Shown one piece after another: positions 1 to 64,000 of a stretch of 64,000 bases of DNA. The position numbers and the translations under genes were made by a program. Under the pieces are notes generated by a model, which saw only the letters and a list, made by a program, of their open reading frames with translations, did not search any database and was not told the DNA's origin. Numbering within the stretch: the first letter of the stretch is position 1; every line of letters starts with the position of its first letter. Source of the stretch: G963555815 sp965249615 [NCBI: bacterium] (lineage in GTDB: Bacteria > UBA8248 > JACPRG01); contig CBDFMI010000005.1 of assembly GCA_965249615.1 (NCBI GenBank), positions 620,001 to 684,000 of the forward strand. The letters run 5' to 3'.

Positions 1-305
1 TCTACATCGACCCCATCGATTGCATCGACTGTGACGCCTGCGTGCCGGTCTGCCCCGTCGACGCTATCTACAAGGAAGACCAGGTCCCCGAGAAGTGGAA
101 AGACTATACCCAGAAGAACGTCGACTGGTTTGATACGGAGGAAGGGCGGGAGGCCAAGTCAACGGGCAGGATCATGGAGGGCGTCTATCGAACCCTGGGC
201 TCAGACACGCTCCATTTGAACCGTGTTGATATGGATAAGGTGAAGGCCAAAGCCCCCATTGCCACGAAACTCAATATCGTGGCAGACGAGACGGGTGATA
301 GATAA
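1..305 (+). CDS. fdxA: seven-iron ferredoxin (FdxA-like), C-terminal part
   Basis: The gene is cut by the left window edge; the first whole codon is at base 3 and it ends with TAA at 303-305. The visible protein opens with YIDPIDCIDCDACVPVCPVD, a [4Fe-4S] motif CxxCxxCxxxCP. The stretch after it (EDQVPEKWKDYTQKN) is typical of bacterial 7Fe ferredoxins of the FdxA type, whose [3Fe-4S] half would lie upstream of the window. About 55 residues follow, a longer tail than I expect for FdxA. The likely role is a soluble low-potential electron carrier; the convergent Mo/W oxidoreductase gene at 1081-3327 is a plausible partner, but this is inference from position only. A strong hairpin terminator follows at 344-382. 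Two decayed copies of this 3' end lie downstream. Confidence 0.85.
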   Translation, partial: YIDPIDCIDCDACVPVCPVDAIYKEDQVPEKWKDYTQKNVDWFDTEEGREAKSTGRIMEGVYRTLGSDTLHLNRVDMDKVKAKAPIATKLNIVADETGDR

Positions 306-343
306 GAGGCCTAGACCTCCTTCTAGCCCTTTCCGCACATCAT

Positions 344-382
344 AAAAAGGGGCTGCAGGGAAAATCCTGCGGCCCCTTTTTT
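344..382 (+). terminator. Rho-independent terminator of the ferredoxin gene
   Basis: The sequence has an A-run, the left arm GGGGCTGCAGG, a short loop GAAAAT, the right arm CCTGCGGCCCC and then TTTTTT. The arms pair over 11 bp with one G-U pair. It lies 39 bases after the ferredoxin stop. Confidence 0.9.
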
Positions 383-403
383 ATATATCCCCCTCCCCTT
401 CCA

Positions 404-676
404 GAAAAGAACGGCAGGCCCCCAAGAAGCGGAAAGACTATGCCCGGAAGAACACCGACTGATTTGATACTGAGGAAGGCTGGGGGGCCAAGGCGGCGGG
501 CAGAATCCTGGGGGGGCAGAGAGGGCAGATATCGATCCATGGACCCAGGGGACTCGGGCCTGTCCAGGCTTCAGAACCACTCCATTTGAACCATGTTGAT
601 ATCGAGACAGTAAGGGTTGGCACCCCCACTACCACGAAACTTGATAGCGTGGCAGACGAGACAGGGGATAAGTAGC
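404..676 (+). pseudogene. decayed ferredoxin 3' copy 2
   Basis: This segment aligns by eye with bases 72-305 of the intact ferredoxin gene. It begins after the cysteine motif, so no cluster-binding residues are present. An in-frame TGA replaces the Trp codon of the DWFDTEEG block (GACTGATTTGATACT), and further changes and a shared insertion break the reading. The end (GTGGCAGACGAGACAGGGGATAAG) still matches the true gene's tail. I see no ribosome binding site or start, so it is a dead fragment. Confidence 0.8.
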
Positions 677-709
677 CTAGGCCTTCTTCTAGCCCTTTCC
701 GCACATCAT

Positions 710-748
710 AAAAAGGGGCTGCAGGGAAAATTCTGCGGCCCCTTTTTT
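710..748 (+). terminator. duplicated ferredoxin terminator
   Basis: This is a copy of the 344-382 hairpin: GGGGCTGCAGG, loop AAAA, TTCTGCGGCCCC, then TTTTTT. One C-to-T change leaves a G-U pair, so the fold is kept. Confidence 0.8.
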
Positions 749-770
749 ATGTGCCCCCCTCCCCTTTCAT

Positions 771-1001
771 AAAAGGGGACCCAAGCCCCCGAGAAGCGGA
801 AAGACTATGCCCGGAAGAACGTCGACTGGTTTGATACGGAGGAAGGGCGGGAGGCCAAGGCGACGGGCAGGATCATGGAGGGCAGAAAGGGCAGATATCG
901 ATCCACGGGCCTAGGCCCGCCCCGGGCTTCGGACCCGCTCTACTTTAACCGTGTTGATATCGAGAAAGTGAAGGCTGGCGCCCCCATTGCCACGAAACCC
1001 A
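771..1001 (+). pseudogene. decayed ferredoxin 3' copy 3
   Basis: This is a third copy of the ferredoxin 3' end. It keeps the block encoding RKNVDWFDTEEGREAK better than copy 2 does, and also keeps the ending CCCCCATTGCCACGAAACC. It has no cysteine motif, no start and no ribosome binding site. Like copy 2 it carries the inserted GGGCAGATATCGATCCA segment. It runs directly into the hairpin at 1004. Confidence 0.78.
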
Positions 1002-1003
1002 AC

Positions 1004-1043
1004 AAAAAGAGGCCGCGGGAAAAATCCCGCGGCCTCTTTTTTT
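1004..1043. terminator. bidirectional hairpin terminator
   Basis: A-run, then GAGGCCGCGGGA, loop AAAA, TCCCGCGGCCTC and TTTTTTT: a 12-bp perfect GC-rich stem flanked by A and T runs on both sides. It can therefore stop transcription from the ferredoxin side on plus and from the oxidoreductase gene ending at 1081 on minus. Confidence 0.9.
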
Positions 1044-1080
1044 ACCCAATCCCCTTTTCAGAAGGGGAAGGTCTCAGGTG

Positions 1081-3327
1081 CTAGACCTGGTCGTAGGTCG
1101 TCACCGGCTCCTCGCACTTTGAGATTCGGGCGAGAACCACTCCCAGATACCAACTTCCGGCGGCCTGGTCACTGTGGGACGGGTCGTCAGAAGTGCACAG
1201 GTTGATGTTAGACTCCCACACCCCAAGGAGCGTAGGCTCAGCCGCTGATTTGTCCGGGAACCACCATCCGAAGGCAGGGCAGATCACCTTGGGATGAATG
1301 GCGTCCGTCACACGGGCCAGCTGCTTGCAGCGACCGTGACGAGTCTCGATCCACACAGCATCCCCATCCTCGATCCCGTGCTTCTTCGCGACCTCAGGAT
1401 GTATCTCACACAGCGGTCTCGGCTCAAGACGCCTCTGGGCATCGATGTGCCGGTGTGAGGAGTGGAGGAACGCCTTGCACTTACGGCTGATCATCACGTA
1501 GGGGTAGTCCTTCAGAAGGTCAGGTGTCCTGAAGGGGCTCTCGGCCGGCTCCATGTGGTCCGGCAGAGGGTCGTACCCCAGGTCCTTGTAGATGGTGGAG
1601 GAGAGCTCCACCTTCTTCATGTTAGTCCTGAAACGGCCGATCTGCTCATGCTCCTTGTGGGGCAGGGCCTCTGTGTCCCAGTACTTGGTACTGGAAAACT
1701 GCTCCCAGGTCATCCCCGTCGGCTTCAGCCGGTAGTCGTACACATCTTCCAAGGTCTCCCAGGGCCAGACCTCTTTCTCAGTTTGACCCAACCGGATCCC
1801 AAGCGCCCGCCAGAAGTCATAGTCGTCATAGCGGTCAAACTCCCCTTCTCTCTTCTTGGGAAGTGCGCGCTGGCCGGTGGCCAGGGTATTGGCGTGCTCC
1901 AAGAAGGAGAACTGGGGACGCTCGACCCAGTGAGTGACAGGAAGGACATAGTCCATCAGGGCACCCGTCGGGTTCATGGTCAAGTCGAGGTTCACCGCGA
2001 GTTCTGTGTTCTTGATCGCCTCATACACATGGCGCGAGTTCGAGAGGGTCAGTATGGGGTTCGAGCCATTCACAATCAGCGCTCGAATGGGATAGGGCAC
2101 CCCCGTGCGGCACGCGTGGATGATGGAGGCAAACGGGGCCCCACGGAGAATCGCGGTACGCACCGCAAATCTCATCTCGTCAGGGAGCTTCTCCCAGCCG
2201 GGCCAGGTCATTGCCTTGAAGCGCTCAGATCCGACGGCCTTGCGGTACTGCTCCGGAGGAAGCGAATCGGGCATTTCCATCTTGGTCAGATAGACGTACT
2301 TCGAGTAGGCCCGGATAAACTGGTTACCCCCTCGAACGTCCAGGTTGCCCGTGATGGCCCGCAGGCAGCACCGGGCGCGCTCCGTCCCAGAGATGTTCAG
2401 CCCGTAGTAGCCAATGGGGCTCCCCCACTGGATGTAGCCCGGCTTCGTCGTCGCGTACATCCGCGCAGAGTCCACCACTTCCTTCTCAGTGAGCCAGCAA
2501 AGCTCGGCCGTTTTCTTCGGGGGGTACTTCTGGACCCGCTCCTTCAGCTCATCAAAGCCGTGCGTCCACTTGGCCACGAATTCCTTGTCGTAGAGCTCTT
2601 CGTTGATGATGACGTTCAGCCAGCCCATGGCCAGGGCCCCGTCCGCACCCGGACGGATCTGAAGGAACATGTCCGCTCGGTCCACCTCACGGATTCGGGT
2701 CGGGTCGATCACGATCATCTTCTCTACGTTCCGTGCCCGGTCCCACTTGATGGGGCTCGTGATGGTGGGGCGGTTTCCCCAGATGACCAGAAGACGCGTG
2801 TGAATGGGGTCGCAGGGACCATAGTGAGCAATCCCGCCGTAGACGACGAGGTTCGCCCAGGCCTCGGTCCCACCACAGATTCGGGCGTCCGCGCTGTCCG
2901 TGTTGGGGCTCCCAAAGTTGTTCATGAAGCGCGCGACTTCCCACTGCTCATTGTAGAACCCGAAACCCGCACCCAGGGTCTCGGCCCCGTATTTGTCCTT
3001 GATCTTCTGCAGCTTCTCGCCGATCTCATCGATGGCTTGCTTCCAGGAGATCTCCTTCCACTTGTTCGCCCCGCGCTCTCCAGCTCGCTTCAGGGGGTAG
3101 TTCAAGCGGCTCGGGTGGTTGGTCTGCTCCACTGTCCCCTTCTGCTTGGGACAGCCCTCGATCTTGAAGAAGGGGGTCATCGGGCTTTCTTTGAAGGTCG
3201 CGACCTTGACCAGCTTCCCGTCTTCAATGTGCAGCTCAGTGTGACAGATGTCGTGCTCACAGTTCTTACAGAGACCGATCTTGATCTCTCGCTTTGGCGC
3301 GGTTTTGACCGCAGGTGGTGTCGCCAT
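1081..3327 (-). CDS. Mo/W-bisMGD oxidoreductase, DMSO reductase family
   Basis: A 748-residue catalytic subunit. Cys20, Cys23, Cys28 and Cys59 form the N-terminal [4Fe-4S] site with a CxxCx4C spacing. The pterin-binding domains follow, and ARICGG places Cys151 where this family has its Cys or Sec metal ligand. The last 130 residues form the molybdopterin-dinucleotide-binding domain (EIHPEVAKKHGIEDGDAVWI). There is no twin-arginine signal and no membrane segment, so it is probably cytoplasmic. Glu24 directly follows the second cluster cysteine, as Asp13 follows Cys12 in acetylene hydratase. Formate dehydrogenase-, polysulfide reductase- and hydratase-like functions all remain possible, and the substrate is unknown. 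The gene has its own promoter at 3459-3488 and a palindrome in its leader. mobA, mobB and a nitrilase lie upstream on the same strand. Confidence 0.85.
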   Translation of the reverse strand: MATPPAVKTAPKREIKIGLCKNCEHDICHTELHIEDGKLVKVATFKESPMTPFFKIEGCPKQKGTVEQTNHPSRLNYPLKRAGERGANKWKEISWKQAIDEIGEKLQKIKDKYGAETLGAGFGFYNEQWEVARFMNNFGSPNTDSADARICGGTEAWANLVVYGGIAHYGPCDPIHTRLLVIWGNRPTITSPIKWDRARNVEKMIVIDPTRIREVDRADMFLQIRPGADGALAMGWLNVIINEELYDKEFVAKWTHGFDELKERVQKYPPKKTAELCWLTEKEVVDSARMYATTKPGYIQWGSPIGYYGLNISGTERARCCLRAITGNLDVRGGNQFIRAYSKYVYLTKMEMPDSLPPEQYRKAVGSERFKAMTWPGWEKLPDEMRFAVRTAILRGAPFASIIHACRTGVPYPIRALIVNGSNPILTLSNSRHVYEAIKNTELAVNLDLTMNPTGALMDYVLPVTHWVERPQFSFLEHANTLATGQRALPKKREGEFDRYDDYDFWRALGIRLGQTEKEVWPWETLEDVYDYRLKPTGMTWEQFSSTKYWDTEALPHKEHEQIGRFRTNMKKVELSSTIYKDLGYDPLPDHMEPAESPFRTPDLLKDYPYVMISRKCKAFLHSSHRHIDAQRRLEPRPLCEIHPEVAKKHGIEDGDAVWIETRHGRCKQLARVTDAIHPKVICPAFGWWFPDKSAAEPTLLGVWESNINLCTSDDPSHSDQAAGSWYLGVVLARISKCEEPVTTYDQV

Positions 3328-3416
3328 CTTTCTCTCCCTTTTTTTAGTCCTGTTTGCAACCCTGCTGCTGCAGGAACGTCGCGAACATCCCCTTTCGTGG
3401 AATCGCTGATAGGCCT

Positions 3417-3433
3417 AGCGACAGACTGTCGCT
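3417..3433. promoter_or_regulatory. 17-bp perfect palindrome in the oxidoreductase leader
   Basis: AGCGACAGACTGTCGCT is a perfect inverted repeat around a central A. It lies roughly 20-36 bases downstream of the predicted transcription start of the Mo/W oxidoreductase gene. It could be an operator bound by a dimeric repressor or a small leader hairpin. No regulator gene is present nearby. Confidence 0.45.
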
Positions 3434-3458
3434 GCCGGACTCAGCATGAATACCGAGA

Positions 3459-3488
3459 CTTTTACCCTTTCACCTCTGACCTTGTCAA
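3459..3488 (-). promoter_or_regulatory. sigma70-type promoter of the oxidoreductase gene
   Basis: Read on minus: TTGACA (3488-3483), 18 bases, TAAAAG (3464-3459); a 17-base spacing to GTAAAA also works. It sits in the 218-base gap between the nitrilase gene and the oxidoreductase start. The gene can therefore be transcribed apart from the upstream operon. Confidence 0.5.
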
Positions 3489-3545
3489 CTACTATTTTCA
3501 CCCCCTACGAAAACGGGGCGAAAGCCAACAAGTGCGCCAAACATT

Positions 3546-4628
3546 TCACTCCAGGTTCCCGGCCACATGCTCCCGACTCAGCTGGGCCAGCCGCTCTTCC
3601 AACTCCTCCACCTTCGCCGTCAGCTCACGAACCACTTCGGCACCCTGTCCCGCCTCGCCCTCCTTCGCTGGGCCTCGGTCCCAAGGGGTGTAGGCCTTGG
3701 TGTTGACGTCAAGACGAATCACGTCCCAGCGAGCATCCCGCCCGCAGACGTCAATGTAGCACTTGCGGCGAAGACCCTGATAAAGGTCCACGTCCGCATA
3801 AAGGATGGTCTCCTTCCCATACACCGGCCCCGCCAGATACTCGCCATTGGGGTCAATGACGGCGCTCCCACCGGGAAACCCCCAATGGGCGTTCCCCAAG
3901 TTGGCCACCTCGGCAGCCTCCTCAGGGATATAGGTCGAAGCGGCCACCACAAAACAGGACCCCTCAATGGCGTAGGCTCGAGAGGCGATCTGGACAATCT
4001 CCTTATTGCTACGCCCAGGGGGAGGATAATGGGGCCAACTCCCAGGCCAGCAGGCACAATGAATCTGCTCCCCTTGAGCGATCAAGGCATATTTAAAAAG
4101 GGGCTGGAGGTGCTCATAACAAATCAGTCCCCCTACCTTCCCCACCTCTGTGTCAAAGACGCAATGGAGGTCAGAGCCATCCCCGCGGCCATGAAACACC
4201 CGCTCTCGATGAGAAGGTGTGAACTTCCGGTGACGACCCAGGACCTTCCCGTCAGGACCAAAGAAGACCAGGGAGTTGTAGAGCATCCCAGGATAATCCT
4301 TGCGGCGCTCATTCAGACCCATCACCACCACCGCCCCGGCCTTGCGAGCCGCGTCGCCAATGGCCCGCGTCTCCTCGCTCGGCACCTCCACTGAATGGAG
4401 GATGAGCTCAGCCAGATTATCGGCCCACTCATTCGGACGGGCCATGTCCACCGCCCAGTTCGGAAACATGGGAATAAACCCCTCAGGAAAGGCCACCAAA
4501 CGCGCTCCCTGAGAGCCCGCCTCTTCAATGAGACGACAGGCCTTCTCCGTCGTCGCCTGCTTGTTCATCGGAAGAACAGGGGCAGCCTGAATCGCCGCCA
4601 CTTTCACTTTCAAGACATCCTTGGCCAT
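3546..4628 (-). CDS. nitrilase superfamily carbon-nitrogen hydrolase
   Basis: A 360-residue protein starting at MAKDVLKVKV; the site AGGAGGAGG lies four bases before this ATG, so I prefer it to the ATG ten codons upstream. The catalytic triad is Glu49 (FPEGF), Lys135 (HRKFTP) and Cys170 (LICYEH). HWGFPGGSAVIDPNG is the usual active-site/oligomer loop. Length and the CxEH signature fit true nitrilases (nitrile to acid and ammonia) rather than short amidases, though the usual Trp after the cysteine is Tyr here. The last 30 residues are a predicted coiled coil (VVRELTAKVEELEERLAQL). The gene begins 30 bases after mobA and precedes the Mo/W oxidoreductase. Substrate not known. Confidence 0.85.
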   Translation of the reverse strand: MAKDVLKVKVAAIQAAPVLPMNKQATTEKACRLIEEAGSQGARLVAFPEGFIPMFPNWAVDMARPNEWADNLAELILHSVEVPSEETRAIGDAARKAGAVVVMGLNERRKDYPGMLYNSLVFFGPDGKVLGRHRKFTPSHRERVFHGRGDGSDLHCVFDTEVGKVGGLICYEHLQPLFKYALIAQGEQIHCACWPGSWPHYPPPGRSNKEIVQIASRAYAIEGSCFVVAASTYIPEEAAEVANLGNAHWGFPGGSAVIDPNGEYLAGPVYGKETILYADVDLYQGLRRKCYIDVCGRDARWDVIRLDVNTKAYTPWDRGPAKEGEAGQGAEVVRELTAKVEELEERLAQLSREHVAGNLE

Positions 4629-4658
4629 CGTTCCTCCTCCTCTATTATCTCTAGGCAA

Positions 4659-5270
4659 TCAGCTAGAACTCTTCCGCCCTTCACCCAAAAGCCGCGCCTT
4701 TTCCAATTCCTCAGGGGTATTCAGGTTCCGAAAAGAAAGGAGGTCCGGGTCGTGGCGCATCAGCGTCTCCCGGCCGACCTCCTTCACCTTGACAAAGGGA
4801 AAGAGGCCATGGATAGCCAGGCGCCCTTTCTCTATAAGGGTCTCAATAGGGCCGCGACAGCTCTCGCAATAGACCGCATGAAGAGGCTCCGGGCCCGAGT
4901 CCGAGATGGGGACCACGACATCGAAGCCCTCACGTTCCTCGACCAGATGCCGGATGAGGGCCTCGTTCAGAAAGGGCATGTCACACGAAGCAAAAAAGGC
5001 GTGAGGGGCCCCGGCGTGAACAAGGCCCGTATAGACCCCCCCGAGAGAGCCCTTCCCGGGGTAGATGTCCGTATGGATCTCAAAACCCAGATGTTCATAG
5101 AGGGAGGGGGTGTTGGTGATCACGAGATTCCGTTCGAATATAGACTCAAGGACCTCGGCCACCCGCTCAACCAGGGGCTTATCGTCCACGGGGAGGAAGG
5201 CCTTATCCCTCCCCATCCGGCGGCTCTTGCCGCCGGCCAGCACCACCCCGGTGACCTCTGGGTATCGCAC
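4659..5270 (-). CDS. mobA: molybdenum cofactor guanylyltransferase MobA
   Basis: A 203-residue nucleotidyltransferase that adds GMP to molybdopterin, making the MGD form used by DMSO reductase family enzymes. The N-terminal GVVLAGGKSRRMGRDKA is the diagnostic GTP-binding loop, and FASCDMPFL holds the metal-binding Asp. The start is GTG with AGGATGAG just upstream. It lies 39 bases after mobB and 30 bases before the nitrilase gene, and it can supply cofactor to the Mo/W enzyme at 1081-3327. Confidence 0.92.
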   Translation of the reverse strand: MRYPEVTGVVLAGGKSRRMGRDKAFLPVDDKPLVERVAEVLESIFERNLVITNTPSLYEHLGFEIHTDIYPGKGSLGGVYTGLVHAGAPHAFFASCDMPFLNEALIRHLVEEREGFDVVVPISDSGPEPLHAVYCESCRGPIETLIEKGRLAIHGLFPFVKVKEVGRETLMRHDPDLLSFRNLNTPEELEKARLLGEGRKSSS

Positions 5271-5309
5271 GGTGTCTCATCCTATCCGAACAAGGGGCAG
5301 TGGCCCTAT

Positions 5310-5879
5310 CTAGGGGGCTGAGGAGGTCCGACTTCCCTGCACGTTTTTCCCCGACACACGAGACCTAGAATTAAGAAATTTTTGCTCGATGAAGTCAGCG
5401 ATCCCCTGATCGTCGTCCAGATGAAAACGCGGGACCTCCACCGACAACTCCGTGTCCGAGGCGACTGCGATCAGGGACTCATTGCCCTGACAAAAAAGCT
5501 CCTCACCGACCTCATGGCGATGGACTTCTATCTTGGGGATCTTGCTCCGCTTGTAGCCCTCGACCAGAACGAGGTCCACCTCCCCGATATAGGAACGGGC
5601 GATCTCATCAGGTTGGATATTGGGCGAAACCTTTCTGACGATGACCACTTCGCCCTGGGTTGAGGCGATAGAGACATCGGCCCCCGCCTTGCGGTGGCGC
5701 CAAGTATCCTTGCCTTCCCGCTCGACGCTGAAGGCGTGGGCGTGTTTAATCGTCCCGATGCGATAGCCTCTCTGAGTCAGCGCCTCAACGAGCTTGACCA
5801 CCAAGGTCGTCTTCCCGCTACCGGAATAGCCGACCACAGCGAGGATAGGAATTCCCTCTTGGTTCGAGTCCAGAGTCAC
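5310..5879 (-). CDS. mobB: molybdopterin-guanine dinucleotide biosynthesis adapter MobB
   Basis: A P-loop GTPase of 189 residues that assists MobA. Walker A is VVGYSGSGKTT near the start, TIKHAHAFSVEREGKDTWRH contains the family's His and Asp block, and LVLVEGYKRSKIPKIEVHR is the MobB signature. The open frame extends upstream, but the GTG at 5879 overlaps the previous gene's stop as GTGA, which points to coupled translation from there. It forms part of the FAH-FAH-mobB-mobA-nitrilase run. Confidence 0.9.
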   Translation of the reverse strand: MTLDSNQEGIPILAVVGYSGSGKTTLVVKLVEALTQRGYRIGTIKHAHAFSVEREGKDTWRHRKAGADVSIASTQGEVVIVRKVSPNIQPDEIARSYIGEVDLVLVEGYKRSKIPKIEVHRHEVGEELFCQGNESLIAVASDTELSVEVPRFHLDDDQGIADFIEQKFLNSRSRVSGKNVQGSRTSSAP

Positions 5880-7030
5880 TTTCTTCTGCCCTGCTTTCCC
5901 CACTCCTTCGCCTCCTTCGGCCCCCACTTGAAGATCTCGGTGGTCGAAGACTCGGTGTACGAAACGGCTTCTCCCCGCCCCGGAAAGGCTTTGAAGGAAA
6001 AGGTGAAGGGGGAGCCCTGGAGGGGCCGTCTCACGCGATTTTCGAGGACCCCCATCGCTTCGATTTCGCACCGGATGTCGTCGCCCGCCTGGAGATACTC
6101 TCCCTGCTTCGCCTCGTCGGAACGCTCGTGGGTATTGGCACCGAGCGCCTCGTCCGAACCCAGGCCACAGCCCCCCGGCGTCCCCATGGCGATGACAAAC
6201 CCCGGTTTCAGGGACATGATTCGCGAAATGTAATGGATAGTCTCCGGAATAGACCAGAGGAAATTCTTGGTGTTATCTTCCTGGCGCAACTCTCCGTTCA
6301 CCCAGGTCCTCATGCCCAGGTCCTCTGGGTGATCCATCTCCGCTTTGGTGAGGATCCAGGGCCCGAGGGCAACACTCTTGTCGAAATTCCTCCCCTGCCC
6401 ATAGCGAACGTGGAACTCCTTCCCTCCCTCTCCCCAGGGAAGGACCTCATGGTCCCGGGCCGAGAGGTTGTTAACGATGGTGTAGCCGAAGACGTGATCC
6501 AGGGCCTTCTCAGGAGAGATGTTTCGGCCCCCCTTCCCAATCACAACGCCCAGCTGAACACCGTAGTCGAGCTTCTTTATGAGACGGGGGTCGGCCCAAA
6601 ACGCCTCGCCCGGACCAATCACGGTGTGGGGTAACTTGAGAAAGAAGCCGGCCTGGTCGGGCCGGGTCCGGTTGGTCTCATCGAAGTAGTCCTTGAAATT
6701 CGATTCAAGACACACCAGGGCTCGGGGGGTGAGGGGAAGCTTGGGAACAATCGTGGACACGTCGTAGGGGAGATCGACAAGCCCCTCATTGAAGATCTTT
6801 GTGCCAAAGGAGACGGCCGCGTTGAAGGCCCTTAGATATTTATCTCCCCCCTCCAGGATTTGAGCGAAATCGTAGGGGAGCTTCTCAGCGGCCAGTTCTT
6901 TCGCCCTGGGATCTCCCATGATGTCGTTTAAAAAGAGGGCGTAGCACTCCTGTATGTCGATCACCTTGTCCTCGTGGACAAAGGTGCCCAACATCCTCTT
7001 CATCCCGTGCTCAACGTTGAGAATCTTCAT
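5876..7030 (-). CDS. FAH-fold protein lacking the metal ligands
   Basis: A 384-residue fumarylacetoacetate hydrolase-fold protein with an extra C-terminal tail of about 40 residues. The fold is clear (LPHTVIGPGE, DHVFGYTIVNNLSARDHE, MGTPGGCGLG). Where the family has ExE in DYExEL and D in GYTxxND, this protein has Gly157, Gln159 and Asn188. All three usual Mg/Mn ligands are therefore replaced. It may be a non-catalytic partner of the canonical paralogue at 7043-8044, whose gene ends 12 bases upstream, or act by a metal-independent route. Both are inference. Its stop overlaps the mobB start. Confidence 0.82.
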   Translation of the reverse strand: MKILNVEHGMKRMLGTFVHEDKVIDIQECYALFLNDIMGDPRAKELAAEKLPYDFAQILEGGDKYLRAFNAAVSFGTKIFNEGLVDLPYDVSTIVPKLPLTPRALVCLESNFKDYFDETNRTRPDQAGFFLKLPHTVIGPGEAFWADPRLIKKLDYGVQLGVVIGKGGRNISPEKALDHVFGYTIVNNLSARDHEVLPWGEGGKEFHVRYGQGRNFDKSVALGPWILTKAEMDHPEDLGMRTWVNGELRQEDNTKNFLWSIPETIHYISRIMSLKPGFVIAMGTPGGCGLGSDEALGANTHERSDEAKQGEYLQAGDDIRCEIEAMGVLENRVRRPLQGSPFTFSFKAFPGRGEAVSYTESSTTEIFKWGPKEAKEWGKQGRRK

Positions 7031-7042
7031 TCCTGACCTCGA

Positions 7043-8044
7043 CTAGGAATCTTCGTGGACCTTATCAACAGAATTCTCCAGCGAGCCGATGGAGTCAATC
7101 TCGGTCTTAATCTTATCACCCAGCTTTAGAAAACCGCATTTCATCGCAGGAACCGTCAGGGTGGGCCCGCCGGAGTCCGCCCGGCCCAGCCGGGGGCCTC
7201 CAGGGCTTCCGCTGGTGATGACAATTCCCGGGTCCAGTGTAAAGAAGGTGGAGAGGTGGCTGACGAAGGAGAGGGGGTCGACCGGCAACTCATCCGGCTT
7301 GAACTCCTCTTGGAGCTCCCCGTTGACCCATAGCCGGTGCGAGAGGTTCCCCACACCGCCCTCTATCTCGTCCTTGGTGACGATCCAAGGGCCCAGGGCG
7401 CCCGCCGCCTCAAGACAGACCCCTTCCAAAACCCGGCTGTGGAACGCCCCGCCCTCCATGCCCATGCTCAACTGGTCCACCGCCAAGATGTCCGTGAATA
7501 TCGTAAAACCGAAGATGTGATCTAAGACCTCGTTCTGGGGGATGTCCTTCCCCCCCTGTCCGATGATAATGCCAAGCTCTACCTCGGAACGGAGGTCCTT
7601 GGCCACCTCCGGCTCATGGGGGATGGGGTCTCCAGACCCGATCACGTGGGGGCCGGATTTGACGAAAAACTCCGCATGTCGGTAGAGGTCTACGTCCTCG
7701 GCCTGCGCAGGCCCGTAACCCGCGCACACCACCGCGTCCGGTTGAAGGGGAGTCCTCAGGCGCACCTCGCGCAGAGGTCGGACCTCTGCGAAAAGGTCCC
7801 CCTCGGCACGCCTCGTTTCAAAGTACTCGAGGGCTTGGGCCGCCGCTTCCCAGGACGCCTCTCCTCCACGGATGAAGTGGAGCATATTGCTTGAAATCCG
7901 AGACCTCGCGAGTCCCTCTGCACGCCGATCTCCCTCAACCTCGGATAGATACCGGGTGTAGAGCCGCTCGAGGTCGGCCACCTCGTCTCCGACAATGCAG
8001 CCGATCCTCGTCTGGCCATCAAAGATGTAGGTCCCGAGCTTCAC
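7043..8044 (-). CDS. FAH-family hydrolase/hydratase, canonical metal site
   Basis: A 333-residue member of the fumarylacetoacetate hydrolase superfamily, which covers C-C hydrolases, decarboxylases and 2-oxopentenoate-type hydratases. Glu154 and Glu156 (RSEVELGIIIGQ) and Asp185 (FGFTIFTD) are the three metal ligands. SGSPGGPRLG is the substrate loop. The start is GTG after GGAGGG. It is the first gene after the promoter at 8119-8147 and lies just before its ligand-less paralogue. The substrate is probably an enol or beta-dicarbonyl acid. Confidence 0.85.
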   Translation of the reverse strand: MKLGTYIFDGQTRIGCIVGDEVADLERLYTRYLSEVEGDRRAEGLARSRISSNMLHFIRGGEASWEAAAQALEYFETRRAEGDLFAEVRPLREVRLRTPLQPDAVVCAGYGPAQAEDVDLYRHAEFFVKSGPHVIGSGDPIPHEPEVAKDLRSEVELGIIIGQGGKDIPQNEVLDHIFGFTIFTDILAVDQLSMGMEGGAFHSRVLEGVCLEAAGALGPWIVTKDEIEGGVGNLSHRLWVNGELQEEFKPDELPVDPLSFVSHLSTFFTLDPGIVITSGSPGGPRLGRADSGGPTLTVPAMKCGFLKLGDKIKTEIDSIGSLENSVDKVHEDS

Positions 8045-8118
8045 GCGCTAACCCTCCAAAAAAGCCGGTGCCGGTGCATGTAAGAAAAAGATCCTTTTAG
8101 CGGCTGGTCTGCACAGAC

Positions 8119-8147
8119 ATTATCTGGCCGCAGGGGCTTCCTGTCAA
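8119..8147 (-). promoter_or_regulatory. strong sigma70-type promoter of the FAH-mob-nitrilase operon
   Basis: Read on minus: TTGACA (8147-8142), exactly 17 bases, then GATAAT (8124-8119). The predicted start is near 8112, leaving a leader of about 68 bases before the GTG at 8044. It lies in the 131-base gap after the MFS gene. Confidence 0.7.
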
Positions 8148-8175
8148 TATATACCCAGCCCCGTTCCCCAATGAG

Positions 8176-9417
8176 TCACGCCGTTTTCCCCGGCTCCTCC
8201 GCCCACTGTTGGAGCTCCTCCCCCTCACTCTCTCTCGAGAAAAGGCACATGAAAAAGCCGAAGATCAGGAGGACCGCGCCGAGATAAAAAGCGCCGACCA
8301 GGGAGCCCGTCAGGTCCCGGATGAGACCCGACAGCACAGGGGCCACGACGCCTGAGGAGATTCCGATCAAGTTCACTACCCCCATGACCGTCCCCATGGC
8401 CTCCGGTCTTTTTCTCGCCACATCGTCTCCGACCCACGCCAGGAGGATGGGCTCCACTGCCGGTTTTCCAGCGGCACCAAAAAACAAAAGGGCCAGGGCC
8501 AACCCCAAAAGCGACTGGGAGTGGGCGATGAAGAACAGGCTTGCGGCCGCCAGGGGAAAGAGGAGGAGGGAGAGGGGGCGCCGCCCCACCCGGTCGGAGA
8601 CCCTGCTCACAATGATGCTCACCGGGATGGCCGACAGGGCATAAATGGCTGCAAAGAGACCGGACCCCGTCACGCTGAAACCGTGCTCGGTCTGCAGGAA
8701 CAAAGGACCCCAGATGACGATGAGCCAAAAACCATAAAGAGAGCAGAAATTGGCCAGGGATAAGGCGATGAGCCTGGGTTGTCCCAGGACGCTCCGAAGC
8801 GGTGCCCGAGGGCCTGCGGGCTTTGGAGGAAGGTCTTGGATGGCCTTGAGGTAGACCCATGCCATTCCGATCGTGGGGATGGCCAGGAGGACAAAGGGCA
8901 GACGCCAGCTCTCCAGGAGCCGGAAGACGGGGCCTGAAAAGAGGAAACCGGCTCCCATGCCCACGAAGATACCCACGAAGACGGTGGCGGAGCGGACGGC
9001 CCGAAGATGGGGGGGTGAGGTCCTCAGCACATATCCAAAGGCCGAGGGAAAGTAGACGCCCGTGGCAAGACCGTGGATGGCCACAAAGAGGAGGAGAGTC
9101 TCGTAGCGGGTGGCGAGGAGTCCTAGGCCCACCAGCGCGACACCCGCCACCGCATAGCTCGTCGCAAGTGTCTTTCGAAATCCCACCCGGTCGGACAGAA
9201 ACCCTCCCAGGATCTGGGTGGACCCATAGAAGAGGAAGAAGACACTGCTGATGGTCCCGATCTGGACCCCGCTCAGCGAGAAGTCATCCGCAATCACTGA
9301 GAGGAGGGGAAACAGCGTGGTCCTGTTAGCGAATAGAAAAACCCAACCCAGGAAGAAGATGAGAACGCCCGGACCCCAAATCTTCACAGAAGACCTGGCT
9401 GGGGAAGTCGAGTGCAT
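8176..9417 (-). CDS. MFS transporter
   Basis: A 413-residue integral membrane protein with about 12 hydrophobic segments. GGFLSDRVGFRKTL is the MFS motif A between helices 2 and 3, and a related loop, VSRVSDRVGRRPLS, follows helix 8. It begins with a short cytoplasmic tail and ATG, with AAGAAGG upstream. It is the first gene of the catabolic cluster by direction, but the FAH genes have their own promoter. It probably imports the cluster's substrate (inference); substrate class cannot be read from the sequence. Confidence 0.88.
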   Translation of the reverse strand: MHSTSPARSSVKIWGPGVLIFFLGWVFLFANRTTLFPLLSVIADDFSLSGVQIGTISSVFFLFYGSTQILGGFLSDRVGFRKTLATSYAVAGVALVGLGLLATRYETLLLFVAIHGLATGVYFPSAFGYVLRTSPPHLRAVRSATVFVGIFVGMGAGFLFSGPVFRLLESWRLPFVLLAIPTIGMAWVYLKAIQDLPPKPAGPRAPLRSVLGQPRLIALSLANFCSLYGFWLIVIWGPLFLQTEHGFSVTGSGLFAAIYALSAIPVSIIVSRVSDRVGRRPLSLLLFPLAAASLFFIAHSQSLLGLALALLFFGAAGKPAVEPILLAWVGDDVARKRPEAMGTVMGVVNLIGISSGVVAPVLSGLIRDLTGSLVGAFYLGAVLLIFGFFMCLFSRESEGEELQQWAEEPGKTA

Positions 9418-9564
9418 TCGGACTAAACCTTCTTCGGCCCGCCCCTGACAGGCGGTACACCGTAAAGAGTAGATTCCACCACTTGAGTTAACGAGGTTGA
9501 GGCCGCCAATTTACCGAACGTAGAAAGGCCGAAGGATAAAACTCGAAGCGGAGAACATGAAGAG

Positions 9565-9640
9565 TGGTGGAGGATAGGGGACTCGAACCCCTGGCCTCGT
9601 GGGTGCGATCCACGCGCTCTCCCAACTGAGCTAATCCCCC
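9565..9640 (-). tRNA. tRNA-Ala (anticodon CGC)
   Basis: Read on minus: the acceptor stem GGGGGAT pairs with ATCCTCC, including the G3-U70 pair that marks alanine tRNAs. The D-arm is GCTCAGTTGGGAGAGC. Stem CGTGG, loop ATCGCAC and stem CCACG give anticodon CGC. The T-arm is AGGGG TTCGAGT CCCCT. CCA is encoded after discriminator A. It decodes GCG and lies between the Mo cluster and lpdA. Confidence 0.95.
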
Positions 9641-9649
9641 GCAAGCGCA

Positions 9650-9931
9650 AAACGCACGATATAGGGCTGTCTCTTGACTGTCAAGAATCCCGCGTGCCCT
9701 CTGAGACCACAGGAAACCTCCCACAGGAAAGCTTGGCACAGGCTCTCCAATCCCCTGGGGCTCAGTGTCTCGACGGGACAAGAAGGGGTTTCGTTAAAAG
9801 GGAGAACCGAGCGGTCAAAACCCAAAAAGGTGGCCCCATTTTGGCACTGAATTTGCTACTACCTTGGAGGGATGTAGACCCAAAGCATAGGTGTAGACCT
9901 GTTTCTTTACCTCTTTTAGGGGGTTTCTGAG
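9650..9931. other. intergenic stretch with no gene
   Basis: I see no convincing coding frame, repeat or RNA in this 280-base stretch between the tRNA and the micro-ORF. The open frame across 9694-9930 has no family resemblance, no good start and a composition unlike its neighbours. Confidence 0.5.
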
Positions 9932-10057
9932 ATGGCCAGGAAGGCTCCTCCTCCTCCCCGTCCGCCTTCTGGCTCCTGATTCTGGCTCTATTTCGCCATC
10001 TGGTCTGTCCTCGGAGCTATCGCAGTCACCCTTGTGGTTTGGATAATCAAACTTTGA
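9932..10057 (+). pseudogene. membrane micro-ORF interrupted by one UGA
   Basis: ATG at 9932 is preceded by AGGGGG at 8-base spacing. The frame reads MARKAPPPPRPPSGS, then TGA at 9977-9979, then FWLYFAIWSVLGAIAVTLVV and five more residues (WIIKL) before the final TGA. With the internal TGA read as Trp this is a 41-residue protein: a basic, proline-rich cytoplasmic start and one strong transmembrane helix. The frame, the site and the helix together suggest a real small membrane protein gene. It is either inactivated by a TGG-to-TGA change or read through. I do not recognise the family. Confidence 0.5.
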
Positions 10058-10122
10058 TCAAAGACATCCGGCTTAAGCGTGAAGGCCCTCTGTCTTGTTT
10101 CCTCCCCGAGATGGGCAGAGGG

Positions 10123-10231
10123 ATGGGGCGTCCGGTCCCCATGCTCCTCCCCATGGGGCCGGGCGCCAAACTGTTTCGCATCTAGGTTCTCATGGTCGTG
10201 ATGAAACCCTGATGGGGAGCCGACGCCCCAT
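10123..10231 (+). repeat. nested inverted repeats, possible structured RNA
   Basis: ATGGGGCGTC at 10123-10132 and GACGCCCCAT at 10222-10231 are perfect complements. Inside them, 10127-10167 forms another hairpin (GGCGTCCGGTCCCCATG against CATGGGGCCGGGCGCC) with one bulge. CCCCATGAGG recurs at 10226-10235 and about 10258-10267. There is no credible reading frame. It could be a leader or small RNA; none is recognised. Confidence 0.35.
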
Positions 10232-10344
10232 GAGGACTCCCCAAGCTGTCTTTATTCCCCATGAGGCCCCCCCTGCCCAGGAAAAGCCGGTCGCTCCGCC
10301 CTCTATAGAAGAAGGAAGAAGTCAGAGGGCCACTCTCAGAGGGG

Positions 10345-10373
10345 TTGACAGGCCTCCCCGGTTCCCCTAAAAA
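10345..10373 (+). promoter_or_regulatory. sigma70-type promoter of lpdA
   Basis: TTGACA (10345-10350), 17 bases, TAAAAA (10368-10373). The predicted start is near 10380, about 67 bases before the lpdA ATG, which has AAGGGGG upstream. Confidence 0.6.
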
Positions 10374-10446
10374 GCAGGTTCTGCTATTTCCTTAAGGGAT
10401 AGGCCTTTCTAGCCTCTTCATCTCAAGCAGAGAAGGGGGTCTTGTC

Positions 10447-11868
10447 ATGCCTGACTTTGACGTGGCCATTCTGGGCGGAGGACCTGCCGGTTACGTGGCG
10501 GCCATTCGCGGGGCTCAATTGGGTGGACGGGTGTGCGTCATTGAGCCGGAGAACCTGGGGGGCACCTGTGTCACCTGGGGTTGTATCCCCACCAAGACCC
10601 TCATCGCCTCGGCCCACGTTCTCCAGCTGGCCCGTCGGGCAAAGGAGTTCGGGGTGATCATCGATGGGACCATCCAGCCGGACTTCCCAGGGATGATGGC
10701 CCGAAAGGACCGGGTCGTGGATGGCCTCGTTAAGGGGGTCGAGGGGCTCTTTAAGAGCCACGGCGTCACGCGCATCAGGGGACGCGGGAGGCTGACGGGG
10801 CCGGGCCGCCTGAAAATAGACAAGGTTTCGTCTAAAGAGGATGGGCCAGGCGACGTGACGGCCGGCAAGATTATTGTCGCCACCGGCTCCCGCCCTGCCC
10901 AGTTCCCCGCCTTCCCAAGCGACGGAAAGCATATCCTCACCAGCGACGACGCCATGCGCCTGAAAAATCTCCCCAAAAGCTTTCTCATCATCGGGGCCGG
11001 GATCATCGGCTGCGAATTCGCCTTTCTCCTGCGGACACTGGGCTGCGAGATCACGATGGTGGAGATGCTCCCCCGCGCTCTTCCCACCGAAGACAAGGAC
11101 ATCTCGAAAATCCTCGAGCGTGAGCTCAAGAAGGAAAAGATCAAGCTCCTTGTGAACGAGCGGATCGAAAAGGTGGATGTCCGCGGTGGGGGCGTGGTAG
11201 CCCGGCTCAAGGGCGGCGACGAGATCAAGGCCGAAAAGGCCCTGGTCTCCATCGGGCGCGCCTTCAACACCGACGAGATCGGCCTTGAGGCGGTGGGGGT
11301 GTCCCTCGCCAAGAACCAGTCCATCGCCGCCGACCCCAAGATGGAGACGAACGTCCCCGGCATCTACGCGGCAGGGGACGTGGCGGGGGGCAAGCTTCTG
11401 GCCCACAAGGGCTCGGCCGAGGGGATCGTGGCCGTCTCAAACGCCCTGGGGGTCGAGAAAGAGATGAACTACCTGGCGGTTCCCGCAGGGATCTTCACCC
11501 ACCCGGAGGTCGGGAGCGTCGGCCTGACAGAGGCCCAGGCGAGAGAGGGGGACCGCCCCGTCAAGGTGGGCCGTTTCCTCTATCGAGGCATGGGCAAATC
11601 CCACGCCACGGGAGAGCTGGTCGGTGAGGTGAAGATCGTGGCCGATGAGCGGACAGGGGAGATCATGGGCGCCCACATCATCGGCGAGTCAGCGGCCGAT
11701 CTCATCCACGAGGTGACCCTCGCCATGCGCTGGGAGCTCACGGTGGAGGAGCTGGCCGAGACCATCCACGTCCACCCCACTATCTCCGAGACCATCATGG
11801 AGGCGGCCCACGCTGTCCAGGGGATGAGTCCCCACCAGCCCAAGGCAGCGGGCACCCCCGGCGCCTAA
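10447..11868 (+). CDS. lpdA: dihydrolipoyl dehydrogenase
   Basis: A 473-residue FAD-dependent disulfide oxidoreductase that reoxidises dihydrolipoamide in 2-oxoacid dehydrogenase or glycine cleavage complexes. ILGGGPAGYVAA binds FAD; Cys41 and Cys46 in GGTCVTWGCIPTK form the redox disulfide; LIIGAGIIGCEFA binds NAD; YAAGDV closes the FAD site; HVHPTISE holds the catalytic His-Glu pair. TWGC replaces the more common NxGC between the cysteines. No E1, E2 or GCS genes lie nearby, so it may serve several complexes. Single-gene transcript with its own promoter. Confidence 0.93.
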   Translation: MPDFDVAILGGGPAGYVAAIRGAQLGGRVCVIEPENLGGTCVTWGCIPTKTLIASAHVLQLARRAKEFGVIIDGTIQPDFPGMMARKDRVVDGLVKGVEGLFKSHGVTRIRGRGRLTGPGRLKIDKVSSKEDGPGDVTAGKIIVATGSRPAQFPAFPSDGKHILTSDDAMRLKNLPKSFLIIGAGIIGCEFAFLLRTLGCEITMVEMLPRALPTEDKDISKILERELKKEKIKLLVNERIEKVDVRGGGVVARLKGGDEIKAEKALVSIGRAFNTDEIGLEAVGVSLAKNQSIAADPKMETNVPGIYAAGDVAGGKLLAHKGSAEGIVAVSNALGVEKEMNYLAVPAGIFTHPEVGSVGLTEAQAREGDRPVKVGRFLYRGMGKSHATGELVGEVKIVADERTGEIMGAHIIGESAADLIHEVTLAMRWELTVEELAETIHVHPTISETIMEAAHAVQGMSPHQPKAAGTPGA

Positions 11869-11965
11869 CCGGGTCGGGGTGATGGGTATGTGAAGAAATG
11901 TCGCTTCGCTGAGGAATCCTTCGCCAAAACCTCTCTGCGATTCTCGTATCTATAGCTTCTTTCTC

Positions 11966-12841
11966 TCAAACTAACCCGAGAACGTCTGCAATTGCCTCCG
12001 CCACGGGCTTTGTAAAATCGTTGTCCGTCCAGTATTCGGAATGTGAGCGGGGGTTCCAGGAGGATAAAAGGCTCCCCGCATCGATTTCGATGTCTTCGGT
12101 CACTGAATCCTCGTAACGTTGGTAGTCTTGACCCGGTGGGTTCGGTGGGTGTGCTTCTCTGTTACCTAATGGCCTTAGTGGATAGCCCAACACGTCGTCT
12201 GCGTCATAAAAATTGAGCCGCTTCGCGGCCGGAAGGAGATTTGACGGCAGTTCCGGCGGGGGAAATTCGATGCTTTCAACTGGGTCATAGGCCAGGCTGA
12301 AAAGCGGAATGTTGCTGCCAAAAGTAATGAAGACCGTCAGCGTCTCCATTCTCTCGAACGCGGTCTTGCCAAATCCGTTCGGATCTTCCCCCTTCCGCTT
12401 GTCCCTCTGCCTGTCCCAGATATAGTTCGACATGATGACGCTTCCTAGGGAGTGCGCCAGCACGATCAAGGGCTTGTCCGCGTTGCCCAGGTCACTGCGC
12501 AAGGCAGTCAATTCCGTATGCACCTTTTTGTGGATCGTGTCGTAGACGTCCGCCTGCTTGCCGGGGACTCGCTGGTATGCGACGGCGTCCCCAAAGGCAT
12601 TGATGATGAACTGTCTGAGTTTGACGAAGTCGAGGCGGTTCTTTTCTGAGAGATCGCTCCAGAGCTGTTCTTCCTTGGATTTAAGAATTTTGGCCCAATG
12701 CGCAGGTTTACAGATCACCTGGGTTGGATCTGCACCCAGCCCCGAGATGCGCTCGTCTAGCTCCTTCATCATCGGGTCCGCAAATTTGTCCGTCTGAGAT
12801 CCCATCCCGTGCACGACCAAGACACCCAGCTTAGACGCCAT
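11966..12841 (-). CDS. alpha/beta hydrolase, lipase-like
   Basis: A 291-residue cytoplasmic protein. It opens with VLVVHGMGSQ, whose HGMG is the oxyanion loop. The nucleophile is Ser131 in LAHSLGSV. Candidate acid and base are in NFYDADDVLG and PRSHSEYW. No signal peptide is seen. The start follows GGGGAGGGGAG. The gene is convergent with lpdA and divergent from cutA. Its third-position usage looks less G+C-rich than its neighbours (for example ATTTCGATGTCTTCG), so recent transfer is possible. Substrate unknown. Confidence 0.75.
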   Translation of the reverse strand: MASKLGVLVVHGMGSQTDKFADPMMKELDERISGLGADPTQVICKPAHWAKILKSKEEQLWSDLSEKNRLDFVKLRQFIINAFGDAVAYQRVPGKQADVYDTIHKKVHTELTALRSDLGNADKPLIVLAHSLGSVIMSNYIWDRQRDKRKGEDPNGFGKTAFERMETLTVFITFGSNIPLFSLAYDPVESIEFPPPELPSNLLPAAKRLNFYDADDVLGYPLRPLGNREAHPPNPPGQDYQRYEDSVTEDIEIDAGSLLSSWNPRSHSEYWTDNDFTKPVAEAIADVLGLV

Positions 12842-13137
12842 CTCCCCTCCCCTTCAGTCCACCCCAACTCACGAGGGACCGGTGTTCACCACTGATTAGG
12901 AATTTTCATTCTACGATACTGGAATGGCCGCTTTCTCACAACGTCAGCCCGCATCTGAAACCCATATCAGGTGGTAGAATGGCAGGGATCTCGGAGGAGC
13001 AACCTTTGAATTTCAAGCCGAATCAGTCCCAGCTTCGCATGCAAGCGCCGGCGCGGACCTTTGCAAGGGAACAGATGGCTCCCTTCGCCGGTGACTGGGA
13101 GGAATAGAGGCACGGACATCTGAGGAGGTAAACGAAG

Positions 13138-13461
13138 ATGGATTCCACAGACAACCTGGTCGTCCTGATGACGTGCGGAAAGATGGAGGAGGCGGAAAAA
13201 ATCGCCAAGGCCTTGGTAGAGGAAGGTCTCGCGGCCTGCGTTAACTTAATGCCCAGCATCACGTCCATCTACCGCTGGGACGAAAAACTCTGCCAGGAAC
13301 CGGAGGTTTTGATGATCGCCAAGACGCGCCCTGATCGCCTTGAAACCTTGGAGGCGCGCGTCAAGGCCCTTCACAGCTACACCGTGCCCGAAATCCTGGC
13401 CCTCCCCTTGCAGGCCGGTTCAAAGGACTATTTGAAGTGGGTCGGAGAGGTCTGCGGTTAG
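13138..13461 (+). CDS. cutA: CutA divalent cation tolerance protein
   Basis: A 107-residue trimeric ferredoxin-like fold protein of the CutA1 family. Family blocks are EKIAKALVEEGLAACVN, SIYRWDEKL and HSYTVPEILALPLQAGSKDY. GAGGAGG precedes the ATG. The role in metal tolerance is known only genetically in E. coli and the biochemical function is unsettled. A CGGCC-ATGA-GGCCG hairpin directly follows the stop. Confidence 0.93.
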   Translation: MDSTDNLVVLMTCGKMEEAEKIAKALVEEGLAACVNLMPSITSIYRWDEKLCQEPEVLMIAKTRPDRLETLEARVKALHSYTVPEILALPLQAGSKDYLKWVGEVCG

Positions 13462-13495
13462 TCGGCCATGAGGCCGGGCGTTAGGACGCGGGCTC

Positions 13496-14239
13496 TTATT
13501 TTTTCGTGGACCAGAAGGTCTTGACCACGCCGTCAAAGGGAATCCGGAGAGGGTTGAACTTCTCAGCCGTAATGTCTCGAAACTTCGCTTGCTTGAGGAG
13601 GAGGGCGACGTCGGTCCCCGTGAACATGCGCTCGGAAAAACCCTCCTTGAATCGGTCGTAGAGCTTTCCCTGCTTGATGAACCCATTCAGCTCCGCCTTG
13701 CCAATCCTCTGAGTGGGATGATAGGTGAGGGCCAGCGAAAGGACATAATCTGGGCCCTCTATCAGCTCGCGGCGCTCGGCTCAGAATCTTTCAAAGAATT
13801 CTTGATCGTTAATGTCGAACAGGAAGAAACCGCCCGGCTTCAGGGTCTTGTGGACATTTTTGAACACCTGCATGAGGTCTGATTTGCTCAGGAGGTGGTT
13901 CAGACCCTCGAAAACACAGATCACCACATCGGCGACACCTTTTCGAGACCACCGACGCATGTCCCCCCGGAAATAGGTGATCCGGCCCCGGCGGGAGTTT
14001 TTCTGCGCCTGGGCCAGCATCTCCCTCGAGAGGTCCACGCCGATGACGCGCCAGCCCTTTGCGGCGAAGAGCTTGGCAAGATGGCCTGTTCCACAGGCCA
14101 GATCCACCAGGGTTCCGGGTTTAACTCCTTGCCGTTTCAGAATCCCCGTTGCGTGGCGGAAGACCTGCTCCGCATACTTGTGGGCCCACTCGCGGTCGTA
14201 GAGCTCAACCGTTCGAGAGTAGGCTGGCAGCGGTCGAAT
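13496..14239 (-). pseudogene. class I SAM methyltransferase interrupted by UGA
   Basis: A single frame from 14239 to the TAA at 13496-13498 encodes a full-length class I methyltransferase of about 247 codons, broken only by TGA at 13781-13783. It opens RPLPAYSRTVELYDREWAHK, followed by motif I VDLACGTGHLAKLF, motif II IGVDLSREML and KPGGFFLFDIND. The stop falls in FFERF-(TGA)-AERREL, where Trp would fit. No ATG, GTG or TTG is available upstream of the first domain; an ATT with GGAGGGGGTGAG before it sits where the start should be. Two lesions suggest decay. The reading frame is otherwise clean, so the inactivation is recent or the codon is read through. Confidence 0.7.
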
Positions 14240-14249
14240 GTCGCCTCAC

Positions 14250-14586
14250 CCCCTCCACCTCGGAAAGGTCGCTTTGTTTGCTGGAACCGGAGGGCATCAA
14301 CCCCCAAATTTTCGAAAACCCTAGCTACCATTCCCAGCCGTGTCAAGGGACTTAAGGAGACGCCGAGACAGTAAACACAGTCAATAAGGCGGAATAACGG
14401 GAAGAGCATTGCGTTAGAAATAAAACCTATAGATGCCATAGATTAATGGAATACGTTCAGCCCTCTCTCGCTTCTCACCGAAGACATTGACAGACCCCAT
14501 CGCTTTATGATACAAGATAACTAGTTGTAATAATAGGTGTTTATTTAATTCTGCTCACCGACAGACTCCAGCGAGGGACGCGGCGA
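14250..14586. other. intergenic stretch upstream of the MEMO gene
   Basis: This 337-base gap between the divergent methyltransferase remnant and the MEMO gene holds no convincing reading frame. Its right part is clearly more A+T-rich and carries the promoter candidate at 14487. Confidence 0.5.
14487..14514 (+). promoter_or_regulatory. candidate promoter of the MEMO gene
   Basis: A perfect TTGACA at 14487-14492 is followed after 16 bases by GATACA (14509-14514), or after 17 by ATACAA, in an A+T-rich patch. The -10 match is modest. Confidence 0.4.
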
Positions 14587-15426
14587 ATGCAGCTTAAGCC
14601 AGGGGATGCTCCCGTGAGGGAGCCGGCCGTTGCGGGCAGCTTTTATCCCGCCTCTGACCAGGGGCTCCGCCGTGAGGTAGAGAGCCACTGGGAGGCGGTG
14701 TCAGAGCCCAGGAGGGCCCTTGGGGTTTTAGCCCCTCACGCTGGCCTGGTGTTCTCGGGCGGGGTCGCAGGGGCCGTCTATTCCCAGATCCTCCGGCCCG
14801 ATACAGCCATCCTCGTCGGCCCAGACCACCGGGGCCTGGGGGGGCCGTTAACCTTCATGGGAGAGGGCGTGTGGCGGGTCCCGGGGGGAGAAGTGAGCAT
14901 TGATGCCCCACTCGCCCGAGACCTTCTCGCCCGGCTCCCCCAGGCTGTGGACGACCCCTCCCCCCACGGCCCGGAGCACTGCCTGGAGGTCCAGATCCCC
15001 TTTCTCTGGTACGCAGGCCGAGAAGAGGGCAAAAAACTCCGCATTGTCCCCGTCCTCATGCGCGACTTCAGCCTCGACTCCTGTCTGCGCCTTGGCGACG
15101 CCTTGGCACAGGCCCTGAAGGACAGGGAGGACCTCTGGACCATCGTCGCCAGCTCCGACTTGAACCACTACGAATCCCAGGCCGTGACGGAGCAAAAGGA
15201 TCGGGCCGCCATAGAGGCCATTCTCCAGATGGACCCCCAGGGCCTCATTGAAACCGTTCTGCGAGAGAAGGTGACCATGTGCGGCTACGGACCGATGGCC
15301 GCCACCCTTGCGGCCTGCCGAGCCCTCGGGGCAAAGGGCGCGGAGCTGGTCAGGCACGCGACCTCAGGGGATGTCAATGGGGATTATGAGCGCGTCGTCG
15401 GCTATGCGGGGATCGTGATCCGCTGA
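14587..15426 (+). CDS. MEMO family protein (AmmeMemoRadiSam system B)
   Basis: A 279-residue protein of the MEMO family, related to extradiol dioxygenases. PAVAGSFYP near the start is diagnostic, and LGVLAPHAGLVFSGGVA carries one of the metal-site histidines. SSDLNHYE and MCGYGPMAA hold the remaining Asp, His and Cys positions. Human MEMO1 binds copper or iron; the bacterial role is unknown. In many prokaryotes it travels with an AMMECR1 protein and a radical SAM enzyme. That radical SAM partner is here at 36890-37966, far away. No AMMECR1 gene is seen in the window. Confidence 0.9.
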   Translation: MQLKPGDAPVREPAVAGSFYPASDQGLRREVESHWEAVSEPRRALGVLAPHAGLVFSGGVAGAVYSQILRPDTAILVGPDHRGLGGPLTFMGEGVWRVPGGEVSIDAPLARDLLARLPQAVDDPSPHGPEHCLEVQIPFLWYAGREEGKKLRIVPVLMRDFSLDSCLRLGDALAQALKDREDLWTIVASSDLNHYESQAVTEQKDRAAIEAILQMDPQGLIETVLREKVTMCGYGPMAATLAACRALGAKGAELVRHATSGDVNGDYERVVGYAGIVIR

Positions 15427-15486
15427 GCGTATTTTTTGGGATTTAGCCCATAATTTAATCCGTATGGCGGCGCCCTATAAAGGATC

Positions 15487-15515
15487 TTGGTATCAAAAAG
15501 CCGCTGTGTTATAAG
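15487..15515 (+). promoter_or_regulatory. candidate promoter of the aquaporin gene
   Basis: TTGGTA (15487-15492), 17 bases, TATAAG (15510-15515). The predicted start near 15522 gives a leader of about 148 bases that contains the repeats at 15565-15636. Confidence 0.45.
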
Positions 15516-15564
15516 TCTTGAGGAAATTCAGTTAAACCCCAAGTCGCCCCTGCCTTCTGTTTTT

Positions 15565-15636
15565 CTGAACACTTTTTAGCTCTCACCCAGGCCGCTCGAA
15601 GCCCCCTGAACACTTTTCTCAGGAGAGGGCTTCGAG
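15565..15636 (+). repeat. direct repeats and stem-loop in the aquaporin leader
   Basis: CTGAACACTTTT occurs twice, at 15565-15576 and 15606-15617, 41 bases apart. The second copy lies inside a stem-loop whose arms CTCGAAGCCC (15595-15604) and GGGCTTCGAG (15627-15636) are perfectly complementary. An inner CTGA/TCAG pair can extend the stem. This may be an operator or an RNA control element. Confidence 0.5.
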
Positions 15637-15669
15637 ACAGGCTAAAACTTAACACGAGGGAGACAAGAG

Positions 15670-16350
15670 ATGAACGGAGACGGGAAGGCCTATATCGCTG
15701 AGTTTATCGGCACCTTTGCCTTTGTCTTCATCGGTGCCGGAGCCATCATCACCAACGCTTGGTTCGCAGGAACGGTGGGCCTGATTGGGATCGCGCTCGC
15801 CCACGGTCTGGCCCTCGCTATCATGATTTCGGCCACTGGCCACATCTCCGGAGGACATATTAATCCGGCGGTCACTGTGGGCTTCCTCGTGGCGGGAAAG
15901 ATGAAGGTGGGGAAAGGAATAGGCTACATTGTCTCCCAGCTCATCGGAGGGATCGTGGCCGGCCTGCTTCTTCGGGTCATCTTTCCGGTCGCCGTCTGGA
16001 CCCAGGTGAACCTGGGGACTCCAGGTCTTGACCCCAGGATCGGGGTGGGCACCGGGATCCTGGTGGAGCTCATCCTGACCTTCTTTTTGGTCTTCGCTGT
16101 TTTCGGGACAGCGGTAGACGAACGGGCTCCCAAGCTGGGGGGGTTCGGGATCGGTCTGGTTCTTGTCTTTGACATCCTCATGGGCGGGCCCCTCACCGGG
16201 GCCTCCATGAACCCGGCCAGGACCTTCGGCCCGGCCGTCGCCTCCGCCTTCTGGACCAACCACTACGTTTACTGGGTGGGGCCCCTGCTGGGGGGCATTA
16301 TCGCCGCCCTCATCTATCGCCACCTTCTCATGGAAAAAAAGACCGCCTGA
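15670..16350 (+). CDS. MIP-family channel (aquaporin) with TIP-like filter
   Basis: A 226-residue membrane channel with six helices and both NPA loops: SGGHINPAVTV (65-67) and GASMNPARTFGP (181-183). By alignment to E. coli AqpZ, the aromatic/arginine filter is His45, Ile169, Ala178 and Arg184. AqpZ has Phe-His-Thr-Arg and GlpF Trp-Gly-Phe-Arg. His-Ile-Ala-Arg matches plant tonoplast proteins of the TIP3/TIP4 type, many of which pass water and small solutes such as ammonia or urea. Permeability here is inference. GGGAGAC precedes the ATG, and a 14-bp hairpin follows the gene. Confidence 0.9.
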   Translation: MNGDGKAYIAEFIGTFAFVFIGAGAIITNAWFAGTVGLIGIALAHGLALAIMISATGHISGGHINPAVTVGFLVAGKMKVGKGIGYIVSQLIGGIVAGLLLRVIFPVAVWTQVNLGTPGLDPRIGVGTGILVELILTFFLVFAVFGTAVDERAPKLGGFGIGLVLVFDILMGGPLTGASMNPARTFGPAVASAFWTNHYVYWVGPLLGGIIAALIYRHLLMEKKTA

Positions 16351-16361
16351 GGATCCAGCCT

Positions 16362-16393
16362 GTTGGGCGGAGGAGACCCCTCCTCCGCCCAAC
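16362..16393 (+). terminator. 14-bp hairpin after the aquaporin gene
   Basis: GTTGGGCGGAGGAG, loop ACCC, CTCCTCCGCCCAAC is a perfect 14-bp stem 11 bases after the stop. There is no clean T-run, so it may act with Rho or protect the 3' end of the mRNA. Confidence 0.55.
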
Positions 16394-16467
16394 GGCCCTT
16401 CCCTTCACGCCTTCAGGGGAATATACTGAAGGGTTAAACACCCTATTATCTTCCATCAGGCACCCCT

Positions 16468-19311
16468 ATGATTCAGCGTCACATCGTCATCAAAGGCGCC
16501 CGCGAACACAACCTGAAGAACATCTCCATCGAGATCCCCCGGGACAAGCTCATCGTCATCACGGGCATCAGCGGGTCCGGTAAATCCTCTCTCGCCTTTG
16601 ACACCCTCTACGCCGAAGGCCAGCGCCGCTATGTAGAGTCCCTCTCGGCCTATGCCCGCCAGTTCCTGGAGCAGCTGGACAAGCCCGACGTGGATGCCAT
16701 CGAGGGCCTCTCCCCCGCCATCTCCATTGAACAGAAGACAACGAGCAAGAACCCCCGATCCACGGTAGGAACGGTGACCGAGATCTACGACCACCTGCGT
16801 CTCCTCTTCGCCCGGGTGGGGCGGCCCCACTGCTATCGTTGCGGCAAGCCCATCGCTTCCCAGACGGTCCAGCAGATGGTGGACCGGGCAATCGCCCTTC
16901 CCCCGGGAACCCGGATCCAGGTCCTGGCTCCGATTGTCCGGGGGCGCAAAGGAGAGTACCGAAAGGAGTTGGGCGATATGGCCCGCCGGGGGTTTGTTCG
17001 GGCTCGAATCGATGGGAAGGTGGTAGACCTCTCGACCCCCATCCAGCTCCACAGAAACCGAAAGCACAACATTGACATCCTCGTGGACCGGCTCGTCATG
17101 AAGCCGGGGATCGAGAGCCGTCTTGCGGATTCCCTTGAGACGGCCCTCGGCCTCGCCGACGGCCTCGTGACCCTCCTCGCAGTGGACAAAGAGGAACATC
17201 TCTTCAGCGAGCGGTTCGCCTGCGCCGACTGCGGGATCAGTTATCCCGAACTGACTCCCCGCCTCTTCTCCTTCAACAGCCCGCATGGGGCATGTCCTGA
17301 ATGTGGGGGGCTCGGCAACCTCCTCAAGCTCGACCCAGACCTGATCGTCCCAGACGCCACCCTTTCTCTGCGAAAGGGCGCCATCCGCCCCTGGGCCCGG
17401 CGGACCTCCACCCATTACTTTCAGATGCTGGAAGCCCTGGCCCAGCACTACCGTTTTGATCTGAACACCCCCTTTGGCCGCCTCCCGGCCAAAGTGAGGC
17501 GGGTCATCCTGCACGGCTCAGAGGAGGAGGTGAAACTTCCGCATGGGTCGGGACGAAAACGGCGTTCCTCCCAACCCTTCGAGGGGGTCATCGCCCTGCT
17601 GGAGCGGCGCCACCAAGAAACCTCCTCCTCGGAGGTCGAGGCCGAGATCGAGGAGTACATGAACCTTCAGCCCTGCGGGGCCTGCGAAGGGGCACGTCTA
17701 AGGCCTAAGAGTCTGGCCGTGCAAATGGGGGGCAAATCTATCGCCGAGGTGACGGCCCTCTCGGTCAAAGAGGCCCAAATCTTCTTCGCCGGCCTGAAAC
17801 TGACCCCTTACGAAAGTGAGATCGGGGACCGGGTCCTGAAAGAGATCACCAAGCGGCTCGAATTCATGGTTCGCGTGGGCCTGGACTATCTCACGCTGGA
17901 CCGGCCCGCAGCCACCCTGGCCGGGGGGGAGGCCCAGCGTATCCGCCTGGCCACTCAGATCGGGGCAAGTTTGGCAGGGGTTCTTTATATCCTGGATGAG
18001 CCCAGCATCGGACTGCACCAGCGCGATAACCGACGACTCCTAGACACCCTGCGACGCCTTCGCGACCTTGGAAACACTGTCATCGTCGTCGAGCACGACC
18101 GAGAGACCATCCTCTCAGGGGACTTCGTCCTGGACCTTGGGCCCGGGGCGGGGGTTCACGGAGGCCACGTCGTCGCCCGGGGGAGCCCGGGAGAGATCGC
18201 GGCCCACCCCCAGTCCCTGACCGGCAAATACCTCTGCGGGACCCTCACCATCCCCGTCCCAGAAAGGCGAAGGCCCTTGAACGGCCACTGTCTCTCAGTC
18301 CTGAGGGCAAAGGAGAATAACCTGAAGGGGATAGACGTCCATTTCCCCCTGGGGCTCTTCACCTGCGTGACGGGGGTTTCGGGATCGGGGAAGAGCACGC
18401 TGGTGGACGGGATCCTCTACAGGGCCTTGGCCCAGAAGCTCTACCGGGCCTCGGACCGGCCGGGCCGCCACTCGAGCCTAAAGGGCGCTGAGCACCTCGA
18501 CAAGGTCATCGGGATCGACCAGTCTCCCATCGGTCGCACCCCACGCAGCAACCCCGCCACATACACGGGAGTCTTCACCGCCATCCGAGAACTTTTTGCC
18601 CGAGTCCCCGAGAGCCGCAAGCGAGGCTATCCACCCGGGCGTTTTAGCTTCAACGTGAAGGGAGGGCGGTGCGAAGCCTGCCAGGGGGATGGGCTCGTCA
18701 AGATCGAGATGCACTTTTTGCCGGACCTCTACGTCACCTGCCAGGTTTGCAAGGGCAGACGCTTTGGCCGGGAAACCCTGGATGTCCACTACAAGGGACA
18801 CTCCATCGCCGATGTCCTCGACATGACGGTTGGCCAAGCGCTGGACTCCTTCGAAAACGTGCCTAAAGTCCGGGCCAAGCTCCAGACCCTTTTTGACGTG
18901 GGGTTGAGCTACATCAGACTGGGGCAGCCCGCGACCACCCTCTCGGGAGGCGAGGCCCAACGAGTAAAACTCTCCAAGGAGCTTAGCCGGCGAAGCACAG
19001 GCCGGACCCTCTACCTCCTCGATGAACCGACCACGGGCCTTCACTTCGCCGACGTGGACAAGCTCCTCGAGGTCCTCCAGAGGCTCGTGGACGCAGGGAA
19101 CACGGTGGTCGTCATCGAGCACAACCTGGATGTTATTAAGACGGCCGACCATCTCATTGACCTGGGCCCCGAAGGGGGCGAAGACGGGGGCGAGGTGGTG
19201 GCGGTCGGCACCCCTGAGGAGGTGGCCAGGGTGGCCGCCTCCCACACGGGCCGCTTTCTGGAATCCATCCTGGCGGATTCGGCCCAAAAACCCCTCCAGA
19301 GGCCCGCCTGA
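16468..19311 (+). CDS. uvrA: UvrABC excision nuclease subunit A
   Basis: A 947-residue damage-recognition ATPase of nucleotide excision repair, with two ABC modules. The first Walker A is GISGSGKSS (about 32-40) and the second GVSGSGKST (about 637-645). The signature [12 protein letters not shown] and its second copy [12 protein letters not shown] are both present. Zinc-binding pairs include CADCG with [14 protein letters not shown] and CQVCKGR. Length and order are normal. It is followed after 12 bases by truA, so the two are probably cotranscribed. Confidence 0.97.
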
Positions 19312-19323
19312 GCAGGGCACACC

Positions 19324-20064
19324 ATGGCAGAGAACATCGCGCTCACCTTGGAATATGACGGGACGGATTACTTCGGCTGGCAGGTTCAGAGTCAAGAGCC
19401 GACCATCCAGGGGGTCCTGCAGAAGGCCATCGAGAAGCTGACGGGGGAGCGAGTCCACCTCGCCGCCTCAGGCCGAACCGATTCAGGGGTCCATGCCCTG
19501 GGTCAGGTGGCCAACTTCAAGACGGAGGCCGATCTTCGACCCGACGAGATTTTGAGGGCCCTCAACAGCCTTCTGCCCCGGGATATCGCGGTGAAGCGGG
19601 CCGAGGCGATGGCCGAGGATTTTCACTCCCAGTACTCCGCCCGACTCAAATCCTACAAATACGTCGTCCTCAACCGGCCTGTCCCCTCCCCTCTTCTGCG
19701 ACGCTTCTCCTGGCATGTTCGCTACCCCCTGAAAATACCGCCCATGCAGGAGGCGGGCCTCTATCTGGTCGGCACTCATGACTTCAGCGCCTTCCGGAGG
19801 GCCGAGGGGGATGACGAGCGAAATCCCACTCGGACTGTTTCCCAGCTGACGGTCGGGCAGACGGGCGACACCGTGGAGATCCGCATCGAGGCCGACGGGT
19901 TCCTGCGGTTTATGGTTCGAAGCATCGCGGGGGCACTCGTCGAGGTGGGCAAGGGGAAGATGAAGCCCCTCCGGGTCAAAGAGATCTTGGACGGCAAGGA
20001 CCGCAAGAAGGCGCCCCCCACGGCCCCGGCCCGCGGCCTCTTTCTCGTCGAGGTCCAGTACTGA
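19324..20064 (+). CDS. truA: tRNA pseudouridine(38-40) synthase TruA
   Basis: A 246-residue enzyme that makes pseudouridine in the tRNA anticodon stem. EYDGTDYFGWQ is the N-terminal family block, and ASGRTDSGVHA contains the catalytic Asp. Later blocks HDFSAFR and GFLRFMVRSIAGAL are typical. The ATG follows GAGCAGGG closely after uvrA. Confidence 0.95.
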   Translation: MAENIALTLEYDGTDYFGWQVQSQEPTIQGVLQKAIEKLTGERVHLAASGRTDSGVHALGQVANFKTEADLRPDEILRALNSLLPRDIAVKRAEAMAEDFHSQYSARLKSYKYVVLNRPVPSPLLRRFSWHVRYPLKIPPMQEAGLYLVGTHDFSAFRRAEGDDERNPTRTVSQLTVGQTGDTVEIRIEADGFLRFMVRSIAGALVEVGKGKMKPLRVKEILDGKDRKKAPPTAPARGLFLVEVQY

Positions 20065-20264
20065 CCCTGGGACGCACTCCCGGCCACAGCGGGGACCGGG
20101 GACCTTTGAGCTTCTCTAAAACCCTCCGAGACGATCACGGCCAGCCAGGATCCGCTGGGAAAACCTCCACCGGATCCCATTATCGGCTTGACTTTTCTCC
20201 TCTTTTAGAGCATCCTTCTTTACCAACAGCTTATAAAACTTCGCACGCTACATGAGGAAACGCC

Positions 20265-21299
20265 ATGAACTGGGACGAGCTTAAAAAACCTAGGCGATCT
20301 TCTGGAGGTCCCGACGCCCCCCCTCCGATCAGTCTCCCCCAGATCAAGCTCCCTTTCAAACTTCCTGGCATCTGGGTGCTGTTAGTCATCGCCCTCATCA
20401 TCTGGCTCCTGAGCGGGATCTATCTCGTGAGGCCGGACCAGAAGGGGGTGGTCCTGCGCTTTGGCCGTGTGAACCGGGTCACCAGCCCAGGGCCCCACTA
20501 CCATCTCCCCGCCCCTTTTGAAACGGTCTATAAACCAAAGGTGACCGAGGTCAAGCGCGTCGAGGTGGGCTTTCGGACCATCTTTCAGGGCCCTCCTGCC
20601 CGGTACCAGGACCGACCCACCGAGTCTCTGATGCTGACCGGGGATGAGAACATTGTCGAGGTGGACGTAATCGGTCAGTACCGGATCTCCGATCCCGTCA
20701 AATTCCTCTTCGCCGTGAAGGACTCCGAGGGGACCGTACACAATGCCTTGGAGGCGGCCATCCGGGAGGTCATCGGGAGCCGAGGCATCGATGAGGCCCT
20801 CACCACGGGGAAGGAGCAGATCGAAGAGGACGCCCGGGTGTTGGTCCAAACGATGCTGGATCGTTACAACGCAGGTCTTCAGGTGGTGGTGGTGAAGCTT
20901 CAGGACGTGGTTCCCCCGAATCAGGTCATCGCTTCCTTCGTCGATGTGGCGAGCGCCAGAGAGGACAGAGATCGCCTCATCAACGAGGCCGAGGGTTATT
21001 CGAACTCCGTCATCCCCGAGACCCGTGGTGAGGTGGCCGAGATCCTGAACCAGGCGGCGGCCTACCGCGCTGAGAAGGTCCTAATTGCTCAGGGGGACGC
21101 GGAACGCTTCAAGCAGATATTGGCGGAATACATAAAGGCCAAGGACGTCACGCGAAAGCGGCTTTATCTTGAGACCATGGAGAAGGTCCTGCCGGGGATC
21201 GAGAAATTCATCATACCGGATCAGGAAGCCGGGGGGGGAGTCCTTCCCATTCTCCCCTTGGGAAGGGGACAAGCCCCGCCCTTGCTGGGTGGGAACTGA
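20265..21299 (+). CDS. hflK: FtsH protease modulator HflK
   Basis: A 344-residue SPFH/band 7 membrane protein. A proline-rich start is followed by one transmembrane helix (about 35-53, WVLLVIALIIWLLSGIYLV). Next come the SPFH domain (VVLRFGRVNRVTSPGPHYHL) and a charged coiled coil. With HflC it forms the cage that surrounds FtsH and limits its proteolysis. It lies 18 bases before hflC. Confidence 0.93.
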   Translation: MNWDELKKPRRSSGGPDAPPPISLPQIKLPFKLPGIWVLLVIALIIWLLSGIYLVRPDQKGVVLRFGRVNRVTSPGPHYHLPAPFETVYKPKVTEVKRVEVGFRTIFQGPPARYQDRPTESLMLTGDENIVEVDVIGQYRISDPVKFLFAVKDSEGTVHNALEAAIREVIGSRGIDEALTTGKEQIEEDARVLVQTMLDRYNAGLQVVVVKLQDVVPPNQVIASFVDVASAREDRDRLINEAEGYSNSVIPETRGEVAEILNQAAAYRAEKVLIAQGDAERFKQILAEYIKAKDVTRKRLYLETMEKVLPGIEKFIIPDQEAGGGVLPILPLGRGQAPPLLGGN

Positions 21300-21317
21300 G
21301 GCCAAAGGGGGTTTAGA

Positions 21318-22181
21318 GTGAATAAGCGATACGCCGTCCTTATCGCCGTCATCGTGGTCCTTTTCATTGGAGTGAATGCGACTTTCTTCACGGTGGGCGA
21401 GGCCGACCAGGCCGTCGTGACCGCCCTGGGCAAGCCAGTCAGGGTCATCCAAGAACCTGGCCTTTATTTGAAGATCCCTTTCATTCAGCAAGTCGCCCTG
21501 TTTGATCGCCGCCTCCTCGAATACGACGCCTCCCCTCGCGCCATCATCACCAAGGACAAGAAGACCCTGCGGGTGGACAATTACGCCAAATGGCGAATCG
21601 TGGACCCCCTTCTCTTTCTTCAAACGGTCCGAACCGAGGCGGGGGCGCAGGCCCGGCTCGATGACATCATCTATTCAGAGCTTCGGGTGGATCTGGCCCG
21701 CAAGGACCTCATTCAGATCGTGGCCACCGACCGGGCCGAGCTCATGGAAGTCGTCAGGGTCCGAACAGATGAGAAGGCGAGGGCATTGGGGATCGAGATT
21801 ACCGATGTCCGCATCAAACGGGCAGACCTCCCGGAGCAGAACGAGGCTGCCGTCTTCGGGCGCATGAAGGCCGAGCGCGAGCGAATCGCGAGACAGTTTC
21901 GTTCGGAGGGGAAGGAAGAGGCCTTAAAGATCCGATCCAACACGGACAGGGAACGGACCATCATGCTGGCCGACGCCTACGAGAAAGATCAGACCATCCG
22001 GGGGGAGGGAGACGCTGACTCCGTCCGGGTCTACGCCGAAGCCTTTGAAAGGGATCCGGAGTTTTTCGACTTCGTGAGAACCCTGGAGGCCTACAGAAAA
22101 TCGTTAGACAACAAGACGACTATCCTGCTCCCCCCGCAGTCCGAATTCCTCCACCACCTCAACATGTCGGAAATCGAGTGA
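21318..22181 (+). CDS. hflC: FtsH protease modulator HflC
   Basis: A 287-residue SPFH protein and partner of HflK. The start is GTG with AGGGGG upstream. It has one N-terminal helix (about 5-20), then the SPFH domain (VRVIQEPGLYLKIPF, YAKWRIVDPLLF) and a coiled coil (RMKAERERIARQFRSEGKEE). The order hflK-hflC without hfq or hflX is common outside Gammaproteobacteria. A short hairpin follows the stop. Confidence 0.93.
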   Translation: MNKRYAVLIAVIVVLFIGVNATFFTVGEADQAVVTALGKPVRVIQEPGLYLKIPFIQQVALFDRRLLEYDASPRAIITKDKKTLRVDNYAKWRIVDPLLFLQTVRTEAGAQARLDDIIYSELRVDLARKDLIQIVATDRAELMEVVRVRTDEKARALGIEITDVRIKRADLPEQNEAAVFGRMKAERERIARQFRSEGKEEALKIRSNTDRERTIMLADAYEKDQTIRGEGDADSVRVYAEAFERDPEFFDFVRTLEAYRKSLDNKTTILLPPQSEFLHHLNMSEIE

Positions 22182-22183
22182 GC

Positions 22184-22205
22184 AGACCCCCTTTGAGGGG
22201 GGTCT
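22184..22205 (+). terminator. short hairpin after hflC
   Basis: AGACCCCC, loop TTTGA and GGGGGGTCT form an 8-bp stem directly after the hflC stop. No T-run follows, so termination is likely weak and the next gene may be reached. Confidence 0.35.
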
Positions 22206-22280
22206 AGACCATGGAAGCCCGGGGCCAGTGGAACACACGCGGGGCGGAGACCTGCAAACGCCCAGGAGAAAGGGCTGACC

Positions 22281-22895
22281 GTGCCCTTTGATTTAGGGAA
22301 CTGGCTCGGCCCCTTCACCCTCTTCGGCCCCTTCACCCTCTTCGGCCCTCTAGTCTTTGGCGTCACCCTTGCCCTCCTCATCCTCTGGGCGGCCCTCCCC
22401 TTCGCTATCTTTGGGACAAAGAGCCGACTGAATCACTTGATCGCCCTCCTGGAGAGGATCGCCTCAAGAGACGGGGCGGCGACGGCCGAGGGGGACGGCG
22501 GGGGAGCCCTGGGGTCTCTCTTCCAAAAACTTCGGCACGAACTTCTTCAGAGCGACACCCGTCTTGTGGAAGAAGCACTAAAGCCAGGAGAGGTGGACCT
22601 TCTCTTGGGCGGGAAAGGACAAAGGAAAGTGGCTGGGGTCAGGGTCGCAGCCGACGTCGTCGAGGTCAGCCTCAACCTCTCCGATCTGGCGTCCCCAACT
22701 TCTGCCCAAAGCCCCGACGACCTTCGGGAGCGCGTCGCGGGGGCTTTTGTGGGCCGGCCGGGTCTGCGCGCCCTGCTCAGCCCGGACCTCTCCCAGCTCA
22801 TCATCCAAGTCCGTCCCGAGGCCGATGTGGGGGAGGTCAGGGACCTCTTGAGGTCCCACGTCTTCGGCTTCCAACCTCTTGACAAGGCCCCCTGA
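22281..22895 (+). CDS. hypothetical membrane-anchored protein
   Basis: A 204-residue protein I do not recognise. It begins with GTG after GGAGAAAGGG. The N-terminus has a tandem repeat [18 protein letters not shown], encoded by an 18-base DNA repeat (GGCCCCTTCACCCTCTTC) near 22309. This runs into one hydrophobic helix (about 26-45), so a membrane anchor with the rest in the cytoplasm is likely. The remaining part is a charged alpha/beta region with [20 protein letters not shown]. Its TGA overlaps the gatA ATG by one base (TGATG), so translation is coupled. It occupies the place where gatC often sits but does not resemble GatC. Confidence 0.6.
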
Positions 22896-24421
22896 TGAGA
22901 GGGGACCCCGCTTCCACCGGGCCCCCCGGCAAGCCGGGGCCTAAAGCGGATGAAAGCGCTCTCGACGTCTGCTATGCCCCCCTTCATGAGCTCTCAGACC
23001 GACTGAAAAAGAGGTCTGTCTCCTCTGAGGAACTGACCCGCATCTTCCTCGCTCGGATCTCCGCCCTCCAGCCCTCTCTAAACGCCTACATCTCTGTCTT
23101 GGAGCAGGGGGCCTTGGAGATGGCCCGGGCCGCCGACGAGCGGCTCGCTCGGGGCAAGGGGGTGACTCCCCTCACGGGCGTCCCCATCGCCCTAAAAGAC
23201 CTCCTCTGCACGCAGGGGGTCGCCACCACCTGCGGCTCTCACATCCTCCACAACTACACGCCCCCGTATGACGCCACCGTGGTCTCTCGGCTTCGAGAGG
23301 CGGGGGCCGTATTTCTCGGAAAGACGAATTTGGATGAGTTCGCCATGGGGTCCTCCAACGAGACCTCTTGGTTTGGAGTCGTGAAAAACCCCTGGGACCC
23401 ACAGGTGGTCCCGGGCGGCTCGAGCGGCGGCTCGGCGGCCGCCGTGGCGGCGGGAGGGTGCGCGGCGGCCCTGGGCTCCGACACGGGGGGCTCCATCCGG
23501 CAGCCCGCCTCCTGTTGCGGCGTCGTGGGCCTCAAGCCGACCTATGGAAGGGTTTCACGCTTCGGACTTGTGGCCTTTGCATCCTCTCTTGACCAGATCG
23601 GCCCCATGACGCGGGACGTGAAGGACGCGGCCCTCCTGATGAACATCATCAGCGGCAAGGATCCCCTGGATTCGACCTCGGCCGATGTCGAGATACCCGA
23701 CTTTCTCAAGGCGCTGACGGGGAAGATCCGGGGTCTTCGGATCGGACTCCCGAAGGAGTATTTCATCGAGGGGATGGAGCCCGAGGTGGAGGCGAGGGTC
23801 CGGGAGGCCCTGGAGACCTTAAAAAGCCTGGGAGCGGACCTTCGGGAGATCTCTCTTCCCCATACCAACTACGCCGTAGCCGTCTATTACCTCATCGCCC
23901 CGGCCGAGGCCAGCAGCAACCTGGCTCGCTACGACGGCGTCCGCTACGGCTATCGGACCGAGTCCCCGCGCGACACGGCCAGCCTCTACCAGGGGACGCG
24001 ACAGGAGGGGTTTGGGGAAGAGGTGAAGCGAAGGATCATGCTGGGGGCCTATGCGCTGAGCTCTGGTTATTACGATGCCTACTATCTAAAAGCCCAGAAG
24101 GTTAGGACTCTAGTCCGGGAGGATTTCCTCCGCGCCTTCGAAGAGGTCGACGTCATCGCGACCCCCACGGTCCCGACCCCCGCCTTCAAGATCGGAGAGC
24201 GGAGGGCGGACCCCTTGACGATGTATCTTTCCGACATCTTCACCATCCCGTGCAACCTGGCGGGGATCCCGGGGATCAGCGTCCCCTGCGGGCTCACCTC
24301 AGCGGGCCTCCCCGTAGGGATTCAGTTCATGGCAAAAGCCTTCGACGAGGAGACGCTTCTGAGGGTCTCGGACGCGTTTCAGCGAGTGACGGATTTCCAC
24401 AGACGGCGGCCCCCTCTTTGA
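22895..24421 (+). CDS. gatA: Asp/Glu-tRNA amidotransferase subunit A
   Basis: A 508-residue amidase-signature enzyme that releases ammonia from glutamine for GatB. The catalytic Lys is in PIALKDLL, the cis-Ser and nucleophile Ser lie in [12 protein letters not shown] and [12 protein letters not shown], and [17 protein letters not shown] is a family block. The N-terminus carries about 25 extra residues; the upstream overlap supports this ATG, though a shorter start is possible. gatB follows after 48 bases. gatC is not in the window. Confidence 0.94.
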
Positions 24422-24469
24422 CGAAGGGGCGACCTCGGCGGGGGCCAGGCTTTTAGAGAGAGGACAATT

Positions 24470-25915
24470 TTGAGCTACGAGACCATCATCGGGCTAGAGG
24501 TCCACGCCCAACTCCTGACCCGATCCAAGATCTTTTGTGGCTGCTCCACCACCTTCGGGGCCGAGCCGAACACACAGACCTGTCCCATCTGCCTCGGGAT
24601 GCCGGGAGTCTTGCCGGTAGTCAACCGAAGGGCCATCGAGTTCCTCATCAAGCTTGCCATCGCCTGTGACGCGAAGCTTTCCCTCTTCAGCCGGTTTGCC
24701 CGAAAGAACTATTTTTATCCCGACCTTCCCAAGAACTATCAGATCTCTCAGTACGATCTCCCGCTGGCGATCGGAGGCCACATCGAGATCCCCCAGAACG
24801 GTGACACAAAGTCCATCGGCCTCGTCCGGATCCACCTGGAGGAAGACGCGGGCAAGCTCATCCACGGGGAAAACATGGCCGATCCCCATGCCAGCTATGT
24901 GGACCTGAACCGAACGGGCGTTCCACTGATGGAGATTGTCAGCATGCCCGAGCTCCGAAATCCCGCAGAGGCCCGGGAATACCTGACGAAGCTTCGTACC
25001 CTTCTCCAGTATCTGGAGATCTGCGACGGGAACATGGAGGAGGGAAGCCTTCGGTGCGACGCCAATGTCTCCGTCCGGCCCGAGGGCTCCAATGAACTCA
25101 AGACCAAGACCGAGATCAAAAACCTGAACTCCTTCCGTCACGTGCAGCGGGCCCTCGAATACGAGCGCGACCGTCAGATCAAGCTCGTCGAGAAGGGGGG
25201 GACCGTGGCCCATGAAACGAGGCTTTGGGATACCGCCAAAGGGGCCACCCTGCCCATGCGGACGAAGGAGCAGGCCCATGACTATCGCTACTTTCCAGAG
25301 CCCGATCTCGTCCCCCTCGTCATCGACAAGGCGTGGGTCGAGGAGATTCGGTCAAGCCTCCCGGAACTCCCGGACGCCAAGCGGGCCCGGTTCATCACCC
25401 AGTATTCCCTCCCCCCTTATGACGCGGCGGTTCTGACCACGTCACGGGCCCTGGCCGATTACTACGAGGAGTGCGTCCGTCTCCACCCGGCCCCCAAGAC
25501 CATCAGCAACTGGGTGATGGGAGATCTTCTGCGGGACCTCAAAGCGGCCAAAAAGGAGATTCAAGAAAGTCCTGTGACGCCGAAACACCTGACGGAGATG
25601 ATCCAGATGGTGGAGTCGGAGACCATCAGCGGGAAGATCGCCAAGACGGTCTTTGAGGAGATATTTCGCACCGGAAAGGGGCCCCAGGAGGTCGTCACCG
25701 AAAAGGGCCTTGTCCAGATCACCGACGAAGGATCTCTGGTCCAGACCGTCGAGGAGGTCCTGGCGGCCAACCCCACGGAGGTCGAAGCCTACCGGGCCGG
25801 AAAAGAGAAGCTTCTCGCCTTCTTCATGGGCCAGGTCATGAAGGAGACTGCCGGAAAGGCGAACCCCAAGGCGGTCCAGGAGATCTTGCGGTCAAAATTA
25901 TCTCCCCCGACCTAA
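24470..25915 (+). CDS. gatB: Asp/Glu-tRNA amidotransferase subunit B
   Basis: A 481-residue kinase/transamidase subunit that activates mischarged Glu-tRNA(Gln) or Asp-tRNA(Asn). The start is TTG with AGAGAGGAC upstream. [20 protein letters not shown] is the N-terminal signature, and [13 protein letters not shown] carries zinc-site cysteines together with the earlier CGCS. The C-terminal tRNA-binding YqeY-like tail ends at [10 protein letters not shown]. Pairing with gatA implies indirect Gln-tRNA or Asn-tRNA formation in this organism. Confidence 0.95.
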
Positions 25916-25940
25916 AACTAAAACCCTACGGAGAGGCCCC

Positions 25941-26940
25941 CTGAATCTCCCAGACGGTCTCCTCAGCTTTCTTCAGGGCTCAAGAGAGGTGCTCGTCCTT
26001 GGCATCGGAGGCGGGGGCGATATCGTGGGGACGCTTCCCACCGCCCGGCTCTTTGAGGCGTTCGGGGCCAAGACGATCCTGGGAGGCGTATCCTGGGAGC
26101 GAATCGTCCGTGACCCGGTCCCCGGCCCCCGCAAGTTGGACGAGGTGGAAGGTGTTCGGCCGCTCCACCCGGCCGTTTGGCTCGCCGGGGCGCAGGCCCG
26201 GACAAAGGGCGGGGTGCGCTTCACAGAATCCTTTATGGCCGAGTCTCTTGGGAAGGACACCCTTCTCATCGACATCAACGGCGGTCCCTCCCAGGTGGCC
26301 GAGGGGCTTCTCAGGACCGCTGAGGCCTTGGGGGCGGACCGGGTGATGGGGGGTGGATGTCGGCGGGGACTCTCTCGCCAATGGCAGCGAGGCGGGTATT
26401 CGCAGCCCCCTGTGTGACTCCGTCATGGTGGCCGCCCTGGCTCAGGTGGAAAAAACCCTTCCGACCGCCCTGGGCGTCCTCGGCTATGGGACCGACGCTG
26501 AACTCACGGGGGAGGAGATCGACGCGAGCCTCAGCGAGGTGGCGGCCGGCGGGGGATATCTCGGGGCCTGGGGGATGACGGCCGGGGCCGCCGAGGAGAT
26601 GGACACCCTGGCCCGAGCCGCAGGGAGCGAGGCAAGCCTGCTGGCAGTCGCCTCCTTCCGGGGCGAGCGCGGGGTCCGCACCATCCGCGAGGAAACCCGC
26701 AGCATGGAGCTGAGCCCCGTCTGCTGTGTCACTTTTTACGTCCGCCCGGCAGTCCTGATGGATCGGGTCTCGGCCCTCGCCCGAAGCGTCCAGGGTGCCG
26801 CCACCCTAAAAGAGGCCAACGAGGCCCTTCACTCTCTTGGTCTTCGAACAGAGCTCGACCTGGAACAGGAGATGTCGGCCCTGGGGACTCAGAGTTACCA
26901 GGAGTGGGATTCTTCTCGAAGAAGCGGAGATCCCAAATGA
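25941..26940 (+). pseudogene. DUF1152 protein gene with an apparent frameshift
   Basis: Two overlapping frames encode the halves of one DUF1152-type protein. The first, from a CTG at 25941 with GGAGAGG before it, carries the Gly-rich loop VLVLGIGGGGDIVGTLP and runs through ALGADRVMG. The second continues from VDVGGDSLANGSEAGIRSP to the stop at 26940. The switch falls in a run of six G near 26348; five would restore a single frame. Either one G is a sequencing or assembly error, or the gene is newly broken. Function of the family is unknown; the Gly-rich loop suggests nucleotide binding. Confidence 0.7.
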
Positions 26941-26978
26941 AACCCTCGGCATCCTAATAAGGACCCGCGATCAGGGAA

Positions 26979-29693
26979 ATGGCTTCTACGGCGAAAAAGA
27001 AACCTCGTCTCTATCTCATCGACGGTTCTTCCTATATCTTCCGGGCCTACCACGCCATCCGGAACCGGCTCTCGAATTCCGCCGGGCTTCCGACCAACGC
27101 CATCTTCGGTTTCACGCAGATGCTCCTGAAAATCCTCCGCGAGGAGGAACCGACGCACTGCGCCGTCGCTTTTGACGTCGGGCCCCCCGAGAATCGGTTG
27201 AAACTTTTCCCAGAGTACAAGGCCAACCGACCGGAGACCCCGGACGACCTCCTCGCCCAATGGCCCTATTGCCGGGAGATGGCCGAAATCCTGGGCACTC
27301 CCATCCTGGAGATGGAGGGTGTCGAGGCCGACGACGTCATCGGCACCGTGGCCCGCCGGGCCGAGGCCGCCGGCTTCGATGTCATCATCATCACCGGCGA
27401 CAAGGATTTTTATCAGCTGGTCAGCCCCCACGTCTCCCTTTGGGACACCATGCGCAACCGAAGGATCGGACACGCCCAGGTGAAGGAGCGTTTCGGCGTT
27501 TCTCCCGACCACGTGGTGGACGTCCTCGCCCTCATGGGAGACAGCGTGGACAACGTCCCCGGCGTCCCTGGCATCGGGGAGAAGACAGCCAAAACGCTCA
27601 TCGAGACCTACGGAGATGTGGAGACCCTTCTGAGCCGGGTGGACGAGCTGAAATCGGCCAAGCAGCGGGAACGACTCCTGGAACACGCCGAGATGGCCCG
27701 GCTGAGCCGGACGCTGGTGACCATCGAGACAGACCTGGACTTGGACGTGGGGGTAGAGGATCTTCGGGTCCGGGAGATGGACCGCCAAAAAGCTCTAACC
27801 CTGCTGAAGGAGCTGGAGTTTGGCCAGCTGGCCAGCGTGATCCTCTCGGAGGGACAGGCGGCCGCCGCGCCGCGCAAGGGTTACGTGGCCGTCCTGAAAG
27901 AGGCCCAGTTCAAAAATCTGATAAAACGTCTGAAAACTTCCAACGGGTTCGCCGTCGATACGGAGGCCACTCATCCGGAGCCCATGTGGGCCAAGCTCGT
28001 CGGCGTCTCCGTCTCCTTCAAAGGGGATGAGGGGTTTTATATCCCCATCGCCCATCAGTATCCGGGCGCCCCGAAACAGCTCCCGGCCCAGACCGTCCTC
28101 GATGGCCTAAAACCTTTCCTGGCAGATCCGGCGCTTTCGAAATATGGGCAGAACATCAAATACGACCTGATCGTCCTCAAGAGGGCGGGCGTTGAACTCC
28201 AGGGCGTCGCCTTCGACACCATGGTGGCCTCTTACGTCCTGAACCCGGCCAAACGGGCCCACAACCTGGACGAGATCTCCCGGGAGTTTCTGGACTACCA
28301 GGTCATGACCTACAGCCAGGTGGCGGGCTCCGGTACCAAACAAAAATCCTTCGACCAGGTGGACATCGAAGCGGCAACACACTACTCGATCGAGGACGCC
28401 GACGTCACCTACCAACTCACGGCCATCCTTGGACGAAAGCTGGACGAGGCGGGCCTTCGGGGCCTCTTTGACGAGATCGAGATGCCGCTCGTCCCGGTCC
28501 TGGCCGCCATGGAGTGCGTAGGGGTCCGCGTGGACCGGGACCTCCTGGAGGAGATGGGAAAAGAGCTCAAAATACAGATGGCGCAGGCGCTTTCCCGCAT
28601 CTATGAATACGCCGGGGTCGAGTTCAACCCCAACTCCCCTATCCAGCTCCGGGAGATCCTCTACGACAAGCTTGGACTCCATCAGCAGGCCCCGCCCAAT
28701 GCCGTCAGGCGGACAAAAACCGGCCTCTCTACGGCCGTGGAGACACTGGAGCGTCTCACGCCCCTTCATCCCCTTCCGGCCGAAATCTTGGGCTACCGGC
28801 AGCTGGCAAAGCTTCAGTCGACCTACGTCGCGGCCCTTCCAAAACTTATCCACCCTGACACGGGCCGCATCCACACTTCCTTCAATCAATCCGTCGCCGC
28901 CACGGGGAGGCTCTCGTCCTCAGACCCGAACCTTCAGAATATCCCCATCCGAACCGATCTCGGCAGGCGGATCCGAAAAGCCTTTGTCCCCCGCAAAGGC
29001 TGGCGGATGCTCTCGGCGGATTACTCCCAGGTGGAGCTTCGCATCCTGGCCCACCTCTCCCAGGACGAGCGCCTGCTGGACGCTTTTAGACAAAGGGAAG
29101 ACGTCCACGCCCGGACCGCCCAAGAGATCTTTGGGCTTGACCCTGAGGCCGTGACGGACGAAAAGCGGCGCATGGCCAAGGCGGTCAATTTCGGCGTCAT
29201 TTACGGTCTCAGCCCCTTTGGCCTTTCCCAGGCCATCGATGTTCCCGTTGAGGAGGCCAAGAATTTTATCGACGGCTACTTTGAGCAATATTCGGGCGTC
29301 CAAGCCTACATCGAGGACACGCTGGAAGAGGCCCGAAAGCTTGGCTACGTCACGACACTTCGGGGAAGGCGCCGCCCGATGCCGGACCTGGCGAGCCCGA
29401 ATCACAACGCCCGGTCCTTTGCCGAGCGGACCGCCATCAACACGAGAATCCAGGGAACAGCGGCCGACATCATCAAGGTGGCCATGATCGCCATCCATCA
29501 CCGCCTGAGGTCCGAAGGGTTTAAAAGCGCCATGATCCTCCAGGTCCACGACGAGCTCGTCTTTGAAGGGCCTCCCGGGGAGATGAAGACTCTCGTCTCT
29601 CTCGTCCGGGAGGAGATGGAGGGGGCGGCGAGTTTAAAAGTGCCACTTATCGTCGAGACCCATGAGGGCTCGAACTGGGACGAGGCGCACTAG
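26979..29693 (+). CDS. polA: DNA polymerase I
   Basis: A 904-residue three-domain polymerase. The 5' nuclease domain has LIDGSSYIFRAYHA and VEADDVIGT. The 3'-5' exonuclease domain keeps FAVDTEATHP and the DADVTYQL block, so proofreading appears intact. The polymerase domain has motif A DYSQVELRILAH, motif B RRMAKAVNFGVIYGLS and motif C VHDELVFE. It fills gaps in repair and replaces RNA primers. It follows the DUF1152 gene by 38 bases. Confidence 0.97.
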   Translation: MASTAKKKPRLYLIDGSSYIFRAYHAIRNRLSNSAGLPTNAIFGFTQMLLKILREEEPTHCAVAFDVGPPENRLKLFPEYKANRPETPDDLLAQWPYCREMAEILGTPILEMEGVEADDVIGTVARRAEAAGFDVIIITGDKDFYQLVSPHVSLWDTMRNRRIGHAQVKERFGVSPDHVVDVLALMGDSVDNVPGVPGIGEKTAKTLIETYGDVETLLSRVDELKSAKQRERLLEHAEMARLSRTLVTIETDLDLDVGVEDLRVREMDRQKALTLLKELEFGQLASVILSEGQAAAAPRKGYVAVLKEAQFKNLIKRLKTSNGFAVDTEATHPEPMWAKLVGVSVSFKGDEGFYIPIAHQYPGAPKQLPAQTVLDGLKPFLADPALSKYGQNIKYDLIVLKRAGVELQGVAFDTMVASYVLNPAKRAHNLDEISREFLDYQVMTYSQVAGSGTKQKSFDQVDIEAATHYSIEDADVTYQLTAILGRKLDEAGLRGLFDEIEMPLVPVLAAMECVGVRVDRDLLEEMGKELKIQMAQALSRIYEYAGVEFNPNSPIQLREILYDKLGLHQQAPPNAVRRTKTGLSTAVETLERLTPLHPLPAEILGYRQLAKLQSTYVAALPKLIHPDTGRIHTSFNQSVAATGRLSSSDPNLQNIPIRTDLGRRIRKAFVPRKGWRMLSADYSQVELRILAHLSQDERLLDAFRQREDVHARTAQEIFGLDPEAVTDEKRRMAKAVNFGVIYGLSPFGLSQAIDVPVEEAKNFIDGYFEQYSGVQAYIEDTLEEARKLGYVTTLRGRRRPMPDLASPNHNARSFAERTAINTRIQGTAADIIKVAMIAIHHRLRSEGFKSAMILQVHDELVFEGPPGEMKTLVSLVREEMEGAASLKVPLIVETHEGSNWDEAH

Positions 29694-29738
29694 AGCCTAA
29701 AGGAGGGTGGGTCGCGGAAGGCTCTGGATGACAGAAAT

Positions 29739-30914
29739 TCAGCTCAAGGGTTTTTTGGGGTTCCGTTGGGCGAGGAGATTTCTATAAACAGTCTCGGTTG
29801 CGGCCATCATTTTCTCTATTGATAGATGTTGTTCGGCGAATTTTCTGCCCGCTTCCCCCATCCGCCGAGCCAGGTCTGAATCCTCAAGCAACGTCAAAAT
29901 GCCCTGAGCCAGGGCCCCGACATCCCTGGGCGGGACCAAAACCCCTGTCGCCCCCGGCGTCACGACTTCAGCAACCCCCCCCACTTGGGTGGCGACGACC
30001 GGCTTCCCGGTGGCGTAGGCCTGAGGAATCACTTGTGACGTCGCCTCCGTCCGAACAGAGGCCAGGACCAAGATGTCCAGGGCGGCCATGACCTCAGGGA
30101 TATCCTTCCGATAGCCCGTCAGAATCACTTTTTGTTGAAGCCCCAGCTCCCGGACCAGGCGGGTCACCCCTTCCCGGCGACTGCCATCTCCAACCACGAG
30201 GAACCTCGCCTCCGGCGCTTTCACTAAAACCTTTTCTGCGGCGCGGACGAAGAATTCATGGCCCTTTGAACCCCTCAGCATCCCCACCATGCCCACCAGG
30301 GGAGCGGAGGACCCGATCCCGAACTCTGCTCGGAGAGATTCTCCAGAGTTGTCCGGACGGAATTTTTGAAGGTCTACCCCGGCTGGGATGGAGACGACCT
30401 TTTCCGGCGACACCCCCGTGGAGGCCAGGATCATCTGCCGGATCGTCTCTCCACTCGTGATGATGATGTCTGAAATATGCCGGTAAACAAAGGTCCGGGC
30501 GGGACCTTTGTGGACGGGGATGGAGACATGCCGGCTCCGGACGACCGGGACGCCCAAAAATTTTGCCCCAAGGGCGAGCCAGCTGTCTATCGAGCTGTGG
30601 GTGTGAACGATGTCAATCTTGTCCTGTCGGATGATGCGGCGGAGGGCCCCCATCGCCAGGGGATCAAAACTCCCGCGCATCCTGACCGCCCGGCACTCCA
30701 GGCCCTTCTTCCTGGCCTCTACGAGAATCCGGCTGTGGGGCTGGCAGGCGATGAGGACCCGGTGGCCTCGGGCAAGGAGGCGACCGGTCTCCTCGAGGAT
30801 CCGGATCTCCTGTCCCCCCCAACCCGGAGACGCCTCCGTATGAAGGACGGCAAAAGTCCCCCCTGCGCCGCCTGACGAACTTGAAATTTCACTTGTGACG
30901 GAAGATTGCGCCAT
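29739..30914 (-). CDS. GT4-type glycosyltransferase
   Basis: A 391-residue GT-B glycosyltransferase. The N-terminal domain starts FAVLHTEASPGWGGQEIRI, the usual acceptor-side loop. The C-terminal domain has RFLVVGDGSRREGV and the sugar-nucleotide block TEATSQVIPQAYATGKPVVA. It belongs to the retaining GT4 group, probably building cell-surface glycans; donor and acceptor are not predictable. Its ATG overlaps the upstream reductase stop as TGATG, so the two are translated together. Confidence 0.85.
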   Translation of the reverse strand: MAQSSVTSEISSSSGGAGGTFAVLHTEASPGWGGQEIRILEETGRLLARGHRVLIACQPHSRILVEARKKGLECRAVRMRGSFDPLAMGALRRIIRQDKIDIVHTHSSIDSWLALGAKFLGVPVVRSRHVSIPVHKGPARTFVYRHISDIIITSGETIRQMILASTGVSPEKVVSIPAGVDLQKFRPDNSGESLRAEFGIGSSAPLVGMVGMLRGSKGHEFFVRAAEKVLVKAPEARFLVVGDGSRREGVTRLVRELGLQQKVILTGYRKDIPEVMAALDILVLASVRTEATSQVIPQAYATGKPVVATQVGGVAEVVTPGATGVLVPPRDVGALAQGILTLLEDSDLARRMGEAGRKFAEQHLSIEKMMAATETVYRNLLAQRNPKKPLS

Positions 30915-32026
30915 CAGGGATTCTGGAAGAGTTTCAGGAATTGCTCCAGGGGAGCCGGGGCGAGACGGGCGGTCGCCAAGTTCTCTTCCACGTGAGCGAC
31001 CTGCTTCATGCCGACCAGGGCGACCGACAAGCCGGGCGAAGACCGGACGAACTGGATGGCACGCTGGGCGTCCGTGTCGAGGCCGCTGAAAACCTCCCCA
31101 ACCACGGGGGGGAGGCCCTGAGCGACGTTGCCCTGATAAATGGAGGCGCTCGCCATGACAGAGAGGCCAAGATGCCTTGCCGCCTTTAGGGGGGACATCT
31201 CCACGCCATCCACCCGCTGGTTCTCTTGCGTCCAGGCCTCCGGCATGGCCAGGTTCATCGGAAGCTGGATGGCCCGAAAGTGGTGGTCCTCATGCGCCAG
31301 ATCCCGCGCAAGACCGACAAGCTCTGAGAGGGAAACGTAATCGGGGGCGTCCTGAGGCTCGCGGTAGGCCGTCCAGGTGGCCGTGCCGTAGAAGCGAATG
31401 GCCCCTTGGCGGACGTTCATCTCCAGCAACTCAAAGGCGCTCGACATGCGGCGCAGGAACTCGTCCCGGGAGACCTCGTGGAGCTGGGTTTCAGGGTTAT
31501 GAATGTAATAGACGTCCAGGCACTCCAGGCCCAGATTCTCGCGGCTGGTATCGAGCTGGTGCTGCAGATATTCGGGCGTCATGCAGTGGCACCCGGCCAC
31601 AAGGTCTGACGGGCTTGCCACCCCGGGCTCAACGAAGGTTTTCTGAAAATAATCGACGGGGTTTTGTGGCGGTTCTCCGTCAAAGGGAACAAACCCCCCC
31701 TTGGTCGCGACGATGACCTCTTCCCGCTTCGCCTTTCCGCTCTCGAAGAGAGTTTTCAGGGCCTCGCCGATGGCGCGCTCGCTTCGCTGGAAGCGGTAAT
31801 TAATGGCGGTGTCAATGACGTTACATCCGAGCTCCACGGCCCGCACGGTGGCATCTCGGTAGAGATGGTCCGTCGCATCGTCATGATGGCCGAGATAGGT
31901 GCCCATCCCGATGGAAGAGGCCAAGAGATCTTGATAGCACGTGAAATGTTCGGGTGCCAGCTGCCCTTTAAAACGTTCCCGGTAGGCGGCGGTCCCGTCA
32001 GGGGTGGCGTGTCCGCTCCAAGCCAT
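30914..32026 (-). CDS. aldo/keto reductase
   Basis: A 370-residue NAD(P)H-dependent oxidoreductase with a TIM-barrel fold. NVIDTAINYRFQRSERAIGE holds the catalytic Asp and Tyr, VATKGGF the Lys and YYIHNPETQ the His. It is longer than the usual 320 residues because of inserts around 125-165 and near the end. GGAGAGG precedes the ATG. It is coupled to the glycosyltransferase gene; the substrate is unknown. Confidence 0.85.
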   Translation of the reverse strand: MAWSGHATPDGTAAYRERFKGQLAPEHFTCYQDLLASSIGMGTYLGHHDDATDHLYRDATVRAVELGCNVIDTAINYRFQRSERAIGEALKTLFESGKAKREEVIVATKGGFVPFDGEPPQNPVDYFQKTFVEPGVASPSDLVAGCHCMTPEYLQHQLDTSRENLGLECLDVYYIHNPETQLHEVSRDEFLRRMSSAFELLEMNVRQGAIRFYGTATWTAYREPQDAPDYVSLSELVGLARDLAHEDHHFRAIQLPMNLAMPEAWTQENQRVDGVEMSPLKAARHLGLSVMASASIYQGNVAQGLPPVVGEVFSGLDTDAQRAIQFVRSSPGLSVALVGMKQVAHVEENLATARLAPAPLEQFLKLFQNP

Positions 32027-32128
32027 TCAGAAACCTCTCCTCAGAAAATCACACCCGAAAAAAGAAATTCTCCTTTGTCCAGGATATCCCCTCTCTCAGG
32101 AAAAACGAAGGGGAAATCGGAGGGACTC

Positions 32129-32863
32129 TCAGGAGATGAGGCGGCCCCCGTCGACGGGGATAACGGCGCCGGTAATGAAGTCTGAGCCCTCGATGAGGAA
32201 GTGAACTGCCGCGGCCACATCCTCGGGCGAGCCGACGCGTCGAAGGGGAACGGCCCGCTCAACGGCCTTTTTCTGCTCAGGACCAAAATCCTCGGGGAGA
32301 AGGACAGGGCCGGGGGCAACGGCATTGACCTGGACCTCGGGGGCAAGGGCCAGGGCCAGGCCCTGGGTGAGGGCGATCACCCCCGCCTTGGAGACGCAGT
32401 AGGGGAGATAGCCTTTGTAGGGTCGGTAGCCGGCCCAGTCGGCGATGTTGACGATCTTGCCCTCCCCCCGCCGCTTCATGGACGTGCCCAGGCGGTGGGA
32501 GAGGAGGAAGACCCCCTTGAGGTTCACCTCCAGGTTTCGGTCCCAGTCCTCCTCCGTCAACTCCTCAAAGGCTTTTCGGTAGAAAATCGAGGCGCTGTTG
32601 ACCAGCAAATCGATCGAGGGAAATCGGGCTTCCGCGGCTTGCACCAGGGCGTCCACCTCCTTGGCCTTCGACACGTCCCCCTGGACAATGAGGGCCTCCA
32701 CGCCGAGGGCTTGGATGCTGGCCGCTGTCTCTTCGGCCTGCTCCTTTGAGCGGCGGTAGTGAACGACCACATTGGCCCCGGCCCCTGCGAGGCGAAGGGC
32801 GATGGCGCGGCCCACCCTCAGGGCTGAGCCGGTGATGAGGGCTGTCTTGCCTTGAATCTTCAA
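32129..32863 (-). CDS. short-chain dehydrogenase, pteridine reductase-like
   Basis: A 244-residue classical SDR. The nucleotide loop TGSALRVGRAIA with RRS further on (VVHYRRSKEQA) favours NADPH and resembles FolM/PTR1 pteridine reductases. The active site is Ser/Asp-like at NIADWAG and YCVSKAG. The start is TTG with AAGGAGG eight bases before. Nearby queC and queD also handle pterin-like intermediates, which makes a pterin substrate plausible but unproven. FabG-like activity is the main alternative. Confidence 0.75.
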   Translation of the reverse strand: MKIQGKTALITGSALRVGRAIALRLAGAGANVVVHYRRSKEQAEETAASIQALGVEALIVQGDVSKAKEVDALVQAAEARFPSIDLLVNSASIFYRKAFEELTEEDWDRNLEVNLKGVFLLSHRLGTSMKRRGEGKIVNIADWAGYRPYKGYLPYCVSKAGVIALTQGLALALAPEVQVNAVAPGPVLLPEDFGPEQKKAVERAVPLRRVGSPEDVAAAVHFLIEGSDFITGAVIPVDGGRLIS

Positions 32864-32968
32864 AGAGAGGCCCTCCTTGCTCCTACGGGAAGACAGCGGC
32901 AGTCAACCAGGAAGGCCCTTCCGTCTATATGGCCGGAGGCGTAAAATGCGGGTTGGGAGAAGCGCCTC

Positions 32969-33670
32969 ATGGTGTCAAAACCTCGAAAGGGCCGGTCCGG
33001 GGACGTCCGAACCGGGCCCATCTGCGTCCTCGCCAGCGGCGGCCTGGACTCCTGTGTCCTGCTGGCAGAGCTGGCTTCCGTCCATGAGGCCGTCCACCCA
33101 CTCTACATCCGGTCAGGGCTGGCCTGGGAGGAAGCGGAGCTTTATGCGCTTCGCCGTTTCCTAAGGGCCCTTCGCCTGCGGATGATCCGGCCCCTAAAAA
33201 TCCTTGACCTCGCCGCCGGGGACCTTTATGGCCCTCATTGGAGCGTCAACGGCAAAAAAGTCCCCGACTATGACGCCAAAGATGAATCCGTCTACCTCCC
33301 CGGTCGAAATATCCTCCTCCTCGCCAAGAGCGCCGTCTTCTGCGCCCTTTACCAGATCCCAACCCTGGCACTCGCTCCCCTTCAGCACAATCCCTTTCCT
33401 GACTCCCAGCCGGAATTTTTCAGGGAGATGGAGCGCGCCCTCACCCGGGGACTGAATTTTCCCATCCGGATCGACATGCCCTTCTCGGGACTCTCCAAGC
33501 GGGACGTCATCTTCAGAGGCCGCCGCCTTCCCCTGGAGGTCACCCTCTCCTGCATCGACCCGAAAGGCCGGACTCACTGCGGCACCTGCGTGAAATGCGC
33601 CGAACGCCAGCGGGCCTTTCACGCGGCCCGGGTTGAAGACCGGACCCGCTATCGACAGGTTGGGCGTTAG
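32969..33670 (+). CDS. queC: QueC-like 7-cyano-7-deazaguanine synthase
   Basis: A 233-residue PP-loop ATPase. VLASGGLDSCVLL is the ATP-pyrophosphatase loop. The C-terminal cysteines in SCIDP and HCGTCVKCAERQRAF are the zinc site typical of QueC, which converts 7-carboxy-7-deazaguanine to preQ0 for queuosine synthesis. The middle (DESVYLPGRNILLL) matches the family. It converges on queD at 33696, with 25 bases between. Confidence 0.85.
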   Translation: MVSKPRKGRSGDVRTGPICVLASGGLDSCVLLAELASVHEAVHPLYIRSGLAWEEAELYALRRFLRALRLRMIRPLKILDLAAGDLYGPHWSVNGKKVPDYDAKDESVYLPGRNILLLAKSAVFCALYQIPTLALAPLQHNPFPDSQPEFFREMERALTRGLNFPIRIDMPFSGLSKRDVIFRGRRLPLEVTLSCIDPKGRTHCGTCVKCAERQRAFHAARVEDRTRYRQVGR

Positions 33671-33695
33671 GCGTCCTGGGCAGAAACCCGCCCCA

Positions 33696-34109
33696 TTATT
33701 TCTCCAGGCTCTCCCGGTAGACGGCGCACGATGTGTCCGTCTCCCAAAGGCGTACTTCAACGACCGGAAGGTCCTGAGAGACCGCGTATTGGAAGATGAG
33801 CTTCGCGATGTTCTCGGCCGAAGGATTCTCATCAAGGAGGTAGACAGGCTCCCCGAGCCCCTGGATGACCTCCAGGGCGGGGTCCTCCTTGCAGAGGATC
33901 ATCTTGTGGTCCAGCTCGGCATCCACCCAGGCCTTGACGACCGTCTTGACCTCGCCAAAGTCGAAGACCATCCCCCGACGGTCCAGCTCATTGGTCTCAA
34001 GCACCACCTCCAGCCTTCCGTTATGGCCGTGAAGATGGCGGCATTTCCCCTCGTAATTCAGGAGACGGTGCCCGTAGCAGAAATTGATCTCTTTGATAAC
34101 CCGATACAC
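33696..34109 (-). CDS. queD: 6-carboxytetrahydropterin synthase QueD
   Basis: A 137-residue T-fold enzyme that starts the queuosine pathway from dihydroneopterin triphosphate. His14 in CYGHRL and the pair in CRHLHGHNG bind zinc, and the Cys of that motif is catalytic. FDFGEVKTVVKAWVD and ENPSAENIAKLIF are family blocks. Found head-to-head at its 3' end with queC. queE and queF are not in the window. Confidence 0.92.
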   Translation of the reverse strand: MYRVIKEINFCYGHRLLNYEGKCRHLHGHNGRLEVVLETNELDRRGMVFDFGEVKTVVKAWVDAELDHKMILCKEDPALEVIQGLGEPVYLLDENPSAENIAKLIFQYAVSQDLPVVEVRLWETDTSCAVYRESLEK

Positions 34110-34216
34110 TTCGCGACCTCATGACAGCATCTTGTGGTGGGGACTAGGGGCTCCATATCCTCTCACAAGCCTTGGGAGGGTTCAATCCCGTGGCGGAATC
34201 CACCCCTCTTCGCAGG

Positions 34217-34245
34217 ATGACACACCCTCTTAGGGGACGTATAAT
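34217..34245 (+). promoter_or_regulatory. sigma70-type promoter of the TPR gene
   Basis: ATGACA (34217-34222), 17 bases, perfect TATAAT (34240-34245). The start near 34252 lies about 34 bases before the ATG at 34286. An upstream in-frame start at 34172 would lie before this promoter, which supports the later start. Confidence 0.7.
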
Positions 34246-34285
34246 AAGAGTCGAATTCAGGAGGGGGAAAGAAAACGGAGAGGCG

Positions 34286-34771
34286 ATGGCGTCGGGTTAC
34301 GACAAGGAGGAGGCCGTTCGGCTCTTAGAGGAGGCGAACCGCCGCCAACTCGAAGGGGAGATTGAAGAGGCCATCCAGCTCTATCAGGCCTCTATCGACA
34401 ATTTCCCCACGGCAGACGCCCACACCTATCTCGGCTGGATGTACAGCTTTCAGGGACGAATCGAGGAGGCCATCCAGGAATGCCAGGTGGCCATCGAGCT
34501 CGACCCCGATTTCGAAAACCCCTATAACGACATCGGCGTCTACCTCATGACCCAAGGGAGGCTGCAGGAGGCCGTTCCCTGGTTGGAGAAGGCAAAGGCG
34601 GCCAGGCGCTATGAACCCCGGCACTTCCCCTATCTGAACCTGGGTCGAATTCATCTGGCCAAAGGCCGGCTCACGGACGCCCTGTCAGAATTCCAGCAAG
34701 CCCTCAAGATCCAGCCTGAGGACCCCTCCATCCAACAGGCCATCGTCGAGGCCCAAGCCCGGCTGAACTAA
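34286..34771 (+). CDS. TPR-repeat protein
   Basis: A 161-residue protein made of about four tetratricopeptide repeats (for example AHTYLGWMYSFQGRIEEAI and PYNDIGVYLMTQGRLQEAV). No signal peptide, so a cytoplasmic protein-interaction scaffold. GGAGAGGCG precedes the ATG. It lies 45 bases upstream of the YyaL-type gene and may be cotranscribed. Specific role unknown. Confidence 0.82.
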   Translation: MASGYDKEEAVRLLEEANRRQLEGEIEEAIQLYQASIDNFPTADAHTYLGWMYSFQGRIEEAIQECQVAIELDPDFENPYNDIGVYLMTQGRLQEAVPWLEKAKAARRYEPRHFPYLNLGRIHLAKGRLTDALSEFQQALKIQPEDPSIQQAIVEAQARLN

Positions 34772-34816
34772 CCGCAGCAGTGGCCTCTCCACCCTTCATC
34801 GAGGGAGTCCCATACC

Positions 34817-36886
34817 ATGACCCAAAAATTTACCAATCGTCTGATTGACGAGACGAGCCCCTATCTCCTCCAGCACGCCCACAACCCGGTCCAGTGGTAC
34901 CCCTGGGGTGAGGAAGCCCTTCAGCGAGCCAAGGCAGAGGACAAGCCCATCCTCCTCAGTATCGGCTACTCGGCCTGTCACTGGTGCCACGTCATGGAGC
35001 ACGAGTCTTTCGAGGACGAGGCCATCGCCACTCTCATGAATGAACACTTCATCAGCATCAAGGTGGACCGGGAGGAGCGGCCCGACCTGGATGAGATCTA
35101 CATGCAGGCGGTGCAGATGATGACGGGTTCCGGGGGCTGGCCTATGACGGTGTTTCTCACACCCGATCTCAAACCCTTCTATGGGGGAACCTACTTCCCT
35201 CCGGATGACCGCTACGGTCGACCGGGATTCCCCCGAGTCCTCACGGCTCTGGCCGAGCATTATCGGACCCAGCGGGAAGAGGTGGACAAGAGCGGAGAGC
35301 AGCTCACCGCTCACATCCAGCAGCTCTTCGACGTCGAGCCCTCCCCTGAGCTCCTGACGGAGGACATCGTCGAAGGGGCCGTTCGAGATCTGGAGGAACG
35401 ATTCGACTCCCGGTATGGCGGCTTTGGTGGGGCGCCGAAATTCCCGCCCAGCATGAGTCTCGGCCTCCTCCTCAGGGTTTGGCACCGGTCCGGGCGGGCG
35501 AAGGTCCTTCACATGGTAGAACACACCCTGGAGGGAATGGCCCGGGGCGGCATGTACGACCAGCTAGGCGGGGGCTTTCACCGCTACTCCACCGATGACG
35601 CCTGGCTGGTCCCTCACTTTGAAAAAATGCTCTATGACAACGCCCTCCTCTCTCGGGCCTATCTCGAGGCTTACCAGGCGACGGGCAAAGAGCTCTACCG
35701 GCGGGTCATCACAGAGACCCTCGACTATGTCCTTCGCGAGATGACCCATCCAACCGGGGGGTTTTACTCAAGCCAGGATGCGGACAGCGAGGGAGAGGAA
35801 GGAAAATTCTTCGTGTGGCAACCCGAGGAGATAAAAACCCTCCTGGGAGACACCGAAGGAGAGATTTTTGGTCAGTACTACGGGGTCACTCCGGACGGGA
35901 ACTTTGAGCACGCGACAAGCATCCTTCACCTCGACCGAGCCCCCGAGCAGGTGGCCGGGGAGCTAAATATGTCGCCCGAGAAGCTTCAGACCCTCATCTC
36001 GAAGGCAAAAACCAAACTCTTTGAAACGAGAGAGAAACGCATCAAACCTGGTCTGGACGATAAAACCCTGACCAGCTGGAATGGCCTCATGATCGGGAGC
36101 ATGGCCCTCGGCTACCGGATTCTCGAGGACCCTCGCTATCTCGAGGCCGCCCGAAGCGCGGCTGATTTCATCCTGCGAGAGATGCGCCGGGGAGATCTTT
36201 TGCTCCGGACCCACCGAGGGGGGGAGAGCAAACTGAACGCCTATCTTGACGATTACGCCTTCTTCATGGGCGGTCTCATCGACCTCTACGAGGCCACCTT
36301 TGACCTCCGGTGGCTTCGGGAAGCAAAGACCTTGGCAAAAACCCTTATTGAACAGTTTTGGGACGATCGCACAGGGGGTTTCTTTTTCACCGGAAAGGAC
36401 CACGAGCAGCTCATCACTCGGTCGAAATCATGCTTTGACACCGCCATCCCCTCGGGAAACGCGGTGGCTACCACAAACCTCCTTCGGCTCGGCGCCCTCA
36501 GCGGCGACACCTCTTTCAGCCAGAAGGCACTGGACACCCTGCGGACGTTTCGCACCGCTATAGAGCGTATCCCGGCGGGATGCGGGCAGATGCTCTGCGC
36601 CCTGGATTTCCACCTCGAATCCCCCAAGGAGGTGGCCATCGTCGGGCCAAAAGAGTCTCCCGAGACGCTGGCAATTCTAAGGGCCATCCACAGCCGGTTT
36701 GTCCCGAACAAGATCGTCGCCCTGTTGGACCCGGCCGAGGGGGGAGAAAAAACCCAGGATGAGATTCCGCTCTTGAAGGAAAAGACAATGCAGGGCGGGA
36801 AGCCCACGGTTTATGTCTGCAAGAATTACACCTGCCAGAGCCCGACCACGGACGCGAATGAACTGGTGGAGGTCCTAAAAACCTAG
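34817..36886 (+). CDS. YyaL/SSP411-type thioredoxin-domain protein
   Basis: A 689-residue protein. The N-terminal DUF255 thioredoxin-like domain has [20 protein letters not shown] and the CxxC motif [15 protein letters not shown] long (alpha/alpha)6 barrel related to N-acylglucosamine 2-epimerases follows, with [15 protein letters not shown] and [12 protein letters not shown]. The ending CKNYTCQSP carries a further cysteine pair. The family is widespread, conserved to mammals (SPATA20), and has no settled biochemical function. No signal peptide. Confidence 0.9.
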
Positions 36887-36889
36887 CGA

Positions 36890-37966
36890 CTACCAGATCC
36901 CCGGGATCCGGCGGCCACAGGAGGGACACAGGCCCTCGGGGCTCAGGCGGTTCTGGAGGATCTGATATCCAAAGCGTTCCACCAGAACGGTGTGACAGTC
37001 CGGACAACAGGTGTTCTCATAGGGACCCACCTGGCCCGGAAGATTTCCCCCGTAGACGAAGTGAAGGCCGCACTCCTTCCCAATCTGAACCGCCCGCATC
37101 AGAGCCTCCGAATTCGTGTTATCGGGCTCCACCATCTTGTAGTCCTTGTGGAAGGCCGTGACGTGCCAGGGGATGTCGGCTGAAATCCCGGCCAGAAAAC
37201 TGGCGGCCTCTCGTAGCTCCGCGTCAGAGTCGTTGAAGCCCGGGATCACCAGCGTCACGATCTCCACCCAGAACCCCATCTCCACCAGCCTTGGAATAGT
37301 CTCTAGAACCGTTTTCAGCTGCCCTCCGAGCTTCCGGTAGGCCCTCTTCGACATGGATTTCAGGTCTACCTTGTAGAGGTCGGTCCAGGGGCGAAGATAT
37401 TTCAGGACCTCGGGGGTCCCGTTCCCGTTGGAGATGAAGGCCGTCAAAAACCCCTCGGCCTTGGCGACCCTGAAAACCTCGACGGCCCACTCTGCCGTAA
37501 TGAGGGGCTCGTTGTAAGAACTTCCGACCACCTTGGCCCCCCGGGACTTCGCCAGATAAACGAGTTGCTCCGCGCTCATCTCCCTCGGCATGACCTCCGC
37601 CCGGGGGTCCCGAAGGGCCTGCGAGGTGAGCCAGTTCTGGCAATAGCCGCAGTGGTAGTCACAGCCCAACATCCCAAAGGTCAGAGTGTCGGACCCCGGG
37701 AAGACATGAAAGAAAGGCTTTTTCTCGGTGGGGTCACACTGAAGGGCGCCCACATATCCCGTTGGGACGAGGAGCCGTCCGCCCCGGTTGAAGCGGACCT
37801 TGCAGATGCCCCGCCTTCCCTCCAGGATGAGGCAGTGATGGCCGCAGGCGAAACACTCGAGCCGGTTGTCTTCAAGACGCTCGCAGAGCTCCCCTTCCCG
37901 AGTGTGGGCGTCCAGGGTCTTGGCCAGGGTCGGAGACGCCTTTACGAATGTGCCCGCGGGTGTCAC
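36890..37966 (-). CDS. AmmeMemoRadiSam system radical SAM enzyme
   Basis: A 358-residue radical SAM enzyme. MLGCDYHCGYCQNW is the CxxxCxxC cluster motif. An N-terminal zinc-like set (CFACGHHC, GICKVR) and the C-terminal CCPDC with CPSCGRRI add cysteines. VGSSYNEPLI and FISNGNGTPEV are typical of this subgroup, which co-occurs with MEMO and AMMECR1 proteins. The reaction is unknown. The start is GTG after GGGAGA. Its MEMO partner lies at 14587-15426. Confidence 0.9.
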   Translation of the reverse strand: MTPAGTFVKASPTLAKTLDAHTREGELCERLEDNRLECFACGHHCLILEGRRGICKVRFNRGGRLLVPTGYVGALQCDPTEKKPFFHVFPGSDTLTFGMLGCDYHCGYCQNWLTSQALRDPRAEVMPREMSAEQLVYLAKSRGAKVVGSSYNEPLITAEWAVEVFRVAKAEGFLTAFISNGNGTPEVLKYLRPWTDLYKVDLKSMSKRAYRKLGGQLKTVLETIPRLVEMGFWVEIVTLVIPGFNDSDAELREAASFLAGISADIPWHVTAFHKDYKMVEPDNTNSEALMRAVQIGKECGLHFVYGGNLPGQVGPYENTCCPDCHTVLVERFGYQILQNRLSPEGLCPSCGRRIPGIW

Positions 37967-38114
37967 TGAATGTCTCCCTTCAGCTGAAGAGATTCATCTT
38001 TTTATTCTTGCACAATTTCCGCTTCGACAAGCCTGCGTTTCTCGCCTTACTTCTAAATATATTTCTCTTTCCGCGGAGGGGCCAGCCCCCCCCAGAGCCC
38101 TGTGCGATGAAGAT

Positions 38115-39242
38115 TTAGAAGATCTTCCGGTAGAGCTCGCTCACCTCGGATTCTTTTGCTTCTCTAGGGTTGTTCCGAAAGGTGCTCGCCCTAAGAACCG
38201 CCCGAACGAGTTTTTGTTTCTTCTCTTCGAAGGCGCTGTCCGAGATGCCGGCCTCCCGGAGATCTTTGGGAAGACCGAGATTCCTCCTAAGGGTTTCGAA
38301 GGCCACGGCGATCTCCTCCCCTGCCCCGTCGCCCGAACAACGTAAGCCGAGGCCTTCGGCCAACGAAACCATTTTTGTCACCCCCCCGTTGAACCGAACA
38401 ACCTCTGGGAGACAGAGGGCGATAGCCGACCCGTAGGGGATCTGCCAGAGGGCGCTCAGGGGAGAGGCCAGGGCGTGGGCCAGACCGAGGGAACAATCCC
38501 CCGCCGCCTTTCCCGCCATCGAGGCCGCATAGTGAGTCCACCCCCTGGCCTCCTGGTCTTCTGGGTCCTCGGCGCTCCTTCGAAGGAACCGCCAGAGGAG
38601 ACGCAACGCCTCCAGGGCCGTGAGGTCTGAGAGGGGGCCGGGGGTTTTCGAGAGATAGGCCTCCACAGCGTGAGACAAGGCATTAAAACCAGAGGAGGCC
38701 GCCGTCATCTTCGGGAGGGTCACCGTGAGGCCGGGGTCCAGGATGGCCCGATCCGGGATGAGAGAGGGGGCTCGCATCTCGCGAAAGGTTTCCCCCTCCA
38801 GGAGACCCATTGTGGGGGAGACCTCTGCCCCAGCGCCGCTCGTGGTGGGAAGGGCAATGAGGCGGGCCCGCTCTCGAAGACGAGGGAAGGCGGGCTTCTT
38901 CAACGCCTGGGAGGCTGTCCAGTCCGGGTGCTCGTAGAGGACCCAGGCGGCCTTCGCAATCTCGATGGTGCCTCCTCCCCCAACGGCCACGATGACGTCG
39001 GGTTCAAAACCCCTGAGGGCCCCTCCGAGTTCGTCCGCCTTCTCTGTCGTGGGAGGAAGCGAAACCGAGAGCTTCCTGACTGGGGTCTGGTTGGCCTCCA
39101 GCCACTCGATGATCTCTTCAAGAGAGGCCAGGGCCGGATCCGCCACAAGGGCCGTCCGGCTGCGGCGCATTCCCCTGAGATACTCGGCCGAGCCCCATCC
39201 ATAGAGGATTTCTGGGGGACCTCGGGACCAAAGAAGCTCCAA
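38115..39242 (-). CDS. iron-containing alcohol dehydrogenase family, variant metal site
   Basis: A 375-residue group III ADH-fold protein. The dinucleotide loop is VAVGGGGTIEIAKA and the family block PTTSGAGAEVSP is intact. Of the four usual metal ligands, the two positions in SGFNALSHAVEA and LAHAL keep His191 and His256. The Asp position is Asn187 and the last His position (normally PHG) is Tyr270. The protein may therefore bind metal weakly, use another metal or have lost dehydrogenase activity. It stands alone on the strand; substrate unknown. Confidence 0.85.
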   Translation of the reverse strand: MELLWSRGPPEILYGWGSAEYLRGMRRSRTALVADPALASLEEIIEWLEANQTPVRKLSVSLPPTTEKADELGGALRGFEPDVIVAVGGGGTIEIAKAAWVLYEHPDWTASQALKKPAFPRLRERARLIALPTTSGAGAEVSPTMGLLEGETFREMRAPSLIPDRAILDPGLTVTLPKMTAASSGFNALSHAVEAYLSKTPGPLSDLTALEALRLLWRFLRRSAEDPEDQEARGWTHYAASMAGKAAGDCSLGLAHALASPLSALWQIPYGSAIALCLPEVVRFNGGVTKMVSLAEGLGLRCSGDGAGEEIAVAFETLRRNLGLPKDLREAGISDSAFEEKKQKLVRAVLRASTFRNNPREAKESEVSELYRKIF

Positions 39243-39377
39243 ACCTCACCCCCCCAAGGTCAACAAAGAATCATATGTGTCAGACCGGCCAACAGGGTGA
39301 CTGCAATAGGAATCTATGAACCGCTTCCCCATGAACCAGATCGCGTCAGCGCGCAACGTCACTTTTCCTCATTTGCC

Positions 39378-41177
39378 TCACGCAGGCCCGACGTTCGGTG
39401 TTCCCTCCACGGGGCTGACCAGGCTGATCAGCAACTGTCCGGACCGGGGTTCAGGCTGGCTATCCTTGGTCAACACGACCAGATTGCCGTTCTCGTTGAT
39501 CAGGAACAGGGGAATCTCGGTTTCGCCATAGCGGGCTTGGAAGGCTTTGTAATCGAATTCCGGGGTCAACTTCGTCGTCTTGATCTCCTCGCCTCTCGCA
39601 AATCGCTGCTCTAGCTCTGTGTATGTAATCCCAGTGCGAAACAAAAGGCGGCCGCGCAGGTGCGCAGAAACGGCCTCGTCTTCGGGAGGGAGTTGGTAAA
39701 CCTCTGCACGACTGAAGACATCAGCGAAATGCAGGGCGGCGAGAGAGTTGACCTCATCGTTAGAAGTCAGGGCCAGCAGACGCCCGATCCCCCCGAGCTC
39801 AATCTCATCCAGGATATATTCCGAAAAGACGCTTCCGTAATAGGTGGGCAGGCCGTCCATCCGAGCCGCAGAAATGTCCACTCGGTTGGTGTCTATTATC
39901 AGCACCTGATAGCCCTGCGCCTGAAGTGCCTTAGCGATAGCTCTCGCCCATGGGTGTGCCCCAGCGATCAGAACCCCTTGTGGATGCGGCTCGGAAAGTT
40001 TAAGCCAGCGGGCCAGCGGCGAAGCGGTCAGACCATAGATGGTGACGGTGCCGATGATGACCATGAAAGTGAGCGGCACCAGACGTTCGGCCTGGGGGTA
40101 GCCCGCCTCTGCCAGGCTTAGAGCGAAAATGGAGGCAACGGCCGCAGCGACGATCCCGCGGGGCGCCATCCACGAGAGAAAAAATCGCTCCCGCCAACTG
40201 AGTCCTGATTTCACCGTGGAAAGGGCCACGGCCACAGGACGTGCGATAAATATCAAGACGCCCAAGAAGGCCAGACTGCTCAGGCCCAGATGCGCCAAAT
40301 CGCTCAGCTGCAGCCTTGCCGCCAACAGGACAAACAGGCTGGCGATCAGCAGCACGCGCAGGTTTTCTTTAAATTCAACGATGTGCTTGACAGTCACCGT
40401 CTTCTGATTGGCCAGCGCCACCCCCATTACGGTCACGGCCAAGAGGCCAGATTCCGCCTGAAACCAGTTCGAGGCGGTAAACACGCTGACCACAACCGCC
40501 AGGGACACGGCATTCTGGAGAAAGTCGGGAATCCGGCGGTGTTTCAGCAGCAGGAACATAATGCCCGCGCCGATCACACCGACAACGCCGCCGATGAACA
40601 CCGTCTTGAAAAAACCGATTGCCGCCAGGGTGGCCGCCCCCTGAAACCCGCCGGGGAGAATTGCTTCAAAGACCAGCACCGCCAGCATGGCCCCTATGGG
40701 ATCGATGAGAATGCCTTCCCACTTCAGTATCGACCCGACCTGACCCACCGGTCGCACGTGTCTGAGCAGCGGCACAATCACCGTCGGCCCAGTCACCACC
40801 ACGATGGCTCCCAGAAGCACCGACAAGGCAAAATCCAGACCCAGGATGAAGTGCGCGGCGCCGGCGCTGATCAGCCAGGTGGCTAACGTACCCACCGTGA
40901 TCAAGTTTCGGACTACGCCGCCGATCTCACGTAGCTCAGTGATCCTCAAGCTGAGGCCGCCCTCAAAGAGAATCACCGCCACGCCTACTGATACGATTGG
41001 GAGCAAGAGATTTCCGAGGAGTGCATCTGGGTCGAGAAGGCCCGTTGCGGGGCCCGCGGCAAAGCCAAAAATCAGCAAAAGCAAGATAGACGGGAAGCGA
41101 AGACGCCATGCCAGCCACTGCGCCGCAATGCCTAGCACAATGATGCCGGATATGGCGATCAGGGGGTGCTCAACCAA
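39378..41177 (-). CDS. CPA1-type cation/proton antiporter with RCK domain
   Basis: A 599-residue protein. Residues 1-390 hold about 12 membrane segments of the Na+/H+ exchanger fold (VILFEGGLSLRITELRE, GPTVIVPLLRHV, WMAPRGIVAAAVAS). GVLIAGAHPWARAIAKAL opens a cytoplasmic TrkA-N/RCK nucleotide-binding domain, with VDISAARM at its ligand strand. The carried ion may be Na+ or K+. The start is TTG, supported by GGAGGAT six bases upstream. It is the last gene before a 120-base gap. Confidence 0.9.
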   Translation of the reverse strand: MVEHPLIAISGIIVLGIAAQWLAWRLRFPSILLLLIFGFAAGPATGLLDPDALLGNLLLPIVSVGVAVILFEGGLSLRITELREIGGVVRNLITVGTLATWLISAGAAHFILGLDFALSVLLGAIVVVTGPTVIVPLLRHVRPVGQVGSILKWEGILIDPIGAMLAVLVFEAILPGGFQGAATLAAIGFFKTVFIGGVVGVIGAGIMFLLLKHRRIPDFLQNAVSLAVVVSVFTASNWFQAESGLLAVTVMGVALANQKTVTVKHIVEFKENLRVLLIASLFVLLAARLQLSDLAHLGLSSLAFLGVLIFIARPVAVALSTVKSGLSWRERFFLSWMAPRGIVAAAVASIFALSLAEAGYPQAERLVPLTFMVIIGTVTIYGLTASPLARWLKLSEPHPQGVLIAGAHPWARAIAKALQAQGYQVLIIDTNRVDISAARMDGLPTYYGSVFSEYILDEIELGGIGRLLALTSNDEVNSLAALHFADVFSRAEVYQLPPEDEAVSAHLRGRLLFRTGITYTELEQRFARGEEIKTTKLTPEFDYKAFQARYGETEIPLFLINENGNLVVLTKDSQPEPRSGQLLISLVSPVEGTPNVGPA

Positions 41178-41297
41178 GAATATCCTCCTACTCGCCTTTC
41201 AAAAGCCGAGGGCTTGACCCTCAAAGGATCTATTCGTGAATTGTGGTCACTAAGACACTGATATGCATGAAAGAGCAGCCGTGGGTCTTTGAACAAG

Positions 41298-41936
41298 CTA
41301 GGCGTTCTTGATGACGATCCCCTCGATAATATTGGCGACGTCCTCTACGCGGTCTGTGGCCCCTTCAACCAGCTCGTAGATTTCCTTCCACTTGATAACC
41401 TCAAGGGGGTCCTGGCTATCTTTAAAAAGTTCCTCAAATGCCGTCCGCATGATATCGTCCGACTCGTTTTCCACCTCATGGATTCTGACGCAGGCCTCTA
41501 GAATAGCGTCCCCGTCCTTCTTCATGTTTCGAAGGCCACCCACCGCTTGAACCAAGATCTCGGTCCCTTTGAGCAGGGCGCCGGCGAGCTCCTGAAGGAG
41601 GGGTAGGCGTCTTGTATCCTGGACATTGAAGATGACCAGACGTTTGGCGGCCGCGTCGATTCCGTCCAGGATGTCATCCATCCGGGTCACCATATTGTGA
41701 ATGTCTTCCCGGTCAATGGGGGTGATAAAGGTTCGGTACAGCCGCCGCATCGTATCATGGGTGATGTCGTCGGCCTTGCGCTCAGCCTCTTTGATCTTCT
41801 GGACATTTTCAGAGGGGGAAGAAAAATCCTCCACCATGTCCTTGAAGAGACTCGCCCCCCGGCAGATCACTTCGCTTCCAGCTTCAAAAAGATCAAAAAA
41901 GTTCTCCTCACGGGGAAGTATGCGGAACTTGACCAA
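41298..41936 (-). CDS. DUF47/PhoU-like protein
   Basis: A 212-residue all-helical protein of the DUF47 (TIGR00153) family, related to PhoU. Blocks ENFFDLFEAG, ERKADDITHD, FITPIDREDIHNMVTRMDDI and NESDDIM contain the acidic metal-cluster residues. I take the TTG at 41936 as the start because AAGGAGG lies eight bases before it and the protein then opens like the family (VKFRILPREENFF). It usually accompanies a Pit phosphate transporter; none is here. Confidence 0.88.
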   Translation of the reverse strand: MVKFRILPREENFFDLFEAGSEVICRGASLFKDMVEDFSSPSENVQKIKEAERKADDITHDTMRRLYRTFITPIDREDIHNMVTRMDDILDGIDAAAKRLVIFNVQDTRRLPLLQELAGALLKGTEILVQAVGGLRNMKKDGDAILEACVRIHEVENESDDIMRTAFEELFKDSQDPLEVIKWKEIYELVEGATDRVEDVANIIEGIVIKNA

Positions 41937-42030
41937 GGTTGCTTCCTCCTTTTCAGCGGGTTTTCTTGAACCCTCTGACACCCCTCCGGCAAACCCTCTT
42001 ATAACTGCACAAGTCTCGGGAGGATCCCCA

Positions 42031-42558
42031 TCATGTGGAGGCCGACCCCAGGGAGTCGAGATAGACCCTCATGTATTCTAGATAGCGCTGCCCGGTGCTC
42101 CGGATCATCTCTATCTCGTCCTCTCTAAGGTCGCGGATGACCTTGGCCGGCACCCCGGCCACCAGCGTCCGCTGGGCGACAGTGGTCCTCTCCGTTACCA
42201 CGGCCCCGGCGGCCACAATGGACTCCGGGCCGATCGTCGCCCCGTTCAAGATCCGGGCCCCCATCCCGATCAGGCAGTCATCCTCAATCACGCACCCGTG
42301 GACAATAACCCCGTGGCCGATGGTGATCCCGCTTCCCAGGCGAACGTCATATTCCCCTAGCTGTCCGTGAAAGATAGAGCCATCCTGGATGTTGGTCCTC
42401 GCCCCCACCCGGATGGAGGACACGTCTCCTCGGAGGACGGCGTTGAACCAGACGCTCACCTCATCTTCCAACTCCACGTCGCCGATAACCGTGGCCGTCG
42501 GCGCCACAAAGACCGATGAAGGGATGTCAGGTTCGATGCCGTTGTGGGGAAGAATCAT
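42031..42558 (-). CDS. gamma-class carbonic anhydrase-like protein
   Basis: A 175-residue left-handed beta-helix protein with hexapeptide repeats. The three metal histidines are present: one in DGSIFHGQL and two in TIGHGVIVHGC. RGDVSSIRVGARTNIQDG is the family core. I start at MILPHNGIEP; the 30 codons upstream have no family match. It may hydrate CO2 or act as a YrdA-type protein of unknown role. Confidence 0.88.
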   Translation of the reverse strand: MILPHNGIEPDIPSSVFVAPTATVIGDVELEDEVSVWFNAVLRGDVSSIRVGARTNIQDGSIFHGQLGEYDVRLGSGITIGHGVIVHGCVIEDDCLIGMGARILNGATIGPESIVAAGAVVTERTTVAQRTLVAGVPAKVIRDLREDEIEMIRSTGQRYLEYMRVYLDSLGSAST

Positions 42559-42602
42559 AAACTCTGCCGGGCCCCTAACTGAGTGCTCGCCGAACCGTTT
42601 TT

Positions 42603-42944
42603 TTACGCCCGAGGCCAATACATGATAAGGGCAACGCCCACAATGCACAGCATTCCGCCTAGCACGTCAAAACGATCAGGCCGCTGATTGTCGAGCAACC
42701 ACCCCCATAATAGTGAAAGAACTACAAACACACCACCATATGCCGCATAGACCCTCCCAAATTGGGCGGGCTGGAAGGTCGGAACGATTCCATAGAGGAA
42801 GAGGATCAAGCCCCCGGCCATCCCAAGGAGGAATCCCTTGCCGTTTCTGAGCCACAACCAAACCAGATAGCCTCCGCCGATCTCGAAAAGACCTGCGGCG
42901 AGGAACAGCAGAATGGATTTCGTAGTCAACGCAGAGGTGAACAT
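42603..42944 (-). CDS. YnfA/UPF0060 small membrane protein
   Basis: A 113-residue protein with four transmembrane helices. [14 protein letters not shown] and [12 protein letters not shown] are UPF0060 signatures. The fold resembles small multidrug resistance transporters, but the function is not settled. It lies between ald and the carbonic anhydrase gene on the same strand. Confidence 0.93.
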
Positions 42945-43062
42945 AGCTAAAAACCCCCAGATGATCTAACCCCTTTGAAGTCGGCGAGTACTTTCAAACA
43001 GTTCACGTATTCTCGGCTCTGGGCAGCCAGGGACACCGATTTGCTACCCCCAGCGCTTTTCC

Positions 43063-44190
43063 TCAATTAACTGCTGAACGAAGAAGGTCTTCGAGAGGGA
43101 AGTATGCTTGGCCGGTGGCCTCGGCCACGGCCGGATAGCACACCCGCCCCCCCCAAATGCTCACCCCCTCCCGGAGGTCAGCGTGGGCCTCCAGGGCCGG
43201 AATGAGCCCGCCTTTCGCCAGCATGAGGACATAGGGAAGGGTGGCGTGGGTGAGGGCTAAAGTTGAGGTGCGGGACACCGCGCCGGGCATGTTGATGACG
43301 CCATAGTGGACCACCCCGTCCACCAGATAGGTGGGTTTTTGGTGAGAGGTGGGCCGGATGGTCTCGACACATCCCCCCTGGTCCACCGCGGCATCGACAA
43401 TGACGGCCCCACTCTTCATCTGGCCAACGAGATCGGCCGACACCAATCGGGGGGCCCGGGCTCCGGGGACATAGACAGCCCCCACCACAAGGTCACCCTG
43501 AAGGACAGCCTCCCGGACACTAAAAGCGTCAGAGGTCAGGGTTTTCAGGCGGCCCCCAAAAATATCGTCCAGATAAGCGAGCTGGCGGTGGTTGATATCG
43601 AGGACGGTGACGCTGGCCCCCATCCCGACCGCCACCCGGGCCGCGTTCTTGCCGACCACCCCACCCCCCAGGATGACCACGTTTCCGGGCTCCACCCCGG
43701 GGGCCCCGGCCAACAGGACTCCCCGGCCCCCCTGAGGTCGCTCCAGGTACTTTGCTCCTTCCTGGATGGACATGCGCCCGGCGATCTCGCTCATCGGGGC
43801 AAGAAGCGGAAATGTGCCGTCCGGAAGCCGGATGGTCTCATGGGCCACCGAGTCCACGCGGGCAGAACAGAGGCGCCGCGTGAGCTCAGCGTTCGCCGCG
43901 AGATGAAGGAAGGAGAAGAGGAGGAGACCCTCATGAAAGAGGGGGTATTCCGAAGGGAGGGGCTCCTTCACTTTGACCACCATCTCGGCCCGGCCCCACA
44001 ACGAGGCAGCGTCGGGGGACATTTTCGCCCCGGCCCGCTCATACTCCTCATCAGAGATTCCGCCCCCCTCGCCGGCCCCTGTCTCGACGAGAACCTTGTG
44101 GCCAGCCTCTCGCAGGGCCTCGGCCCCAGCCGGGGTGAGGGCCACCCGACCTTCGTCGGGCTGAATCTCTTTGGGGATACCGACGATCAC
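43063..44190 (-). CDS. ald: alanine dehydrogenase
   Basis: A 375-residue NAD-dependent enzyme interconverting L-alanine and pyruvate plus ammonia. The N-terminal [19 protein letters not shown] is diagnostic, [10 protein letters not shown] carries the catalytic Lys, and [12 protein letters not shown] the His. [17 protein letters not shown] binds NAD. The start is GTG and overlaps the thioesterase stop as GTGA. Length is normal. Confidence 0.95.
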
Positions 44191-44654
44191 GAAGACCCCT
44201 CCAAATGCCTCTCTGTGAACTTTTCGCCACCCAGATGCCGAATCTTCTGCTGCCCCAGGATGACGTGGGTCCCGTCCGCTTCGACCACCTTTTGTCCCGA
44301 TGGGTTTCGGGCCTCAGCGGCCATCTGGACCATCTTTCCCCGACGCTTGACCAGTCGGCCTTCCACCTGGAGGGGCGTCCCGATGGCAACCGGCACGCGA
44401 AAACGAAAAGTCAGACGGCCCGCCACCGCGTGCAGGTTCTGAAGATAGAGCCAGTTGGCCATGGCGTCGTCGAGGACGGCCCCCAGCACCCCCCCATGCA
44501 CCCAGCCATCATAGCCCTGATGGTGGGGGTTTGAAACGAAGCGGGTTCGGCAAAGCCCGTCCGAGAAGTGAAATTTGAGGTGGAGGCCCCGGGAGTTCTC
44601 CGGGCCGCAGACAAAACAATGAAGATCTTGGGAACGGGGAGGGGTTTTTGCCAT
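44187..44654 (-). CDS. PaaI-family hotdog thioesterase
   Basis: A 155-residue hotdog-fold protein. CFVCGPENSRGLHLKF and HQGYDGWVHGGVLGAVLDDAM match PaaI-like acyl-CoA thioesterases, the latter holding the catalytic region. I start at MAKTPPRSQD; the open frame reaches further up without family match. It is coupled to ald by a GTGA overlap and lies 116 bases after rplQ. Confidence 0.85.
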   Translation of the reverse strand: MAKTPPRSQDLHCFVCGPENSRGLHLKFHFSDGLCRTRFVSNPHHQGYDGWVHGGVLGAVLDDAMANWLYLQNLHAVAGRLTFRFRVPVAIGTPLQVEGRLVKRRGKMVQMAAEARNPSGQKVVEADGTHVILGQQKIRHLGGEKFTERHLEGSS

Positions 44655-44770
44655 CAGGTCAGATCTAGACCCTGCAAAACCTTTTGGGGTTTGGGGCTGG
44701 GAAGACTTGAGAAAACTTCCACGGTGGGGGTCTCTGCTAGAAAGGGGCCCCTGGCAAAAAGGCGCCCTTC

Positions 44771-45283
44771 TCAATCGGGGGGGGCTTCCTCCTCGGACTT
44801 GGGGCTCTTTTTCTTCCGACGGAAGCGATCCCTCAATTTTGTCTGAGTTTCATCGGGGGGGGAGGGCTCCTCCTTGGGGGAAGCTTCCTCCTTGGGAGAG
44901 GCTTCCTCCTCGGGAGAGGTTTCCTCCTCCCGATCTACAAGCTCAATGAGGGCCATCTCGGCATTGTCACCGGGGCGGGGGTGAAGGCGAAGGACACGGG
45001 TGTAGCCCCCCGGCCTTTCGGCATAGCGGGAGGCCAGGGACTCGAAGACCTTGGCCACCACCCTTCTGTCTTTGATGAAGGCCAGGGCTTGACGCCGAGC
45101 GTGAAGGTTGCCCCGCTTGCCGAGGGTGATCATCCCGTCAGCTATCCGGCGAAGCTCCTTCGCCTTTGCGTGAGTCGTCCGGATGCGCTCCTTGTCCAGG
45201 AGCGAGGTGACCTGGTTGCGAAAGAGTGCCCGGCGGTGTGTCGTAGTTCTGCCGATCTTTCGCCCGGCCTTCCGATGCCGCAT
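44771..45283 (-). CDS. rplQ: ribosomal protein L17 with acidic tail
   Basis: A 170-residue large-subunit protein. The first 117 residues are a normal L17 ([20 protein letters not shown]). A tail of about 50 residues follows, with six-residue repeats of the type SPKEEA (four copies), then [12 protein letters not shown]. The repeats are encoded by 18-base DNA units near 44865-44930. It ends the alpha part of the superoperon. Confidence 0.95.
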
Positions 45284-45314
45284 GAGGGGCCACCTCCCGC
45301 AGAAAAAGTCTGGC

Positions 45315-46307
45315 TCAGGACCGGACCAATTCTTCCCGGTCGAGGTCCTTAAGATTCATCCCCAGGGTCAGTCCCATCTCTTCCAAGATCTCTTTAATCT
45401 CGTTGAGGGACTTTCGGCCAAAGTTTCGAGTCTCCAGCATCTCCTTGTCCGTCTTTTGGACAAGATCTGCGATGGTCTGGATGCTGGCGTTCTTCAGACA
45501 GTTGTACGAACGGACGGAGAGCTCCAGTTCATCGACGCTCTTCTTCAGATTTTCCGCCATCTTGATCTTCTTCTCGTCCATGGGGACGGGCTCGGGCTCT
45601 GGCTCCTCCTCCTCAAGGCTGATGAAGATTTGCAGATGCTCTCTGAGGATCTTGGCCGCATAGGCGAGAGTGTCGTCAGGGGTAACACTGCCGTCAGTCC
45701 AGACCTCGAAGGTCAGTTTATCGTAGTCCGTCGAGCGGCCCACCCTGGTATCCTCTACCCGGAAGTTAACGCGCCGGATGGGGGAAAAGATGGCATCAAT
45801 GGGGATGAACTGGGGGTCCATCTCCTCCTCCATGATCCGCTCGGCCGGAACATAACCCCTCCCCTTTTTGACGAGAAGTTCTACCTCCAGCTTCCCATCT
45901 TTATTGAGCTTGGCGATGTGGGCATCGCCGTTCAGGATCTGGATATTCCCGTCTTCTTTGATGTCGCCCGCCTTGATGGTCTTAGGCCCCTTGGCCTTGA
46001 TACGGAGGGTTTTTGGGCCCTCACCCTCCATCCTGAAACAAACCTCCTTCAGGTTCAGAAGGATATCGGACACGTCTTCCACCACGCCCGGCAGAGAGGC
46101 GAACTCGTGATAGACCCCCTCGATCTTCACAGCCGTGATGGCTGCCCCGGGAAGGGAGGAGAGCATGATACGCCTGAGAGCGTTTCCAATGGTCGTGCCA
46201 AAACCCCGCTCAAAGGGTTCTGCCACAAAGCGCCCGTAGGTCTCCGTTAGACTCTGCCGGTCATACTCGAGCCATGGCTTTTGAAAATCTGTCCACATCA
46301 CGCTCAC
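45315..46307 (-). CDS. rpoA: RNA polymerase alpha subunit
   Basis: A 330-residue alpha subunit. The N-terminal assembly domain has [20 protein letters not shown]. An acidic linker ([16 protein letters not shown]) leads to the C-terminal DNA-binding domain ([16 protein letters not shown] and [10 protein letters not shown]). The start is GTG, with an ATG three codons later also possible. Its place between rpsD and rplQ is standard. Confidence 0.97.
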
Positions 46308-46387
46308 TTATCGACCCTCATTTGCCGGTTTTCGACCGAAAGGAGAGTGGACACTGACTCCACTATCATCCTCAACCTCGGAACTGG

Positions 46388-47020
46388 CTACTTGGAATAG
46401 AACTCCACCACAAGTTGTTCACGGACTGGGAACACTTGATCCTCTCGGCGAGGAAGGGCCCGGACGGTGGCCCGGACTTGCTCGGGCTCGACCTCCAGCC
46501 AGGGGGGGAACCCCCGTTGCTCTCCCCGCTGGATCGCCTCCTGAACGGGCAGGAGCTTCTTGCTCTTTTCCCTGAACTCCACCACATCCCCCTCCTCGAT
46601 GAGATAGGAAGGGATGGCCACCTTCCGCTTGTTGACCAAGACATGGCTGTGCCGGATCAGCTGGCGGGCCTGATCCCGAGAATTGGCGAAGCTCGCCCGG
46701 TGGATCACATTGTCGAGCCGCCGCTCGAGTTGTTCCAGCAGGACCTCTCCCGTCACCCCCTTTCTGCGGTCGGCCTCTTTGAAGTAGCGGCGGAACTGAC
46801 GTTCCAGCACCCCGTAAAGGCGGCGCACCTTCTGCTTTTCCCTTAAGTGAATACCGTAGTCAGAGAGCTTTGACCGAGTCCGAGAGAGACCGTGTTGGCC
46901 GGGAAAATGCTTTCGCTTATCAAACGAGCACTTTTGCCCGACACACCGCTCCCCCTTCAGGTAGAGCTTCATGCCCTCCCGACGACAGAGCCGACACTTC
47001 GGACCCAGATACCTCGCCAT
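46388..47020 (-). CDS. rpsD: ribosomal protein S4
   Basis: A 210-residue primary 16S rRNA-binding protein. Four cysteines, in CRLCRREG and RCVGQKC, form a zinc site, so this is the zinc-binding form. The S4 RNA-binding fold follows (RLDNVIHRASFANSRDQARQ). Confidence 0.97.
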   Translation of the reverse strand: MARYLGPKCRLCRREGMKLYLKGERCVGQKCSFDKRKHFPGQHGLSRTRSKLSDYGIHLREKQKVRRLYGVLERQFRRYFKEADRRKGVTGEVLLEQLERRLDNVIHRASFANSRDQARQLIRHSHVLVNKRKVAIPSYLIEEGDVVEFREKSKKLLPVQEAIQRGEQRGFPPWLEVEPEQVRATVRALPRREDQVFPVREQLVVEFYSK

Positions 47021-47043
47021 CTAACTAAAACCTCCCTTTGGAG

Positions 47044-47442
47044 TTAAACTCGCCGACGCTTTCGTGCCCGACACCCGTTGTGGGGAATGGGCGTGACATC
47101 TCGGATCAGGCTGATTGCCAGCCCCGTGGCCTGAAGAGACCGGATGGCCGCCTCTCTCCCAGAGCCCGGCCCCTTGACGTAGACTTCCACCGTCTTCACG
47201 CCATGGTCCATGGCCTTTCGGGCCGCCGTTTCGGCCGCCGCTTGAGCGGCAAAGGGGGTGCTCTTGCGAGACCCCTTAAAACCTCTGCCTCCCGCACTGG
47301 CTGAGGTCACGACGTTGCCCGAGACATCGGTAATGGTCACGATGGTGTTGTTGAAGGTGGACTGGATGTGGGCAATTCCCTTCCCAACAGCCTTCCTTTC
47401 CTTCTTCCTTCGCCCTGGAGTCTTCTTGGGTGACTGAGCCAT
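47044..47442 (-). CDS. rpsK: ribosomal protein S11
   Basis: A 132-residue platform protein of the small subunit. [18 protein letters not shown] and [10 protein letters not shown] are diagnostic. It sits eight bases after rpsM. Confidence 0.97.
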
Positions 47443-47450
47443 GGAGCCTC

Positions 47451-47825
47451 CTATTTCTTGCTACGCTTAGCGCCCACTGTTCGACGGGGCCCTTTACGGG
47501 TCCGGGCGTTGGTGTGGGTCCGCTGACCCCGGACCGGCAGCCCTCTACGGTGTCGAAATCCCCGGTAGCTACTGATGTCCATCAGACGCCTGATGTTCAT
47601 AGAGATCTCTCGGCGAAGGTCCCCCTCAACCCGGTAATCCCGTTCGATGATCTCCCGGATTTGACTCAGCTCTCTTTCCGTCAAGTCTCGGACCCGGGTG
47701 TCGGGGCTCATGCCTGCCTCCCGCAGGATCCGATTGGAGGACGATCGTCCAACCCCGTAGATATAGGTCAGGGCGACCTCGAGCCGCTTCTCATTTGGGA
47801 TGTCCACCCCGGCGATGCGCGCCAT
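47451..47825 (-). CDS. rpsM: ribosomal protein S13
   Basis: A 124-residue head protein of the small subunit contacting t[17 protein letters not shown] and the C-terminal [19 protein letters not shown] are typical. Confidence 0.97.
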
Positions 47826-47869
47826 TTTTACTCCCTGTTCCTACTCGCCTTTGGCCAAGCGAATCTTGT

Positions 47870-47983
47870 TCATCCCTGCCGCTGCTTATGCTTGGGGTTC
47901 TGGCAGATGATGCGGACGACCCCCTTTCGGCGGACCACTTTACACTTGCTGCACATTCGCCGAACTGACGCTCTCACCTTCAC
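47870..47983 (-). CDS. rpmJ: ribosomal protein L36
   Basis: A 37-residue protein starting at [23 protein letters not shown] and then [16 protein letters not shown]. The cysteines of CSKC, the later Cys and the His form the zinc ribbon, so this is the zinc-containing form. It lies between infA and rpsM as usual. Confidence 0.95.
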
Positions 47984-48015
47984 AGCCGTCTCCTCATCTC
48001 ACTTCCCCTGAGGTC

Positions 48016-48234
48016 TCACTTGTAACGATACGTAATGCGCCCCCGCGTAAGGTCATAGGGGGAAAGTTCCACCTTGACCTTGTCCCCCGGGAGAATCCGG
48101 ATGAAGTGCATCCGCATCTTTCCCGAGATGTGGGCCAGGACGCGGTGCCCGTTCTCCAGCTCCACCCTGAACATCGCGTTGGGCAGGGGCTCGACGACCG
48201 TCCCCTCGACTTCAATCGCTTGCTCGCTAGCCAT
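48016..48234 (-). CDS. infA: translation initiation factor IF-1
   Basis: A 72-residue OB-fold factor that binds the ribosomal A site during initiation. [20 protein letters not shown] and [18 protein letters not shown] are diagnostic. Its ATG lies inside the end of map, with an 8-base overlap. Confidence 0.97.
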
Positions 48235-49003
48235 AAACTCCCTCGGAGGCCCCGTCGGGCTGGCTCAGGATCTCGGCCCCGTCCTCCGCGACAAGAATGG
48301 TGTGTTCAAAATGGGCCGACAAGCTTCCGTCAGCCGTTACCGCTGTCCACTTGTCCGAAAGAAGCCGGACATCACTGCCGCCCCTGTTCACCATAGGTTC
48401 GATGGCCAGGACCATTCCGGCGGAAAGACGCGGCCCTTGCCCGGGCTTCCCGAAGTTTGGAACCTGGGGCTCCTCGTGAAGGGAGGCCCCGATCCCGTGG
48501 CCGACGAACTGGCGGACGACCGAGAATCCGGCCCCCTCGGCACACCGCTGGATGGCACTGGAGATGTCGAAGAGCCGATTGGAGGCCCGGGCGCAACCGA
48601 TACCCCGATGAAGGGCCTCCTGGGTCACCTCCATGACCTGGCGGGCCTCGGGACTGATCTGGCCCACCCCGATCGTCACGGCTGTGTCCCCGTAATAGCC
48701 CTCGTAGCGAACCCCCACGTCGATACTCAGAATATCTCCCTCCTGAAGCTTTCGGTCAGGCGAAGGGATCCCGTGGACCACCTCTTCGTTGATAGAGGTG
48801 CAGAGAGTCCGAGGATAACCCCGGTATCCCTTGAAGGCCGGGGTCGCCCCCGCTTCATGAATCAGGTCCTCCGCCAGCCGATCCAACTCATCTGTCGAAA
48901 CGCCCGGCTTCACCGCTTTTACTACCTGCGCCAGGGCGTTAGCCACAATACGGTTGCTGACTCGAAGCCTCTCAATCTCCTCGGGCGACTTCAAGATGAT
49001 CAT
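48227..49003 (-). CDS. map: type I methionine aminopeptidase
   Basis: A 258-residue dinuclear metalloprotease removing the initiator Met. The five metal ligands fall in [33 protein letters not shown] and FEHTILV. I start at [13 protein letters not shown], giving a 32-base overlap with adk in another frame; an earlier in-frame start would overlap still more. Confidence 0.95.
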
Positions 49004-49562
49004 GACCCAAGAGCTCAGCCAGGGCGCTTCGAAGGCGGTCAAGCACCTCCGTGATGTCCCCCTCGCCGCTGACCTCCTTTATCTTCCCCTTCTTCCCGTA
49101 GTACTCGATAAGAGGCGCCGTCTCCTGTCGATAAACCTCGAGGCGACGTCGCATCGTCTCTGGGTTGTCGTCTGACCGCCCGCGGCCTGCTACCCTCTGG
49201 AGGATCTCCTCCTCGCTGACCACCAGGCGAAGGACCCCCTCCAGGGTCTCTCCCCGGCTCCTTAAAACCTTCTCCAGGGCTTTCGCCTGGGCAAGGTTTC
49301 GAGGAAAGCCGTCGAGGATGTAACCTCGCCCACAGTCGGGTCTTCCCAAGCGCTCTTCCACGCAGCCCAGGATGACCTCGTCCGGGACCAGGACACCTTC
49401 GTCCATACAAGCCTTGGCTCGCTCCCCAAGGGCCGTCTTTGCCTCCACGGCCTCCCGAAGGAGATCTCCTGTGGAGATCTGGGGAACGCCGCGATCATCA
49501 GTCAGAAGTTTCGCCTGGGTCCCCTTGCCCGCCCCAGGGGGCCCCAACAGGATCACCCTCAT
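48972..49562 (-). CDS. adk: adenylate kinase, short-LID form
   Basis: A 196-residue enzyme balancing AMP, ADP and ATP. GPPGAGKGTQA is the P-loop, STGDLLR and GYILDGFPRN bind AMP, and the lid is short (GRGRSDDNPETMRRRL) with no zinc INSERT domain. The ATG overlaps the secY stop (TGATG). Confidence 0.96.
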   Translation of the reverse strand: MRVILLGPPGAGKGTQAKLLTDDRGVPQISTGDLLREAVEAKTALGERAKACMDEGVLVPDEVILGCVEERLGRPDCGRGYILDGFPRNLAQAKALEKVLRSRGETLEGVLRLVVSEEEILQRVAGRGRSDDNPETMRRRLEVYRQETAPLIEYYGKKGKIKEVSGEGDITEVLDRLRSALAELLGHDHLEVARGD

Positions 49563-50872
49563 CAGGTAGTGCGCCCCTTGAGCTTCCCCTTCTTAATGAA
49601 CCCCTCATAGTGGCGCATCACCAGATGGGACTCGATCTGCTGCATCGTATCCATTGCGACCCCGACCACAATCAGGAGCGCCGTCCCACCGAAGAAAAAG
49701 GGGACATTCAGGTACCTGATCATATAAGAGGGTAGGATGACGACAGCAGAGAGGTAGATCCCCGCCACAAAAGTCAACCGGGTCAGAATCTGGTCGATAT
49801 GGTCCGACGTCCGCTTCCCGGGACGGATCCCCGGCACGAACCCCCCGTACTTCTTCATGTTGTCCGCCACGTCGGTGGGGTTAAAAACGATGGCCGTATA
49901 GAAGTAACAGAAGAAAAAGATGAAGAGTGTGATGAGGACGGTGTAGATGAGGGTCCCGGGCCTGAGGCTGTTGGAGACGTCCTGCATCCAAGGGTGTTGG
50001 ATGAACTGAGTGATGGTAGCGGGGAAGACAATAATAGAGGAGGCAAAAATAGCCGGGATGACGCCCGAGGTGTTGATCTTCAGGGGCAAATGGGTGCTTT
50101 GACCCCCGTACATCTTACGTCCCACAACCCGCTTGGCATATTGGACCGGGATCCGTCGCTGACCGGCTTCCATAAAGACGATCCCGCCCACCACCGCCAA
50201 CATGAAGGTCACCAACACGATGAGCAGGAAGACCTGCAACTCCCCGATCCGGACCTGCTCCAGGGTTGAAATGATGGCTGCGGGAAGGCGGGCCACGATC
50301 CCCGCAAAGATGATGAGGGAGATCCCGTTGCCGATGCCCCTCTCTGTGATCTGCTCGCCCAGCCACATGATGAAGGACGTCCCCGCCGTCAGGGTCAAGA
50401 CCGTCATTGATCGAAACGCCCAGCCGGGGTTTAGGACCACCAGGTCCCCCGAGGGGCTCGTCATGCCCTCCAGGCCGATGCTGATCCCCATGGCCTGGAT
50501 AGCGGCCAGGAGGATCGTCCCGTATCGAGCATACTGGTTAATCTTCTTTCGCCCCGAGTCACCCTCCTTCTTGAGCCGATCCAGGTGGGGAACCACCACG
50601 GTCATGAGGTCAAGGATGATGGAGGCGCTGATGTAAGGCATGATGCCAAGGGCGAAGATGGTGAGCTGCGAAAGGGCCCCCCCGGAAAAGAGGTCGAAGA
50701 AGCTGAGGAGGGTGTTCTGCTGCTGCTGAAAGAAGGCCGAAAGGGCTGAGCCGTCAACCCCGGGGGTGGGGATATGGACCCCCACTCGGTATACGGCCAG
50801 TATGCCCAGGGTGAATAAAATCCGATGCTTGAGCTCTGGGATCTTTAGGATATTTTGGACGTTTCCAATCAT
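49562..50872 (-). CDS. secY: preprotein translocase subunit SecY
   Basis: A 436-residue, ten-helix core of the Sec channel. [31 protein letters not shown] and [20 protein letters not shown] are family signatures. Its ATG overlaps the rplO stop as ATGA. Confidence 0.97.
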
Positions 50873-51315
50873 GAGTGGCTCACCACTGCCTGTCCCCCGG
50901 CCGCCTCGATCTTGCGTCGGGCAGAAACACTGAAGGAATCGGCCTCAACGGTCAGGGCCACCGAGACCTCTCCATTTCCAAGGACCTTGACCCCGTCTCG
51001 TTTCCCCTTAATAAAACCCTTTGCCTCCAGAAGGCTGGTATTCACTTGGGTTTGAGCGGGAAGTGTGGAGAGCTGCCCCACGTTCACTATGGCGAAGTGC
51101 TTTCGAAAAATATTGGTGAACCCCCTTTTGGGTAGCCGGCGCTGAAGGGGCATCTGCCCTCCCTCAAAACCTGGGCGCACATTTCCCCCGGACCGAGATT
51201 TCTGTCCCTTGTGGCCCCGCCCCGCAGTTTTCCCGTTCCCGGAGCCAATCCCCCGTCCAACCCGCTTTCGTCGGCGCTTCGCCCCTCGGGGGGGCCGAAG
51301 CCGCTCCAACCCCAT
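50869..51315 (-). CDS. rplO: ribosomal protein L15
   Basis: A 148-residue large-subunit protein with the Gly/Arg-rich start [20 protein letters not shown]. Its ATG overlaps by one base the stop of the 24-codon ORF that sits in the rpmD position. Confidence 0.96.
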
Positions 51316-51389
51316 CAGGAAATTTCCTCCATCTTGCCCAGCGTCTCCCGCTCAGCGGGGACGCTTATCGTCTGAAGCTGCCTTCTCAT
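51315..51389 (-). CDS. 24-codon ORF in the rpmD (L30) position
   Basis: Between rpsE and rplO, where rpmD normally lies, is a 24-codon [19 protein letters not shown], ending in KMEEIS. It has GAGGT five bases before the ATG, and its TGA overlaps the rplO ATG (TGATG). L30 is about 60 residues, and only 82 bases separate the flanking genes, so a normal L30 cannot be present. The two ends faintly recall the start and end of L30, so an internally deleted remnant kept for coupling is possible; a new micropeptide is the alternative. Confidence 0.5.
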
Positions 51390-51397
51390 TGTTTACC

Positions 51398-51901
51398 TCA
51401 GCCCATCGCGGCTCGAATCTCTTCCGCTGACTTTCCTCTGGCGCGGGCGATGGCTTCCACGTCCCGCAACTGAAGGAGACCATCCATGGTGGCCCTGGCC
51501 ACGTTGTGAGGGTTATTCGAGCCAAGGGACTTGGTCAAAATGTCCTTCACACCGGCCACTTCGAGGATGGCGCGAGTGGCGCCACCCGCGATGACCCCCG
51601 TCCCCTTTGAGGCGGGCTTGAGGAGGACCTTTCCCCCGCCAAAGTGGCCCACCACGGTATGGGGAAGGGTGCCGTCCTGAAGGGGGATGCGCTTCATCGA
51701 CGCTTTGGCCTTAGCAATACCCTTGGCAATGGTTTCGGGAACCTGGTTGGCCTTTCCCATGCCGATTCCTACCCGACCCTCGCCATCTCCGACCGCCACC
51801 AGGGCGCTGAAGCTGAACCGCCTTCCCCCCTTGACCACCTTGGCGCACCGGTTGATTTGGATGATCTTATCTATGAATTCTCTGTCAGATCTTCTTTCCA
51901 A
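51398..51901 (-). CDS. rpsE: ribosomal protein S5
   Basis: A 167-residue small-subunit protein involved in decoding accuracy. [20 protein letters not shown] and the helix-loop [16 protein letters not shown] are typical. Confidence 0.97.
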
Positions 51902-51919
51902 CCCCTTTGAGCCTCCAGA

Positions 51920-52279
51920 TCAGATGCGGACCCCTTGCTCCTTGAACCCTTCGGCAAGGGCCCGAACGCGACCGTGATAGAGATATCCATTTCGGTCGAA
52001 GACGACAGATCGGATCCCCTTCTCGCTGGCAATTTGGCCGAGCAGGGTTCCCACCCGTCGGGCCGCCTCGACGTCCCTCCCTTTGGAGCCCCCTTCCTTG
52101 CGAAAGACCTCGCTCATGGACGAGGCGGCCATCAAGGTCTGCCCACTCGAGTCATCGATGAGCTGGGCATAGATGTGGCGGATGCTCCGAAAGACCGAGA
52201 GCCGCGGGCGCTCCGCTGTCCCAACCACTTTCTTTCGGACCCGAAGGTGACGTATTTGCCGGGCCGTTGCTCTCGCCAT
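51920..52279 (-). CDS. rplR: ribosomal protein L18
   Basis: A 119-residue 5S rRNA-binding protein. [20 protein letters not shown] and [20 protein letters not shown] are diagnostic. Confidence 0.97.
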
Positions 52280-52286
52280 GACGCCC

Positions 52287-52838
52287 CTAAGTCCCCGCTC
52301 CTGCCGCCTTGCCCACCTTGCGGCGGACCCGCTCGCTCAAATAGCGGATTCCCTTTCCACGGTACGGCTCCGGCTTTCGAACCGCCCGAATCTCTGCTGC
52401 CACCTGTCCCACCTGCTCCCGGTCGATCCCCCGAATGATGACGACATCCTTATTGACCTCATCAAGGGCGAAGGAGATCCCAGGGGGGGCCTCATAGACG
52501 ACGGGATGAGAGAAACCCACCTGGAGGGTCAGGGTTTTCCCCTGAAGAAGAGCCCGGTAGCCAAGGCCCTGAAGCTCCAGTCGTTTTTCAAACCCCTCCG
52601 TGACCCCCTTGACCATATTGGCCAGGAGGGAGCGAGTGAGGCCATGAAGGGACTTGTGGAGCTTCTTGTCAGTGGGCCGAGTAACGCAAAGCGATCCGCC
52701 CTCAAGGCGAACCCCCATGGAGGGATGGACATCCCGGGAAAGTTCTCCCTTCGGCCCCTTCACCTCGACCCGACGCCCTGCGACTTTGACATCCACCCCC
52801 TCAGGACAGGGGATCGGCATCTGCCCTACCCGAGACAT
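52287..52838 (-). CDS. rplF: ribosomal protein L6
   Basis: A 183-residue protein near the factor-binding site. [16 protein letters not shown] starts the protein, and [20 protein letters not shown] with PYRGKGIRY end it. GAGGAAG favours the ATG at 52838 over the GTG one codon before. Confidence 0.96.
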
Positions 52839-52875
52839 CACATCTTCCTCTATTTAGAACCGACGGGATGACCCC

Positions 52876-53268
52876 CTACCAGATGTGACAGAGGACCTCC
52901 CCACCGACCTTGAGCTCCCTGGATTCTTGGTCCGTCAGGATCCCTTTCGGCGTGGAGAGGATGGCGACCCCAAGGCCGTTCAGGACCCGCTCCACCCCCT
53001 CATAGCCCACATAGACACGGCCTCCAGGTTTACTAATCCGCTTCAGACCCCGGGGCACAGCCCCCCCCTCTCCCACCGCCTTAAGGTGGATGATCAGGGT
53101 GCCCTGCTTGTTGTCTTCTGACCACTCGAAATCCTCTATATATCCCTCACGCTTGAGGATGGCTACAATCGCCCGCTTGACCCGCGACCCCGGCATTTCC
53201 ACCTTCTTGTGCCGTGCTGTCAGGGCGTTTCGGATCCGGGTCAGGAGGTCTGCAATAGGGTCGGTCAT
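52876..53268 (-). CDS. rpsH: ribosomal protein S8
   Basis: A 130-residue primary 16S rRNA-binding protein. [13 protein letters not shown] and [19 protein letters not shown] are diagnostic. In E. coli, S8 represses the spc operon by binding its mRNA; no such site was identified here. Confidence 0.97.
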
Positions 53269-53279
53269 CTTCTTGTCCT

Positions 53280-53465
53280 CTACCAGCTCGACTTAATGGC
53301 GCCCGGGATCTCCCCCCGCAGGGCAAGCAACCGAAAGCAGATGCGACACATCGCAAAGCGCCTCAAATAGCCCCGGGGGCGGCCGCAGATACGACACCGG
53401 TTATAGGCCCGAACCTTGAACTTGGGCTTGCGCAGAGCCTTGGCGACAAGGGACTTCTTGGCCAT
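53280..53465 (-). CDS. rpsN: ribosomal protein S14, zinc type
   Basis: A 61-residue S14 of the short, zinc-binding type. [20 protein letters not shown] and ICFR supply the four cysteines. Confidence 0.97.
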
Positions 53466-53479
53466 CTTTCCCCCTGAGC

Positions 53480-54136
53480 TTAGTTCCTAAAGGGCATCCC
53501 GAGCGATTTTAGTAGTGCCTTTCCTTCCTCGTCCGTCTTCGCCGTCGTCACGATAGTGATCCCAAAGCCACGGACCTGTTCAATCCTATCATAGTGAATC
53601 TCCGGGAAGATGACCTGCTCTCGGATCCCCAAGGAGTAGTTGCCCCTCCCGTCGAAAGCGGTCCCCGAAACCCCCTTGAAATCTCTCACGCGGGGGATGG
53701 CCACATTCACCAACCGGTCGAAGAACTCGTACATCCGGTCCCCCCGTAAGGTCACCATGGCGCCGATAGTCATCCCGGCGCGAAGTTTAAACCCGGCGAT
53801 CGACCGTTTGGCCCGCGTGACGACGGGCCGCTGTCCCGTGATGAGGGACATTTCCTCAACGCCGGTTTCCAGGACCTTGTTGTTCTGGATCGCCTCGCCA
53901 AGCCCCATGTTGACGACCACCTTCTCCAGGCGCGGCACCTGCATCACGTTAGAGTAGCCGAATTCCTTTCGAAGCTGGGGGACGATCTCCTTCATATATC
54001 GGCCCCGAAGCCGCGAAGGGGGCCTCGGCGCAGCGGGCGCCTTCGGGCGATGGTCTCCCCCCTTCTTCTTGGGTTTTGACTTCTCCTTGGACTTTTCCTT
54101 GGGCTTTGCCGAGCCCGCCGGCTTCTTCTCCGCCAC
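53480..54136 (-). CDS. rplE: ribosomal protein L5 with Lys-rich N-terminal extension
   Basis: A 218-residue 5S rRNA-binding protein. The L5 core begins near [16 protein letters not shown]; the 45 residues before it are rich in Lys, Pro and Ala ([19 protein letters not shown]), an unusual extension. CAGGAGAC precedes the GTG start, so the extension is probably translated, although the ATG of YMKEIV could be a second start. Confidence 0.94.
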
Positions 54137-54150
54137 CGCTTGTCTCCTGC

Positions 54151-54501
54151 TCAGCCAACGTCCAGCATCTCGCCGCTTTTCTTCACAAAGCGAACCTTAC
54201 GACCATCCTCCAGGACCTTCCGCCCGACTCTGCTCGGCTCCCCTGTCTTCGGACACACGAGCATGAGATTGGAGATCTGAATCTTGTTTTCTTTCTCAAC
54301 GATCCCCCCCTGCCGCTGACGCTGAGAGGGGCGGGTGTGGCGCTTGACCATGTTGGTCTTCTCCACGATGGCAAGCCTTCGCTTAGGGAAGACCTCCAGG
54401 ACTTTTCCTCGTTTTCCCTTGTCCTTGCCGGCCATCACCTGGACGATGTCATCCTTTCGGATGTTCATCTTGTGCCGCCCCTTGTCTCTCGAACTGGCCA
54501 T
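54151..54501 (-). CDS. rplX: ribosomal protein L24
   Basis: A 116-residue KOW-domain assembly protein: [20 protein letters not shown] and [22 protein letters not shown] supports the first ATG, giving an 11-residue basic lead before the core. Confidence 0.96.
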
Positions 54502-54510
54502 GGGCCCTCC

Positions 54511-54879
54511 TCAGAGCACTTCCGGGGCAAGCGAGATGATCTTCATGAAACGCTTTCGGCGTAACTCTCGGGCCACCGGCCCAAAGATGCGGGTCCCGAG
54601 AGGTTCACGGTTCTCGTTCACGAGGACCGCCGCGTTTTCGTCGAAACGGATGTAGGAGCCGTCGTCCCGGCCAATCTCCTTGCGAGTCCGGACCACCACG
54701 GCCCGCTTGACCTCCCCCTTCTTGACTGGGCTATTGGGGATTGCCTCGCGGATGCTGACGACAACAATGTCTCCCACCCGGGCGTAACGCCGCCGGGTCC
54801 CGCCGAGCACCTTGATGCACCTCGCCCTTCGGCCGCCTGAGTTGTCGGCAATCTCCAGAAAGCTCTGTTGCTGAATCAC
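54511..54879 (-). CDS. rplN: ribosomal protein L14
   Basis: A 122-residue protein of the subunit interface, starting at [23 protein letters not shown] and [20 protein letters not shown] are diagnostic. Confidence 0.97.
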
Positions 54880-54924
54880 CGGGGGCTCCCTTCAAAATGA
54901 AGGAGGAGGTTCACTGGCCCCCCC

Positions 54925-55191
54925 TCACTTGGCACGCTCCACCACCTCTACCAGACGCCATCTCTTTCGCTTGCTGAGGGGTCGGGTCTCCATGATGCGA
55001 ACCTTATCCCCAATCTGCAGTTCGTTTTGCTCGTCATGGATCATCAGGCGGCTTCTTCGCTTGATGACCCTTTTATACTTGGGATGCTGGACCAACCGAT
55101 TCACCTGAACCGTGGCCGACTTGTCCATTTGATTGCTCACGACCTGTCCAACCCGGACCTTGCGCCGGCTGCGGGGCTGCTGAGAAGGCAT
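54925..55191 (-). CDS. rpsQ: ribosomal protein S17
   Basis: An 88-residue OB-fold protein. The true start is MPSQQPRSRRKVRVG, just after the rpmC stop; the longer open frame upstream only overlaps rpmC. KSATVQVNRLVQHPKYKRVI and ETRPLSKRKRWRLVEVVE are typical. Confidence 0.95.
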   Translation of the reverse strand: MPSQQPRSRRKVRVGQVVSNQMDKSATVQVNRLVQHPKYKRVIKRRSRLMIHDEQNELQIGDKVRIMETRPLSKRKRWRLVEVVERAK

Positions 55192-55192
55192 T

Positions 55193-55399
55193 CTAGGTCT
55201 CCCCCTCAGCGGCGCGGGCTCGCTCACGGGCCACCGTTTTAGCCCGGGCCACATCCCTTCTAAGGAGATTGGCCCGCATCGGGTTCTCCACCTGCCCAGT
55301 GCTGCGCTGGAACTTGAGGTTGAACAACTCCTCGCGAATCTCACGCTCCTTGACGGTCAACTCCTGGTCATTCAGCTCACGGAACTCGCTGGCTTTCAT
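55193..55399 (-). CDS. rpmC: ribosomal protein L29
   Basis: A 68-residue helical hairpin protein near the exit tunnel. ELFNLKFQRSTGQVENPMR is diagnostic. It overlaps the rplP stop by one base (TGATG). Confidence 0.96.
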   Translation of the reverse strand: MKASEFRELNDQELTVKEREIREELFNLKFQRSTGQVENPMRANLLRRDVARAKTVARERARAAEGET

Positions 55400-55818
55400 C
55401 AGACCCTCAGCATCTCCTTCCCGAGGAAACGGGTCCTCACCGGAAGTTTGTGGCCGGCCAGACGGATAGCCTCCCGGGCCACGACCTCAGACACCCCCTC
55501 CATCTCGTAGAGGATCTGCCCCGGGCGCACTACTGCCACCCAGAATTCCGGCACCCCTTTTCCCTTACCCATGCGGGTCTCGGCCGGCTTCTTCGTGACG
55601 GGCTTATGGGGGAAAACCCGAACCCAGATCTTGGCCCCCCGTTTCACCTGGCGGGTCATGGCGATTCGCGCTGCCTCGATCTGCCGGTCCGTGACCCAGG
55701 CGGGCCCAAGGGCCTGGAGACCAAACTCGCCGAAGCTCAGGCTATTTCCGCGCCGGGCGATGCCCTTCATGCGGCCCCGGTGTTGCTTGCGGTGCTTGAC
55801 CTTTTTCGGTTGCAGCAT
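55399..55818 (-). CDS. rplP: ribosomal protein L16
   Basis: A 139-residue protein near the A-site. [19 protein letters not shown] and [18 protein letters not shown] are diagnostic. Confidence 0.97.
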
Positions 55819-55827
55819 AACGTGGCC

Positions 55828-56478
55828 TTAGTCTTCGCGTCCGTCGCCGAAGGGACTGAGAACCTCTCCGTTGTAGATCCACACCTTGACGCCGATCATG
55901 CCGTAGGTCGTCTTGGCCTCGGCGAAGCCATAATCAATGTCGGCCCGAAGGGTGTGAAGGGGGACGCGGCCTTCGCGGTACCACTCGGAGCGGGACATTT
56001 CAGTTCCCCCCAAGCGACCCCCGCAGGCCACCTTGATCCCTCGGACTCCAAAGCGCAGGGCGGAGGTGATAGCCCGCTTCATGGCGCGGCGAAAGCCGAT
56101 TCGACGTATCAACTGAAGGGCGATATTTTCAGCCACAAGCTGGGCGTTAGCCTCCGCCCTTCTCACTTCTTTGATGTTGATATAGACCTGTTTGCCCGTG
56201 AGGGCCTGTAACTCGTTTTTCAGCCGTTCCACCTCGGCCCCCCGTTTGCCGATGATGACTCCCGGTCGGGCCGCCCAGATATTAATCCGTGCCCGCTGAG
56301 CCGTCCGTTCCAACTCAATCTTGGCGATTCCGGCATGGTGGAGCGGGCCCTTGATGTGCTTTCGGATGAGGATGTCCTCGTGAAGGAGATCAGCGAAACC
56401 TTTCTTGGCGAACCAGCTCGAGGACCAGGTCTTGTTAAAACCCAGTCGAAAACCTATCGGATGGACCTTCTGACCCAA
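55828..56478 (-). CDS. rpsC: ribosomal protein S3
   Basis: A 216-residue KH-domain protein at the mRNA entry. [20 protein letters not shown] starts it; [15 protein letters not shown] is the KH loop. It ends two bases before 56480, where rplV stops. Confidence 0.97.
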
Positions 56479-56479
56479 G

Positions 56480-56824
56480 CTATTCCTCCTCAGGCGATCT
56501 CAAGATTACCGTGATGTGGCTCGTTCTTTTCCGGATGGGGGTTGCCCGCCCCCTCGCACGAGGCAAAAAGCGCTTCAGTGTGGGTCCGCCATCCACATCC
56601 AGACGACTCACGCGAAGGGACTCGACCTCGTCCTTGGTCCCCTTGTCCTCGGCGTTGGTCAGAGCCGAACGGAGCAATTTCATCAGGACCCGGCCGGCCG
56701 CCTGAGGGGTCAGATGCAGGAAATGGAGGGCCTCCTCCACCGGTTTTCCCCGCAGATGCTGGGCCACGGCACGCACCTTTCGGGGTGAGCCGCGCGCGAA
56801 TCGAAGCCGGGCACGCACTTCCAC
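56480..56824 (-). CDS. rplV: ribosomal protein L22
   Basis: A 114-residue exit-tunnel protein: [20 protein letters not shown] and [11 protein letters not shown]. Confidence 0.97.
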
Positions 56825-56834
56825 TTTCCGCCCC

Positions 56835-57122
56835 TCACTTCTTCAGTGTGACCGTCCGCTTCACATGGCCCGTGTGGGCCCGGAAGGTCCGGGTGGGGGA
56901 AAACTCCCCCAGCTTATGTCCCACCATGTTCTCCGTCACGTAGACGGGGATGAACTTTCGGCCATTGTGAACGGCCAGGGTATGCCCCACAAACTCGGGC
57001 GAGATGGTGGAGTTCCGAGCCCAGGTCCGTAGGACCTGCTTTTCGCCTCCCGTCTCCATGGCCTCGATCTTCTTGAGGATGGAGGGGGCTACATGGGGGC
57101 CCTTCTTGAGTGAACGAGCCAT
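56835..57122 (-). CDS. rpsS: ribosomal protein S19
   Basis: A 95-residue head protein: [20 protein letters not shown] and [20 protein letters not shown]. Confidence 0.97.
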
Positions 57123-57135
57123 CCTTTATCCTTCC

Positions 57136-57963
57136 TTAACGCTTCTTGCGACGCCGAAGAATATAGCGGTCCGAGGGCTTCTTGCGACGTGTCTTATAGC
57201 CTTTGGTCGGCTTCCCCCAGGGGGTGCACGGGTGTCGGCCTCCTGAGGATTTGCCCTCTCCGCCTCCCATGGGGTGGTCGACAGGGTTCATGACCACACC
57301 TCGCACCTTCGGCCTTCGCCCGAGATGGCGAGAGCGCCCTGCCTTGCCGAGGGAGATGTTCTCATGGTCCAGGTTTCCCACCTGTCCCAGAGTCGCTCGA
57401 CAGGCCAATAGGATGAGACGCATTTCGCCCGACGGCAACTTGATGTGACCGTAAGCTCCTTCCTTGGCCATGAGCTGGGCCTGGGCCCCAGCGCTTCGGG
57501 CCAACTTCCCTCCCCCCCCCGGCCGGAGCTCAATATTGTGGAGAATGCTCCCCAGGGGAACGGCCGAAAGAGGAAGCGTGTTTCCGGGACGGATATCCGC
57601 CTGCGGTCCAGCGGCCACCTTCGCCCCCACGGGGAGACGCCAAGGGGCCAGGATGTACCTTCGATCTCCGTCCGCATATTTGACGAGGGCCAAACGGGCG
57701 GTTCTGTTTGGGTCATACTGGATAGCCTCTATCTCTCCAGGGACGCCCACTTTGTCCCGCTTGAAATCCACCACCCGATAGCGCCGCTTGTGGCCCCCTC
57801 CCCGGCGCCTGACCGTCAGGCGCCCATAATTATTCCGTCCGCTAGATCTCGTGGACGGGCGAAGAAGGCGCTTCTCAGGGGTCGATTGAGTAATATCCGA
57901 GTGCTCCAAGACGCTCTGAAAGCGCCGCCCAGGAGAGGTGGGCTTGAACTTCTTCACAGCCAT
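57136..57963 (-). CDS. rplB: ribosomal protein L2
   Basis: A 275-residue peptidyl-transferase-centre protein. [18 protein letters not shown] and [20 protein letters not shown], with the conserved His, are diagnostic. Confidence 0.97.
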
Positions 57964-58011
57964 GGATGAAGCCTCCCCTTGGATAGCCCCTGAAAGTCCC
58001 CTGAGGGAATA

Positions 58012-58302
58012 TTAGGCATTCTCGAAGAGCTCGATCCGGTCGCCCGGCTTTAAAGAGACGATGGCCTTCTTCCAGTTGGGCCGCCGTCCCTGACGCTTCC
58101 CCACTTGCCTCACTTTGCCAATCTGGTGCATGGTGCGGACCTTCAAAACCGTGACCTGGAAGATCGTCTCAACCGCCTGTTTGATCTCTTGCTTGGTGGC
58201 ATCCTGTCGCACCTGGAAGGCCAGCTGATTGTGGGCCTCGCTGGCCAGGGTGCTCTTCTCGGTGACGAGAGGGCGCTGGACAACGCTATAGAGGTCCTTC
58301 AT
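58012..58302 (-). CDS. rplW: ribosomal protein L23
   Basis: A 96-residue exit-site protein that docks trigger factor and SRP: QRPLVTEKSTLASEAHNQLA and MHQIGKVRQVGKRQGRRPNW. Overlaps rplD as ATGA. Confidence 0.96.
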   Translation of the reverse strand: MKDLYSVVQRPLVTEKSTLASEAHNQLAFQVRQDATKQEIKQAVETIFQVTVLKVRTMHQIGKVRQVGKRQGRRPNWKKAIVSLKPGDRIELFENA

Positions 58303-58949
58303 GAAGCATCCTCTGCTTTCTTCCCTTTCTGAAAACGTTCCTGAAGGGCTTCAAGCCCCTCTCGAGAGCAGAGGAGGACCGCATGGTCCATCACATCCAG
58401 GACATTGAGACCGACGGCGGGAAGGGATTTAATCCCGGGGAAGTTTCGGGTGGCCCGGCGAAGGCGCTCATCTGTCTTCCCTGTGACAAAGAGGACCTTG
58501 CCTTTCACGCCAAGGCGCTCCAGGAGTCCCGAGACCTCACGGCATTTGGCCTCCGGCAAATCCAGGTGGTCAATCACCTTGATCTGTCCCTCCCGAAACT
58601 TCAGATTGAGAGCTGAGAGGAGGGCGGCCCGGCGCACCTTCGTGGGAGGGCGATAGCTGTAGTCCCGCGGTTTCGGCGGGAAGATGACGCCGCCGTGGCG
58701 CCACAGGGGGGACTTACGGTCCCCTGCGCGCGCGCGACCCGTCCCCTTTTGGCGCCAGGGCTTGGCCCCGCTCCCGCTGACCTGCGAGCGGCCCTTGGCC
58801 GAGGCTGTCCCGGCCCGGCGGTTCGCCAACTGCATGACCACCACCTCATGGATCAGGTATTCCTTCACCTGCCCGTCGAAGAGGTCCTCGTTCAGCGCGA
58901 TCTCCCCGACCGACTGATTCCCTTGATCTACCACCGAAAGAACAGGCAC
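58299..58949 (-). CDS. rplD: ribosomal protein L4
   Basis: A 216-residue tunnel protein: RRAGTASAKGRSQVSGSGAK and PWRQKGTGRARAGDRKSPLW form the extended loop. In E. coli it autoregulates the S10 operon; no leader site is identifiable within this window. Confidence 0.97.
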   Translation of the reverse strand: MPVLSVVDQGNQSVGEIALNEDLFDGQVKEYLIHEVVVMQLANRRAGTASAKGRSQVSGSGAKPWRQKGTGRARAGDRKSPLWRHGGVIFPPKPRDYSYRPPTKVRRAALLSALNLKFREGQIKVIDHLDLPEAKCREVSGLLERLGVKGKVLFVTGKTDERLRRATRNFPGIKSLPAVGLNVLDVMDHAVLLCSREGLEALQERFQKGKKAEDAS

Positions 58950-58961
58950 TTTTCTTATCCT

Positions 58962-59600
58962 TTAGGAGGGCTGTTGCCCTCCACTCTTTCGAATTTCCAA
59001 GAGACCCCCCGCCGCCCCCGGGACCGCCCCCTCTATAAGGAGGAGATTTCGCGTGGGGATCACATCGAAGACCTTGAGGTGGCGAACCGTCTTCCTCTGG
59101 TCCCCCATGTGTCCAGGAAGGGGGTGTCCTTTTAAGACCCGCGAGGGATACGCAGAGGCCCCGATGGAGCCAGGGGACCGGCGAAACGTAGAGCCGTGAG
59201 ACGCCGGCCCTCCTCGCCAGCCGTGCCGCTTCATACCGCCCTGAAATCCCTTCCCCTTCGAGGTCCCCGCCACGTCCACGTGGTCCCCCTGGACGAAGAT
59301 TTCCACATTCACCATTTGGCCCACCTCAAGGTCTGAGGCCCCCTCGGTCCTGAACTCCCGCAGGTATCGGGTGGGCTCGACCGTTGCCTTGGCGAAGTGT
59401 CTCAGCCTGGGCTTGGTCGTCCGTCGAGGCTTCTGGGAGAGAAAGCCAAGCTGTAGGGCATGATAGCCGTCTCGCTCGGCCGTCTTCTTTTGGACGACGG
59501 GGCAGGGCCCCGCCTCCACAACCGTCACGGGCACCATATCCCCATCTGGCGTGAAGGCCTGGGTCATCCCCAGCTTTCTTCCAAGAAGTCCATGATTCAT
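58962..59600 (-). CDS. rplC: ribosomal protein L3
   Basis: A 212-residue protein reaching to the peptidyl-transferase centre: GLLGRKLGMTQAFTPDGDMV and GKGFQGGMKRHGWRGGPASH, with the tunnel-tip Gln normally methylated in the family. Confidence 0.97.
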   Translation of the reverse strand: MNHGLLGRKLGMTQAFTPDGDMVPVTVVEAGPCPVVQKKTAERDGYHALQLGFLSQKPRRTTKPRLRHFAKATVEPTRYLREFRTEGASDLEVGQMVNVEIFVQGDHVDVAGTSKGKGFQGGMKRHGWRGGPASHGSTFRRSPGSIGASAYPSRVLKGHPLPGHMGDQRKTVRHLKVFDVIPTRNLLLIEGAVPGAAGGLLEIRKSGGQQPS

Positions 59601-59602
59601 CT

Positions 59603-59911
59603 TTAGAGTTTGATCTCCACGTCCACGCCCGCCGCCAGCTCCAGCTTCATCAGGGCATCCACCGTCTGGGCAGTGGGCTCCAGGATATCCAGCAGACGCT
59701 TATGCGTCCGGGTCTCAAATTGCTCGCGGGATTTCTTGTCTATGTGAGGTGAGCGGAGAACGGTGAGCTTATTCGTCACAGTCGGGAGCGGTATGGGCCC
59801 GGCGATGCGCGCCCCAGTCCGCTTGACCGTCTCGACGATTTCCACTACCGATTGGTCCAGGATCCGATGATCATAAGCCCTCAGCCGGATCCGAATCTTC
59901 TGGTTCTCCAT
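59603..59911 (-). CDS. rpsJ: ribosomal protein S10
   Basis: A 102-residue protein, also the NusE elongation factor: [18 protein letters not shown] and [20 protein letters not shown]. It lies 18 bases after tuf, so the str and S10 groups are joined. Confidence 0.97.
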
Positions 59912-59929
59912 GGTCTCCGCTTTCAGTTT

Positions 59930-61123
59930 CTATTCCAGGATTTCGCTGATGACGCCTGCTCCGACGGTGTGGCCCCCTTCTCGGATGGCGAACCTGAGCT
60001 CTTTCTCCATGGCGATCGGCATGATCAGCTCCACCTCCATGCTCACATTGTCCCCAGGCATCACCATCTCCACGCCCTCTGCCAGCTTCGCCACACCCGT
60101 CACGTCCGTCGTGCGAAAATAAAACTGCGGGCGATATCCATTAAAAAAGGGCGTGTGACGACCGCCCTCCTCCTTCGTTAAAATGTAAGCCTCCGCCTTA
60201 AAACGCGTGTGCGGCGTAATCGAACCAGGCACCGATAACACCTGGCCACGCTGCACATCCTCACGCTTCAAACCACGCAGCAGCACCCCAACGTTGTCCC
60301 CCGCCTGACCCTGGTCCAACAGCTTCCTGAACATCTCCACACCCGTCGCCACCGTCTTCTGCGTCGGACGCAATCCCACCACCTCTACCTCGTTGCCCAC
60401 CTTCACCACACCACGCTCCACTCGACCCGTTACCACCGTCCCACGACCAGAAATACTGAACACATCCTCCACAGGCATCAAAAATGGCTTCTCCACATCG
60501 CGAACAGGCTCAGGAATATAACTGTCCACCGCCTCCATTAAATCCACGATGCACTTGGCGTCCGCATGACCCGGGTCCGCCGCCTCCAACGCCCGAAGCG
60601 CGCTCCCGCGAATCACCGGAATGTCGTCCCCAGGAAACTCATACGCCGTCAATAACTCCCGCACCTCAAGCTCCACCAGGTCCTTCAACTCCTCGTCGTC
60701 CACCTGGTCCACCTTGTTCAAAAACACCACGATGTACGGCACACCCACCTGACGAGCCAACAACACGTGCTCCCGCGTCTGAGGCATCGGACCATCCGCC
60801 GCACTCACCACCAAAATCGCACCATCCATCTGAGCCGTCCCCGTAATCATGTTCTTCACGTAGTCCGCATGACCAGGACAGTCCACGTGCGCATAGTGAC
60901 GAGGGCCCGTCTCATACTCCACATGACTCACCGAAATCGTGATCCCGCGCTCCTTCTCCTCGGGCGCCTTGTTGATCTCGTCATAAGACACATACGTCGC
61001 CTGACCCTGCTTGCTTAAAATCATCGTGATCGCCGCCGTTAGCGTCGTCTTCCCATGCTGAACGTGACCGATCGTCCCTACGTTCACATGGGGCTTCGTC
61101 CGCTCAAATCGCGCCTTACTCAT
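59930..61123 (-). CDS. tuf: elongation factor Tu
   Basis: A 397-residue GTPase that delivers aminoacyl-tRNA. G1 is GHVQHGKTT, where Gln22 replaces the near-invariant Asp of GHVDHGKT. G3 DCPGHADY, G4 NKVD and G5 GSALRALE are normal, and domains 2 and 3 are complete ([28 protein letters not shown]). Most of the gene uses GTG, ACG, GGT, TTT and TTA codons, unlike its neighbours; the last 20 or so codons return to the local style. A mosaic origin is possible. Confidence 0.97.
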
Positions 61124-61141
61124 GACCCCCCCTAAAACAAC

Positions 61142-63295
61142 CTAAAAGGACCTCGCCCGACAATCTCCCCGCGTCTGGTTGCTCACGGCCATCTCAGACA
61201 ACCGCCTGCTTAAAATCCGAGGGCCCTCCCTCTTCAGGATAATCTCCTCGGCCACCTGGAAGGGCACCTCCTCGTATCCGGCCACCTGCATCGTAAAGTG
61301 AGCGCGCCCCTGGGTCTTTGACCGAAGGTCTGTGGCATATCCAAACATCTGGGCCAGGGGCAGCCGGGCGCTTATCACCTTTGCCCCTGCTCGGCTGGCC
61401 ATTTCCTGGATCTTGCCACGCCGGGAGGACAGATCGCCCACGATATCCCCCAGATACTCCTCCGGGGCCACTACCTCGACATCCATGATGGGTTCCAGGA
61501 GGACCAAGCCTGCCCCCTTGACCGCCCCCTTGAAGGCCATGGACCCAGCAATCTTGAAGGCCATATCGGAGGAGTCCACATCGTGATAGGAGCCGTCCAG
61601 GGCTGTCGCCTTGATATCGACGAAGGGATAGCCGGCAAGGACACCCCGCTGAGCTGCCTCCAGGACCCCCTGGCGGACAGCTGACAGATACTCCTTGGGG
61701 ATTGCCCCCCCGACGACTTTGCTCTCAAAAACCACCCCGGCCCCGGGGGCTGGCTCCACCCGAAGGGTGACATCGCCAAACTGGCCGCGTCCTCCTGTCT
61801 GGCGCACAAAACGGCCTTGGGCTTGGGAGGTCTCCTTGATGGTCTCCCGGTAGGACACCTCGGGCCTGGAGACACGGGCCTTGAGCTGGAATTCTCGAAG
61901 GAGTCGATCCACCAAGACCTCCAGGTGAAGCTCTCCCATTCCAGCGATGACAGTCTGCCCTGTCTCCTCATCCACCATCATCCGAAAGGAAGGGTCCTCC
62001 ATGGACAGCTTCTTTAGGGAAAGGCCCAACTTGTCATGATCGGCTTGGGTCTTGGGTTCAATGGCAACGGATATGACTGGTGTGGGGAATTCGATGGACT
62101 CCAAGATGAGCGGCTCGCGCTGGTCGCAAAGGGTGTCTCCCGTCGAGGTGTGGTCGAGCCCCAGGATGGCGACGATGTCCCCCGCATAGGCCTCCCGCAG
62201 TTCCTCCCGCTTGTTGGCGTGCATGCGAAGGAGTCGGCCGGCCCGCTCCATACGGTCCCGGCTACAGTTGAAGACCTTGTCCCCAGTCTTCAGGACACCC
62301 GAGTAGATCCGGGCGAAGACGAGATGACCGACATAGGGGTCGGCCATGAGCTTAAAAGCCAGGGCCGAGAAAGGGGCATTGTCATCTGCCGCGCGACTGA
62401 CCCGAGCACTGGATTCAGGAAGTGTGCCCTCGATCGGCGGAACATCCACAGGGGAGGGAAGATAGTCCACCACCGCGTCCAAGAGCGCCTGGACCCCCTT
62501 ATTGCGGAAAGAGGTCCCGCAAAGGACCGGGACTCCCTTCCCCTGCAAGGTCGCCCGCCGAAGGGCCGGGCGGATGAGCTCAGGCCCGATTGGCTGCTCG
62601 GAGAGGTACGCTTCGGCAAGCGTATCGTCAAGGTCCGCCAGGACGTCGATGAGATGCCCCCGGTAGGTCTTGGCCTGGGCTTCCAAGGCACTCGGGATGG
62701 GGACCGTTCGAAAGGTGGCCCCTAGGTCCTCCGCATCATAGACTTGGGCCTCCCACCCGATAAGGTCGATGATGCCCTCGAAGAGGTCCTTCTCTCGCCA
62801 GGGAATCTGAATGACGAGGGGTTTCGCGGCAAGGCGGTCTTGGATCTCCTGCACGCATCGGAAGAAATCCCCCTCTCGCCGGTCCATCTTATTGATGAAG
62901 ACCAGGCGGGGGACCTTGAACTTCTCGGCCTGGCGCCAGACCGTCTCTGATTGGGGTTCCACTCCCTCAACGGCGTCGAATATCACGATTGCTCCGTCCA
63001 GAACCCGTAGGCTTCGCTCCACTTCCAGGGTGAAGTCCACGTGGCCCGGAGTATCGATCAGGTTGATCTGGTGGTCTTGCCACAGGCACGTCGTGGCCGC
63101 TGAGGTGATGGTAATCCCGCGCTCCTGCTCCTGGGCCATCCAGTCCATGACTGCAGCACCGTCATGGACCTCTCCCATCTTGTAGGTGCGGCCCGTATAG
63201 AAGAGGATGCGCTCGGTCGTCGTGGTCTTCCCGGCGTCAATGTGGGCCACGATCCCGATATTGCGAACCCGCTCTAGGGGTACAGTCCGGCTCAC
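61142..63295 (-). CDS. fusA: elongation factor G
   Basis: A 717-residue translocation GTPase. I choose the GTG at 63295, since SRTVPLERVRNIGIVAHIDA then starts like the family and GTGGAGA lies just before; the longer ORF would overlap rpsG. G1 AHIDAGKTTTTE, G3 DTPGHVDF and G4 NKMDR are intact. Domains II to V are complete, ending with an extra tail of roughly 25 residues after EEIILKREG. Confidence 0.96.
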   Translation of the reverse strand: MSRTVPLERVRNIGIVAHIDAGKTTTTERILFYTGRTYKMGEVHDGAAVMDWMAQEQERGITITSAATTCLWQDHQINLIDTPGHVDFTLEVERSLRVLDGAIVIFDAVEGVEPQSETVWRQAEKFKVPRLVFINKMDRREGDFFRCVQEIQDRLAAKPLVIQIPWREKDLFEGIIDLIGWEAQVYDAEDLGATFRTVPIPSALEAQAKTYRGHLIDVLADLDDTLAEAYLSEQPIGPELIRPALRRATLQGKGVPVLCGTSFRNKGVQALLDAVVDYLPSPVDVPPIEGTLPESSARVSRAADDNAPFSALAFKLMADPYVGHLVFARIYSGVLKTGDKVFNCSRDRMERAGRLLRMHANKREELREAYAGDIVAILGLDHTSTGDTLCDQREPLILESIEFPTPVISVAIEPKTQADHDKLGLSLKKLSMEDPSFRMMVDEETGQTVIAGMGELHLEVLVDRLLREFQLKARVSRPEVSYRETIKETSQAQGRFVRQTGGRGQFGDVTLRVEPAPGAGVVFESKVVGGAIPKEYLSAVRQGVLEAAQRGVLAGYPFVDIKATALDGSYHDVDSSDMAFKIAGSMAFKGAVKGAGLVLLEPIMDVEVVAPEEYLGDIVGDLSSRRGKIQEMASRAGAKVISARLPLAQMFGYATDLRSKTQGRAHFTMQVAGYEEVPFQVAEEIILKREGPRILSRRLSEMAVSNQTRGDCRARSF

Positions 63296-63306
63296 GGTGT
63301 CTCCAC

Positions 63307-63777
63307 TTACCATCGATAGTGAGCAAAGGCCTTATTGGCCTCTGCCATCTTGTGGGTGTCTTCCTTCTTCTTGACGGAGTTTCCCTGGTTATTAGAAGCG
63401 TCTAGGAGTTCCGCCGCTAGACGGTCTTGCATACTCCGCTCGTTACGGGATCGGGCGTGGCTAACGATCCAACGAATGCCCAATGCGGTCCGCCGATCAG
63501 GCCTCACGTCGAGGGGGATCTGGTATGTGGCCCCCCCCACCCGCCGCGAGCGGACCTCCAGCACCGGCTTTACGTTATCAACCGCCCGCTTGAAGATCTT
63601 GACGGGGTCTTCCTTGGTCTTCTCCTGGATGATATCCAGGGCCTGATAGAAGATCTTCTCGGCCACAGACTTCTTCCCTGCGAGCATAATGCCGTTGATG
63701 AACCTGGTGATGAGCCGGTCCCCATACTTTGGGTCACCCATCACAGAACGCTTTCCGGCCAGGCTGCGGCGAGGCAT
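63307..63777 (-). CDS. rpsG: ribosomal protein S7
   Basis: A 156-residue primary head-binding protein: [20 protein letters not shown] and [20 protein letters not shown]. It ends 12 bases before the chosen fusA start. Confidence 0.97.
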
Positions 63778-63836
63778 CCTCGCTGTCTCCTTTATTCACT
63801 CCCGGGTGAAGGGCCCGCCTCTGCCACACGGCGAGG

Positions 63837-64000
63837 CTACTTCGGCCGCTTCGTCCCGTACTTAGAACGGCTCTGCTTGCGATCCTGAACACCCGCCGTG
63901 TCCAGGCAGCCGCGAATCACGTGATAGCGCACCCCGGGGAGGTCCTTGACCCGTCCCCCCCGGATAAGGACGATGGCATGTTCCTGCAGGTTGTGCCCCA
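63837..64000 (-). CDS. rpsL: ribosomal protein S12, C-terminal part
   Basis: The last 53 codons of rpsL, cut by the right window edge: [37 protein letters not shown] and [12 protein letters not shown], ending in TAG. It is the first visible gene of the str part of the superoperon. Confidence 0.96.

What the first reader, a model, noticed from the sequence alone, without database searches (positions are those of the whole stretch)
3546..9417. Uncharacterised cluster: MFS, two FAH-fold proteins, MobB, MobA, nitrilase, next to a Mo/W enzyme
Seen: seven co-directional genes, with GTGA coupling and gaps of 39 bases or less across FAH2-mobB-mobA-nitrilase, a consensus promoter (8119-8147) before the first FAH gene and a second one before the oxidoreductase. 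Known: MobA and MobB make the MGD cofactor used by DMSO reductase family enzymes; nitrilases hydrolyse nitriles; FAH-fold enzymes act on enol or dicarbonyl acids. Inference: a dedicated catabolic pathway that brings its own cofactor maturation. I do not know a described pathway with this set.
Basis: partly seen in the sequence, partly recalled or inferred. Interest (0 to 1): 0.72.

Follow-up and report, generated by a model that had tools for sequence, protein, structure and literature searches.

The report
Odd acetylene-hydratase-like enzyme with nitrilase operon
A bacterial gene cluster pairs a molybdenum or tungsten enzyme distantly related to acetylene hydratase with a nitrilase, cofactor genes and two related enzymes, one of which has lost its metal site; the parts are real, but the combination was not seen in the relatives examined and what it degrades is unknown.

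Summary
The genes are real: MFS, FAH1, FAH2, mobB, mobA, nitrilase and a Mo/W enzyme, all on the minus strand, with gaps of 12, -4, 39 and 30 bases from FAH1 to nitrilase. The Mo/W enzyme's nearest solved relative by sequence and predicted fold is acetylene hydratase 2e7z. It keeps the metal-binding Cys but lacks Trp179 and has an altered [4Fe-4S] motif. Trees put it outside the acetylene hydratase clade, on a long branch. FAH1 keeps the FAH metal ligands E, E, D; FAH2 has G, Q, N. The nitrilase triad is present. Conserved synteny was not found: of 61 loci with relatives of the Mo/W enzyme, 0 hold FAH, mobA or mobB matches and 1 a weak CN-hydrolase. The closest relative seen is 45% identical, so near kin were not sampled. 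Whether mobAB is dedicated could not be tested: no whole genome is held. Verdict: a plausible catabolic locus around a separate lineage of acetylene-hydratase-type enzymes, substrate unknown.

The parts
8176..9417 (-). MFS transporter, 413 aa; best NCBIfam matches are organic-anion families (TIGR00893, TIGR00881, TIGR00895, HpaX), all below cut-off
8119..8147 (-). sigma-70-like promoter TTGACA-17-GATAAT before FAH1
   Evidence: 11 of 12; sites of this class not above shuffles
7043..8044 (-). FAH1, FAH-fold protein, 333 aa, GTG start; metal ligands E, E, D kept; lid His of the H-x-x-E motif absent
5876..7030 (-). FAH2, FAH-fold protein, 384 aa; metal ligands replaced by G, Q, N; lid His replaced by Tyr; C-terminal extension
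5310..5879 (-). mobB, 189 aa, GTG start overlapping the FAH2 stop (GTGA)
   Evidence: (TIGR00176 150 bits, cut-off 76.2)
4659..5270 (-). mobA, 203 aa, GTG start
   Evidence: (NTP_transf_3, E 2e-39)
3546..4628 (-). nitrilase, 360 aa, Glu-Lys-Cys triad present
1081..3327 (-). Mo/W bis-MGD enzyme of the acetylene hydratase branch, 748 aa; cluster cysteines 20, 23, 28, 59; Cys151 as metal ligand; no twin-arginine signal by eye
3..305 (+). 3' part of a ferredoxin gene, cut by the window edge, convergent with the Mo/W gene; possible but unproven electron-transfer partner
   Evidence: open frame; 48-49% identical over 41-42 residues to annotated ferredoxins in L060 and L064
1004..1041 (.). strong terminator-like hairpin (17 pairs) between the Mo/W gene and the ferredoxin copies

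Best explanation
A catabolic locus in two likely transcription units: FAH1-FAH2-mobB-mobA-nitrilase (with an MFS gene in front) and a Mo/W enzyme gene 218 bases behind. Shown by sequence: gene order, operon-like spacing, enzyme families, a complete nitrilase triad, the metal-binding Cys in the Mo/W enzyme, and the loss of the metal ligands in FAH2 but not FAH1. Inferred: the MFS imports an organic acid or nitrile; the nitrilase turns a nitrile into a carboxylic acid and ammonia; MobA and MobB make the bis-MGD cofactor; the Mo/W enzyme, a lineage beside acetylene hydratase, adds, removes or moves a hydroxyl group at an unsaturated or aromatic carbon of the acid; and FAH1, with FAH2 as a metal-free partner (as in two-domain HpcE), tautomerises or cleaves the resulting enol or oxo acid. 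The order of steps and the substrate are guesses.
For: Spacing 12, -4, 39, 30. Mo/W enzyme: 2e7z at 388.8 bits, next solved enzyme 193.3; its model (pLDDT 76.9, pTM 0.85) matches 2e7z best, Z 38.6 at rmsd 2.7 over 703 residues, next Z 36.0. One 21-row clade with acetylene hydratases at 100/99. The Cys141 equivalent is invariant in the 16 aligned sequences of A2, the window's included. FAH1 keeps E, E, D; FAH2 has G, Q, N; the N-terminal half of HpcE 1gtt also lacks E-x-E while its C-terminal half keeps it. Nitrilase triad. Cofactor genes near related enzymes: moaA, moeZ. FeS proteins and MFS transporters are reported next to acetylene hydratase genes (PMC7858054, passages). A nitrilase relative on a Haloarcula plasmid sits next to an MFS gene.
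Against: 0 of 61 relative loci hold FAH, mobA or mobB matches. The Mo/W gene may be regulated apart. In the few loci read, neighbours of the nearest uncharacterised relatives are UbiD, CoA-transferase, acyl-CoA dehydrogenase or aldehyde oxidoreductase genes, so those relatives may do other chemistry. No regulator and no enzyme that would clearly link nitrilase and FAH steps is among the seven genes.
Confidence: 0.4

Rival explanations
1. The genes are neighbours without a shared pathway: mobB-mobA is the cell's ordinary MGD synthesis pair, the nitrilase is a broad-range detoxifying enzyme, and the FAH pair and the Mo/W enzyme serve separate routes.
For: No sampled relative of the Mo/W enzyme shares the set (0 of 61 for FAH and mob). 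MobA and MobB look ordinary. The Mo/W gene is 218 bases away.
Against: Overlapping or short spacing across five genes of one strand; cofactor genes occur near two related Mo enzymes.
Confidence: 0.3
2. The Mo/W enzyme is a catechol-dehydroxylase-like or other ring-modifying enzyme in the degradation of an aromatic nitrile or hydroxyphenylacetic acid; HpaG-like FAH proteins and the HpaX-like MFS serve the same aromatic route.
For: [quoted passage not shown] the Gordonibacter type has no TAT signal, a small 4Fe-4S partner and adjacent MFS genes (PMC7028382, passages), a layout much like this one. FAH1 and FAH2 match HpaG models (76 and 139 bits, cut-off 276.4) and the MFS matches HpaX weakly (58.2 bits). 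Two relatives in genome G001 have UbiD genes nearby. A nitrilase relative (41%) on a Rhodococcus ruber plasmid lies among ring-hydroxylating dioxygenase genes.
Against: No ring-cleaving enzyme is among the seven genes. The Paraeggerthella row, the nearest I had to that group, falls outside the clade that joins the window enzyme and acetylene hydratase, though its long branch makes its place unsure. No characterised catechol dehydroxylase sequence was in hand.
Confidence: 0.22
3. The Mo/W enzyme is a genuine acetylene hydratase and the organism grows on acetylene.
For: Best solved match in sequence and fold. Metal-binding Cys, Lys48 and Trp293 kept. Glu24 directly follows the second cluster Cys, where acetylene hydratase has Asp13, and Asp13 to Glu is reported as tolerated (PMC12096430, passages).
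Against: 34% identity to 2e7z against 42-47% for the other rows of the acetylene hydratase clade; outside that clade in both trees; Trp179 missing; cluster motif CX2CX4C, not CX2CX3C; nitrilase and FAH genes have no known role in acetylene use.
Confidence: 0.06

Closest known systems
Acetylene hydratase of Pelobacter acetylenicus (PDB 2e7z)
   Same: Fold over 703 residues, N-terminal four-Cys [4Fe-4S] motif, metal-binding Cys, Lys48 and Trp293
   Different: 34% identity; CX2CX4C motif; Trp179 absent; Arg606 is Lys; Trp472 replaced (Glu or Leu by alignment); outside the acetylene hydratase clade
Gut catechol dehydroxylases (PMC7028382, passages)
   Same: Reported nearest to acetylene hydratase; the Gordonibacter type lacks a TAT signal, has a small FeS partner and MFS neighbours
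   Different: No nitrilase, FAH or mob neighbours are mentioned in the passages read; not compared by sequence with characterised members
HpcE/HpaG isomerase-decarboxylase (PDB 1gtt)
   Same: Two FAH units, one without E-x-E metal ligands
   Different: One fused protein there, two genes here; in FAH2 the third ligand (Asp) is lost too; HpaG cut-offs are not reached
Nit6803-type nitrilase (PDB 3wuy)
   Same: Triad and overall match, E 9.4e-56
   Different: 223.5 bits against a family cut-off of 502.6

Membership tests
DMSO reductase (MopB) family | Molybdopterin and dinucleotide-binding domains | tested here: met
   PF00384 89 bits, PF01568 69 bits, both over cut-off
Acetylene hydratase | Fold and best solved sequence match to 2e7z | tested here: met
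   388.8 bits; Z 38.6, rmsd 2.7, 703 residues
Acetylene hydratase | Cys ligand to the metal (Cys141) | tested here: met
   Cys151
Acetylene hydratase | Asp13 after the second cluster Cys | tested here: inconclusive
   Glu24 (phmmer) or His25 (MAFFT) is aligned there; residues 23-26 have pLDDT under 50; Glu is reported as tolerated in acetylene hydratase
Acetylene hydratase | Trp179 | tested here: not met
   gap; kept in 5 of 5 rows of the acetylene hydratase clade (2e7z included)
Acetylene hydratase | Placement inside the clade of 2e7z | tested here: not met
   the 5-row clade, 100/100 and SH-aLRT 100, excludes it
Catechol dehydroxylase | Groups with characterised dehydroxylases | not tested
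   no characterised member in hand; one Paraeggerthella relative only
FAH family | Metal ligands E-x-E and D, FAH1 (role recalled) | tested here: met
FAH family | Metal ligands E-x-E and D, FAH2 (role recalled) | tested here: not met
   G, Q, N. Of 19 other loci with FAH matches a pattern that leaves the three positions free found 12 ORFs, all with E, E, D; two of the 12 are one gene. L061 and L062 also keep them
Nitrilase | Glu-Lys-Cys triad (residues recalled) | tested here: met
   FPEGF, RKFTPSHRER, LICYEH aligned to 3wuy
Nit6803 nitrilase (TIGR04048) | curated cut-off 502.6 bits | tested here: not met
   223.5 bits
MobB | TIGR00176 cut-off 76.2 bits | tested here: met
   150 bits
MobA | NTP_transf_3 cut-off 27 bits and the LAGGxSxRMGxDK motif (recalled) | tested here: met
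   135.8 bits; LAGGKSRRMGRDK; the stricter TIGR02665 cut-off is not reached (94.5 of 151.85)
Dedicated MGD maturation | a second mobAB copy in the genome | not testable with these tools
   no whole genome held

The most novel reading that the evidence does not exclude
The Mo/W enzyme is a hydratase of alkynoic or other activated unsaturated acids: the nitrilase turns an unsaturated nitrile into the acid, the enzyme hydrates it to an enol or oxo acid with Glu24 in the role of Asp13, and a mixed FAH complex (metal-bearing FAH1, metal-free FAH2) tautomerises or decarboxylates the product. This would be a further natural hydration reaction by a Mo/W enzyme, in a pathway that carries its own cofactor genes.
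Probability: 0.06. Interest if true: 0.75.

Novelty: new variant of a known kind. Interest (0 to 1): 0.4.

Why it matters
The only solved enzyme of this branch that my searches showed is acetylene hydratase, and there is little agreement on how its metal centre does a hydration (PMC12096430, passages). A separate lineage with a changed active site, next to a nitrilase and an FAH pair that narrow the possible substrates, gives a testable way into a large uncharacterised group: 107 of 395 sampled genomes of one phylum hold a homologue at E 1e-90 or better. The metal-free FAH2 beside an intact FAH1 is a separate testable oddity.

Tried and rejected
Conserved synteny: not found within reach. 61 loci with relatives of the Mo/W enzyme were examined (31 with at least 5 kb on both sides, 47 on at least one, 14 with neither); 0 had FAH, mobA or mobB matches, 1 a weak CN-hydrolase, 1 a weak MFS, 2 a ferredoxin match. 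They are the 19 loci, 20 regions picked from the matches, 20 of the 25 matches (three more were already held, two were not fetched), and two plasmid loci. Several come from one genome.

Kin of FAH2: 0 of 297 genomes of the phylum of G001 at E 1e-70 and at 1e-44 (apparently the same draw); 0 of 150 of the order of G002 at 1e-50; 1 of 146 of the class of G080 at 1e-40, whose gene keeps E, E, D and has no nitrilase, mob or Mo/W match in the 20 kb fetched (L115). There was no positive control for these empty searches, as the tool itself warns.

Plasmid records: no record over 60% identity for Mo/W enzyme, FAH2 or nitrilase; six contexts read, none with the set, one with MFS next to the nitrilase.

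Other: of 9 chosen genomes 8 had nitrilase-model matches; the 5 strong ones fetched of 7 (L066-L070) are 34-36% identical to the window's and showed no match to its other proteins in up to 1.5 kb. Rfam on 1-10500 gave only the tRNA over its cut-off. A genomic island at the tRNA was considered: its 3' end is not repeated in the window. The FAH2 structure model failed (pLDDT 30) and was not used. Taxonomy: rpoA is 59% identical to that of G001; the best by score in that genome's phylum is 61%, the highest listed 62%; the window's phylum was not settled. Papers PMC13101534 and PMC10100899 (passages) and searches (listings) added nothing used here. Trees: 5 fragments of the 46 ORFs were left out; for, 20 of the 41 relatives were picked by hand and 20 new ones added.
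Full report
What is there. Seven intact genes lie on the minus strand between 1081 and 9417. Gaps from FAH1 to nitrilase are 12, -4, 39 and 30 bases; MFS is 131 bases in front and the Mo/W gene 218 bases behind. The promoter before FAH1 scores 11 of 12, but the number of such sites in the region (4) is within what shuffles give (2.9, sd 1.6), and the claimed second promoter was not found by the scan.

The Mo/W enzyme. Among solved proteins the best match is acetylene hydratase 2e7z (388.8 bits, next 193.3). A structure model built from the window protein and 14 relatives (mean pLDDT 76.9, pTM 0.85) also fits 2e7z best: Z 38.6, rmsd 2.7 over 703 residues, next 36.0; Foldseek E 2.2e-57, next 9.3e-43. 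It has the four cluster cysteines (20, 23, 28, 59) and the metal-binding Cys (151), which are invariant in the 16 aligned sequences of A2, the window's included, but its first motif is CX2CX4C where acetylene hydratase has CX2CX3C. The acetylene hydratase residue numbers were recalled and then matched the 2e7z letters. Lys48 and Trp293 are kept, Trp179 is a gap in both alignments, Arg606 is Lys, and the residue at Trp472 depends on the alignment (Glu or Leu). For Asp13 the evidence is open: Glu24 directly follows the second cluster Cys and phmmer aligns it there, MAFFT puts His25 there, and the model is unsure of residues 23-26. A review says Asp13 to Glu is tolerated and to Ala is not (PMC12096430, passages). 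In the acetylene hydratase clade 4 of 4 rows that reach this part, 2e7z included, have Asp, the fifth (L011) being cut short; rows outside it mostly have His.

Its place in the family. In a tree of 42 rows with more close relatives it stands alone beside the acetylene hydratase clade and a 29-row group, on a branch of 1.25 changes per column (quick method, no bootstrap). So it is best called a lineage of its own; the long branch leaves its exact sister uncertain. Catechol dehydroxylases are described as nearest to acetylene hydratase (PMC7028382, passages); I had no characterised member to place. The same passages describe a Gordonibacter type with no TAT signal, a small FeS partner and MFS neighbours, which resembles the layout here.

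The FAH pair. FAH1 and FAH2 are 33-35% identical to each other end to end. Against 8sky, FAH1 keeps E-x-E and D, and FAH2 has G, Q and N. That these are metal ligands is established knowledge of the FAH family (recalled). Neither keeps the lid His of the H-x-x-E motif: FAH2 has Tyr, FAH1 has Gln or a gap by alignment. HpcE has a similar pairing inside one protein: its N-terminal half lacks E-x-E, its C-terminal half keeps it. In 19 other loci with FAH matches, a pattern that leaves the three positions free found 12 ORFs, all with E, E, D; two of them are one gene in two loci, and ORFs of another shape would be missed.

Other parts. The nitrilase shows FPEGF, RKFTPSHRER and LICYEH where nitrilases have their Glu, Lys and Cys (roles recalled). 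MobB passes its family cut-off; MobA passes Pfam's but not the stricter TIGR02665. The MFS protein scores best against organic-anion transporter families, all below cut-off.

Test of synteny. 19 loci with relatives came from named genomes (24-37% identity in the best segment). A search of 395 genomes of the phylum of G001 found 107 with a homologue at E 1e-90 or better, at most 43% identical in the list shown, and 85 genomes of its class gave up to 45%. G001 and G004, both named only as Deltaproteobacteria, are in that draw; I take the phylum to be Desulfobacterota (inference). Of 61 loci examined with the window's proteins, 0 had FAH, mobA or mobB matches, 1 had a weak CN-hydrolase (L013, 26%), 1 a weak MFS and 2 a ferredoxin. 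Ten neighbours picked from four loci of close relatives (L040-L043) include UbiD decarboxylases, a CoA-transferase, acyl-CoA dehydrogenases, an AMP-ligase and an aldehyde ferredoxin oxidoreductase, which suggests aromatic or CoA-linked degradation there. On the other side, cofactor genes occur near two related enzymes: moaA 98 bases behind a distant relative in Rhizobium sp. CB3090 and moeZ 3.3 kb behind one in Rhodococcus opacus, beyond an IS5 element. FeS proteins and MFS transporters near acetylene hydratase genes are reported (PMC7858054, passages); the window has an MFS gene and a convergent ferredoxin, the latter cut by the window edge.

Literature. Searches of the held library for acetylene hydratase with nitrilase and for fumarylacetoacetate hydrolase, nitrilase, molybdopterin and gene cluster together returned 0 papers. 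This covers open-licence PubMed Central papers only.

Verdict. The genes and spacing stand; one promoter claim does not. The pathway reading is plausible but unproven: tight spacing speaks for it, absence of the set in the relatives examined speaks against it, and near relatives were not available. The firm new points are the placement of the Mo/W enzyme outside the acetylene hydratase clade within the same branch, and the loss of the metal ligands in FAH2 alone of the pair.

Noticed in passing
window 69-1041: The 3' part of the ferredoxin gene with its terminator occurs three times in tandem (spacing about 334-370 bases; copies at 403-516 and 770-883 are 77% and 89% like 69-182); the second and third copies have no long open frame and look decayed.
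   Followed up: partly
window 9565-9640: A tRNA-Ala (CGC) gene lies directly upstream of the MFS gene on the same strand; its 3' end is not repeated elsewhere in the window, so no sign of an integrated island was found.
   Followed up: yes
L060 8998-11358 (Rhodococcus opacus DSM 44186 plasmid): A molybdopterin enzyme in the acetylene hydratase clade keeping Asp13, Cys141, Trp179, Trp293 and Trp472, among transposase genes and near fdxA: a candidate for the Mo-dependent acetylene hydratase of aerobic R. opacus, of which PMC7858054 says none has been characterised. That paper's Table S5 may already point to it (not seen). That this strain is a known acetylene degrader is my recollection.
   Followed up: partly
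L006 195-2558, L007 9935-12181, L011 3-1961: Pseudomonadota MAG genes that fall with 2e7z (100/99) and keep the metal Cys, Trp179 and Trp293; candidates for acetylene hydratases outside Pelobacter.
   Followed up: no
L041 8908-15096 and L040 8953-18595: Relatives of the Mo/W enzyme in genome G001 with UbiD genes nearby (directly downstream in L041, followed by a CoA-transferase), suggesting a role in aromatic degradation.
   Followed up: partly
window 10123-10142 and 10212-10231: A 20-base inverted repeat (90% complementary, 69 bases apart) in the intergenic region between the tRNA and the dihydrolipoyl-dehydrogenase-like gene.
   Followed up: no
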